Below, piece by piece: positions 1 to 38,082 of a stretch of DNA of 38,082 nucleotides. Numbering within the stretch: position 1 is the stretch's first letter; every line of letters starts with the position of its first letter. The stretch lies in the IMG/VR virus record IMGVR_UViG_3300042114_000016, positions 1 through 38,082 of that record, one strand, 5' to 3'. A program made the translations under genes and the position numbers. Source of the DNA: a virus. The notes below the pieces were generated by a model, which had not been told where the DNA came from, did not search any database, and worked only from the letters and a program-made list of their open reading frames with translations.

Positions 1-175
1 CTTCATCCTCCATTTTTTGATTACGCGCCGTATGACCTTTTTTATGAAGCCGAAGCCCCAAGATCATTAGGTTTTTCTTTTCGCTTAAGTACTGATGTAC
101 CGCCTGTGGTGTCACACCTAAATGATTAGCCAGATTTTCAATGTCTGACCATTTGAATTCACTTTGTTTTTTCAT
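1..175 (-). CDS. Small HTH protein, copy B (runs off window start)
   Basis: The ATG at 175 overlaps the stop of the hexapeptide gene (ATGA). The reading runs leftward off position 1. The complete version at 37745-37924 shows a 59-aa product. Residues 8-40 look like a helix-turn-helix (segments SDIENLANHLGV and TPQAVHQYLSEKK), the pattern of DNA-binding regulators that suit 'AVHQ' recognition helices, followed by a basic tail rich in Lys, Arg and His. Function is inferred as a small DNA-binding regulator. If the molecule is circular, this is the same gene as 37745-37924. A near-identical copy is at 36233-36412. Confidence 0.7.
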   Translation of the reverse strand, partial: MKKQSEFKWSDIENLANHLGVTPQAVHQYLSEKKNLMILGLRLHKKGHTARNQKMEDE

Positions 176-1020
176 TTTATGATCTCAGCCATTGAACAAA
201 TTTTATTAAATGCCTCTAGCCGTCTTTTGCCTTCTTCTGAATCTTTTATAAATTCACAATCATTGTTCCAAAAATCGTTATCCCATTCCTCTTTTGTTCT
301 AGTGAAGCAACCCATTTGAATAAACAATGTTCCTTCGAAACAATAAGCGGATGAATGATATTTATAAAAATTCATTAAGTGTACTATTATTGAAATTTTT
401 ACACCTGATTCTACTTTTGCTCTTGTCAAAATACTTGCATCATCTCCGATACTTGCACCATTTCCGATACTTGCACCATCTCCGATACTTGCACCATTTC
501 CGATACTTGCATCATTTCCGATACTTGCACCATTTCCGATACTTGCACCATTTCCGATACTTGCACCATCTCCGATACTTGCACGATTTCCGATATTTGC
601 ACCATCTCCGATATTTGCACCATCTCCGATATTTGCACGATTTCCTATACTTGTATCATTTCCGATACTTGCACCATCTCCGATACTTGCACCATATCCG
701 ATACTTGCATCATATTCGATACTTGCACCATATCCGATACTTGCACCATATCCGATACTTGCACGATTTCCGATACTTGCACGATTTCCGATACTTGCAC
801 CATATCCGATACTTGCATCATTTCCGATACTTGCACCATCTCCGATACTTGCACCATTTCCGATACTTGCACGATTTCCGATACTTGCACGATTTCCGAT
901 ACTTGCACGATTTCCGATACTTGCACGATTTCCGATACTTGCACCATATTTTTTAGCTTCTTCTCTAAGCTCAGAGATTGTTTCATACTCAAAACGCACT
1001 TCTAAAAACACAACTTTCAT
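172..1020 (-). CDS. Hexapeptide-repeat (left-handed beta-helix) protein, copy B
   Basis: A 282-aa protein. A short N-terminal region (about 26 residues, MKVVFLEVRF onward) is followed by 28 tandem hexapeptides of form A-S/N/T-I-G-N/D/Y-R/G/D, then a 90-residue C-terminal domain with several aromatics and three Cys. The I-G-x-x-A-x rhythm is that of the left-handed parallel beta-helix, with three hexapeptides per coil, so about nine coils. ATG 1020 is preferred over GTG 1029 because AAGGTG sits at good distance upstream. It lies between the ATPase gene and the HTH gene, to which it is coupled by ATGA. No transferase active-site region is visible. Function unknown; probably a structural or binding surface. 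A 297-aa paralogue lies at 36409-37302. Confidence 0.85.
   Translation of the reverse strand: MKVVFLEVRFEYETISELREEAKKYGASIGNRASIGNRASIGNRASIGNRASIGNGASIGDGASIGNDASIGYGASIGNRASIGNRASIGYGASIGYGASIEYDASIGYGASIGDGASIGNDTSIGNRANIGDGANIGDGANIGNRASIGDGASIGNGASIGNGASIGNDASIGNGASIGDGASIGNGASIGDDASILTRAKVESGVKISIIVHLMNFYKYHSSAYCFEGTLFIQMGCFTRTKEEWDNDFWNNDCEFIKDSEEGKRRLEAFNKICSMAEIIK
439..942 (-). repeat. 28 x 18-bp hexapeptide-coding repeats
   Basis: The tract has 28 in-frame 18-bp units with no frame-breaking unit. Ala1, Ile3 and Gly4 of each hexapeptide are almost invariant (one unit has Glu at position 4). Positions 2, 5 and 6 vary: S/N/T, N/D/Y and R/G/D. A block of five units (16-20) that includes TSIGNR and three ANIG units also occurs twice in the paralogue's tract. 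Confidence 0.95.
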
Positions 1021-1046
1021 CTTATTCACCTTTTTTGCTTTGATTT

Positions 1047-1107
1047 AGTAAGTTTATCTAACAAATACTTACATTATTATTAACATTTTTAAGTAAGTCT
1101 ATCTAAC
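1047..1107. promoter_or_regulatory. Paired 16-bp direct repeats upstream of the hexapeptide gene
   Basis: AGTAAGTTTATCTAAC at 1047-1062 and AGTAAGTCTATCTAAC at 1092-1107 (one mismatch) lie 45 bp apart in the AT-rich gap before the hexapeptide gene. The same pair is at 37329-37344 and 37374-37389 in the duplicate. On the minus strand a TTGTCA hexamer lies just upstream, but no convincing -10 is spaced from it. These could be operators; the binding protein is unknown. Confidence 0.45.
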
Positions 1108-1185
1108 TGACAAACAAACCAAACGGGCATTATCTAAAATCTCTTTCCGCCAAATTAGCGATTAAATTATTACTGTGAGCATATT

Positions 1186-2151
1186 TCATAGAGTGTACCC
1201 CATTTCTATTTTTGGCTCATACTTTATCTCTACTGCCATCGAATTAAATCCTCGATACCCTTGAGTTTGTCCGTATTGGTTCAATGATAGCTCAACTTTG
1301 AAAGTGCGTTCATCTTGTCTATTCTTTGTACATCGCAATATTCTTTTATGTTCATCTTTTTTGTCCATAATATAAAACCACATCATATCAGCATCATATT
1401 TTTGATCACCGCCATTTTTAAGAACCATTCTCCCATCTTTTATGGCTTCATCGCTCATCTGATTTATTAGAAAAATGATGATGTCTTTTTCTTGAGCCAA
1501 CTTAGATAACTTCGATGAAATTAATGACGTTTTTTGATGATCTGCTATTTCTTGATTTACTTCTATCTTCATCCGCGAGTCAATCGCGAAAAACTTAATC
1601 CCGTCACGTGCATAAAGTGTGATCTCCATGCAAAGCAATTCGAGTTCTCTTGAGTGAGAGTCTATTATTAGATTATCTCTTTGAATGTCATTTTTTAATT
1701 TGCGCTGAAGTCTGTGCCCTATTCTCTTTATTCCCATTTCAAAGTTGAAAAATACGCATTGAGAATAGCTAGAAATGTGTGAAAGAATATCAAGGATAAG
1801 CGTTGTTTTCCCCGTTCCACTTTCACCTGCAAACTGAATAAAAGTTCCCGTCTCTATCCCTCCTTTGATTCCCATACGTCTATCTTCATCGGTTGAAAGT
1901 TCTGCATCAATAGCATCAATTCCGATTGCATAGCGTGGTAAGTGTGGCATATTTTGAACCATTGTGATTAAGTCACCCGCTTTTATTCCGTTACGCTTCT
2001 CTTCTTGCTCGATCAAGTCTAGCATTTGTAGTTTCGTTTGATAAAGTTCTCGTTTGAGTTTTATAACCGCATCGTGGTCATCCATTCCCTCTGAGGTTTG
2101 AATTTGTTGAGTGATGGATCTTGTTTTTTGTTGCAGTTCACTAAATTTCAT
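1186..2151 (-). CDS. RecA/DnaB-type replicative ATPase (helicase C-terminal domain)
   Basis: A 321-aa P-loop ATPase. Residues 1-75 are helical and charged. Walker A is GESGTGKTT at 109-117. A Walker B-like strand (KFFAIDS) ends at Asp191, and a following strand (IIIFLINQMS) matches the RecA/DnaB core. The gene follows, with an 11-bp overlap, a separate gene for a DnaB N-terminal-like domain, so the two probably supply the halves of a replicative helicase or act as a helicase and its partner. A RadA/RepA-like ATPase is the alternative. Its last codons (MGYTL plus stop) lie inside the duplicated module and are also the end of the ERF remnant at 37468. Confidence 0.85.
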   Translation of the reverse strand: MKFSELQQKTRSITQQIQTSEGMDDHDAVIKLKRELYQTKLQMLDLIEQEEKRNGIKAGDLITMVQNMPHLPRYAIGIDAIDAELSTDEDRRMGIKGGIETGTFIQFAGESGTGKTTLILDILSHISSYSQCVFFNFEMGIKRIGHRLQRKLKNDIQRDNLIIDSHSRELELLCMEITLYARDGIKFFAIDSRMKIEVNQEIADHQKTSLISSKLSKLAQEKDIIIFLINQMSDEAIKDGRMVLKNGGDQKYDADMMWFYIMDKKDEHKRILRCTKNRQDERTFKVELSLNQYGQTQGYRGFNSMAVEIKYEPKIEMGYTL

Positions 2152-2476
2152 AGACAGCCTTTTTCTTTTGAGCCTGAAGCATTACTAAATATGTTTTAAC
2201 AAATTGATAGCCTCCTGCCGTCTGTGCGTTAATTTCTAACCATTTCGACCCATTCATAGCATTTCTTTTTATTAACGCTTCTGATACCGTTATAGCGTCG
2301 ATTATGAAGTGTTTTGAGTCTAATTCTTTGATAGTTTGCAATACTTGCTTGTGAAATGGATCACTAAATAGATTTTCATCAAAATTAAAATCAGTAACTT
2401 TTAGCTCTTTGCCGTCAATTCTGCTATGAAACGCCCATAGCAATGATGATAATATTGCTTGTTCAATTTGGATCAT
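2141..2476 (-). CDS. Stand-alone DnaB N-terminal-domain protein
   Basis: An 111-aa protein starting MIQIEQAILSSLL, the typical opening of DnaB helicase N-terminal domains, with a later segment (HKQVLQTIKEL, then IDAITVSEALIK) matching the same fold. In DnaB this domain forms the trimeric collar and binds primase. Here it is encoded alone, without the ATPase, which follows as the next gene in another frame. The start at 2476 is chosen because its ATGA overlaps the stop of the initiator gene; a longer frame from 2515 would overlap that gene needlessly. Loss of the covalent link between the domains is unusual. Confidence 0.7.
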   Translation of the reverse strand: MIQIEQAILSSLLWAFHSRIDGKELKVTDFNFDENLFSDPFHKQVLQTIKELDSKHFIIDAITVSEALIKRNAMNGSKWLEINAQTAGGYQFVKTYLVMLQAQKKKAVYEI

Positions 2477-3261
2477 GATATAAACCCGTCCGCGTCTCGA
2501 AGATTCCCATACCAATCAACATAAGCTCCATTTTCAAATGTCTCTTTATGATAAGCCATTTTTTCATCGTGAGTTTGTGGTTGAGTTTGATTGTTTTTCT
2601 TTAACTCTTTTTCAACCCACTCAAATTTAATTGACTGCCACTCTTTTGATTCCATAAGCTCTTTCATTTCTTCAAGTTTATATCCTGAATTTATGCACTT
2701 ACGCATCTCTGTAATTAATAGCTTCATAGGAGCTATTGTTTTAATAGGTTTCTTAATGCTCTTGCGGTATTGTATAAACCATGCCATAAGATTAATTGCT
2801 ACCTCTCCGGCATTTGTCTCTTCTTTGAATTTAGAGATTAGCGAAGCGTCTATACTCTTTATATTCTCTTTAGTCTTATTTGAAGAGTTAGTATTATTAT
2901 GTTCCCCGTTTTTCGGGGATACCCGTTTTTCGGGGATACCTTCTTCGGGGGTACCCACCATTTTTGGGGATAGATTAATTGAATAGTCATAAGCTCCGAT
3001 AGTGCCATCTTCCGCATCGGTAATTCTGTCTCTTTCAAGCCATCCTGATTCGATACACTCTTTCCAATATGCGCTTAGTGTATCGGTCTTTTTGATACTT
3101 AAATCTTTCATAATTGACTTGTTATACACTTTCCAATTATCAGGCTTTGAGAAGAGCAAGCAAAGCACTCTAAATGCTCCGTTACTTAATCTTTTATCTG
3201 TAATCAACTCATTTGGAATTTGGCAGTATTTGCCTTGTAAATCGTTTCTTAAAAGGCTCAT
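2473..3261 (-). CDS. Replication initiator / replisome organizer-like protein
   Basis: About 262 aa. The N-terminal 100 residues (LRNDLQGKYCQIPNELI, then FRVLCLLFSKPDNWKVYNK) resemble the winged-helix domain of phage replication proteins in the lambda O / DnaD-like class. A low-complexity linker rich in Pro, Gly and Asn follows, then a helical C-terminal domain (about 150-235) that may recruit the helicase. It precedes the DnaB-like pair, as expected for an initiator. The linker DNA contains iteron-like repeats. ATG 3261 is preferred to ATG 3279, because the latter lies inside the upstream gene; neither ribosome site is strong. Confidence 0.7.
   Translation of the reverse strand: MSLLRNDLQGKYCQIPNELITDKRLSNGAFRVLCLLFSKPDNWKVYNKSIMKDLSIKKTDTLSAYWKECIESGWLERDRITDAEDGTIGAYDYSINLSPKMVGTPEEGIPEKRVSPKNGEHNNTNSSNKTKENIKSIDASLISKFKEETNAGEVAINLMAWFIQYRKSIKKPIKTIAPMKLLITEMRKCINSGYKLEEMKELMESKEWQSIKFEWVEKELKKNNQTQPQTHDEKMAYHKETFENGAYVDWYGNLRDADGFIS
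2904..2973. repeat. Iteron-like repeats inside the initiator gene; candidate replication origin
   Basis: Four related copies of a unit close to CCGTTTTTCGGGGATACC lie end to end: 2904-2923 and 2921-2940 nearly perfect, about 2940-2955 and 2956-2973 degenerate. The spacing of the GGGG cores is 17, 15 and 19 bp. The first two also form CCCCG-TTTTT-CGGGG palindromes. An AT-rich stretch flanks them at about 2850-2900. Lambda-type phages keep their origin iterons inside the initiator gene, so this is a candidate origin by analogy. Confidence 0.55.
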
Positions 3262-3265
3262 ATTA

Positions 3266-3883
3266 TCACACCAAATCAATCAAAGTGATATTTTCTACCA
3301 TACTTTTTGCTTCGTTAAATTTAAGGCGTGGTATTTCCATATAGCTTGAAACTGCAAAACTATCTTTGAGTTTTGAATACACCTTAGCAAATAGCTTTTT
3401 ATTTGACTCAATCGGCGCATTAAAACTGTAAACTTTTGTTGCAACTGATTTTTGAAGGATACGCTTTTGAGATGGAGTGAGTACGATGTCGTTTTTAAGT
3501 TCATCAAGCTCAATTTTAATCTCTTCTACTTTATGCTCGATTAATTGGTTGCCTTGAGCCAAAAGAGCTATTTGTTCTGGAACTGTCAAAATCTTTGGTT
3601 GTTGAATTTGTTTTTGTAACTCTTCCATTTTGTCGATGACTTTCATAAGAAGTGCATTGTTTAATTTTGCCCCTGTTGCGATGGCTTGTTTTTTATTTAG
3701 GAGTAATGTTTCAACCTTAACCCCGTTTAAGTTAAAAGTATCAATTTTGGATACTTCACCAAATGATGACTCTTGTGATAGCTTTAGCACTTTTTCCATT
3801 GCCTTGCTATGTTGTACACCGATTAAATCGGTTAAGTCTTTTAGCGTGATTGATACTTCGGTATCGACTTTTAAAAGTTCCAT
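3266..3883 (-). CDS. Rha/ORF6C-type phage regulatory protein
   Basis: About 205 aa. The N-terminal half (TLKDLTDLIGVQHSKAMEK, then LLLNKKQAIATGAKLNNAL) has the layout of the phage Rha regulatory domain. A coiled segment (about 100-145) follows. The C-terminal 65 residues (LTPSQKRILQKSVATKVY onward) match the ORF6C domain found on phage antirepressors. ATG 3883 is chosen because AAAGGA lies 9 nt upstream; the longer frame from 3976 starts inside a structured leader without a ribosome site. It is the first gene of the leftward replication operon and probably controls a lysis/lysogeny or early/late decision. Confidence 0.7.
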   Translation of the reverse strand: MELLKVDTEVSITLKDLTDLIGVQHSKAMEKVLKLSQESSFGEVSKIDTFNLNGVKVETLLLNKKQAIATGAKLNNALLMKVIDKMEELQKQIQQPKILTVPEQIALLAQGNQLIEHKVEEIKIELDELKNDIVLTPSQKRILQKSVATKVYSFNAPIESNKKLFAKVYSKLKDSFAVSSYMEIPRLKFNEAKSMVENITLIDLV

Positions 3884-3942
3884 TATGGAGTCCTTTTTTT
3901 GCCATTCTGTAAAGTAGTTGAGGATATTTTTTTTAAAGGAGT

Positions 3943-4009
3943 TTGGCGGGTTCCTTTTATCAGCAACTCTATACATAGGTAGGAACCCGCCAAGGCTGAC
4001 CTATGTATA
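3943..4009. promoter_or_regulatory. Two interleaved perfect inverted repeats in the Rha-gene leader
   Basis: On the minus strand the order is A (TATACATAGGT, 4009-3999), five bases, B (TTGGCGGGTTCCT, 3993-3981), A' (ACCTATGTATA, 3980-3970), 14 bases, B' (AGGAACCCGCCAA, 3955-3943). A pairs perfectly with A' (11 bp) and B with B' (13 bp). An A-B-A'-B' order can form an H-type RNA pseudoknot or two exclusive hairpins. It lies between a likely promoter and the ribosome site. DNA operators are the alternative reading. Confidence 0.7.
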
Positions 4010-4026
4010 CAATTGTTGATAGTGAC

Positions 4027-4032
4027 ATTATA
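4027..4032 (-). promoter_or_regulatory. Extended -10 promoter for the leftward replication operon
   Basis: The minus strand reads TGG-TATAAT, a consensus -10 with the extended TG. No clear -35 is seen. Transcription would begin near 4020, immediately upstream of the interleaved inverted repeats, and run into the Rha/ORF6C gene. Confidence 0.5.
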
Positions 4033-4038
4033 CCATAA

Positions 4039-4060
4039 ACCTCATCTTTTTTGATGAGGT
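4039..4060 (-). terminator. Hairpin after the Tad2-like gene
   Basis: ACCTCATC and GATGAGGT form a perfect 8-bp stem around a six-base loop, directly after the stop at 4068. On the minus strand it is followed by TTTATGG, a short U-run, so it may be a weak terminator between the small regulatory operon and the Rha promoter. Confidence 0.4.
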
Positions 4061-4067
4061 GGTGGTG

Positions 4068-4277
4068 TTATTTTACTTCTACCCATGAACCCATAATGTC
4101 ACTTGCATTTATCTGTAATGCAGTTTCAATAATCCCGTCTTCGACCTGATAGTAGAGTGATCTATTAATAATTCTATAAACTCTGCTTTTGTACATTAAA
4201 GAGTTTACGCACCGCATCTTCTTCCCACCATAGCGCATGAGATGAAGGGCTCTTGAAAATGTGTATGTTTCTTGCAT
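4068..4277 (-). CDS. Tad2/DUF2829-like small protein (candidate Thoeris anti-defence)
   Basis: A 69-aa protein. Its layout, an N-terminal FSRALHLMRYGGKKMR, central Tyr-rich strands, and a C-terminal IMGSWVEVK, resembles the DUF2829 family (F-x-x-A-L-x-x-hydrophobic-K-x-G-K-x-x-R at the N-terminus, D-I-hydrophobic-x-x-D-W-x-V at the end). That family includes Tad2, a phage protein that sequesters the Thoeris signal molecule. Residues expected to be acidic near the end are partly changed (IMGSW), so the match is remote. It is translated from a TAATG joint with the 52-aa HTH gene, so the two form an operon. It could instead be an unrelated small early protein. Confidence 0.4.
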   Translation of the reverse strand: MQETYTFSRALHLMRYGGKKMRCVNSLMYKSRVYRIINRSLYYQVEDGIIETALQINASDIMGSWVEVK

Positions 4278-4435
4278 TATTTTATCCCCTCTTTAATCAA
4301 AAATGCCGTCATCGTTGGACGGGATACAAAATATTTTCTTGCAAGAAATGATATACTTGCTTTTTTTGCTATATCACTTTTAATCTCTTTGATTGACTCT
4401 TTCAATCGTAATGTTGTCGTGCTTTCCTTTTCCAT
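4277..4435 (-). CDS. 52-aa HTH regulator
   Basis: The ORF starts at ATG 4435 with AGGAG six bases upstream and ends in a TAATG joint with the next gene. The 52-aa product has a basic helical N-terminus (LRLKESIKEIKSDIAKKAS) and a C-terminal helix-turn-helix-like part (ISFLARKYFVSRPTMTAFL). It is divergent from the rightward early operon and faces a control region with paired palindromic repeats, which fits a Cro/CI-like role. Family not recognised. Confidence 0.65.
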   Translation of the reverse strand: MEKESTTTLRLKESIKEIKSDIAKKASISFLARKYFVSRPTMTAFLIKEGIK

Positions 4436-4486
4436 TTAAACTCCTATTGTTTTGTAAAATAATACACACATTAAACTTAAAACAAT

Positions 4487-4523
4487 ATTACTATAATTGT
4501 AAAAAAAATTACTATATTTGTAA
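4487..4523. promoter_or_regulatory. Two operator-like repeats in the divergent control region
   Basis: ATTACTATAATTGTAA at 4487-4502 and ATTACTATATTTGTAA at 4508-4523 differ at one base and start 21 bp apart, two helical turns. Each has TTAC/GTAA dyad ends. They lie between the divergent 52-aa HTH gene and the rightward operon. The obvious candidate ligand is the 52-aa HTH protein. Confidence 0.55.
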
Positions 4524-4555
4524 TCTATTTAAGCACTATTTAATAATTATCATTT

Positions 4556-4561
4556 TATAAT
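4556..4561 (+). promoter_or_regulatory. Candidate -10 of the rightward early promoter
   Basis: TATAAT lies 28 bp before the first rightward start codon, which has a strong AGGAGGT ribosome site. No -35 match is visible at normal spacing, so the promoter may need activation or a phage factor. A second TATAAT (4492-4497) lies within the first operator-like repeat. Confidence 0.4.
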
Positions 4562-4588
4562 GACGTTATCAATTTAGGAGGTACTAGG

Positions 4589-4819
4589 ATGAAATGCTAT
4601 AAAGATAATTACGGAAGTGACGTAGACGGCAATCGCGGTATTACGGTTTGGGAGTGCGAGCTTGAAAAATCAGATAATGATGAGATTGTTGAGAAAATCG
4701 AGGATCAGCTTATCGACTGTGAAGAGGGCGATTATCCTGAATATGTAACAATCACTATGATTAACCCGATGAATGATGAAGAGATTGATTTTGACGTATG
4801 TGTAAAGGACTACTTATGA
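4589..4819 (+). CDS. Very acidic 76-aa early protein
   Basis: First gene of the rightward operon, with a strong AGGAGGT site. The 76-aa product has about 23 Asp/Glu against 6 Lys/Arg, with four Cys and several aromatics. High negative charge, small size and early position are shared with phage DNA-mimic proteins (Ocr- or Arn-like). This is analogy only, since no sequence family was recognised. It overlaps the next ORF by ATGA. Confidence 0.75.
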   Translation: MKCYKDNYGSDVDGNRGITVWECELEKSDNDEIVEKIEDQLIDCEEGDYPEYVTITMINPMNDEEIDFDVCVKDYL

Positions 4820-4890
4820 AAACAAAAATTAAATGGATGATGCTCAGACTTGAAGTGAAGGCTAAACATTTAGCAGAAAGGATCTTTTAA
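4816..4890 (+). CDS. 24-aa basic peptide ORF
   Basis: ATG 4816 overlaps the upstream stop (TTATGA) and TAA 4890 overlaps the next start (TAATG). It encodes MKTKIKWMMLRLEVKAKHLA plus four residues, an amphipathic basic helix. The chained overlaps on both sides are the main support for translation. Function unknown. Confidence 0.5.
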   Translation: MKTKIKWMMLRLEVKAKHLAERIF

Positions 4891-5042
4891 TGATTACTCA
4901 AAACAAAAGCCTTGACCAATTTCTTTGTGATTTTTTCACCAAAGAGCAGTATGTTGAGATTAACGCTATTTTCTTACAAGATAAGCTTAGGAACCTTATC
5001 CAAAATGAACGTTTGGCTCAAGCTCAACTTTTATGCTATTAA
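4890..5042 (+). CDS. 50-aa hypothetical early protein
   Basis: It starts at a TAATG joint at 4890 and ends at TAA 5042. The product is helical and Gln-rich (MITQNKSLDQFLCDFFTKEQ at the N-terminus, then a Leu/Gln-rich helix). No family recognised. The frame is preferred over an overlapping 64-codon frame (4912-5106) because of the coupled start and more protein-like composition. Confidence 0.6.
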   Translation: MITQNKSLDQFLCDFFTKEQYVEINAIFLQDKLRNLIQNERLAQAQLLCY

Positions 5043-5089
5043 GTTCAAATTAAATGCAGACAAACTACAAAAAAAATGGAGTGAAAAAA

Positions 5090-5398
5090 ATGAAGCCAAC
5101 CTATGATCAGTTACAAAAAAAGGTAGCTTTTTATCGCATATTTTCTATCAGCATGATCGCATTTATTGTATTCATCGGAATGAACAATTTATCAACAACG
5201 CAATCGGCTATGGAGCTTGAAAGAGCACTTAAAAAGAGTGATAACAAGGTGCTTGAATTGCAATTGGAGCATGAGCAAAGTATCGAGGATTGCCAAGGTT
5301 ACAAAGATGCCAATATGGCATTAATCAAATTTTGTCGCCCGTGTGATATCAATAAGGTGATATTAAAAACGCCATTACCAAAAATGAAGGAAGTGTGA
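5090..5398 (+). CDS. Membrane-anchored coiled-coil early protein
   Basis: About 102 aa from ATG 5090, with GGAGTG upstream. A single membrane segment lies near residues 17-36 (IFSISMIAFIVFIGM), followed by a charged coiled coil (ELERALKKSDNKVLELQLE) and a C-terminal part with three Cys. The N-terminal half before the helix is basic, which favours N-in, C-out topology. Spanin-like in shape, but a proper spanin pair exists at 8517-9003 and this gene is early, so superinfection exclusion or another envelope role is possible. Function unknown. Confidence 0.65.
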   Translation: MKPTYDQLQKKVAFYRIFSISMIAFIVFIGMNNLSTTQSAMELERALKKSDNKVLELQLEHEQSIEDCQGYKDANMALIKFCRPCDINKVILKTPLPKMKEV

Positions 5399-5399
5399 A

Positions 5400-5723
5400 A
5401 TGTCAAAAACTGAAAAACAAATAATTAATGAGCTATACGCTGATTATAGTGGCGAAGATTTAATGGCTATTGGAATTAATTGTAATAGGTTGGTTTTGGA
5501 AAATGAGCCTGATATGGTTTTAAACCCTCCACGCTACAATCAAAACGGTATCGAGACAATCGACTACATGAGAGCGTATTCAACTAAAGAAGAGTTTTGC
5601 GGTCATTGCAGATTGACAGCTATCAAGTATCTTTCAAGAATGAATACCAAAGACGAACCACTTGAAAATGCTAAAAAGGCGCGGTGGTATTTAGATTATT
5701 TGATTGAAGAGCTGAATCAATAA
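5400..5723 (+). CDS. DUF3310-family protein
   Basis: 107 aa. The C-terminal 70 residues carry the DUF3310 signature: NPPRYNQNGIETIDYMRAY (the family's xPxHYxxGIExID), then a conserved AIKYLSR segment, then KKARWYLDYLIEEL at the end. The family is common in phage early regions and is of unknown biochemical role (some members annotated as nucleotide kinase-like). It follows the preceding gene by one base. Confidence 0.8.
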   Translation: MSKTEKQIINELYADYSGEDLMAIGINCNRLVLENEPDMVLNPPRYNQNGIETIDYMRAYSTKEEFCGHCRLTAIKYLSRMNTKDEPLENAKKARWYLDYLIEELNQ

Positions 5724-5725
5724 TC

Positions 5726-6256
5726 ATGACACGCCTACAGCAATCAATCATATTAGTTAGTATTATTGGGACTATTCTCGATGAGTACCGAGACGATGTA
5801 GAGTTATCCCCTCCGGTGCGTGCGTTAAAATTTACGTGCAGTCGATTTATGCAACTACAATCAGGGACGAAGCTTATACCGTTTATAGGCAGTAAAGTCG
5901 TTGACCCAAACAAGCATAAGCGGTTCGTCACGACGGTAATGATCGGAGATAAAATATGGAAAACAGCACTCGACAGATACGCAAAACAATCGCTTACAAT
6001 CGAAGCGGTTGCACTAATCAAAGCTGTCTATGACTTTGCACCTGAGATTTTAGCAAAACACGCTCATATCTCACAAAAGAAGATCACCGATTATCTTAAC
6101 GAGTCAAAAGATGGAGACGCTCGGTTTAAGACACAGGGAGCAGTAGTAGGCGGGTATCTAGTCGAACTACTTGCAAAAGAGATGGGTATTAAAATCAACG
6201 GGCGGTTAGGTGCTTTAAAGAATAAAGTTCAAAATGAAATTAAAGAGGCGGCATAA
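5726..6256 (+). CDS. Hypothetical early phage protein, 176 aa
   Basis: The N-terminus is hydrophobic (LQQSIILVSIIGTIL), followed by an Arg/Lys-rich segment (VRALKFTCSRF) and a largely helical body. No motif or family recognised. It sits two bases after the DUF3310 gene and overlaps none downstream. Codon use and clean boundaries support it as real. Confidence 0.7.
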   Translation: MTRLQQSIILVSIIGTILDEYRDDVELSPPVRALKFTCSRFMQLQSGTKLIPFIGSKVVDPNKHKRFVTTVMIGDKIWKTALDRYAKQSLTIEAVALIKAVYDFAPEILAKHAHISQKKITDYLNESKDGDARFKTQGAVVGGYLVELLAKEMGIKINGRLGALKNKVQNEIKEAA

Positions 6257-6257
6257 A

Positions 6258-6443
6258 ATGAGCCCATACGAAAACTATTGCTCACAAATGAAAGAGCGCG
6301 GGTTAAAGCCAACGATGTCAGAGGCTCAATTATTAGAGGCGTGGGGAATTAAAACAGAAGAGGAGCATGTTCCATTACTTGTACGTCCAAAAAAAGACGC
6401 GCGACTAATACATCCAACCTTTAAGGAACACAAAAAAAGATGA
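6258..6443 (+). CDS. Hypothetical 61-aa early protein
   Basis: It starts at ATG 6258 (AGAGGCGG upstream), two bases after the preceding stop, and ends in an ATGA overlap with the next gene. The product is hydrophilic and basic at the C-terminus (HPTFKEHKKR). An earlier ATG at 6234 in the same frame would overlap the upstream gene and lacks a site. No family recognised. Confidence 0.65.
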   Translation: MSPYENYCSQMKERGLKPTMSEAQLLEAWGIKTEEEHVPLLVRPKKDARLIHPTFKEHKKR

Positions 6444-6631
6444 TTGACATTAACGTTGACTCTATTCTCGCATTCTCAATTTTAATCGAGGAGGAGATGA
6501 AGGAATTTGATTACCATAGCGAGAGTATAAAATCGCGAATTCAAGAACTCTGTGAGTTGTCTTTTAAAGTGGGATTTAAAGCAGGGCAGCTCCCTGAAAA
6601 TAACATCAAATTTAGAGATATTTCAAAATGA
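6440..6631 (+). CDS. Hypothetical 63-aa protein, last of the early operon
   Basis: It is coupled to the upstream gene by ATGA and is mostly helical (SILAFSILIEEEMKEFDY, then a Ser/Lys-rich helix). It ends two bases before a strong hairpin shared with the convergent fibre gene. No function recognised. Confidence 0.65.
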   Translation: MIDINVDSILAFSILIEEEMKEFDYHSESIKSRIQELCELSFKVGFKAGQLPENNIKFRDISK

Positions 6632-6632
6632 A

Positions 6633-6665
6633 CCTTACGGGGCGTCACACCCCAACCCCGTAAGG
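6633..6665. terminator. Bidirectional hairpin between convergent operons
   Basis: CCTTACGGGG and CCCCGTAAGG form a 10-bp stem with a 13-base loop between the rightward early operon and the end of the leftward fibre gene, whose stop (6645) lies in the loop. Short T-runs follow in both directions (CATTTTACC to the right, TTCATTTTG to the left). Confidence 0.65.
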
Positions 6666-8009
6666 CATTTTACCTTTTACAATCATTACAGAGTCAATAT
6701 GAATAAATTGCCCTTCAAGCGCCGTGGTCGATGCGTCTAGGTTTATCTGAGATCTAAGATATACATCGGTTGTCTTCAAATACACAGACAAAAATCGCCA
6801 GTGCCATTCACCGTTCAATGTTGGATGCGACGGGGACGTTGGGGTGTCCGTATTGCTAATAAATGCTACTCTCCCTGCATTCGTGGTGTTGCCAACGACG
6901 GTATCAACCTTCATTCTCACTGCCATTGTGTACCAACCGCCCTCCAACTTATCACTATCCGTAGTGAGCACTTCTAATTTAAGATTACACGCCGCGCCTC
7001 CTAGTGCTGTGACTTTACACGAAAACTTCTTGGCAGTGTCGATATAGACCGTTGTGTCTTTTAAACACGTGCCCCCGGTAACCGTCCAACCATCCGGGGG
7101 GAGGTTGACGTCCGTCCACGTTAAAAAATTACCGTTCGGGATAATATTTTTTGATGCTAAATTTAACAGTGAGTCAAAACCAACGCTATTCCCGGGCATA
7201 AACTTTTTGTTTAATTGCTCTGTAACCGAGTTGAGCATTAATTGTGTCCCGGTGTTTCCCAAGCCTTGCGACGGATGGATGTTGTCGGCATAAAGGTTGG
7301 CAGCCTTACCTAGTGCAACAAACTTATCCCATGCATTAGCCACCGCAAAACCGCGAGAATGTGCCCAGTCCGTCGCCCATCTAATTCGCGGTTCATTCAA
7401 ATAGTCATCCCGCCAAGGGTTTTGACGAATCTGCATAAATGAGGCATAAGGGTGATGTTGCAAAACCGTTTCGCTAAACATAGCGTGGTATAACACGTTG
7501 TTGATAGGTCTAGGATCATTCCACGCATTGTGACCGTGATTGCTTATTATCAGATTGATTTGGTCTGATACGTCAGGGTAGGTTGTTTTGTTACAAATGT
7601 TTTTTATACCGTTTGTAATTTTATTCAACCCCAAAATGTACTGAGGTGCGGAGCCTGCTACTGCAAAATTCCAGAGATCCATAAAGAATGCGGTTGTTCC
7701 CGTATTCATACTCACCGGAGCCAGGTACGCGTTCGTTCCCTCATCCCATATTCGATACCTAATTGTGAATTTGGGGTACTTTGTAGTCAACCATTGTGCG
7801 AAGAAATAAACCCACTCATCGTTTCCGTTCCCGGTTGAGTCACTGTTTACGAGAATAGCCATCGAGCTAGTCGCTTGCTCCGCATGAAAGAGGAAATTGC
7901 CCAATGCAGGATGTGCGAACACCCCGTTATCAATCTCGGCAGCCGTCGCTTGCAGCCCTGTTATTTTATCTAAATCGGCACCGCTTGCCGTTCCGTTATA
8001 ATTTGGCAT
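6645..8009 (-). CDS. Tail fibre/spike with SGNH esterase-like domain
   Basis: 454 aa. A short N-terminal linker (1-45) is followed by an SGNH/GDSL-type hydrolase domain: NSDSTG with Ser58 as likely nucleophile, IISNHGHN as a block-III-like loop, and DNIHPSQG as the Asp-x-x-His block V. The C-terminal 170 residues (from NIIPNGNFLTWTDVNLPPDG) look like a carbohydrate-binding beta-sandwich of the CBM4/9 type. This suggests a receptor-binding protein that de-acylates surface polysaccharide. It lies at the end of the late leftward operon beside the lysis genes; its stop is in the bidirectional hairpin. Confidence 0.75.
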   Translation of the reverse strand: MPNYNGTASGADLDKITGLQATAAEIDNGVFAHPALGNFLFHAEQATSSMAILVNSDSTGNGNDEWVYFFAQWLTTKYPKFTIRYRIWDEGTNAYLAPVSMNTGTTAFFMDLWNFAVAGSAPQYILGLNKITNGIKNICNKTTYPDVSDQINLIISNHGHNAWNDPRPINNVLYHAMFSETVLQHHPYASFMQIRQNPWRDDYLNEPRIRWATDWAHSRGFAVANAWDKFVALGKAANLYADNIHPSQGLGNTGTQLMLNSVTEQLNKKFMPGNSVGFDSLLNLASKNIIPNGNFLTWTDVNLPPDGWTVTGGTCLKDTTVYIDTAKKFSCKVTALGGAACNLKLEVLTTDSDKLEGGWYTMAVRMKVDTVVGNTTNAGRVAFISNTDTPTSPSHPTLNGEWHWRFLSVYLKTTDVYLRSQINLDASTTALEGQFIHIDSVMIVKGKMPYGVGV

Positions 8010-8010
8010 T

Positions 8011-8184
8011 TCATTCTCCTAAAATGTAGTATTCATTATTTTCTGTGAGGTAGTACGAACCGTCGGACAGTATATAAGCCCCATCCGGGGAATATTCTCC
8101 TCCGAAAACACCGCCGCCATCTCCAACGGCATAGAGGTTAATGCCCTCCCCGTTTCCAACGGTTGATGTGGTTATTCCGTCCAT
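8011..8184 (-). CDS. Small Gly/Tyr-rich protein, 57 aa
   Basis: ATG 8184 to TGA 8011, directly before the esterase fibre gene. The product is rich in Gly, Tyr and Asp (GVFGGEYSPDGAYILSDGSYY), with a beta-rich repeated look. It sits between two fibre-associated genes, so a small virion or fibre accessory role is likely. No family recognised. Confidence 0.6.
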   Translation of the reverse strand: MDGITTSTVGNGEGINLYAVGDGGGVFGGEYSPDGAYILSDGSYYLTENNEYYILGE

Positions 8185-8186
8185 CT

Positions 8187-8474
8187 CTATGACCCTTTGT
8201 GTACGTTAATGCTCAAAGGGACATCACTTTGATTATAAATCCACATTTTTCCCATTGCATCTGGGGCATTAAACCCATCGTTAAGCGTTATTTTATGGGC
8301 GCTCCATTCAGTCGGTTCGGTAGCCCCAAAGCCATAATAGTAGCTCGCTCCGAAGCCACAATAGTAGCTTTCACCCGCGATAGCCGACACAAATCGGTGA
8401 ACGCCAGTAGCTGGAATTTCTTGAACCCCATCTGATGGAATGGTGTAGGTTGGTATCATCGTTGGGCGTGCCAT
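8187..8474 (-). CDS. Small fibre-region protein, 95 aa
   Basis: 95 aa, predicted beta-rich, with an internal 8-residue tandem duplication (SYYCGFGA then SYYYGFGA) coming from a 24-bp DNA repeat at about 8325-8372. AAGGAAA lies before the start. It is placed between the spanin genes and the fibre genes, suggesting a virion decoration or fibre accessory role. Not recognised. It ends in TAG, one of the plain uses of TAG as stop in this genome. Confidence 0.6.
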   Translation of the reverse strand: MARPTMIPTYTIPSDGVQEIPATGVHRFVSAIAGESYYCGFGASYYYGFGATEPTEWSAHKITLNDGFNAPDAMGKMWIYNQSDVPLSINVHKGS

Positions 8475-8516
8475 TTTTTTTCCTTGTCTTTGATTTGGTG
8501 TTATTTTACAACTGTT

Positions 8517-8759
8517 CTACTTACAACTTCTAAAACGACCCATTAAAACGTCATAGTCGCTCTCTAGCATGATCCATCGCTCAGACACGCATTGACCGAA
8601 CTTAGTGGCGTTTGTTTCGCCGGAGCACGGTTTATGGAACGTCCGCTGCGGTTCTTCCGCTTTACACGGTAGATAGATTGTTTTAGGGGCGCATCCGCTA
8701 AATACCACTATTGCGAATAATGCCCATACCGTTTTCACAATCGGATTTATTTGTGTCAT
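8517..8759 (-). CDS. Outer-membrane spanin (Rz1-like lipoprotein)
   Basis: 80 aa with a signal peptide and a lipobox-like FSGC at Cys23. The mature part is short and contains several Cys and Pro. Its first 62 bp overlap the end of the inner-membrane spanin gene in another frame, the classic nested Rz/Rz1 arrangement. It would be lipid-anchored in the outer membrane and pair with the inner spanin to fuse membranes at lysis. A Gram-negative host is implied. Confidence 0.75.
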   Translation of the reverse strand: MTQINPIVKTVWALFAIVVFSGCAPKTIYLPCKAEEPQRTFHKPCSGETNATKFGQCVSERWIMLESDYDVLMGRFRSCK

Positions 8760-9003
8760 AAACGTACTCCTTTACGATTTTAAGTTTTTCATTTGTAACA
8801 ACGTGTATCTTTTCTTCAATCCGTTTGGACTCAATGACGCGCACTTCTTGATTTTGTGACAGTCCTGACGTCACACCTATATTCACGTTAAGCTTGTTTA
8901 TTTCTTCTTGCCTTGAATAGTTCATAAACCACAGAATGCCGTTGGACGTAAGCGACAAAACGAGCAGTATCGCTAAAATCTGTAAGAGGGGGGTTTTGAG
9001 CAT
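8698..9003 (-). CDS. Inner-membrane spanin (Rz-like)
   Basis: 101 aa with one N-terminal membrane helix (LLQILAILLVLSLTSNGIL), then a charged, probably coiled periplasmic part. Its 3' end overlaps the Rz1-like gene. It starts at a TAATG joint with the upstream 27-aa membrane peptide. Its position downstream of endolysin and holin genes completes the lysis cassette. Confidence 0.75.
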   Translation of the reverse strand: MLKTPLLQILAILLVLSLTSNGILWFMNYSRQEEINKLNVNIGVTSGLSQNQEVRVIESKRIEEKIHVVTNEKLKIVKEYVYDTNKSDCENGMGIIRNSGI

Positions 9004-9086
9004 TATTCTGATCTCCCCAAAGTAAGAAATACAAACAACATTGCGACGACCATAACAGTCATTGCTTCAAATGTGTTGAGTGACAT
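9003..9086 (-). CDS. 27-aa single-span membrane peptide in the lysis cassette
   Basis: It lies between the endolysin gene and the spanin gene with one-base TAATG joints on both sides. The product (MSLNTFEAMTVMVVAMLFVF plus seven residues) is nearly all membrane helix with a short charged tail. The chained joints support translation. It could be a minor holin, a pinholin-like peptide or an antiholin; the main holin candidate is 9537-9869. Confidence 0.55.
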   Translation of the reverse strand: MSLNTFEAMTVMVVAMLFVFLTLGRSE

Positions 9087-9544
9087 TACGCAACCTTTAC
9101 GAAAGTTTTGTTTCCATCGTTTGACGTAAAGAAACCACGATGATCACCAACGTTCATTGAAACCTCAACATGAAGCCATGAGCCTTCATATAATACTTTC
9201 CTTAAGTCAGGTAACAAACCGCCTCTATGTGCGTTCATAAGCGCGCCAAATGCTTCTTTTATTGACATATTTTGCGGGGTGATGTCTACCGCCTCAAAGA
9301 TGGTGTGTTTTGAGGCGGTAGACTTTGAACCAACTGCTTTATTCAACCGCGCATTACGAAACCCGCTATTTACTTTTAAGGGCGTATCACCCAAAATATG
9401 ACGGATTGATTCAAGCAACTTTGACAAGCGCTTACCTGCCAACAAATATTGCTTTGCATCGAGTCGATTTTGTGCAACCATTTCAGGATGGCTTGTGCTG
9501 TCCGTGAGTTCTTTAAATGTGAAATATTCGCTGAAATTATCCAT
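9086..9544 (-). CDS. Endolysin, M15-family peptidase
   Basis: 152 aa. It has the Peptidase_M15 zinc site: SKHTIFEAVDI supplies His80 and Asp87, and WLHVEV supplies His125. The N-terminal part (YFTFKELTDSTSHPE, then SGFRN) is typical of phage D-Ala-D-Ala / L-Ala-D-Glu carboxypeptidase endolysins. No signal peptide, so it needs the holin for release. It is coupled to the holin gene by an 8-bp overlap. Confidence 0.85.
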   Translation of the reverse strand: MDNFSEYFTFKELTDSTSHPEMVAQNRLDAKQYLLAGKRLSKLLESIRHILGDTPLKVNSGFRNARLNKAVGSKSTASKHTIFEAVDITPQNMSIKEAFGALMNAHRGGLLPDLRKVLYEGSWLHVEVSMNVGDHRGFFTSNDGNKTFVKVA

Positions 9545-9869
9545 TTTTCATTTCCTCCGTGAGTCCTAATTTCTTGGCAATAACACGCTCCACAAGCAAT
9601 AAGCCTCGTGTCCCTTGGTGGGACGTTATCCCCACACAAACAGCGGTAAGCCATTCGTCAAAACCGCTGTATTTACAAAGGGCATACGTAACAACTCCGA
9701 TGAAGCCGCTAATAGTCACGTCTCCGATCCACTCGCTGAGGCTAAACCGCTGGATAACCCCTTCTTTTACTTTGCGCACCGTGTGAACCGTGCCACCCCA
9801 TAACGACAATACCAACACCCACATTATTGTTATAATTCCTACGTTTTCGGGGATGTTATTTTGTGGCAT
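9537..9869 (-). CDS. Phage holin (lambda S-like family)
   Basis: 110 aa with three likely membrane segments (around 10-28, 50-68 and 73-90) and a charged C-terminus ending in Lys and Gly. The IGDVTISGFIGVVTYALC and VCVGITSHQGTRGLL segments resemble class I phage holins. It forms inner-membrane holes and sits directly upstream of the endolysin gene. Its start overlaps the end of the tail-fibre gene. Confidence 0.7.
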   Translation of the reverse strand: MPQNNIPENVGIITIMWVLVLSLWGGTVHTVRKVKEGVIQRFSLSEWIGDVTISGFIGVVTYALCKYSGFDEWLTAVCVGITSHQGTRGLLLVERVIAKKLGLTEEMKNG

Positions 9870-11685
9870 TTTGCACCTCTACTTCCAAATGTTTGACCCT
9901 AGCAGATAATTCTTGCACGGCTTTAATCAGAGGTGCTATAAACTCATCGTATCCGATGGTCAATACATCTGTTCCACCATTTATACTGTGGTCTTGATAT
10001 CCGCCGAAATCTACTCCTAATTCATCCATTACGGCTTTAACCTCTTGTGCAATAACTCCCTGATGTTTGCGACGTTTTGCTCTTGAACCATCTTTGGGAA
10101 CAGCAACAAGGGAGGTTTGTGTGTATTCTTCTTTAGTGTATCTTTGGTTTTTTGAAGACTCTTCTAACTCTTGGTTGAACGCTTCATTAATAACCTCTCT
10201 CGTTAATGTTTCTTCAACCCTATCAAAGTAGTCATCTCGCATATCCCACTTGTACTCAACGGGGCGTATTCTATTGATGAATTCCAGCCCTAATGAGGTA
10301 TCCGCAATACTTGTCTTGTCTCTTGCATCGGAACGATTTTGCACCGTCCCGTAGACATACGTGGTAGTTGAGCTATTGCCTAGCTGAACTTGGTTGTTCC
10401 CCGATACTCTCGTATCATATCCTAGTCCTGCGCAGTTGCTATATGTGTCATTATTGGTTCCATCTTGCCGATATTGTAGTGCATTCGCACCGTTAGCTGT
10501 GTTGTAATTGCCTGTGGTGTTACCACGTAGTGCATTCACACCGCTAGCTGTGTTTTGAATGCCTGCGGTGTTAGTGGTCAGTGCATCCACACCGCTAGCT
10601 GTGTTTTGAATGCCTGTTGTGTTAGTTAACAGTGCACTCACACCGTTAGCTGTGTTGTAATTGCCTGTGGTGTTACCACGTAGCGCACCCACACCGTTAG
10701 CTGTGTTGTAATTGCCTGCGGTGTTAGTGGTCAGTGCATCCACACCGCTAGCTGTGTTGAGGGTGCCTGTGGTGTTACCACGTAGCGCACCCACACCGTT
10801 AGCTGTGTTGTAATTGCCTGCGGTGTTAGTGGTCAGTGCATCCACACCGCTAGCTGTGTTTTGAATGCCTGTTGTGTTAGTTAACAGTGCATTCGCACCG
10901 TTAGCTGTGTTGTAATTGCCTGTGGTGTTACCACGTAGTGCATTCACACCGCTAGCTGTGTTGTAATTGCCTGTGGTGTTATCACGTAGTGCATTCACAC
11001 CACTAGCTGTGTTGGAATATATATTTCCACCGCCCCTCCACAGCTCAACTCCATTGGCAATAACTTTACTAGCAACCACTACACCATTGTCGTCAATAGT
11101 CACCATGCTATCTTTAACCGCACCAGTTGCTCCATCAACTCTCGCTATCGAGTTGTTGACCAGCGTTACTCTTTTGATTAATGAGGCTTTGATATTAGCC
11201 CATGTCATTTTCTTCATAACAAACGAAGCGACACTATCTAAAAAACCAAACTCATCCGCATCGTCAGGGGTTGTTTTAGCCGTCGCAGCATGAACCGTTG
11301 ATGCAATATCATCGTGCAATACCCATCCGCTTACATTTGGCGCGTCCGTATTTGCTGGAACGGTGTTAAGATAGTTTTTGTCATCCGTAAATCGAACCAC
11401 AGCGTTAATAGCGTATGCGTAAGCTGTACCGCCGTTTGTTGTCGCGTCGATATAATCAGGGAAGCCATGGGTTTGGTACTGTTGCAATGCGCCCGTAACG
11501 TCGCTTAAAACATAGTTTAGCTTTTGTCGTTCAATGGCGCGTGCGAGCGGGTCGGTGCCTAATACGCGCTCATAATTGAGATTGTACCCTTCGGTATAGC
11601 TGACTGCCCCAGATACGTCTAACTCGTCGGGTACGGCTGTTTTATCACCGCTTGCAGCCCATAAAGTTTTAAACCATTTTGCCAT
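9856..11685 (-). CDS. Tail fibre with 17-residue repeats and S74 chaperone domain
   Basis: 609 aa. Residues 1-125 form the baseplate-attachment region, 126-220 a linker. Residues 225-394 are ten perfect-length 17-residue repeats of the NTASGVNALRGNTTGNY type, as in YadA/Hia-like head repeats that form trimeric beta-prisms. Residues 452-609 are an intramolecular chaperone / peptidase S74 domain, beginning SDARDKTSIADTSLG with the Ser452/Lys457 pair. S74 domains trimerise fibres and cut themselves off. The C-terminal part contains an inserted charged segment (about 485-530). Likely the host-recognition fibre. Confidence 0.8.
   Translation of the reverse strand: MAKWFKTLWAASGDKTAVPDELDVSGAVSYTEGYNLNYERVLGTDPLARAIERQKLNYVLSDVTGALQQYQTHGFPDYIDATTNGGTAYAYAINAVVRFTDDKNYLNTVPANTDAPNVSGWVLHDDIASTVHAATAKTTPDDADEFGFLDSVASFVMKKMTWANIKASLIKRVTLVNNSIARVDGATGAVKDSMVTIDDNGVVVASKVIANGVELWRGGGNIYSNTASGVNALRDNTTGNYNTASGVNALRGNTTGNYNTANGANALLTNTTGIQNTASGVDALTTNTAGNYNTANGVGALRGNTTGTLNTASGVDALTTNTAGNYNTANGVGALRGNTTGNYNTANGVSALLTNTTGIQNTASGVDALTTNTAGIQNTASGVNALRGNTTGNYNTANGANALQYRQDGTNNDTYSNCAGLGYDTRVSGNNQVQLGNSSTTTYVYGTVQNRSDARDKTSIADTSLGLEFINRIRPVEYKWDMRDDYFDRVEETLTREVINEAFNQELEESSKNQRYTKEEYTQTSLVAVPKDGSRAKRRKHQGVIAQEVKAVMDELGVDFGGYQDHSINGGTDVLTIGYDEFIAPLIKAVQELSARVKHLEVEVQNATK
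10504..11013 (-). repeat. Ten 51-bp repeats in the tail fibre gene
   Basis: Ten in-frame 51-bp units plus a partial eleventh. Asn1, Thr2, Ala3, Gly5, Ala8, Leu9, Asn12, Thr13 and Gly15 are nearly constant; residues 4, 6, 7, 10, 11, 14, 16 and 17 vary. Paired units recur in order (LRGNTTG type followed by LTTNTAG type), a higher-order 102-bp pattern that indicates past block duplication. Confidence 0.9.
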
Positions 11686-11697
11686 ACTATTTCCTTT

Positions 11698-12264
11698 TTA
11701 AGTGAAGTTCCAAATAATCTTAACGCCCGCTGGACGAGAGATAACGTCGTAATTATCTATAATAAACTGAGTTTTATAATCAGGCGTTACCGCTGTAATT
11801 GTGACGGTCATATTTAGGTTGTCAATAATGCTCGTAATCGGCAAAATCTGAATAACAGCTCGATACATTTCGTCAACTGTTGCGTTTGATGTTATTTGTC
11901 GATATCGTAATTGAAGTATAGTGCGTTTTTGCTCAGTGGTCAAAATGATACCGCTAGATGGGTAGAACCCCCCATGTGAGAAGTTGGTACCGTTTGAATT
12001 TAAAAAGTTAAACCATACCGGGGGAACGTCCGATTGAATTGAAAAATGAACCCCTAAAATTACCGCCCAAACATGGCAGCCAAAATCGTTGACCGTTCGT
12101 AAGTCGAAAATATCGGTAATAAACCCGTCCCAAAAGTTCTTAACATTTTGATCTAACCATGATTGCTGTTGAGTTAAAATAGTCTGTAATTTTTCCGCGT
12201 CGTTATATTGCCACAAAAGTGATTTTGTAATATCAACAGTGAAATCAAACTGCTCTATTGTCAT
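11698..12264 (-). CDS. DUF2612-type baseplate protein
   Basis: 188 aa. Features such as SLLWQYNDAEKLQTIL, a GCHVWAVILGV segment and a final strand pattern match DUF2612 proteins, which take the position of tail protein I in many contractile phages. It overlaps the baseplate J gene by 4 bp (ATGA). It probably joins the baseplate wedge to the fibre encoded just downstream. Confidence 0.7.
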   Translation of the reverse strand: MTIEQFDFTVDITKSLLWQYNDAEKLQTILTQQQSWLDQNVKNFWDGFITDIFDLRTVNDFGCHVWAVILGVHFSIQSDVPPVWFNFLNSNGTNFSHGGFYPSSGIILTTEQKRTILQLRYRQITSNATVDEMYRAVIQILPITSIIDNLNMTVTITAVTPDYKTQFIIDNYDVISRPAGVKIIWNFT

Positions 12265-13460
12265 ACGATTACGACCTGAATTCCACCTAATGAAGTAGAA
12301 GCGATTTGATTGATTGCGATAGCGATTTCGGTTGATTGATACACGCCCGTAGAGGCAGGGGCAATTTCAACCGATATAACATAAACACCCTGAACTCCCA
12401 TAACTGCGCCTGCAATATCAAAAGGAGATACGGACACACCTACAGCGAAACCGTCCTCACCTTCGAATATTCCGTTGGCATAATCTAAAATACGGTTTTT
12501 AATCGTATCAGATACCGTACCGCTTGCACCGTTTAAGCGCACGGTCACTTTAATCAATACACCGATAATGGTAGGGCGTGAAAATTTAACATTAACCACT
12601 TGACCGCTTGCAGCCGTTGTGGCTACGGTTGTAGTCCCGTTGAAGTTTGTACCAGCTGATCGATGGTCTAAAATAGAGCGTGCAATATCCACGTCTAACC
12701 CACCGTTGACACAAACATAAATAGAGTGAGCCACCATCGAGATAGCATCAATCGTTTGGGTAGTGGATTCGATGTTCTCTCTAAACTGCAATGACTGCAC
12801 ACCGCTTACCGCGTATAGTCCTGAGATAACTGCCTCCGTTGTTTGTACGCCTTGCAGTGCTAATGTTCGTCTGCGTAATCTACCGAGGGATAAATCAGAC
12901 TGTGACTCTACTCCAAGAGTGGCAGCCGCTGCATTGGTAATTGAAGTCCACCCGAGAATACCGTCAACGATTACCGTTAATGTTCCGATAGGCGCGGGAA
13001 TAGCCCCGAGAGATACCGACTGAAACACCATATCAATAGTACCGCTTAATGGTATCGTGGTTGTTGTTACCGCTTGAAATAAATCGCCTGCGGTAGTTTC
13101 AGCTACCGCCCCTGAGTTAATAATAGTCCCCGATGTTCCCGTCACGGTTGTCGTTACAGTTGATTGGGTAGCGGTAACTCGTGATAATCCGCTTAATGCA
13201 CATATAGCGTCAAGAAATACGCCACCCGATAAATTTGGGTTAAATTGATTTGCTACATCAGCACTTAATCGGGCGATACCGTCACGCTCCAACGTTGTAG
13301 CAGTAATCATAATGCCTTGTGGAGTCGATGGCGTGAGGTCTAAATCAGCCCCGAAGTTTTGGAGATATTCAGCTTGAACTTCTGCTAGTGTTGTTGAGGT
13401 ATCGGGTATGATTATTCCCGATGTTGTTACATATTCATACGCCAAGGGATACCTCTCCAT
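12261..13460 (-). CDS. Baseplate wedge protein J-like
   Basis: 399 aa with the baseplate J (gp47 / T4 gp6-type) layout: N-terminal LQNFGADLDLTPSTPQG, a central beta domain rich in Thr and Gly, SLGRLRRRTLALQG in the middle, and a C-terminal VSPFDIAGAVMGVQGV. The start at 13460 overlaps the upstream gene by 26 bp. A TTG in the same frame five codons later, preceded by GGAGAGG, is an alternative start. It forms the wedge ring that triggers sheath contraction. Confidence 0.85.
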   Translation of the reverse strand: MERYPLAYEYVTTSGIIIPDTSTTLAEVQAEYLQNFGADLDLTPSTPQGIMITATTLERDGIARLSADVANQFNPNLSGGVFLDAICALSGLSRVTATQSTVTTTVTGTSGTIINSGAVAETTAGDLFQAVTTTTIPLSGTIDMVFQSVSLGAIPAPIGTLTVIVDGILGWTSITNAAAATLGVESQSDLSLGRLRRRTLALQGVQTTEAVISGLYAVSGVQSLQFRENIESTTQTIDAISMVAHSIYVCVNGGLDVDIARSILDHRSAGTNFNGTTTVATTAASGQVVNVKFSRPTIIGVLIKVTVRLNGASGTVSDTIKNRILDYANGIFEGEDGFAVGVSVSPFDIAGAVMGVQGVYVISVEIAPASTGVYQSTEIAIAINQIASTSLGGIQVVIV

Positions 13461-13782
13461 AAATCGTTTTAATAATAGCAGTATAATTTAAAACGCCATT
13501 AGATACAAATGAGGATAGCTCTACAACATCAAGAACCCCATCGACACCTATTAACGCCTCGCGTATTGCATTTTCAGCTTGTGCGATATTTGGATTACCG
13601 ACCCATAATACTTGAAAGTTTGGGATACCTTCATCGCCCTGAAGCACTAATTCGCCCATCATCGTCTTAACTACATTTTCGCATATTTTAGCGATTGCCG
13701 ATAAGTCCGAAGCTATCGACAATAAACCGCTTGGGGCGATATATAAATCATTATTTAATCCGTCGGTATTAAATGTTCTCAT
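13435..13782 (-). CDS. gp25/GpW-like baseplate protein
   Basis: 115 aa. NDLYIAPSGLLSIASD, an ENVVKTMMGELVLQGDEGIP segment and a later NPNIAQAENAIREAL segment match the gp25-like (sheath-initiator) family in phages with this baseplate order. It overlaps the spike gene by ATGA and lies before the J-like gene, as usual. It links the baseplate wedge to the first sheath ring. Confidence 0.7.
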   Translation of the reverse strand: MRTFNTDGLNNDLYIAPSGLLSIASDLSAIAKICENVVKTMMGELVLQGDEGIPNFQVLWVGNPNIAQAENAIREALIGVDGVLDVVELSSFVSNGVLNYTAIIKTIYGEVSLGV

Positions 13783-14420
13783 GTTGGTACTCCTGTAGTT
13801 CCTGATCCGACCGTAACGCCAGAGTGTGTATGTGTAGCTCCGATATTTTTGCCGTTATGTTTTAATGTGGAGGAAGTAATAATAACGTCGGTCGCTACGA
13901 TCTCAACCGTTGGAGCCGATACCTTGATTTTATCAGCCCCTAATGATACTTTTACCGTACCGCTTATATTTTGAAGCACTGCATTATTAGCGTCTTCGCC
14001 CGCGATAATGTACCCGCGCATAACGTCGGGATAAAATAGTGCATCGCTAAAACTCTTTTTGCGTATTGTGTTTGGTGCTGAATTTGCATAGCTTTGAAGA
14101 AAGATGGAAATATCCCTATCATTCGCTTTTATCCATCCAAGGTCACCCGCTTTAAGCGGGAATGATAGAATGAAATCACCGCCCCCGTATTGGTACACTG
14201 GAATAGAGGCTAGTTGAGCACGCTTAATAGTCGTATCGGACGTTGTAACCATCATTATCATAGGTCTGATTACTGCGCGGTTTGTAGTGCGGTTATAGCT
14301 CACTACACGCGCGGGGAGCATATCGTCTGTGTTCTGTAATATCTTACCTACAATGTGACGGAATGCCCCCGTTAAATCGCCTTCATCTGCTGGGTCAATG
14401 GATGGAATATTCCTAGCCAC
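13779..14420 (-). CDS. Central spike protein (Gp138-type)
   Basis: 213 aa. The N-terminal OB-fold-like domain (LPARVVSYNRTTNRAVIRP) matches the Gp138/gpV baseplate spike domain. A beta-helix segment with repeated VKVS / IKVSAPTVEI strands follows. The C-terminus has HTHSGVTVGSGTTGVPT, whose His-x-His resembles the metal-binding tip of gpV-like membrane-piercing spikes. It is coupled to the hub gene by an 8-bp overlap. Confidence 0.75.
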   Translation of the reverse strand: MARNIPSIDPADEGDLTGAFRHIVGKILQNTDDMLPARVVSYNRTTNRAVIRPMIMMVTTSDTTIKRAQLASIPVYQYGGGDFILSFPLKAGDLGWIKANDRDISIFLQSYANSAPNTIRKKSFSDALFYPDVMRGYIIAGEDANNAVLQNISGTVKVSLGADKIKVSAPTVEIVATDVIITSSTLKHNGKNIGATHTHSGVTVGSGTTGVPT

Positions 14421-15228
14421 GTTTCGCCTCCAAAATTAAGTAAAAAGGGTTGTCACGGTTCGCAATATCAAACCCTAACTTGTAAACTATGTATGTACCG
14501 CTTGCCGACGGGTTCAACTTACTTTCGATAATCAAAGCAGTTCCTATTTGGGTATCGTTGTCATAAAGGCATTTAACTTTGATCCCATGCTCTGTAATTT
14601 CGGGGATCCCTATCATTCCCGTTTCAAGGTTTAGCGTTCTGCTTTTGCCATTGATAGGGACATTACTATCTTTAACGATTAATTTATCATCATCAATAAA
14701 AGCGTTTACACCGCCCGCACTTGCAAGGCGTTCTACTTGTTTGATAGACGCCCCCGTAAACGAATAATTCGCTATTTTCTTATCTTTAGCCTCAAACAAT
14801 AGTGATAGTCCTAAATCTTTTGCCACGTCTTTCGCCAACTTTGATAAATCAGTCGTATCGGCTTTAGAACGTGATATAACGTCCCCTTTTGCGTCGCTCT
14901 TTGTTGCTGACTTAATCACTAAATCAATATCTGGAGGCTGTGATACGGTTGCGCTAATAATGTCACCGATAAAGACTATTGCCGTGCCAGTGGATACCCG
15001 CCCCGCTTCAAGTATCAATCGTTTGGGGGTGGATGACTTTATAAACGGTGATGTTTCAGAGAGAATGTAGTCGCGGACTTCTTTTGATAGATTAGTGATT
15101 TTAACCTCGCACTCATTTTCGGTTGCGTTGGCATATTTTGTACCGCTTGCAGAAATTGCAAGATCAGAGAAATAGCGGATAACGCCTTTTACTTCGATGC
15201 CAATTCTAACAATACGAGGGTCAATCAC
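14413..15228 (-). CDS. Baseplate hub protein (gpD/gp27-like)
   Basis: 271 aa. It has the barrel-rich hub layout: N-terminal CEVKITNLSKEVRDYIL, the IFVGD-type segment IVFIGDIISATVSQPPDID, and central helices (KDVAKDLGLSL) before further strands. It is located between the plug and spike genes, as in Pam3-like baseplates. It forms the trimeric hub holding the spike. Confidence 0.7.
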   Translation of the reverse strand: MIDPRIVRIGIEVKGVIRYFSDLAISASGTKYANATENECEVKITNLSKEVRDYILSETSPFIKSSTPKRLILEAGRVSTGTAIVFIGDIISATVSQPPDIDLVIKSATKSDAKGDVISRSKADTTDLSKLAKDVAKDLGLSLLFEAKDKKIANYSFTGASIKQVERLASAGGVNAFIDDDKLIVKDSNVPINGKSRTLNLETGMIGIPEITEHGIKVKCLYDNDTQIGTALIIESKLNPSASGTYIVYKLGFDIANRDNPFYLILEAKRG

Positions 15229-15526
15229 GATACGTCACCATTTCGTCAGGTGTTAAATATACGAGCGATTGAGATACATTGAACTTTGTATAATCTGGAT
15301 ACTCTTCGTTTTCGGTTACAAAAAAGAAGTTTCCATTCTCAAAATATTGATAAGGAATAATCGGCATATTTGGCAAGCATTTTACGCCTTGCAATACCAC
15401 CACATTATCCATCATTATATCAGCCACTACACCGCCAGTGCTTTTTATCGTAATCTCAAAATCAATATCATTTATAGTGACGCTTACTTTCTGATTTGAA
15501 AGTGATTTAATAGCAATGTCGATCAT
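15221..15526 (-). CDS. Baseplate plug protein (Pam3 gp18-like)
   Basis: 101 aa from ATG 15526, chosen for the ATGA overlap with the upstream stop; the longer frame would begin at a TTG. It is beta-rich: a QGVKCLPNMPIIPYQYF segment followed by NGNFFFVTENEEYPDYTKFN resembles the small plug protein family that seals the tail tube of Pam3-type phages. It overlaps the hub gene by 8 bp. Confidence 0.6.
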   Translation of the reverse strand: MIDIAIKSLSNQKVSVTINDIDFEITIKSTGGVVADIMMDNVVVLQGVKCLPNMPIIPYQYFENGNFFFVTENEEYPDYTKFNVSQSLVYLTPDEMVTYRD

Positions 15527-16077
15527 GATAACCAACTTTTTAATACGGATCGTTTTTTCTCTTTATCACCCGGCTTTGTTTCGGTCGGCTGCTGCTTCCC
15601 GCTGTTGGAAGTCTTTGAGTGTTTACTGTCCTTTGGTTTTGAAACCGTCGGGTTTTTACCGACAACGTATTTGGCGAATTTAACCTCTTGAAGTTTAATA
15701 GCCATCGTTAAGGCGTCATACATTTCGGGGTCTTCATCGTGAGGCATATTTGAGATTATCATCGAGCGATATGTACCGCTACGGGTCTGGACAATCAGGA
15801 GAGTGGCAGCGATAAAATGCGACTTAATTGACTCGTATACTGAGCGATAATCATCAGATGAGATAATCATGGATAATTCGATGTCAATCGGTAAAATAAC
15901 CGTATGATCCGTTACGGTTGAGCCGTCCTCGACTGGGTGACTCATAACGGACGAATTCTCATTAACCTTTGCCTTAATCGCTCTCGCATTGGCGAAGAGC
16001 TGGTTAAATGAAGTGTTGTCAAAAATACCTACTACGTCCTGAGAGGCGGATGCAATGCGTGTGTTATCGTTTGCCAT
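15523..16077 (-). CDS. Dit-like baseplate/tail protein
   Basis: 184 aa. The N-terminal 125 residues (HPVEDGSTVTDHTVILPIDI, then ELSMIISSDDYRSVYESIK) resemble the Dit-like phage tail N-terminal domain. The tail (about 138-184) is Lys/Ser/Pro-rich and disordered. It follows the tape measure gene by one base and precedes the plug gene, a conserved order in these baseplates. Confidence 0.65.
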   Translation of the reverse strand: MANDNTRIASASQDVVGIFDNTSFNQLFANARAIKAKVNENSSVMSHPVEDGSTVTDHTVILPIDIELSMIISSDDYRSVYESIKSHFIAATLLIVQTRSGTYRSMIISNMPHDEDPEMYDALTMAIKLQEVKFAKYVVGKNPTVSKPKDSKHSKTSNSGKQQPTETKPGDKEKKRSVLKSWLS

Positions 16078-17669
16078 TACGCTTTAATCCCATCGTCATG
16101 GTTTGAGGTTGCGCGTTTCAATTGCGCGTTAAGATGTCCGCCGACACTTCGAGCTATGCCTTGGCTATCCGTTGCTTTCGTCTTAATCTCCACTTTGCCG
16201 ACTGTCACGTTAGATGACTGCGAGGTAGTGCGGCTGTTCGCTATTGCCATTGAATTGGTACTATTTATTGCCGATCCTGATGCCGCGCGTACTTGACTGC
16301 GAGCGTTTTGAATTCCTTTGACGGATAAGTCAACCCCTACTATTTTAGCAATGGTTTTAAACTCGTTAACAATTCCGTCAAATGTAGCTGAGAATGCGTT
16401 AGTCACACCGTCTAAAACAATGCTGAAAATGTCACCGAGCTTACCGACCAATTCAAACAATAATGGGAACGTATTTTGCATCCAGTTCGCACCCGTTTTG
16501 AGTGAATTCCAAAAGGCTTCTGCGCTTACAGTCCCGAGTGTGAATAAGTCCCCAGCTAAGCCATAAATTTCAGTGGCTACGGCTTTCAGAGTGCCAAACG
16601 CTTCACTTATGCCATCAATTAACGATTTAACAACGGGATATTTAGCGTATAAATCACCAATCATCGACTCGTTACCCGCTCTGAAGTTCATCACATCGTC
16701 ATAAAGCAATGCGAACGCACCCGCCACGACTGCGACAACCGCACCGATTAAAAGGAATGGAGCCATAGCCACTAAAGCCGCTCCCGCCGCGGTCAATAAT
16801 GGAGGGACTAAAAAGAACAGCACGGCTGCACCCAAAGCGATAAATAATCCCGTGATAAAATCAGAATGTTTACGGAAGAACTTAGCCATAGTATCAAATA
16901 TACTTATTGCCATTTTAAACGCTGGAATGAGAGAGCTTCCTACATTAAGAAACATACCCCTAAATACAATAGATAATTTATCTATTTCTAAATTCAGATT
17001 ACCAGCTTCTTTTGCTTGTGCTGCTGTAGTAACTCCCATCTCTTTTTGCTGTTTGATTTGGGCTTCGACTTCACGCCTTCCTTTTTGAAGAAACATAATA
17101 GTTCCCTCATCGAGCCCGAGCTTTCTGCCCATACCCATGGACTCACTTTTAGACATTCCCGCCATTTTGTCAGCTAATTCTGGAAGTAAGTCCATAACTT
17201 CCCTCATTTTACCGTGAGAGTCTTTTACGTTAATGCCGAGTTCTTTCCAAAATGGGAGCATCCTAGAAGTACCCTTAGTGGCTATCATTGCAAAGTCTGC
17301 ACTAAGTGCAGATAGTGTGCTTTGGAACCCTTCGGCAGTGCCTCCTGATAATTTAATAGCATTTCCCCATGAGTCTAAATCTTCTACCGCTATACCAAGA
17401 GATTCAGATACCTCATCGAGTCTATCGGCATAATCAATCGCCCCCGCTATCCCGCTAGTCATTGCACCGACCGAGAATATCGCCATCATAGCACCGCCAG
17501 CGGTTGCGAGCATATTTCCAAATGATGAACCGAGCTTACCGCCCGCTAAATCTGCAATATTAAGTTTATTTGTGAGCTTATCGGTTTTAGAGTTTGCTTC
17601 GTCCATGCCCTTGTTAAGGCTGGAAGTATCAGCGGAGAACATAATCATGAAGGTATCAAGTAATGCCAT
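16077..17669 (-). CDS. Tail tape measure protein
   Basis: 530 aa. The N-terminus (LLDTFMIMFSADTSSLNKGM) is typical of tape measures, with Ala/Gly-rich helices, a LSALSADFAMI segment, and hydrophobic segments at about 268-320 likely to enter the host membrane. By the usual rule of about 1.5 angstroms per residue the tail would be near 80 nm. It is downstream of the tail chaperone genes. Confidence 0.85.
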   Translation of the reverse strand: MALLDTFMIMFSADTSSLNKGMDEANSKTDKLTNKLNIADLAGGKLGSSFGNMLATAGGAMMAIFSVGAMTSGIAGAIDYADRLDEVSESLGIAVEDLDSWGNAIKLSGGTAEGFQSTLSALSADFAMIATKGTSRMLPFWKELGINVKDSHGKMREVMDLLPELADKMAGMSKSESMGMGRKLGLDEGTIMFLQKGRREVEAQIKQQKEMGVTTAAQAKEAGNLNLEIDKLSIVFRGMFLNVGSSLIPAFKMAISIFDTMAKFFRKHSDFITGLFIALGAAVLFFLVPPLLTAAGAALVAMAPFLLIGAVVAVVAGAFALLYDDVMNFRAGNESMIGDLYAKYPVVKSLIDGISEAFGTLKAVATEIYGLAGDLFTLGTVSAEAFWNSLKTGANWMQNTFPLLFELVGKLGDIFSIVLDGVTNAFSATFDGIVNEFKTIAKIVGVDLSVKGIQNARSQVRAASGSAINSTNSMAIANSRTTSQSSNVTVGKVEIKTKATDSQGIARSVGGHLNAQLKRATSNHDDGIKA

Positions 17670-17745
17670 TATATTCGCCTCTCTTTTATATTGTTGAAGT
17701 GTAACACGTGCGGTGATTAATTACAAATTAGGACTTATAAGATAG

Positions 17746-17877
17746 TCACTTTTTTTTCTTTGCGTCTTCCATAGCTTGCCACTCGTTGAAGCGATTTACG
17801 GCTATAATTTCCCACATATTCATCAGGTCTTCAATGTCGTAGATCGTTCTTAACTCGTTTAGCGTCGCTTGTTTTTC
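17746..17877 (-). CDS. Tail assembly chaperone T-extension (reached by -1 frameshift)
   Basis: This frame has no start of its own in the shifted segment and encodes about 43 residues after the slip (EKQATLNELRTIYDIEDLM onward, ending AKKKK). It continues the 17859-18284 frame if ribosomes move -1 near 17871. A G/GT pair before the tape measure is the rule in long-tailed phages, so this is taken as the T part. Length of the fusion: about 180 aa. Confidence 0.7.
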   Translation of the reverse strand, partial: EKQATLNELRTIYDIEDLMNMWEIIAVNRFNEWQAMEDAKKKK

Positions 17878-18284
17878 GGTGATGACGCATCCGATAATTG
17901 GGTCAACATTGACTGGGCTATGCCCTTTATTTTCACCCCTAAACCGTCGAATAAAAGAGACATCCTGCCTTGACTGAAAAAACTGTAATTATGGGTTAAC
18001 ATTTCTCCCATGATCTTGATAGCCGTTTCAGCGTCACCCGCATGATTATTAATCAATGCCGAAGTTGATAGCGCAATAGCCCCGCCTTCTGTTTCAACAT
18101 AGACGTACTTAAACACATCGTCACGTACGAGCTTGAGCGTTTCAAAGTCACCGATTTTTGGCATTGCAGAGATAGGGAGTTTTACGAGTATTTCCATACC
18201 GATAGTTGCGGGGAAGCGTGAGATAGTGAATTTACGAATATCGCCATCCATATCGACGATTTCGATTTGTTTAGGTTTTAACAT
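17859..18284 (-). CDS. Tail assembly chaperone, short form (G)
   Basis: 141 aa, ending 12 bp after the proposed slip. The N-terminal LKPKQIEIVDMDGDIRKFTI, followed by ISRFPATIGMEIL, matches tail chaperones of Pam3- and Bcep-like phages. It lies between the tube gene and the tape measure, the expected place. The short product would be the main form, with the longer frameshift product a minor one. Confidence 0.75.
   Translation of the reverse strand: MLKPKQIEIVDMDGDIRKFTISRFPATIGMEILVKLPISAMPKIGDFETLKLVRDDVFKYVYVETEGGAIALSTSALINNHAGDAETAIKIMGEMLTHNYSFFSQGRMSLLFDGLGVKIKGIAQSMLTQLSDASSPKNKRR
17871..17877 (-). promoter_or_regulatory. Candidate -1 frameshift site G-AAA-AAC
   Basis: The zero-frame codons are CCG-AAA-AAC-AAG, about four codons before the stop of the short chaperone. 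Slipping -1 here reads GAA-AAA-CAA and enters the downstream frame. Only A-site pairing is fully preserved; the P-site changes from AAA to GAA, so the heptamer is non-canonical. Confidence 0.5.
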
Positions 18285-18317
18285 AGTCAGGAGCCTTTAA
18301 ATTGTTATAAATCGGGC

Positions 18318-18761
18318 TTATAACCCGACTGCATTCTCGAATGAGAAGCTATATGTTTTTGACTTCATACGCCCAGCACTTGCAACACTATTACCGATCA
18401 TAGCATCCGTCATTTTGCCATTGGTATAAGTTACCGTTTTCCCGTTTGGATACGCAACAGCTACCGTGATAACGTCTTGTGCTGATTTTTTTCCTTTACC
18501 AACACGATTAGCTTCAGCTATTACGCCCAAATTTTTATCATCGTCGCTATTTGGGATAATGTTCATAGTGAGCGCCAAAGGAGTAGCTTTACTCCACGTG
18601 ACTAGATCGCCATTAAGCCCCATTGCTTTATCCGCTATTTGAATTGAAGGAATATCTAAGCTATCCCCGTCATCCGCAAACTGTGAAACTTGAAACCCTG
18701 ATGGGAAGGATGCCGACGCTTTTACGTTGACAACTAACCCAAATCCGCTAATATCTGCCAT
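18318..18761 (-). CDS. Tail tube protein
   Basis: 147 aa, predicted all-beta with one helix ([11 protein letters not shown]). Location directly after the sheath gene, size, and segments such as [19 protein letters not shown] and a C-terminal [11 protein letters not shown] fit tube proteins of DUF3277-like phages. It polymerises as the inner tail tube. Confidence 0.75.
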
Positions 18762-18771
18762 ATAATTCTCC

Positions 18772-19920
18772 TTAGATTAGTGTGTGTGTTCCCGATACGG
18801 CTCGAATCACATCATCCTTGCTGTATAACAAGGTATAGACTGCTCTCCATTCAGTACGCCCATCAACCGTTACATAACTTTCAAGCGTACAATCAACCCA
18901 ATATCCGATGGACTGGATTTGGTGGAACGCTAAATCATCACCCGTAACCGACGCGATATAAACCTTTTGGGTTACGTTCAATTCTTTACCTACCGAGATA
19001 GTCCCGTTGAACAATGCGCGATCAATAACGTCTTGAAGCACGGTAACAAGCTGAGCGCGACCGCCCGCATTAGCCGATACTTTTGGCATAGCGATAAGAA
19101 GGCTCATAATTTGAGCACCCGCCGCGTCTTTGAGCCATTGTTCGTTAGCATAGGTATTCATATCGGTTGGAGCCGTATTTCCACCCATTAAGGCACCGCG
19201 TTGATAGAAGTCAAGGTTTTGTCCTGCTGTCTGAGTACGCCCGTAATAGTTTGCGCGTAACTCGTCGTAAGTCGTTGACAATGTTGTTGTCGTGACCGAT
19301 GGGGTTAACGCGAATTGTTGGAACATGAAGTTTTGAACGCTGTTACGTTTTGCGTAATTCGTTGCCGCTAAAATCGTCATAGGAATAAGCTCATGGAACT
19401 CAGTCGCTACAAGGCTTTTAAGCGTAATAGATACACCAGCATAACCAATGATAGCCGCGCTTACTGTCGCAACGTCAGCAGCAGGAACGGACGCACAGAA
19501 TTGATACATTACGTTCTGCGTATTATTCCATAGTGCCGCTTCGGCGATTTGTGCTGATGTTAGTACGGGAATAAATGCGAACGATCCGAAATTATTGTTA
19601 GCTTCAGATGATGCCGTCAATACTGCCGTGACTGTTTCGCCCGTAACTGGGGTATTATCCCAACGTGCAAAACTGATCTTTTTTGCTTGCGTAGTGTTTT
19701 TGCTAACCCATCCGAAATAAAACGCCGCACGCTTATATTCGTCCGATGTTGAACCGAATAATGTGGATACGTCTGCAAGAGTATCAAACTCCGCCATTGT
19801 ACCGACCGCCAATAATACGTTAGCGGTAAAGATACGCCCGATCAAATCACGCTGTCGAACTGCACCTGCACCGCCAACACCCGACGTAATATTTACATAT
19901 TTTGTAAAGCTAATCGCCAT
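18772..19920 (-). CDS. Tail sheath protein (DUF3383 type)
   Basis: 382 aa. It fits the DUF3383 sheath family in its N-terminus ([20 protein letters not shown], then LIGRIFTAN), a [14 protein letters not shown] segment and a C-terminal beta-sheet. Presence of a sheath shows a contractile tail. It is followed by the tube gene as expected. A short gap of 60 bp precedes it, without a clear promoter. Confidence 0.85.
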
Positions 19921-19980
19921 GTATGCTCCTTTATTTTTTTATGCTGTCTAATAATATCTTTAAAAAAAAAGATACACAAA

Positions 19981-20511
19981 TTAGACTCTATCTGTATCAA
20001 TCCTGATGTCAGATATGACACGACCATCACGAACCAAAGTGCGGTTATAGCTCAACGTGAAATCGAAAGACGGTGAAGCTTGAAATTGATCACGCTCATC
20101 TTTGAAATATGGGTTACGTAAATCAGTAATTCGCATAATCCCGAACCCTTGAGCTTTTAAAGCTTCAATAAACTGCGACCCCTGCATAATCATAGCAGTA
20201 GTGGCGAGAACGTCCGACGCTGTTAAGTCGCTCGTGGGCGTTTGGCGAACCCATGCGCTAATTTGCCATGTTGCTTCGTGAAGCTGTGTATCGGTGTCAA
20301 TCTCTTTGCCTGATAAAGCGTCCCATTCGCTTTTACGTTGCGGGTGTCCGATACGCTTATCGTCTAATTTAAAGAAATACAAGGCATTGTCGCGTTCTGC
20401 CCCTTGTTCCGTCGGTTGATATGATTGTCGCATTGTTGCGGTGATGCCATTAGCCACCAGCCCAGCTTTAATGAGCGGGAAAAATACCCTCACGAGTCCG
20501 TTATCAGTCAA
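19981..20511 (-). CDS. Tail terminator-like protein (LIC_12616 family)
   Basis: 176 aa. The N-terminal helix with GLVRVFFPLIKAGLVANGI and strands such as EATWQISAWVRQT resemble the LIC_12616-type proteins placed between neck and sheath genes in Mu- and Bcep-like phages. Probably caps the tail at completion. It overlaps the collar gene by 8 bp. Confidence 0.6.
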   Translation of the reverse strand: MTDNGLVRVFFPLIKAGLVANGITATMRQSYQPTEQGAERDNALYFFKLDDKRIGHPQRKSEWDALSGKEIDTDTQLHEATWQISAWVRQTPTSDLTASDVLATTAMIMQGSQFIEALKAQGFGIMRITDLRNPYFKDERDQFQASPSFDFTLSYNRTLVRDGRVISDIRIDTDRV

Positions 20512-20869
20512 TTCGCACCGCCAAATAATTATTCCATCCGTCTACTGTGAACCAGTCGCCTTGATTAGCTAGTAGTTGAAATGTTGAGCCGTTATAGATT
20601 ATCCTATCCGATGAGTGGTCACGCTGTACATCAATCAGCTCGTGAGATGTGAAAATAGTAACGTAATTCTTTTGCAAGTCCAAACCGTTTTGCTCATAAA
20701 CCGAACGTGACACGGGCTGAATACTTGCTTTGATAATAGTGCCATTATCATAGACTGGAATATCAATACCAACGTCGCTAATTGAGCGTGATACGAACTT
20801 TTTCCATGTCACTGTTTGAAGTCCGATAGCCATTGAAGCCATTTTAAATATGTTTTGCCCTGGTATCAT
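20504..20869 (-). CDS. Neck/collar protein
   Basis: 121 aa, beta-rich (QNIFKMASMAIGLQTVTW, later NQGDWFTVDGWNNYL). Its place between the gp10-like and terminator-like genes, and its size, suit the collar or head-closure protein of Pam3-type phages. ATGA overlap upstream. Family assignment is by context and general resemblance. Confidence 0.55.
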   Translation of the reverse strand: MIPGQNIFKMASMAIGLQTVTWKKFVSRSISDVGIDIPVYDNGTIIKASIQPVSRSVYEQNGLDLQKNYVTIFTSHELIDVQRDHSSDRIIYNGSTFQLLANQGDWFTVDGWNNYLAVRID

Positions 20870-21411
20870 TTTTCTACTACCTCCGATGTTAAAGAGTTGA
20901 GCATATAGCCCGTATCAACAAGTGGCTTATTTGATGTTCCGCTTCCTACAGAAAAAAAAGCAGATTGTCCAGCCTTGAATGCCTCTCCAACGCGTTTGCC
21001 TCCTATTTTTTCTCCTGTAGCCCTAACTCTTCTTAGTTCTATCGTAGTGTTGGATAACGCAGGTGATGTAACTCTAGATATTTGCTTGTATATATCACCC
21101 GCTACCAATAACCCTACAGCTTCAAACACTTCACCGATTGAGCGTTTACCATTCAATACAGTTTTCGTTCCTTGGGCTAACTTTGCACTCCATGTCATTT
21201 TATGAGCTGAAATAGCAGGACGCATAAACGGACGAGGGGGAATTGATTTGGCGGCATTTCCGAACTCATTTTGAGCCGCTATCATTGCGACTGATGTGCC
21301 GTCATCATATTTGATGGTATCGCCCCAACCGACACGAAGCTGTTTATGTTCAATGTCTTGAATGGTTTGTTTGAGCTGTGCAGATAATCCAGCTATTTTA
21401 GTTACCTTCAT
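20866..21411 (-). CDS. gp10/gpG-like virion morphogenesis protein
   Basis: 181 aa. AAQNEFGNAAKSIPPRPFMR carries the motif IPPRPFxRPA of Mu gpG / HK97 gp10-like tail completion proteins, with the Cys-poor basic C-terminal region ending in LVDTGYMLNSLTSEVV, also typical. It works in joining head and tail. Overlaps both neighbours by ATGA. Confidence 0.75.
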   Translation of the reverse strand: MKVTKIAGLSAQLKQTIQDIEHKQLRVGWGDTIKYDDGTSVAMIAAQNEFGNAAKSIPPRPFMRPAISAHKMTWSAKLAQGTKTVLNGKRSIGEVFEAVGLLVAGDIYKQISRVTSPALSNTTIELRRVRATGEKIGGKRVGEAFKAGQSAFFSVGSGTSNKPLVDTGYMLNSLTSEVVEK

Positions 21412-21839
21412 TCAAACGAGCCATCCATACGTCTAAAATTAGAACGTTCTGGGAAGCCTCCGACATAGAACCCACCCATTGAGCGGATAGTGAGGAGAGA
21501 GATTAATTGCTGTCCGTATGGAGTAAGTCCAAGCCACCAATGGAGTTGATTACGAACAGGGGGAGGCGTGAGTGATACGCTTATCTTGTCAATACTAGAA
21601 CCCGTCACCATTCCGGGGACTTGTCCACTACCGATAAGATCATTTAAAAAGAAAAGGTGCGCTGTCATAAGATAGATAGCACGTTCACGGGATGTACCCG
21701 CTAAACGTCCGTAATCCTCATCACTAACATAAAGCTTTGCAGCGTCCATATTCATCGTAACGACTGTATCGGGATACGTCGTTACGTTAGCATAACCAGA
21801 GAACATAGCGCGAAACGTAGCGATAGTTAGTGTGAGCAT
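21408..21839 (-). CDS. Head-tail connector (DUF4054 type)
   Basis: 143 aa. TSRERAIYLMTAHLFFLND and LTPPPVRNQLHWWLGLTPYG match the DUF4054 connector family, with helices that stack under the portal. It lies between the capsid-region genes and gp10-like gene as usual for this family. Confidence 0.75.
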   Translation of the reverse strand: MLTLTIATFRAMFSGYANVTTYPDTVVTMNMDAAKLYVSDEDYGRLAGTSRERAIYLMTAHLFFLNDLIGSGQVPGMVTGSSIDKISVSLTPPPVRNQLHWWLGLTPYGQQLISLLTIRSMGGFYVGGFPERSNFRRMDGSFE

Positions 21840-21841
21840 TT

Positions 21842-22198
21842 TTATACCTCTTTAGTGATAGGCTTTTTGTCGCCAAAATAATCTGCGGGAGTAGCAGGAG
21901 ATGACTTATCTTTTTTGGTCATATTTTTTGCCACTTCATCCGCTTCTGCTTTTTTGTTTTCAACGATGATAAACCCGTTTGCAACGTGCATTTTAAACTG
22001 ATCATTCGCTTCCAAGATTGCAAGCTCTTCGTTTGTCACTTTGGTAGCGACACCTTTAGGGGTGAGAATGTTTTTATTTGCGATACCAGCACCGCCACGA
22101 ATTAGCACATGAGCTACTACGTTTTGAATATCACCGCCACCTTTACCGTATGAGCGGTATTCGTTATCACATGAGAGAGTTGAATATACATAAGCCAT
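21842..22198 (-). CDS. Capsid-region hypothetical protein, 118 aa
   Basis: 118 aa with a Gly-rich N-terminal part (YGKGGGDIQNVVAHVL), an NANGFIIVENKK-like strand near residue 72 and a Lys/Pro/Ala-rich disordered C-terminus. It is between the capsid and connector genes. Not recognised; probably a minor virion or adaptor protein. Confidence 0.6.
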   Translation of the reverse strand: MAYVYSTLSCDNEYRSYGKGGGDIQNVVAHVLIRGGAGIANKNILTPKGVATKVTNEELAILEANDQFKMHVANGFIIVENKKAEADEVAKNMTKKDKSSPATPADYFGDKKPITKEV

Positions 22199-22220
22199 AT
22201 TTTTTCCTTGATTAAGTTTT

Positions 22221-22303
22221 CAGAGCCGATGATTAAAAGAAGCGCGCGGCTCTGACACAATACGCGCCTCTGCTAATCGTTATTGAAGGAGGGCAAACCC
22301 TCC
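22221..22303 (-). terminator. Two hairpins downstream of the capsid gene
   Basis: GGAGGG/CCCTCC (22288-22303, loop of four) lies just after the capsid stop, followed on the transcript by UUCAAU. CAGAGCCG/CGGCTCTG (22221-22254, loop of 18) lies before the next gene. Neither has a long U-tract, so partial termination or mRNA stabilisation that sets capsid output above downstream genes is more likely than full termination. Confidence 0.45.
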
Positions 22304-22309
22304 AAAACT

Positions 22310-23392
22310 TTAGATTGCCGAGCGACGTACAACCGCGAAAGGACGTTTACACATAATACCCGCTGTAGCGTTGGTATATGCTTCTTCATAGCCCTTTGAA
22401 AGTTTTTGAACTCCAAGAACTTGGAACTTAGAAGGCACGACTTGAACAAATACACGTCCACCGTCTGTGCTATTATCATTCACCTGCTCAGCGAATATAT
22501 AAAACACGTTAGCTCCACCGTTTGCAAGTGCCAACTCAGGAACTTTAACGATACGCATTGACTTGAAAGTCTTAGCGATCCAATCAGATACCGACACACC
22601 AAAATCAGACGTTACACTCAAATAAGTGGCGTGTGAAGTAGGGATAGCCAATGTGATGTTATCACTAGTCGTGTCGATGATTCCCCCTGATTGATTTTCA
22701 AGGTATCCCGCTGCTTCACGAATATCAGCTGTGATCTCCAAGAAGGTTTTTGTACTCCACGCTTTAGAAGTCGATGCACCCGTTGCAACGTCAGCATAAG
22801 CAGGGATAGCAGGGTCGTTTAGGAAACCATAAGTACGGTTTGCGCCCGCGTTATATCCTACGAAACCGATCTTGTTGCGTTGGATTTCCAATGCAAGTGC
22901 CGCACCTTCACGTTTTCCGTCTGCTGAGTTAACACGCATCTTAGCGGCACGAGCTTCCTCAAGAGAACCGACACGCATACCCTCTTCAAAGCGAACGATT
23001 GAACGACGCTCAAAGTTTGTATTCCATGAAGCCATTGTGGTGTTGGTATAGTCACCGTATGGTACTGATGTACCAGTTACTTCCATAACACCCTGAATGA
23101 TCTCCTCGTCTTCCCATGAACCAGCAGTCAAAATACCTGTAAGCTCATCAATTTTACGAGAAGCCGTCATTACTTTAACAAAGCCCGGGAGCCATGATTG
23201 AAGGAACTGGACGGGAGTTGTGATTGAGCCAGCTGTGATAGTAGGAGACAATGCGTCCATAGCATCCATCATGCGATCAACCGAGCGACTATCCATTCCG
23301 ATACCAAGTTTATTAAGGTCTTCGTAAGCCTCAACACTGTTTATAATTAGCGGGCGGATTTCCCGCGCTGCAATGTAAGAAATTTCATTCAT
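22310..23392 (-). CDS. Major capsid protein (DUF2184 type)
   Basis: 360 aa. The DUF2184 capsid family is suggested by ITTPVQFLQSWLPGFVKVMT, a TNFERRSIVRFEEGMRVG segment, EGAALALEIQRNKIGFVGYN, and the final GIMCKRPFAVVRRSAI. HK97-fold shell protein. It is flanked by the decoration gene upstream and hairpins downstream, which fits high, separately tuned expression. Confidence 0.85.
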   Translation of the reverse strand: MNEISYIAAREIRPLIINSVEAYEDLNKLGIGMDSRSVDRMMDAMDALSPTITAGSITTPVQFLQSWLPGFVKVMTASRKIDELTGILTAGSWEDEEIIQGVMEVTGTSVPYGDYTNTTMASWNTNFERRSIVRFEEGMRVGSLEEARAAKMRVNSADGKREGAALALEIQRNKIGFVGYNAGANRTYGFLNDPAIPAYADVATGASTSKAWSTKTFLEITADIREAAGYLENQSGGIIDTTSDNITLAIPTSHATYLSVTSDFGVSVSDWIAKTFKSMRIVKVPELALANGGANVFYIFAEQVNDNSTDGGRVFVQVVPSKFQVLGVQKLSKGYEEAYTNATAGIMCKRPFAVVRRSAI

Positions 23393-23403
23393 TCAAATAC
23401 CCC

Positions 23404-23883
23404 TTATCCTAGTAATTCGATGGTAGCCAGTCCAGCTGCCCCAAGTGTATAACGGGTGACTTTAGCACCAACAATTTGAGTTTGACCAGTTGAAGCCGTA
23501 CCCGCTGAAAGAACACCCGTTGCATTCGTATAGAACACACCGTCACCGATAGCAGCAGCAGTCGCAAGAGAAACGACGATTTCACCCATCGTGAGCAATT
23601 CGCCTTGTGCTTCATTTGGAAGTACCAAAGTTGCTGCAAGTGTCCCACCCGCTGTTGTTCCGTTGCTTGCGTAAGCTTTAGGATTGACTAAGATACCCGC
23701 AAATACGCCCGTGCCACCGCATTGTGCAATTCCTTCACTTGTTACCGTGAACGCGTTACCGATTGTTTGAACAACTGAGCCTGATGTCAGTGTCCACGCC
23801 TTACATCGAACTGGGCTATTAGAGAACAACTCCCCAACTACACCAAAGCCTTGAGTCTTTTGAACTTCTGATTGAAAAGCCAT
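23404..23883 (-). CDS. Capsid cement/decoration protein
   Basis: 159 aa, beta-rich and Gly/Thr/Ala-rich (NPKAYASNGTTAGGTLAATL, then a strand-rich end). Located between protease/scaffold and capsid genes, where DUF2190-like or structural cement proteins normally lie. It probably binds the capsid surface. Confidence 0.65.
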   Translation of the reverse strand: MAFQSEVQKTQGFGVVGELFSNSPVRCKAWTLTSGSVVQTIGNAFTVTSEGIAQCGGTGVFAGILVNPKAYASNGTTAGGTLAATLVLPNEAQGELLTMGEIVVSLATAAAIGDGVFYTNATGVLSAGTASTGQTQIVGAKVTRYTLGAAGLATIELLG

Positions 23884-24935
23884 TATTTGCCTCCGTTAAG
23901 ATATGTATCGACTTCACTCAATACTTTTTTACTGTCCATAGCCGCCACTGTTGGAGCTTTTGACACACCCGCAAGATAACCGCTGATAGTAGCGACCTCA
24001 GAACCTTTTGCACATTCAATACCGAGCTTTTTAACTCCGTATACTGCGACCTCATTCAATCCCATTTCGGAATGATCAAACGTACCAACAACACCGCTTA
24101 GTTTTGAATAAAGACTGTCACGCTGTGCGATCTCTTTGATTACTTCACGCTTAACTGATGCCGCGTCCATTCCTTCAGCTTTAGGGGCTTCGTCTTTTGC
24201 TTCGACCTCTTCCGCGTCTTCCGTTTTAATCTCTTCATCGATCGCACCGTGTTCCGCTTCTTCAAGCGGTTTTAGCTTCTGCACAAAACTCATAATTTCA
24301 GCAACCTGAGCCGCCAAACTTTCGAGTGTTACCGCTTCCGCATCTTCCACTTTTTTAACTTCGTTTTCTTCCATCTGGAAAATCTCCTTTGTATCAAATG
24401 TAAAAACCATACTATCAAGCACGGCGACCGTAGAACCCATCCTTCCCTCTTCAACGAGAGCAAGATGATTTCCACGTATATTTCTTTGTATCGCGTCATA
24501 TTTTACACCGTTAAACGCTCCCGACGCAAATTCATATTCACAACGGTATCCGCATGACAATTCTTTTTTTCCTGACTCGATCAAATTAGCCAAACTTTCG
24601 CTAAAAACTTTTATGTTTCCAAAGAGCGTACCGTCTTCAAAATATACGTCTTCGCCGATCACGCCATGAACCCCTTTTTTTTCAGCAGCCATAGCACCGT
24701 CACCGATCATGTGATGTTCATCCACGAATGGGAGGAGCTTAAAAGAATTAACACACTCATCATCGCTCAACTCTTCAGTCGGTCGATAAACGTTATATAG
24801 TTGGTCTGGGTTTTCCGCTCCTATCATTCTGCCAGAGTATGGGAATACCCCAACCAACGACAAAGGATTGCTTTTTACTTCAAAAAACCCATTATTATCA
24901 ACGACTCGTACCGATTTATCCATTGTGTCTACCAT
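23883..24935 (-). CDS. Capsid maturation protease with scaffold domain (DUF2213)
   Basis: 350 aa. The N-terminal 170 residues show the DUF2213 prohead protease signature: DEHHMIGDG with likely catalytic His, [12 protein letters not shown] with Ser, and [12 protein letters not shown]. The C-terminal half is acidic and coiled (about 190-270, rich in Glu and Ala), typical of a fused scaffold. It cuts capsid and scaffold during maturation. Confidence 0.85.
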
Positions 24936-24945
24936 ATAAAATTCC

Positions 24946-25527
24946 TTATGCCAAAATTACGTCGGACTCGTGCCATCCAAAAACAATACCGTAAGATATG
25001 GCTGTTGTCGCGCCAGTATTTGTAACTTTAAAAAGGTAGTTAGTATTTTGCGTTAAAACTCTTCCACTCGACACACCACCAGCGGCAGGGTTTATATGTG
25101 CTCCACCGCCCGATGCAGGCAAGAAAACCCCGCCTATTTTTGATCCGTTTGCTGATACTGTTGGAGCAGAAAACAGTCCCATTGTGTTTGTATTTGCGAC
25201 GGCTCTATTTAGCCGGTATGGGGCTTGCAGTGTTCCGTCGGCGGTTATTGTTGGAGCTTCAAATAATTCAATTTTGATTTCTCCTGCTGAAAATTGACCA
25301 TTAAAAGCGTCAAAATGAACTTGTTTTGCCCCTACTTTCCCAAGAAATAAAACAGATTCTCCCGCGGCAATACTTCCATCGCCATCAAACCCAAAAGATT
25401 CACCCATGTGAATCGCGTGTGTATGCTCTTCAAAAATCGCTATCCCGCCTTCAGGGTCGATTATATTACGCGGGACTCCATCATTATCAAGGAAGAACCC
25501 ATTTTGATATTCACGAATTAATTGCAT
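24946..25527 (-). CDS. Hypothetical head-associated beta protein, 193 aa
   Basis: 193 aa, mostly beta-strand, with Gly/Asn loops ([20 protein letters not shown]) and a terminal strand ([16 protein letters not shown]) like those of phage head-fibre or decoration proteins. It lies between the minor capsid and protease genes. Family not recognised. Confidence 0.6.
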
Positions 25528-25562
25528 TATGTCTCCTTCATTGATTAAAGTAATGATAGCTT

Positions 25563-26390
25563 TTATACTTCCTCTTCGTCAAACTCAATGACAGGACGCA
25601 TGGTGCACTTACAATTAATTGCTTGACCAGGTATCCCGCGCTCGCCCGTATTTCTATCAATCACGGGCAAATCATCGAACGAGTAAATATTCCCATCCAT
25701 CTCGATATGGTCTTCACGAGGCTTTATCCCTCCGAATGAATGTATCCACTCAAACTTTTTAATCCCCACTTTTTTCATGCGGTCTGTGTTGATTGTGTTG
25801 TATGCTTTCCGAGTCTGATCTAGTGCCACGTTCTTTGCTTTGCGCTCTGTCATATCGCCAAACTTTTGTATTTGTGGCATTAAATCCGCCATACCTTGAC
25901 CAGTGGTTACCGAACGCAATACCGCCCCGCCAACACGCTGTATGTACGTTTGGGGAATAGACTTGATAAGCTGCACATTTTGAGCGATTGAAGCCTTGAC
26001 TGTTTCGTGTAGGTCGGCACTCATAATCTTTGTATTGACCGTCATACCGCCGGATATTTGCTTCATACTTGAGCCTAATGCCACTTGACTCGCTTTATTC
26101 GTATCGTTTACCATCTTGGATGACATAAGCCCCGCAACATCTCCGAACATCCTATCAAACTTAGCGGATAAAGCGTTGATTAGTATCCGTGACTGTGATG
26201 CGATTGAAGCGTCGGTCGTAAAATATGCCTTAGCGTCTGGTGTTGAGTAAAGCTTTTTTAATTCCAGCTCAGTTAATTTCGTCATACGCTTAACGAGCTT
26301 TTTTAAGTCGCGCGCGTAACGATCTCCGATTGATGCAGGGTTAGCAAGGGTCGTTCCCTTGATGATATTTTTAGAGGATGTCTTCTTCAA
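25563..26390 (-). CDS. Minor head protein (SPP1 gp7 / Mu gpF-like)
   Basis: 275 aa. The C-terminal half has the Mu F / SPP1 gp7 domain: [16 protein letters not shown], then [20 protein letters not shown], and [14 protein letters not shown], with the His and Cys residues typical of the family. N-terminal part helical. It enters the head with the portal; its start overlaps the portal gene by 20 bp. Confidence 0.85.
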
Positions 26391-27840
26391 TTTCTGCCTC
26401 TTCTAATTCAATACCGTTATAACCGCTTTTTGGGTCTGCAATGATGCGAGTGCGAATATCGCCCCCGTCAATTGCACCCGCCATCTGTAACGCTTGATCG
26501 GTTTGCGCTTGTTTAAGGTTGATGTCAGCTTGTTCAATCTCTGTCAATGAGTCGAGAGGGTTAAATACACACTCAGTGGAAAAAGGTGCCATCCCGAACT
26601 TAGGGGCGATTAATGAACGGATCAATAGCTCGTGATGTCTATCAAGTAACGGGGCTAAATCGAAAGTCTGAATACTCTCTAACTCTTCACGGTAGCTAGC
26701 CTCTTCATACTCACCGCTTGCATTGAAGCCTTTTGGAGTCGTTCCGAGTAGTTTGGTAACGGGGATATTAGCGACCGACGCGACTAATTGATATTGAGTC
26801 ATAATCACGCTGTCAAGGTCTCCGAGTGCCGTATCGAATTGAAGCATATCCTCGTTGTCTTTGTCAATAACCTTGATACCATAATTGTCGCGATAATAAG
26901 CGTGAGTGTTCATAGCACTTTCAAAAGCCACTTGATTAGCGATAGCCGCTGCTGCATCCGTTTTTAATACGTTGGTGCGTTTTGTCATTACCAATAGCGG
27001 TGCTTCGTTTGCGGTACGTTCTGCACTGTATACGCGCTCATAAATCTTTTGAGGTACGGAAACCCCGCCATAGAGATACGTTGGTTTTAGAATGTCCGGA
27101 ACGTCATCGCCTCGCATAATGATTAAATGCGATTTATGGATACGTTTGCCAGATATGTTCCAAAACGTCGGTTCATAAAAGTCCATTGCCGAAGGATCGC
27201 CCGCTGCACTTCCACTCAGTTCAGGCGATACCCAATAAGGGTCTATTTGGCTAATCCCTTTATAACTTCCCACTGTCACCCCGTCGGCATTGTACGGCTT
27301 CTCATAATAAAGTGGGTCGGTGCTTTCAACTTTGAACATAGCGATACGGATACCAAACGTGCGTCCAAACTTAACGAATTCCAAAAGGTTCTGTTTAAGC
27401 TTAAATCGATTATTGGCTTGACGGATAGCGTCTAATATTTCAGGCGATATTTCCGTGCCGTCGTTTATGGTAATCTCCCATCCTTTACGGATTGCATCAC
27501 GCGCGGGGATAGTACACGCCTTTGATACCAACCAATGCTGAGAGATCATAGCGCATGCTTGATACCCAATAAATCCTTGTGCTCCATACCATGACAATTG
27601 ACCCATAGGGATACCGCCCATGTTATACGTCATAGCCTCTTTAACACTTGATATGCTATCCATCGTCCCATCTGCCACGACGAACTCATCCACCTTCTTT
27701 TGGAATGTAGCACTTAAAGCATTTTGGAGCATCTTGCGCGCGCTTAATCCGCCTGTATGCTGTGTGGTGAAGAACCCAGTCGATGGGGTCTCTTCGATAG
27801 GCTCTTCGATAGGTATTGATTTTTTGAACAGTCCAAACAT
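26371..27840 (-). CDS. Portal protein (DUF1073 type)
   Basis: 489 aa. A short N-terminal acidic region, then the DUF1073 portal core ([20 protein letters not shown], then [10 protein letters not shown], and later [20 protein letters not shown]). Located between terminase and minor head gene. It forms the dodecameric DNA channel at the capsid vertex. Confidence 0.9.
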
Positions 27841-27878
27841 AAAGACTCCTTATTGCCAAATTATAGCGAGATTGGTTG

Positions 27879-29228
27879 TTAGGTGAAAAATCCGCCTACT
27901 TTTAAATCAGCATACGCCATAATAAACGCGTCGGCAATATTCGGGGACGGTACGCCACGCTTCTTTAAATCATCTTTTGATTCTACCTTATTTTTATATT
28001 GTGGGTTGTGGTCTCTTCTTGGAGTGCATAATTGCTCCTTTAAGTCGTTCAAGCATTTAATCGAACTGTCAATAGAGATAATGCGCTCTGGGTCGTATGG
28101 TAACCCTTTAGATATTGCATTGTATGTTTCTTTCATCCTATCCGCTACCAGCCACCACGATTGAGCTTTAAGGTTTAAAAAGAAATCTTTATTTTTGATT
28201 TTATGCTGATATTCTTTTTCTGGACGCCGTATTGCACCGCCCGCATCGAACTTAGTGAACTTGACGTTCACTCCCATGGTAGCGTTAAAGTTTTTAAAAT
28301 GGCTCCCCGCTGATGCACCGACCCCGATACAGTCGTATTGGATAAGTGAATTATGTTCGATAGCTTGATTGAATGCTTTTAGTGACGATTCCATTAGTTC
28401 GTCTTCTTTTGCCTTCCACTCTCGCACCTCAACTACTAAAATACCTTTAGTTAGTACCGTTGCGTTTGTATCGTTTCCATCGTCTGCAATATCGAACCCT
28501 AACTTGGACGCGCCCGTCGGTTCAATGCCTAGCCTTAGATGAGCATCAACACACGCCTCTACCCACGACCGCTTAATGATCGACTCTTCACTATCTTCTT
28601 TTGGATGCCCCAAATAAACATGATTGTAATTTTCCTCGTCCTCTTCTTTGGCGGCAGTAATGATTTTTTTCATGGTGGAAGATAAAAACGGGTTTTCATC
28701 GTAGTTAATATGTCTTACGATTGTATCGGGTGGAGGGTTAAGCACGAAGCGTTTATAAACAAAATCAGTGACTAATGAGGGATTAAATATTATCCAACAC
28801 TCCGACCCCTCCTTGCGTATTGTAGGCTCTAATATCTCCCATTGCTCTTTCGTCAGCCCGTGACTCTCTTCACTCCAAAGAATATCGACCGATTCGATAG
28901 ATTTAATCTCGTCTGGATTGCGCCACAGTCCATAAAAAAGAAACTCCGATCCGGTAGTGTTATGGCGTATTGAGTTTTGGATGACGGTGAACTCTTCACG
29001 CATCCCTGCCTCTTCAATTTTGATCTTCAAAAGGGAATAAACCGATTCACTGATCTTGTTTTGAATTTGGCGAACGCATAGAAATTTTAGTGTAAATTTA
29101 GAGGCAAGATAGATAGCGAAGCCAGCCGCGTCGTGTGACTTGGATGAAGCACGTCCACCCTTTAAAATCTTGTTACGTGCTTTTGTAGTCCAAAACGATT
29201 TTAGAGCGGGGTTAAGTTGCATCGACAT
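27879..29228 (-). CDS. terL: Terminase large subunit
   Basis: 449 aa. The N-terminal ATPase domain has Walker A-like KGGRASSKSHDAA (about 24-36) and a Walker B-like VDILWSEESHG (about 114-124). The C-terminal nuclease has LGFDIADDGNDTNAT with the first catalytic Asp, and ends in SPNIADAFIMAYAD, as in PBSX-family terminases. It packages DNA with the small subunit, whose gene overlaps the start by 17 bp. Confidence 0.9.
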   Translation of the reverse strand: MSMQLNPALKSFWTTKARNKILKGGRASSKSHDAAGFAIYLASKFTLKFLCVRQIQNKISESVYSLLKIKIEEAGMREEFTVIQNSIRHNTTGSEFLFYGLWRNPDEIKSIESVDILWSEESHGLTKEQWEILEPTIRKEGSECWIIFNPSLVTDFVYKRFVLNPPPDTIVRHINYDENPFLSSTMKKIITAAKEEDEENYNHVYLGHPKEDSEESIIKRSWVEACVDAHLRLGIEPTGASKLGFDIADDGNDTNATVLTKGILVVEVREWKAKEDELMESSLKAFNQAIEHNSLIQYDCIGVGASAGSHFKNFNATMGVNVKFTKFDAGGAIRRPEKEYQHKIKNKDFFLNLKAQSWWLVADRMKETYNAISKGLPYDPERIISIDSSIKCLNDLKEQLCTPRRDHNPQYKNKVESKDDLKKRGVPSPNIADAFIMAYADLKVGGFFT

Positions 29229-29706
29229 CGGTATAAAAATCGCTAAGTGATCTTGATTGGATATTATTCTGCACCGCTGCCGTTGCGTTTACGTTGACGT
29301 CGCCTGATTTTGCGAACTGGTCTATGACTCCGAGGGATTGCCCTGCTTTGTGGATGGTTTCCTGCGCCATCTTATGCTCTGCCACGCTCATATCTTCGTT
29401 AATCTTTTTTGACATAACTGAAACATTTTTTAGGGTTGCATTGTGTAAAAATTGTAAGTGTCTTGTTTTCTCATTAACTGCTTTTTCAATAGCTGTAACT
29501 TCTTTGTAACTTTCGTCCACTAATGCCGTCTTTATCGCAATTTGGGCTGTAACTTTATCCGCGTGTTTTGGTTCTATCCCTTTGCATATTTTCCCTATTG
29601 TTACATGGCTTGTATTATATCTCTTGCCAAGCTCTGAATGTGAGTATTGCCCTGTATGCCAATCGGCTAAAATGTTCTCACGATCTTCATTCGTTAGTCT
29701 TGCCAC
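29212..29706 (-). CDS. Terminase small subunit
   Basis: 164 aa from GTG 29706, with a G-run upstream. The N-terminal HTH (YSHSELGKRYNTSHVTIGKI) followed by a long helical, oligomerising part (about 60-135) is the normal layout. It binds the packaging site. It overlaps the terL start by 17 bp. Upstream DNA has been altered by the HNH insertion. Confidence 0.8.
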   Translation of the reverse strand: MARLTNEDRENILADWHTGQYSHSELGKRYNTSHVTIGKICKGIEPKHADKVTAQIAIKTALVDESYKEVTAIEKAVNEKTRHLQFLHNATLKNVSVMSKKINEDMSVAEHKMAQETIHKAGQSLGVIDQFAKSGDVNVNATAAVQNNIQSRSLSDFYTDVDAT

Positions 29707-29770
29707 TTGTCATACCCCCCACTTGGTGATCTTGATCTGTATCATCAAGCCATGCTGTTAATGTTAGCAT
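29687..29770 (-). CDS. 27-aa ORF before the terminase
   Basis: ATG 29770 with AAGGA six bases upstream and a stop inside the start of the terminase small-subunit gene. It encodes an acidic peptide (MLTLTAWLDDTDQDHQVGGM plus seven residues). It could be a true small ORF or a leftover of a gene cut by the HNH insertion. Low certainty. Confidence 0.3.
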   Translation of the reverse strand: MLTLTAWLDDTDQDHQVGGMTSGKTNE

Positions 29771-29801
29771 TTAATTTCCTTACTATTTAGATACATTGTG
29801 G

Positions 29802-29807
29802 TATAAT
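29802..29807 (+). promoter_or_regulatory. Extended -10 promoter for the HNH gene
   Basis: The plus strand reads TGG-TATAAT 32 bp before the HNH start, in very AT-rich DNA. An own promoter is needed because the gene lies against the surrounding leftward operon. Confidence 0.5.
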
Positions 29808-29838
29808 ATAAATATAAAAATTTATTTAGGATTTTATT

Positions 29839-30498
29839 ATGGAAAATGGATTTTGTGAATGTGGTTGTGGTAACAATGTAAGTGCCGGTAGACGATTTAT
29901 TAGTGGTCATAATAGGGTTGGGAAAAGTAAACCAACTGTAGATATTAAATGTGCTGAATGCGAAAATATTTTTAGCGTTATTCCGTCTATGAAAAATAGA
30001 GTTTATTGTTCTAATGAATGCCGAGATAATCACAGACGAAAAAGAACTGGCGAAAAACACCCTCTCTATAATAGAACGCATATAAATTGTGGGGTATGTA
30101 ATAAAGAGATAACTATTACCCCTAGCCTTTTGAAAAGAAAACGAAAAATATATTGTTCTAAAGAATGTGGTCATATTGCTCAGGCAAATGCTCTTAGAGG
30201 AAAAGTAAAAGTAACAAATAGAAGTGGCAAGCGTTCTGCAAGAGTTAGAGACGGAAATAAATGTGTTATGTGTGGGTTTGAGCACGCTGTTGCTGTTCAT
30301 CATATTGTTTCTGTAAAAGATGGCGGGAGCAATGAGCTTACTAATCTTGTAACGCTTTGCCCAAATCACCACTACATGGCTCACATGAACATGATACCAA
30401 TTGATGATCTTAAAAAATACGCTTCCGAGTTTAGTTTTCATAATGGTGTTGAATTTATAACTTCCTCTTTGGGAAAAGGTCCAAATTTTAGAGGATGA
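29839..30498 (+). CDS. HNH homing endonuclease with zinc-binding fingers
   Basis: 219 aa on the strand opposite to all neighbours. The N-terminus has CECGCGN and several Cys pairs (CAEC, CSNEC, CGVC, CSKEC) forming two or three zinc knuckles. The C-terminal HNH domain spans about 140-180: CVMCGFEHAVAVHHIVSVKD, then NELTNLVTLCPNHH. TTTAGGATTTT lies upstream. It abuts, on its 3' side, the first 26 codons of a ParB-like gene that stops there, so it has most likely inserted by homing. AT-rich base use unlike its neighbours supports transfer. Confidence 0.85.
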   Translation: MENGFCECGCGNNVSAGRRFISGHNRVGKSKPTVDIKCAECENIFSVIPSMKNRVYCSNECRDNHRRKRTGEKHPLYNRTHINCGVCNKEITITPSLLKRKRKIYCSKECGHIAQANALRGKVKVTNRSGKRSARVRDGNKCVMCGFEHAVAVHHIVSVKDGGSNELTNLVTLCPNHHYMAHMNMIPIDDLKKYASEFSFHNGVEFITSSLGKGPNFRG

Positions 30499-30501
30499 TT
30501 T

Positions 30502-30579
30502 ATCGTCACTGTGAGTTCTGCTATTTCGTGCGTATGGCACCAACTCTTTGACTGATTTATAGACTATTTCTTGCTTCAT
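30502..30579 (-). pseudogene. ParB-like/DNA-methylase N-terminal remnant
   Basis: The 26 codons from ATG 30579 (EIVYKSVKELVPYARNSRTH then SDD) match the opening of ParB-type nuclease domains, often fused to adenine methylases, where the text runs PYARNSRTHSD followed by EQVAQIA. Just after that point the reading enters the antisense of the HNH gene. The rest of the gene is absent. The start is still coupled by ATGA to the upstream 110-aa gene, so the break is recent or tolerated. Confidence 0.7.
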
Positions 30580-30908
30580 TCCTCATCCTCATCTGTACTT
30601 CCAAGTTTCCACCCGGCTTTTTCTATCAATGCCATGTCGCCACAATTCCATATATTATGTTCCCAAACGTCTAGCTCTGATTGCTTGTCCAAACACCACT
30701 CTTTTAAAACGCTCCATAGCGTGTCGTCTGCTATCTGTTCGAGTTGATCGATCCATTTGTGATACTTTGAGGCTAATATGTCACGGTATATGTCAATAGG
30801 GCATACGTCAATATTTAGGAAGTGTGGGACAGCGTGTGCAGCTAAACGGTCATCATCGAGGTAACAGCCCATGATGTTATAAAAACGTCGTTGCAGTTTT
30901 TTATTCAT
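30576..30908 (-). CDS. Hypothetical protein, 110 aa
   Basis: 110 aa, Trp-rich and acidic at the C-terminus (GWKLGSTDEDEE), with helical segments (YHKWIDQLEQIADDTLWSVL). No family recognised. ATGA overlap with the ParB-like remnant downstream and a small overlap with the 32-aa ORF upstream. Its place just before the packaging genes gives no firm clue. Confidence 0.65.
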   Translation of the reverse strand: MNKKLQRRFYNIMGCYLDDDRLAAHAVPHFLNIDVCPIDIYRDILASKYHKWIDQLEQIADDTLWSVLKEWCLDKQSELDVWEHNIWNCGDMALIEKAGWKLGSTDEDEE

Positions 30909-30999
30909 CCATTCCCCTTATGATCTCTAAGCGAGCAACTTCACGGGCGAGGTGTTGGGATGAGCAATTTTCCCGCTCAGTTGCTCTTTTACAAATCAC
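30901..30999 (-). CDS. 32-aa ORF with GTG start
   Basis: GTG 30999 to TAA 30901, overlapping the next start by 8 bp. The product is charged and helical (SSQHLAREVARLEIIRGMDE). A stop codon lies immediately upstream in frame and the ribosome site is poor, so this could be the tail of a lost gene. Low certainty. Confidence 0.35.
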   Translation of the reverse strand: MICKRATERENCSSQHLAREVARLEIIRGMDE

Positions 31000-31436
31000 T
31001 TAATGACCTACACCCACTTACAAGATTAAAAGCTTTTAGGTTATCAGGTATAATAACTTTTTGTGAAACGGTTAATTACCGAAATAATTCTCGTACGCTA
31101 TAACCGCTTCATTAAAAGCTCTTTGTTGATGTTGCCCATTATGGAAGCATTACAATCACTCTCCCAAGCAGGTTTTATTCTTTTGCTATGCTGGCAATGT
31201 GTACCTATACACTCCGTGATCACTTGGCAACATCAATTAAAAGCTATTTTATAACATGGTACTCATGGAAAGATTCGATAACATCTTTAAATTGCTTGTG
31301 AAATGCACTGGCTTTCTTTCAAGTCGTGAGTGCACTTCATTAATAATTTACGACGCTACAAAATTGTAGTTTGTCGAAAGACCACCGTTTAGTCTCACAA
31401 ATGAAATGAGCGGTGATATGTAACGGTATTATACTC
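31000..31436. other. Non-coding stretch with several inverted repeats
   Basis: 437 bp without a convincing gene. Visible: ATTAAAAGCT three times (31025-31034, 31111-31120, 31236-31245); CGGT-TAATT-ACCG near 31070; a 111-nt element closed by an 11-bp stem (listed separately); and a hairpin near 31383-31415 with stems CACCG/CGGTG and CTCA/TGAG. A minus-strand TATAAT at 31428-31433 could start a transcript through the whole stretch. It lies about 1.3 kb upstream of the terminase genes, so a packaging site is also possible. Confidence 0.5.
31126..31236 (-). ncRNA. Candidate structured RNA, 111 nt
   Basis: TTGATGTTGCC (31126-31136) and GGCAACATCAA (31226-31236) form a perfect 11-bp closing stem. 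Inside, on the minus strand, GTGTA-TAGG-TACAC makes a small hairpin and CCAGCA pairs with a bulged TGCTTGG. No long ORF crosses it in a convincing way. The strand is assumed from the neighbouring operon. Confidence 0.35.
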
Positions 31437-31619
31437 TTAATTGCTTAAAATTTTACTTATTCCGTAATCGAAATTATACGCTTTTACGTACACCAGCCAA
31501 AGGCTATTTTTGCCCTCATTGAACTTTTTGTAATTGATACGCATTGCTTCATTTGTTAGCCCGAAGTGTTGGGCTAAGACTTTGTGGTTTATGTGTTCGT
31601 TTGGGATAATTTTATTCAT
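31437..31619 (-). CDS. Small HTH-like protein, 60 aa
   Basis: 60 aa with a likely helix-turn-helix (HKVLAQHFGLTNEAMRINYK) followed by a strand-rich tail. ATGA overlap with the upstream 91-aa gene. It precedes the non-coding stretch and might act there. No family recognised. Confidence 0.65.
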   Translation of the reverse strand: MNKIIPNEHINHKVLAQHFGLTNEAMRINYKKFNEGKNSLWLVYVKAYNFDYGISKILSN

Positions 31620-31891
31620 AATTGAACTTTTATTAGAATTTTTGATTTTACAATTTCGTTAAGTCTAAAAAAATCAACGCTATCTTGGAACATCTCACTA
31701 CCTACTCTAACGCAATTTGGGATAATCTTTGATAACAAATCCCATGTTATATCTCCGTGAAGTGTTGTAATTCCACCACCATTTTGAAGTTCTTTTTCTT
31801 GGATAAAACCGATTTGGTTTCCATTTTCATCAGAAAAATAATATCTTTCGATTCCGCTTTTAAACCATTTTTTAACAGTTAGTGTGTTCAT
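31616..31891 (-). CDS. Hypothetical protein, 91 aa
   Basis: Starts at ATG 31891 with AGGGGATGAG upstream; an in-frame ATG at 31921 lacks a site. Mostly beta-strand (WFKSGIERYYFSDENGNQIG), ending in a basic hydrophobic tail. No family recognised. An AT-rich gap (31892-31978) lies upstream and could hold a promoter, though no consensus was found. Confidence 0.65.
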   Translation of the reverse strand: MNTLTVKKWFKSGIERYYFSDENGNQIGFIQEKELQNGGGITTLHGDITWDLLSKIIPNCVRVGSEMFQDSVDFFRLNEIVKSKILIKVQL

Positions 31892-31978
31892 CTCATCCCC
31901 TTTTGTCTTTATATACCACAATTATATCAAATATATTTTGTGTTGTCAAGGGTTTTTTAGCAATTTTTAGAAGATGTT

Positions 31979-32335
31979 TTAAATTTCCAAATAATCACAA
32001 ATAATTTTTTTTGCCTCATCAAACGAATAACACACGTTGCATTGATACCCGTTTGATGATAATGTACTGATCCATTCTCTCTGATTTTCGGACAAACTTC
32101 CCTTTACGCTCTTCATCTCAATAAATAGCCCGTGAGCGTGTTTTGATGGGTAGGCTAACATAATATCAGGAACACCGCTTTTTACGCCCTCAGCCTTCAA
32201 TTTCGTGGCTGTAACGATATTGCGCTGTCCTCCATTAGGGATAGCAAACATCATAGTGAGCGGTACGTGCTTATTGCTTTGAAGTTTTGCCCATGTGAAT
32301 AGTTTAACCTGCTCGATATGTTCTGAATTCTTCAT
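31979..32335 (-). CDS. VRR-NUC domain nuclease
   Basis: 118 aa, a stand-alone VRR-NUC (PD-(D/E)XK) domain: EQVKLFTWA at the start, AIPNGGQRN, GVPDIMLAYPSKHAHGLFIE with the catalytic Asp and Glu, and MKSVKGSLSENQREW with the Lys. Such phage nucleases are thought to cut branched DNA (Holliday-junction type). It is coupled by ATGA to the 58-aa gene before it and sits in the recombination operon. Confidence 0.85.
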   Translation of the reverse strand: MKNSEHIEQVKLFTWAKLQSNKHVPLTMMFAIPNGGQRNIVTATKLKAEGVKSGVPDIMLAYPSKHAHGLFIEMKSVKGSLSENQREWISTLSSNGYQCNVCYSFDEAKKIICDYLEI

Positions 32336-32508
32336 TTTTCTTTATTCCCTAAATGCTCAATCCACTCACCAATCATGAGTGATGCGTTTAAAATCTCTTT
32401 TGACTTTTCCACTATTTCAGCATCAAATCCGCCGTAATAATCCATCGCTACACCTGCCTCGATCATCGCTACTCTTGCAATATCAAGTTTTTCGATAATT
32501 TCTTCCAT
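32332..32508 (-). CDS. Hypothetical 58-aa acidic helical protein
   Basis: ATG 32508 (TAATG joint with the MazG-like gene) to TGA 32332 (ATGA joint with VRR-NUC). The product is helical and acidic (EKLDIARVAMIEAGVAMDYY, then GGF). The coupled joints on both sides support it. No family recognised. Confidence 0.65.
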   Translation of the reverse strand: MEEIIEKLDIARVAMIEAGVAMDYYGGFDAEIVEKSKEILNASLMIGEWIEHLGNKEK

Positions 32509-32798
32509 TATTTTGTATCCTTTACAAAAATACCATTTACCATTCTCCCCGTTCTTAGCGCAATTATATTATAAGCCGATTCCACACAATCATCAAAATC
32601 AAGCCCACATAATCTTGCTTGGATTATGAGAGTTATAGCAATATCACCTATAGCATCCATTATTTCCTCTTTATTTCTTTTGCCTAATGCGTTGGCAAGT
32701 TCCCCTATTTCTTCAACTGTTTTTAACATTTGGGATTCTGGGGAAGCTTTCTCTAATATCCCTTTTTCACCTGCCCAATTTAAAACTTTATTCTTCAA
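32508..32798 (-). CDS. MazG-like nucleotide pyrophosphohydrolase
   Basis: 96 aa from TTG 32798 with GGAGGAG upstream. It has the MazG fold pattern: KTVEEIGELANALGKRNKEE carrying the E-E-x-x-E metal site, and DAIGDIAITLIIQARL with the D-x-x-x-D part. It hydrolyses nucleoside triphosphates, either house-cleaning or lowering (p)ppGpp-type signals. It lies in the recombination operon. Confidence 0.8.
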   Translation of the reverse strand: MKNKVLNWAGEKGILEKASPESQMLKTVEEIGELANALGKRNKEEIMDAIGDIAITLIIQARLCGLDFDDCVESAYNIIALRTGRMVNGIFVKDTK

Positions 32799-33118
32799 AA
32801 TATCTCCTCCTTTTTGTATTGCTGAAATAATTTATCAGCAATACACTTATCGTCACGTCTGCCACGGTTTCCATGCCCTAGGTGATGAACTTCAACGTTT
32901 GTTGCCCCGCACACCATACAGCATAAGCCTTGATTGCGAAGCCACTATAAATACACTTTGTCTTTTAATGGCTTTGGCTTCAATTGTTCAGCTTTTGTCA
33001 TTGCTTCCAAATACTCTATATATTCGTATGCAAGAACCAATTTATGAATCATTTGCCCACCGTCTTGGTATTTATTCGTAATCTCATTTCGCTTATTATC
33101 AAATTCTTCTCGTGTCAT
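32795..33118 (-). pseudogene. Ref-like HNH nuclease gene interrupted by an amber codon
   Basis: From ATG 33118 (GGGGGG site) the frame encodes 57 aa (MTREEFDNKRNEITNKYQDG onward, ending KPLKDKVYL), then TAG at 32945-32947, then continues in the same frame for 49 more codons to TGA 32795. The joined text KDKVYL-TAG-WLRNQG, then CCMVCGATNVEVHHLGHGN, is that of Ref/DUF968 RecA-dependent nucleases, where YLxWLRxQ is unbroken. The C-terminal part is short and lacks the usual late Cys-His cluster. An internal ATG at 32917 could start the second piece. Either a nonsense mutation plus deletion, a readthrough gene, or two genes. Confidence 0.6.
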
Positions 33119-33128
33119 ATCATCCCCC

Positions 33129-33584
33129 CTAAAACGGAATTTCGTCTTCGTTAATATCAATCTCTGGCATAGTATTTTGAGGCATTGGCTTCGTTTCTTG
33201 TCTCTCATACGTCGGCTTAGGCATTTTATACGACTGTTTTTCTTGATCGCCGCTGTTGTCTTGTTTGTTGTCAAGCATCTTCATTGTTTCAACGATTACG
33301 ATATGCTTTGAGCGTTTTTGCCCATCTTTATCGACCCATTGATCAAGTTTTAGCCGTCCAGTTATAAAAACTTTTGAGCCTTTACGCAAATATTCGTTCG
33401 CGATTTCCGCGCTGCGACCAAAAAAAGTTAAGTCGATAAACATAACATCTTCGCGTTTCTCGTCGTTCACCTTGAACTTGTGAGATGTTGCAACGCATGT
33501 GCTTGCAATTGCACTTCCTGATTGAGCGTATTTAAGTTCAATGTCCCTTGTTAAATTTCCAAGCAGTGTGATTTGATTAAACAT
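33129..33584 (-). CDS. ssb: Single-stranded DNA-binding protein
   Basis: 151 aa. OB fold in the first 105 residues (FNQITLLGNLTRDIELKYAQ, then FFGRSAEIANEYLRKGSKVF) and a disordered Pro/Gln-rich linker ending in the acidic tip DEIPF, the conserved partner-binding end of SSB. Overlaps RecT by 8 bp; works with RecT and the exonuclease. Confidence 0.95.
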   Translation of the reverse strand: MFNQITLLGNLTRDIELKYAQSGSAIASTCVATSHKFKVNDEKREDVMFIDLTFFGRSAEIANEYLRKGSKVFITGRLKLDQWVDKDGQKRSKHIVIVETMKMLDNKQDNSGDQEKQSYKMPKPTYERQETKPMPQNTMPEIDINEDEIPF

Positions 33585-34428
33585 TAATTTCCGCCTCTTT
33601 TTCAGCGTAAAACGATTCTAAGATTTCTTCACATTTTCCTTGCCCCAAATCTAGAAACCCATCAACCGTTTCGTTGGTGATATTAGCCCACTTTGTGAAG
33701 TTGACTTTCTCATCGTCCGTCATACCGCGACCGTTAAAAAACTTTTCAAGTCTTGACAGTTCAGGCTCGACGACTTCCGCTTCTTTGATTGGTTCGACTT
33801 TGGGTGTTACATTTGGGGCTTTCATCATTGCGTTTAGATCAACTTGCGGAGCTGATGGGATAGCCTCAACGGTTGTTACTTTTCCAATGTCTCCCGCTTC
33901 TTCACTCGTTTGTAATCCAAACATTACTTGTGGGTAAAACTCTTTGATAAAGAATGATTGAGCGCGTTTGCGTAGCATCAATTCGGGCATAGTCACCCAC
34001 TTACTCCCCTTCTTATCAATCCATCCCTCATCTTTTGCCATCTTCATAGTTACGCTCATGCCAACGTTATCTTCGCCAGTTTCAGCATCGATAGCAGAAC
34101 ACTTACACGTTTGCAGGTCGTCTGAAATAATCGTTTTAAGTGAGCCACGTATCATCCCACTTTGATTAAGTCGTGCCACTAAAAATGATGTTGAAAATGA
34201 TGGTCTCCCATAAATTATATAAATACTTTGTGCTACTTCCATCACGCTTATGTTCATGCGGTTTGCAAGGTCATAAACAATCACTGCGCTTGCGATGTCG
34301 TTTTTCAATGTATCGGGGAAAAATGCACTTTTTGCAAGTGCGCCAGCTCTACGTTGTTCTAACTCGAAGCTTTTTACTTCAAGTTCAAGGGCTTGTGTTC
34401 GTGTCTCAATTGTTGTCAATGCGCTCAT
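33577..34428 (-). CDS. RecT-family single-strand annealing protein
   Basis: 283 aa. The RecT core is visible: AQSIYIIYGRPSFSTSFLVA, a GRGSLKT-like turn, then GWIDKKGSKWVTMPELMLRK and AQSFFIKEFYPQVMFGLQT. The C-terminal 80 residues are linker and a small helical end. It anneals single strands made by the adjacent exonuclease. It is the intact recombinase of this genome; a broken ERF lies at 37468-37748. Confidence 0.8.
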   Translation of the reverse strand: MSALTTIETRTQALELEVKSFELEQRRAGALAKSAFFPDTLKNDIASAVIVYDLANRMNISVMEVAQSIYIIYGRPSFSTSFLVARLNQSGMIRGSLKTIISDDLQTCKCSAIDAETGEDNVGMSVTMKMAKDEGWIDKKGSKWVTMPELMLRKRAQSFFIKEFYPQVMFGLQTSEEAGDIGKVTTVEAIPSAPQVDLNAMMKAPNVTPKVEPIKEAEVVEPELSRLEKFFNGRGMTDDEKVNFTKWANITNETVDGFLDLGQGKCEEILESFYAEKEAEINV

Positions 34429-34437
34429 ATTTTTTCC

Positions 34438-35256
34438 TTAATTATTTTGATAATGTGCATACGCTGGAAGCACAATGGTTTGAACGAGTTGATCAGTATC
34501 TTCTTTGTTCCGATACATCGGTTTGTCGAATTCATCGATACGCTTGTAAATCTCGATGGCTTGTTTGACTTTCTCGCGTCCTAGTTCCAAATCAGCGTCA
34601 CAGAATTCATATACTGCCACCATGAACGGAAATTCAGGCTCAACACATACCAGGACGAATTTATCAACTCGTTTACCGATTGAGCGTAATGTGTCAATGT
34701 AGTGTGCAGCTGAAATGTGATAACCAAAATTGGCGCAAGCCTTCGCGAATCCATCCTTTGAAGCATCAATCGTCTTTTTAATATCAACTACTAATCCAAA
34801 CTCTTCGATAAAATAATCAGGCTTGCATTTCACCGCGATACCGTCAATTTCTCCGAAAAATTCTTTTTCAGCGATACCGTTTTGAAAAAAGCATTTAGCG
34901 TCACTTTGGATGATCGCATCCGCACAACTTCGGGCGATAAGATAATCATCGTTTTTGAGGACTGTTTTGCCACCGCTAAGGCGTTCAAACTCTTCTTTGA
35001 TAGCTTTGCCCTCTTTCGTCCGTCCGTCGTAAATAGGGGCGATTGCGTAATCCTCATCAAATAGGTGGGGCTCTAGCACCATGCAGTGAATAGCCGAACC
35101 CATCACCATTGCGGGCGATTGTTCTTTTTTCACACCCATTTTATATTTATATGGGTTTTTAAGAATGACTTTTAGGTTTGTTGAACCTAACGCTGGGTGG
35201 GCGTGGTATTGCTCATTTGTCATTGTCGTATTTTCTTCAAAATTAAGATCTAACAT
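34438..35256 (-). CDS. RecE-like PD-(D/E)XK exonuclease (DUF3799)
   Basis: 272 aa. NTTMTNEQYHAHPALGSTNL and MGSAIHCMVLEP match the N-terminus of exodeoxyribonuclease VIII-like/DUF3799 proteins. EIDGIAVKCKPDYFIEEFGL then VVDIKKT supplies the catalytic D..D-x-K set, and ACANFGYHISAAHYID is the later conserved motif. It resects DNA ends for RecT. Coupled to the DUF1351 C-terminal piece by a one-base overlap. Confidence 0.85.
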   Translation of the reverse strand: MLDLNFEENTTMTNEQYHAHPALGSTNLKVILKNPYKYKMGVKKEQSPAMVMGSAIHCMVLEPHLFDEDYAIAPIYDGRTKEGKAIKEEFERLSGGKTVLKNDDYLIARSCADAIIQSDAKCFFQNGIAEKEFFGEIDGIAVKCKPDYFIEEFGLVVDIKKTIDASKDGFAKACANFGYHISAAHYIDTLRSIGKRVDKFVLVCVEPEFPFMVAVYEFCDADLELGREKVKQAIEIYKRIDEFDKPMYRNKEDTDQLVQTIVLPAYAHYQNN

Positions 35257-35573
35257 TATTTTACCTCTACTAATTTAAGTGATGTGATGCCAGCACTTTC
35301 GATCATCTTAGTAAGCTTATTTGTGATTAACTCATGTCGTGTTTGAGTTGGGGCTAAAATCTCGAATGTAGCGGTGATAGTAAATACTTTCTTGCCATCT
35401 TCCCGCGTTGGCAGTGGCTCTTCCCACGGTAACATAGCTTCTTGTTTTGGTTGTTCGGGCTGTTTAGCGATTGGTTTATCTTGGATAGCCCTAGCGTTTA
35501 TTTGCTCGAATCTGATCCGCTCCTCACGCTCAACCCGCACCCGCTCACGCTCCACCGCTTCGGCTCGCTCCCG
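35256..35573 (-). pseudogene. DUF1351 C-terminal part after an in-frame ochre codon
   Basis: This frame is the direct continuation of 35574-36236 beyond TAA (35574-35576). It continues the coiled coil (RERAEAVERERVRVEREERI), then a Pro/Gln linker, then the folded end KVFTITATFEILAPTQTRHE onward, as found at the C-terminus of DUF1351 proteins. A GTG at 35555 could allow separate translation, but its ribosome site is weak. Either a nonsense mutation or a split protein. Confidence 0.6.
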
Positions 35574-36236
35574 TTAAGATTTTGCAAGGGCTTCTTGCTT
35601 TTCGAGTTCTGCTCTTGCAAGTAGTTCGATTTCACGTTGTCGGGCTTTTTCTTCCGCTTCGATTCGCGCTTTATCTGCAATCTCTCGATCACGTTTCGCT
35701 TTCTCTTCGGCTTCAAGTCGGGCTTTTAGAATCTCATTTTCTACCGCTTGAATACGTGCATCGACTGCATCGGTTGTTTTCTTTGTAAGCGTGTATCCAG
35801 TTTTATTTGTTGATACCGCTGATAGCATAACTAAATCTTTAGTGCTAATTACGTCGGTACTTAAAAATCCTTTTTCAAAACAAGCATCGCTTGCATAATC
35901 AAAGATTAATTCTTCAATTTCAAACAGCTTTGTAGCCTCAAACTTTGCCACTTGATCTGCTATCTTCGCCCGTCCGTCATCATACATTTTTTCGATCTCT
36001 TTTTGTTGAGATTTGAAATCTGTGATTGGTTCTGAAATCGAATCAATGAACTTTTTACACGTTGTTGAAAACTCTTTTTTGTCTTTGTTGAATGTTGCCA
36101 TCAACTCTTTTGCTTCGTTCAATCTATCCTCTACGACTACAACATCATACTTTGCGATTGTCTCAGCGATTGACGCTTTTACGTCTGCCATGTTTGATAC
36201 TAAATCAAATTTGTGTGTTACTTCTAAATCTTTCAT
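35574..36236 (-). CDS. DUF1351 protein, N-terminal part
   Basis: 220 aa. EVTHKFDLVSNMADVKASIA, then a TIAKYDVVVVEDRLNEAKEL segment and TFNKDKKEFSTTCKKFID match the DUF1351 family of phage recombination operons, which lie beside RecT/ERF and exonuclease genes. A coiled coil fills 150-215. It ends at TAA inside the coil, while the same frame goes on in 35256-35573. Full family members are about 300 residues, so this is truncated. It starts by ATGA overlap with HTH copy A. Confidence 0.75.
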   Translation of the reverse strand: MKDLEVTHKFDLVSNMADVKASIAETIAKYDVVVVEDRLNEAKELMATFNKDKKEFSTTCKKFIDSISEPITDFKSQQKEIEKMYDDGRAKIADQVAKFEATKLFEIEELIFDYASDACFEKGFLSTDVISTKDLVMLSAVSTNKTGYTLTKKTTDAVDARIQAVENEILKARLEAEEKAKRDREIADKARIEAEEKARQREIELLARAELEKQEALAKS

Positions 36237-36412
36237 ACTTCATCCTCCATTTTTTGATTACGCGCCGTATGACCTTTTTTATGAAGCCGAAGCCCCAAGA
36301 TCATTAGGTTTTTCTTTTCGCTTAAGTACTGATGTACCGCCTGTGGTGTCACACCTAAATGATTAGCCAGATTTTCAATGTCTGACCATTTGAATTCACT
36401 TTGTTTTTTCAT
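36233..36412 (-). CDS. Small HTH protein, copy A
   Basis: 59 aa, identical to the copy at 37745-37924 except the last residue (Val for Gly), which is changed because the duplication edge lies in the last codon. Same HTH (NLANHLGVTPQAVHQYLSEK). ATGA overlaps link it to the hexapeptide gene upstream and DUF1351 downstream. Confidence 0.75.
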   Translation of the reverse strand: MKKQSEFKWSDIENLANHLGVTPQAVHQYLSEKKNLMILGLRLHKKGHTARNQKMEDEV

Positions 36413-37302
36413 TTTATGATCTCAGCCATTGAACAAATTTTATTAAATGCCTCTAGCCGTCTTTTGCCTTCTTCTGAATCTTTTATAAATTCACAATCAT
36501 TGTTCCAAAAATCGTTATCCCATTCCTCTTTTGTTCTAGTGAAGCAACCCATTTGAATAAACAATGTTCCCTCGAAACAATAAGCTGATGAATGATATTT
36601 ATAAAAATTCATTAAGTGTACTATTATTGAAATTTTTACACCTGATTCTACTTTTGCTCTTGTCAAAATACTTGCACCATCTCCGATACTTGCACCATCT
36701 CCGATACTTGCACCATCTCCGATACTTGCACCATCTCCGATATTTGCACGATTTCCTATACTTGCACGATTTCCGATATTTGCACCATCTCCGATATTTG
36801 CACCATCTCCGATATTTGCACGATTTCCTATACTTGTATCATTTCCTATACTTGCACGATTTCCGATATTTGCACGATTTCCGATATTTGCATCATCTCC
36901 GATATTTGCACGATTTCCTATACTTGCATCATCTCCTATACTTGCACGATTTCCGATACTTGCACCATCTCCGATATTTGCACGATTTCCTATACTTGCA
37001 CGATTTCCGATATTTGCACCATCTCCGATATTTGCACCATCTCCGATATTTGCACGATTTCCTATACTTGTATCATTTCCTATACTTGCATCATTTCCTA
37101 TACTTGCACGATTTCCGATACTTGCTTCATCTCCTATACTTGCACGATTTCCGATACTTGCATCATCTCCTATACTTGCACGATTTCCGATACTTGCATC
37201 ATTTCCTATACTTGCACGATATTTTTTAGCTTCCGCTCTAAGCTCCAAGATTGTTTCATACTCAAAACGTACTTTGAGTAACCCTAAAAACACAACTTTC
37301 AT
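36409..37302 (-). CDS. Hexapeptide-repeat (left-handed beta-helix) protein, copy A
   Basis: 297 aa. The N-terminal region is like copy B with a three-residue insertion (FLGLLKVRF against FLEVRF) and a few substitutions; the C-terminal 88 residues are identical. Between them lie 30 hexapeptides instead of 28, in a different order, with the seven-unit block ASIGND-TSIGNR onward present twice (units 8-14 and 21-27). ATG 37302 is chosen as in copy B. Predicted as a ten-coil left-handed beta-helix. Function unknown. Confidence 0.85.
   Translation of the reverse strand: MKVVFLGLLKVRFEYETILELRAEAKKYRASIGNDASIGNRASIGDDASIGNRASIGDEASIGNRASIGNDASIGNDTSIGNRANIGDGANIGDGANIGNRASIGNRANIGDGASIGNRASIGDDASIGNRANIGDDANIGNRANIGNRASIGNDTSIGNRANIGDGANIGDGANIGNRASIGNRANIGDGASIGDGASIGDGASIGDGASILTRAKVESGVKISIIVHLMNFYKYHSSAYCFEGTLFIQMGCFTRTKEEWDNDFWNNDCEFIKDSEEGKRRLEAFNKICSMAEIIK
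36676..37215 (-). repeat. 30 x 18-bp hexapeptide-coding repeats
   Basis: Thirty in-frame units. Compared with copy B, ANIG units and alternating NR/DD or NR/DG end-residues are more frequent, Tyr at position 5 is absent, and Glu appears once at position 6. The duplicated seven-unit block shows that whole 126-bp blocks have been copied within the tract. Confidence 0.95.
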
Positions 37303-37467
37303 CTTATTCACCTTTTTTGCTTTGATTTAGTAAGTTTATCTAACAAATACTTACATTATTATTAACATTTTTAAGTAAGTCTATCTAACTGACAAACAAA
37401 CCAAACGGGCATTATCTAAAATCTCTTTCCGCCAAATTAGCGATTAAATTATTACTGTGAGCATATT

Positions 37468-37748
37468 TCATAGAGTGTACCCCATCATGTTGATGAACAC
37501 AATCTCAAACATAGCCTCGAATCGTATTTTAGGATTACCGCTTTTTGTAGTTCCTTCGACTGATACGCCTTTCCCAACCTGAGACGGTGCGATAATAATC
37601 CCCTGCTCTACGAAATGAGACCGCGTAACGCTTGTAACCTGATCATGTGATACCGCTTAAATGAGTTATTTCCAAACCCTACACTCGTATCTTTTTTAAC
37701 ATAAACTACGCTCTCGCGAACCTTGTTTATTTTTTCATAAATGTTCAT
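37468..37748 (-). pseudogene. ERF recombinase remnant, frameshifted and truncated
   Basis: From ATG 37748 the frame reads MNIYEKINKVRESVVYVKKD, then GFGNNSF, an ERF-family start, but hits TAG after 46 codons. Moving to the next frame after codon 30 restores AVSHDQVTSVTRSHFVEQG and PSQVGKGVSVEGTTKSGNP, the ERF core. One A is missing from TTTAAAGCGG (now TTTAAGCGG, near 37657). The restored frame then runs into the duplicated module and ends with MGYTL, about 93 residues in all against roughly 200 for the family. It has lost its C-terminal half and cannot be active. Confidence 0.8.
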
Positions 37749-37924
37749 CCTTCATCCTCCATTTTTTGATTACGCGCCGTATGACCTTTTTTATGAAGCC
37801 GAAGCCCCAAGATCATTAGGTTTTTCTTTTCGCTTAAGTACTGATGTACCGCCTGTGGTGTCACACCTAAATGATTAGCCAGATTTTCAATGTCTGACCA
37901 TTTGAATTCACTTTGTTTTTTCAT
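37745..37924 (-). CDS. Small HTH protein, complete copy at the window end
   Basis: 59 aa, the full form of the gene cut at position 1. Starts at 37924 (ATGA with the partial hexapeptide gene) and ends in an ATGA overlap with the ERF remnant. In a circular genome it is the same gene as 1-175. Confidence 0.7.
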   Translation of the reverse strand: MKKQSEFKWSDIENLANHLGVTPQAVHQYLSEKKNLMILGLRLHKKGHTARNQKMEDEG

Positions 37925-38082
37925 TTTATGATCTCAGCCATTGAACAAATTTTATTAAATGCCTCTAGCCGTCTTTTGCCTTCTTCTGAATCTTTTATAA
38001 ATTCACAATCATTGTTCCAAAAATCGTTATCCCATTCCTCTTTTGTTCTAGTGAAGCAACCCATTTGAATAAACAATGTTCC
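37750..38082. repeat. Terminal 333-bp repeat, equal to 1-333 and 36238-36570
   Basis: All three stretches are identical. The contig starts where the left contexts of the two internal copies diverge (a before 36238, c before 37750) and ends where copies A and B diverge (c at 36571, t at 334). It therefore behaves as a repeat edge of an assembly graph or as the overlap of a circular molecule. Confidence 0.95.
37921..38082 (-). CDS. Hexapeptide gene 3' end, cut by window end
   Basis: The same bases as 172-333, coding the last 53 residues of the C-terminal domain. It runs off the window. It is probably copy B read again through the end overlap, not a third gene. Confidence 0.6.
   Translation of the reverse strand, partial: GTLFIQMGCFTRTKEEWDNDFWNNDCEFIKDSEEGKRRLEAFNKICSMAEIIK

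What the first reader, a model, noticed from the sequence alone, without database searches (positions are those of the whole stretch)
172..1020. Hexapeptide protein whose variation is confined to fixed positions of each repeat
In both copies (172-1020 and 36409-37302) Ala1, Ile3 and Gly4 are nearly invariant, while positions 2, 5 and 6 take a small set of residues (S/N/T; N/D/Y; R/G/D/E) in different order. In a left-handed beta-helix the invariant residues build the core and the others form ladders on the faces. The gene thus seems to hold a constant scaffold with a re-writable charged/polar surface, and in-frame 18-bp units permit change without breaking the frame. Known: hexapeptide units form this fold. 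Inferred: the surface is a recognition or mimicry face under diversifying change.
Basis: partly seen in the sequence, partly recalled or inferred. Interest (0 to 1): 0.75.

Follow-up and report, generated by a model that had tools for sequence, protein, structure and literature searches.

The report
Phage beta-helix proteins with rewritable repeats
Two neighbouring phage genes encode rod-shaped proteins built from about 30 near-identical six-residue units; across many unrelated phages the core of each unit stays fixed while two or three surface residues keep being changed, which points to a protein surface selected to change quickly, although what it binds is unknown.

Summary
The window (a 38-kb phage contig that closes on itself) carries two tandem paralogues, 172-1020 and 36409-37302 (minus strand), with 28 and 30 hexads A-S-I-G-x-x. 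I analysed 42 homologous arrays (727 units). Positions 5-6 vary in every array; core positions hardly do. Four-fold silent sites barely vary (0 of 116 in the window), so this is not just a drifting repeat with a constrained core: amino-acid change exceeds silent change in 39 of 42 arrays. Arg at position 6 is reached by different single-base routes set by each array's silent background (CGY or AGR), which argues for independent protein-level selection. In Leptospira phage-plasmids the N-cap DNA is identical while arrays differ in length and most units. The gene sits with recombination/replication genes; many members end in a conserved 'IGC..W' domain. The left-handed beta-helix rests on sequence families; the AlphaFold2 model is confident but its handedness is doubtful. 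Ordered 'faces' were not found and net charge is near zero, so DNA mimicry is unlikely. A binding/decoy function is inference. New variant of a known kind (hexapeptide proteins, phrog_5353); unit-number alleles of one prophage hexapeptide gene were already published.

The parts
172..1020 (-). hexapeptide-array gene, copy 1 (282 aa; alternative GTG start at 1029)
   Evidence: Pfam Hexapep E 7.7e-30; phrog_5353 E 5.7e-55
943..1020 (-). N-terminal cap of copy 1 (MKVVFLEVRFEYETISELREEAKKYG), similar to caps of homologues
439..942 (-). 28 hexads of 18 bp, consensus GCA AGT ATC GGA NAT SRT = A-S-I-G-[NDY]-[GRD]
172..438 (-). last hexad-like turn plus C-terminal domain with IQMGC..T.EEW, a divergent 'IGC..W' domain
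   Evidence: hhalign E 7e-4, probability only 27%
36409..37302 (-). hexapeptide-array gene, copy 2 (297 aa; alternative GTG start at 37311)
36676..37215 (-). 30 hexads of copy 2, different order and composition; edit distance 24 DNA units to copy 1
1..1203 (.). duplicated block, copy 1 (91% identical to 36238-37485; 400 bp downstream of the arrays 99.5% identical)
36238..37485 (.). duplicated block, copy 2
37750..38082 (.). 333-bp exact repeat of 1-333: the contig closes on itself inside the C-terminal part of copy 1
34438..35256 (-). PDDEXK exonuclease-like (DUF3799), neighbour
33129..33584 (-). single-strand binding protein, neighbour
33577..34428 (-). weak RecT match (E 0.0034, below cut-off), neighbour
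35574..36236 (-). DUF1351 protein, neighbour
1186..2151 (-). DnaB-like helicase, neighbour

Best explanation
Each gene encodes a phage early-region protein made of an N-terminal cap, a beta-helical rod of hexapeptide units (most likely left-handed) and, in most members, a conserved C-terminal domain. The rod is encoded by a coding minisatellite of 18-bp units. Unequal recombination or slippage adds, removes and shuffles units without breaking the frame (inferred from array comparisons). Point changes are kept almost only where they alter the exposed residues 5 and 6 (in some lineages also 2), converging on D/N/Y and G/R/D/E, while core residues and silent sites stay homogeneous. I infer that the exposed surface is under diversifying selection because it binds a fast-changing partner, most likely a host or competing-phage macromolecule met early in infection (for example as inhibitor or decoy). 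Shown: array architecture, position-specific variation, excess of amino-acid over silent change, convergent codon routes, allele-level turnover between conserved caps, association with recombination/replication genes. Inferred: binding role, partner, early expression, left-handedness.
For: Hexapep and phrog_5353 matches; phmmer to LpxD, GlmU and LpxA chains down to E 1.5e-12. 42 arrays: nucleotide diversity at the first two bases of codons 5-6 is .378 versus .077 at four-fold silent sites; 39/42 arrays in that direction, 28/42 with zero silent diversity. 29 different silent signatures. Arg6 shares its third base with the array's own Gly6 codon in 177/181 units; the acid is D in pyrimidine-ending arrays (65:2) and E in purine-ending ones (29:3). 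In pyrimidine arrays CGY (Arg, transversion) 90 versus AGY (Ser, transition) 7; in purine arrays AGR (Arg, transition) 65 versus CGR 8; by array p=5e-5 and p=.002, by distinct silent signature p=.014 and p=.015. Leptospira alleles: N-cap DNA 96/96 identical in six alleles, C-domain 180/180 identical in three, arrays of 10-21 readable units that differ by 9-20 unit edits. Recurrent tandem paralogues: window, L011, L051, and five genes in L. mayottensis p2. Neighbours include YqaJ/DUF3799 nucleases, RecT, ERF, Mgm101, methylases, helicases.
Against: No binding partner, phenotype or expression data. Unit order looks random, which a specific extended interface would not predict. Arrays within one lineage sampled twice are identical (L037/L038, L046/L047), so turnover is not instantaneous. 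Units multiply by duplication, so diversity counts are not independent events, and standard selection tests do not strictly apply; collapsed by silent signature the codon-route test is only p about .015. Two older-looking loci (L011, L051) have silent diversity about as high as amino-acid diversity. The window's own C-terminal domain matches the conserved one only weakly.
Confidence: 0.5

Rival explanations
1. Structural heterogeneity, not recognition: a long helix of identical coils would mis-register or aggregate, so selection only favours that neighbouring units differ and stay polar. The rod is a spacer or scaffold and residue identity is unimportant.
For: Random-looking order and near-neutral net charge; mostly polar, charged and turn-forming residues at 5-6; the same C-terminal domain type seems attached to other repeat types.
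Against: Stacked units (lag 3) and neighbours (lag 1) are not significantly less alike than in shuffled arrays, as avoidance of mis-registration would predict. It does not obviously explain the near-complete array turnover between alleles with identical caps.
Confidence: 0.25
2. Neutral coding minisatellite: slippage plus purifying selection on the core, with free drift at exposed sites.
For: 18-bp tandem units, block duplications, contigs that end inside arrays, invariant core.
Against: Silent sites should drift as fast as exposed sites but are homogeneous in 28/42 arrays without strong codon bias in the window phage. Arg arises by a transversion where the transition would give Ser. A tail-fibre repeat in the same genome has similar diversity at third and at first/second bases.
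Confidence: 0.12
3. Directed mutagenesis of the array, such as a diversity-generating retroelement or another targeted mutator.
For: Changes fall on fixed nucleotides of each unit (codon 5 base 1, codon 6 bases 1-2).
Against: No reverse transcriptase in the window or in 10 homologue records (some records may be fragments). Changes are not adenine-specific and the base change depends on which one yields Arg.
Confidence: 0.05
4. Enzyme: a hexapeptide acyl- or acetyltransferase, as some relatives are annotated.
For: Same repeat family; annotations 'acetyltransferase' and 'acyl-ACP--UDP-N-acetylglucosamine O-acyltransferase' in public records.
Against: Scores far below NCBIfam equivalog cut-offs (best 103 versus 207 bits); no His in either array; hypervariable surface.
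Confidence: 0.04

Closest known systems
phrog_5353 (phage family, unknown function)
   Same: E 5.7e-55 and 2e-54 over repeats and part of the C-terminus; a Leptospira member matches over nearly its whole length
   Different: no function is given, so it names the family and explains nothing
Hexapeptide left-handed beta-helix enzymes (LpxA, LpxD, GlmU; Pfam PF00132)
   Same: hexad pattern; variable positions are the x positions of the known pattern
   Different: no His in the array, far below equivalog cut-offs, near-perfect DNA repeats, different end domains
'Ca. Liberibacter asiaticus' prophage gene CLIBASIA_05650 (PMC3296602)
   Same: phage-associated gene made mostly of imperfect 18-bp / six-residue repeats; natural alleles with 18 or 22 hexapeptides
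   Different: hexads led by Val; relation of its end domains to this family not tested (record not in the collection); no position-specific analysis seen in the passages read
Pentapeptide-repeat proteins (MfpA, QnrB, AlbG type)
   Same: beta-helical rod; a pentapeptide gene with an IGC..W-like C-terminus lies next to a hexapeptide gene on Leptospira pLiSL34
   Different: five-residue, right-handed repeats; the DNA mimicry of those proteins is not supported here by charge
TAL effector repeats with repeat-variable diresidues
   Same: near-identical DNA repeats with variation confined to two adjacent residues per unit (analogy only, from general knowledge)
   Different: other fold, unit length and origin; no evidence of a recognition code
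Diversity-generating retroelement target proteins
   Same: constant scaffold with variable surface
   Different: no reverse transcriptase or adenine-specific change found

Membership tests
Pfam Hexapep PF00132 | score above the curated gathering cut-off | tested here: met
   101.8 and 110.3 bits versus 27
Left-handed beta-helix fold | left-handed triangular coil of three hexads | tested here: inconclusive
   beta-solenoid predicted with pLDDT above 90 over most of the array, but right-handed solenoids superpose at 2.5-3 A while LpxD fits at 11.8 A rmsd (Z 20); AlphaFold2 is reported to give confident unrealistic solenoids for repeats (PMC11795689)
phrog_5353 | significant profile match beyond the repeats | tested here: met
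   E 5.7e-55 / 2e-54; best stretch covers profile 63-224 of 256, so the last part of the C-terminus is not covered
Conserved IGC..W C-terminal domain (phrog_32789 type) | profile match of the window protein's C-terminus | tested here: inconclusive
   no PHROG match for the isolated C-terminus; hhalign E 7e-4 over 24 columns, probability 27%
LpxA/LpxD/GlmU-type transferases | equivalog score | tested here: not met
   LpxD model 103 bits versus cut-off 207; LpxA 72 versus 231
LpxA/LpxD/GlmU-type transferases | catalytic His within the helix | tested here: not met
   no His in either array
Diversity-generating retroelement | reverse transcriptase nearby | tested here: not met
   RVT_1 absent in the window and in 10 homologue records
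Known anti-phage defence families (PADLOC) | match to a PADLOC model | tested here: not met
   no match for seven members at E 0.01
DNA mimic proteins | strongly acidic surface | tested here: not met
   net charge per hexad mostly between -0.5 and +0.3; window -0.27 and -0.18

The most novel reading that the evidence does not exclude
A modular recognition rod: exposed residue pairs on a beta-helix act as a rewritable code, recombined and selected per phage, functionally comparable to repeat-variable diresidues and without a reverse transcriptase. Tandem copies that lack the C-terminal domain might serve as sequence donors.
Probability: 0.12. Interest if true: 0.92.

Novelty: new variant of a known kind. 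Interest (0 to 1): 0.62.

Why it matters
If right, many phages of different hosts carry an early gene whose surface is diversified by ordinary repeat recombination plus selection, a counterpart to retroelement-driven diversification. It would mark an unrecognised arms-race interface in the recombination/replication region and make it testable: the alleles are natural array swaps between conserved, in places identical, caps. It would also warn annotators, since such genes are deposited as acyltransferases, and assemblers, since contigs break inside the arrays.

Tried and rejected
Antisense ORFs across both arrays (327-956, 36564-37229, plus strand): open because 18 is a multiple of three; no support as genes. 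Period-three ordering of units or charges: not found (opposite charges at lag 3 z 2.6 among 48 tests, treated as noise). DNA mimicry by charge: not supported. Retroelement: no RT. Search with the isolated C-terminus in IMG/VR and phages: nothing. Alignment A2 was too diverse for a scan. The second AlphaFold job gave a good C-terminal domain (pLDDT about 90, four strands and two helices) but a poor array; no solved chain by sequence; in the viral structure library the best hits were two unnamed phage proteins. Foldseek of the array model gave no match at E 0.001 or better. The two C-terminal profile groups A7 and A8 did not align significantly, so their common origin rests on shared motifs only. 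The record tried for a Liberibacter prophage was not held. Papers: nothing on this family beyond the Liberibacter case in the searches made.

Full report
What is there. The window is a 38,082-base virus record. It holds two genes on the minus strand, 172-1020 and 36409-37302, each with a short N-terminal cap, 28 or 30 hexads and a C-terminal part. The contig's first and last 333 bases are identical, and block 1-1203 recurs at 36238-37485. Read as a circle, the two genes are therefore tandem neighbours between a DnaB-like helicase gene (1186-2151) and a group with DUF1351, a DUF3799 PDDEXK nuclease, a weak RecT match and SSB. The 400 bases downstream of the arrays are 99.5% identical between the copies, yet the arrays need 24 edits of 28-30 DNA units (shuffled mean 26.5). 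They share a four-unit run, and copy 2 contains an internal block duplication.

Variation in the window. Of 58 units, Ala1 is kept in 55, Ile3 in 58 and Gly4 in 57; position 5 is N, D or Y and position 6 G, R, D or (once) E. Silent sites are also almost frozen: the third bases of the Ala1 and Gly4 codons never vary (0/116), and only Ile3 has an ATC/ATA polymorphism. The phage's other genes use all four Ala and Gly codons, so codon bias is not the reason. Within one array the fixed core could therefore be mere homogenisation by unit duplication. Homologues were needed.

Homologues. Scans of genome and viral contigs with alignment A4 returned 16 and 32 loci, some of them ordinary hexapeptide genes or duplicates. 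Phage and plasmid collections added Aeromonas, gut and Leptospira members. In 44 parsed arrays the mean within-array amino-acid heterozygosity for positions 1 to 6 is .20.33.08.14.66 and .65. Units occur in 29 silent signatures among 42 arrays, so the core is kept across many DNA backgrounds. That is protein-level constraint and fits the classical hexapeptide pattern, whose x positions are the variable ones here (pattern from general knowledge).

Selection rather than drift. Diversity per site is .378 at the first two bases of codons 5-6 against .077 at four-fold silent sites; 39 of 42 arrays agree and 28 have no silent diversity. L011 and L051 are the exceptions. The residue set recurs by different codon routes. 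Arg6 has the third base of the array's own Gly6 codon in 177 of 181 units, and the acid is D in pyrimidine-ending arrays and E in purine-ending ones (94 of 99 units). In pyrimidine-ending arrays Arg comes by the transversion GGY to CGY (90 units) while the transition to Ser is rare (7). In purine-ending arrays Arg comes by the transition GGR to AGR (65) and rarely as CGR (8). By array the contrasts have p=5e-5 and p=.002; by distinct silent signature p=.014 and p=.015. A base-specific mutator would not choose the base by its amino-acid result. The caveat is that units multiply by duplication, so counts are not independent. As a control, a 51-bp tail-fibre repeat in the same genome has about equal diversity at third and at first/second bases, but it is only one array.

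Allele-level test. Six alleles on Leptospira phage-plasmids or phage contigs have identical DNA over the 96 bases coding for the N-cap. Three share 180 identical bases of the C-terminal domain. Their arrays run to 10-21 readable units (some are cut off by the contig's end and one, L069, is interrupted by a stop) and differ by 9-20 unit edits, mostly at positions 2, 5 and 6, with Ala always GCA. L049 and L005/L056 show the same: about 88-92% identical flanks, different arrays. Turnover is not instantaneous: L037/L038 and L046/L047 have identical arrays. Tandem paralogues recur in L011, L051 and, with five genes, in L. mayottensis p2, where three lack the C-terminal domain.

Architecture. Many members end in a domain with the motif GS.H..SYWG...I.IGC...I..W (alignment A7; profile phrog_32789). 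The window proteins carry a divergent version (IQMGC..T.EEW; hhalign E 7e-4, probability 27%). A Vibrio-group phage protein joins a clear version to an FHGGEF-type repeat, and a pentapeptide gene beside the Leptospira pLiSL34 hexapeptide gene ends similarly (E 3e-4, probability 41%). I read this as a cap domain used with more than one type of beta-helix; the pentapeptide link is suggestive only. A second group, motif GP.GSR...GC (A8), may be related but did not align significantly.

Structure. AlphaFold2 gives P0001 a solenoid with block means of pLDDT above 90 over most of the array. Foldseek finds no strong match, and the second aligner superposes right-handed solenoids at 2.5-3 A but LpxD at 11.8 A rmsd despite Z 20. 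The model may have the wrong hand; AlphaFold2 is reported to predict confident but unrealistic solenoids for repeat sequences (PMC11795689). The left-handed fold is therefore inferred from sequence.

Function. Neighbours of homologues include many recombination, replication and methylation genes: YqaJ, DUF3799, RecT, ERF, Mgm101, DNA methylases, helicases, ligase. There is no PADLOC match. Equivalog scores and the lack of array His argue against an acyltransferase. Net charge near zero argues against DNA mimicry. I favour a variable binding or decoy surface against a changing partner, at about 0.5 for the whole statement; the array architecture and position-specific diversification alone I would put near 0.85. 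The main rival is that diversity only protects folding of a repetitive rod. The absence of lag-1 and lag-3 avoidance speaks against its simplest form.

Known and new. Hexapeptide proteins, phrog_5353 and unit-number alleles in one Liberibacter prophage gene (18 or 22 hexapeptides, PMC3296602) are known. I found no report, within the papers searched, of position-specific diversification across phages, of convergent codon routes or of the shared cap.

Noticed in passing
window 10476-11018 (in ORF 9856-11685, -): Tail-fibre-like protein with about 10.6 copies of a 17-residue (51-bp) repeat; used as a control array.
   Followed up: partly
window 37486-37749: Spacer between the tandem copies holds a frame-disrupted ORF fragment (begins MNIYEKINKVRESVVYVKKDTSVGFGNNSF) that looks like the start of an ERF-type annealing protein; Pfam gave no match to the pieces.
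   Followed up: partly
window 29764-30579 (-) and 29839-30498 (+): The minus-strand ORF begins like a ParB-type protein and then loses resemblance; the plus-strand ORF inside it looks like an HNH endonuclease, perhaps an inserted homing endonuclease (by eye only).
   Followed up: no
L042, L043, L044, L055, L056/L061, L060, L064: Viral contigs begin or end inside the hexapeptide array; IMGVR_UViG_3300000271_000004 does so at both ends. The arrays seem to break short-read assemblies.
   Followed up: partly
L067:3108-6038: Five tandem hexapeptide genes on Leptospira mayottensis p2, three without the C-terminal domain.
   Followed up: partly
L066:4648-5229: Pentapeptide-repeat gene directly after a hexapeptide gene, with an IGC..W-like C-terminus.
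   Followed up: partly
L069:3001-3783: The array reading frame of this Leptospira allele is interrupted by a stop inside the array.
   Followed up: no
L007:2917-3477 and L065:3998-4648: Members are annotated as acetyltransferase or acyl-ACP--UDP-N-acetylglucosamine O-acyltransferase, probably through repeat similarity only.
   Followed up: partly
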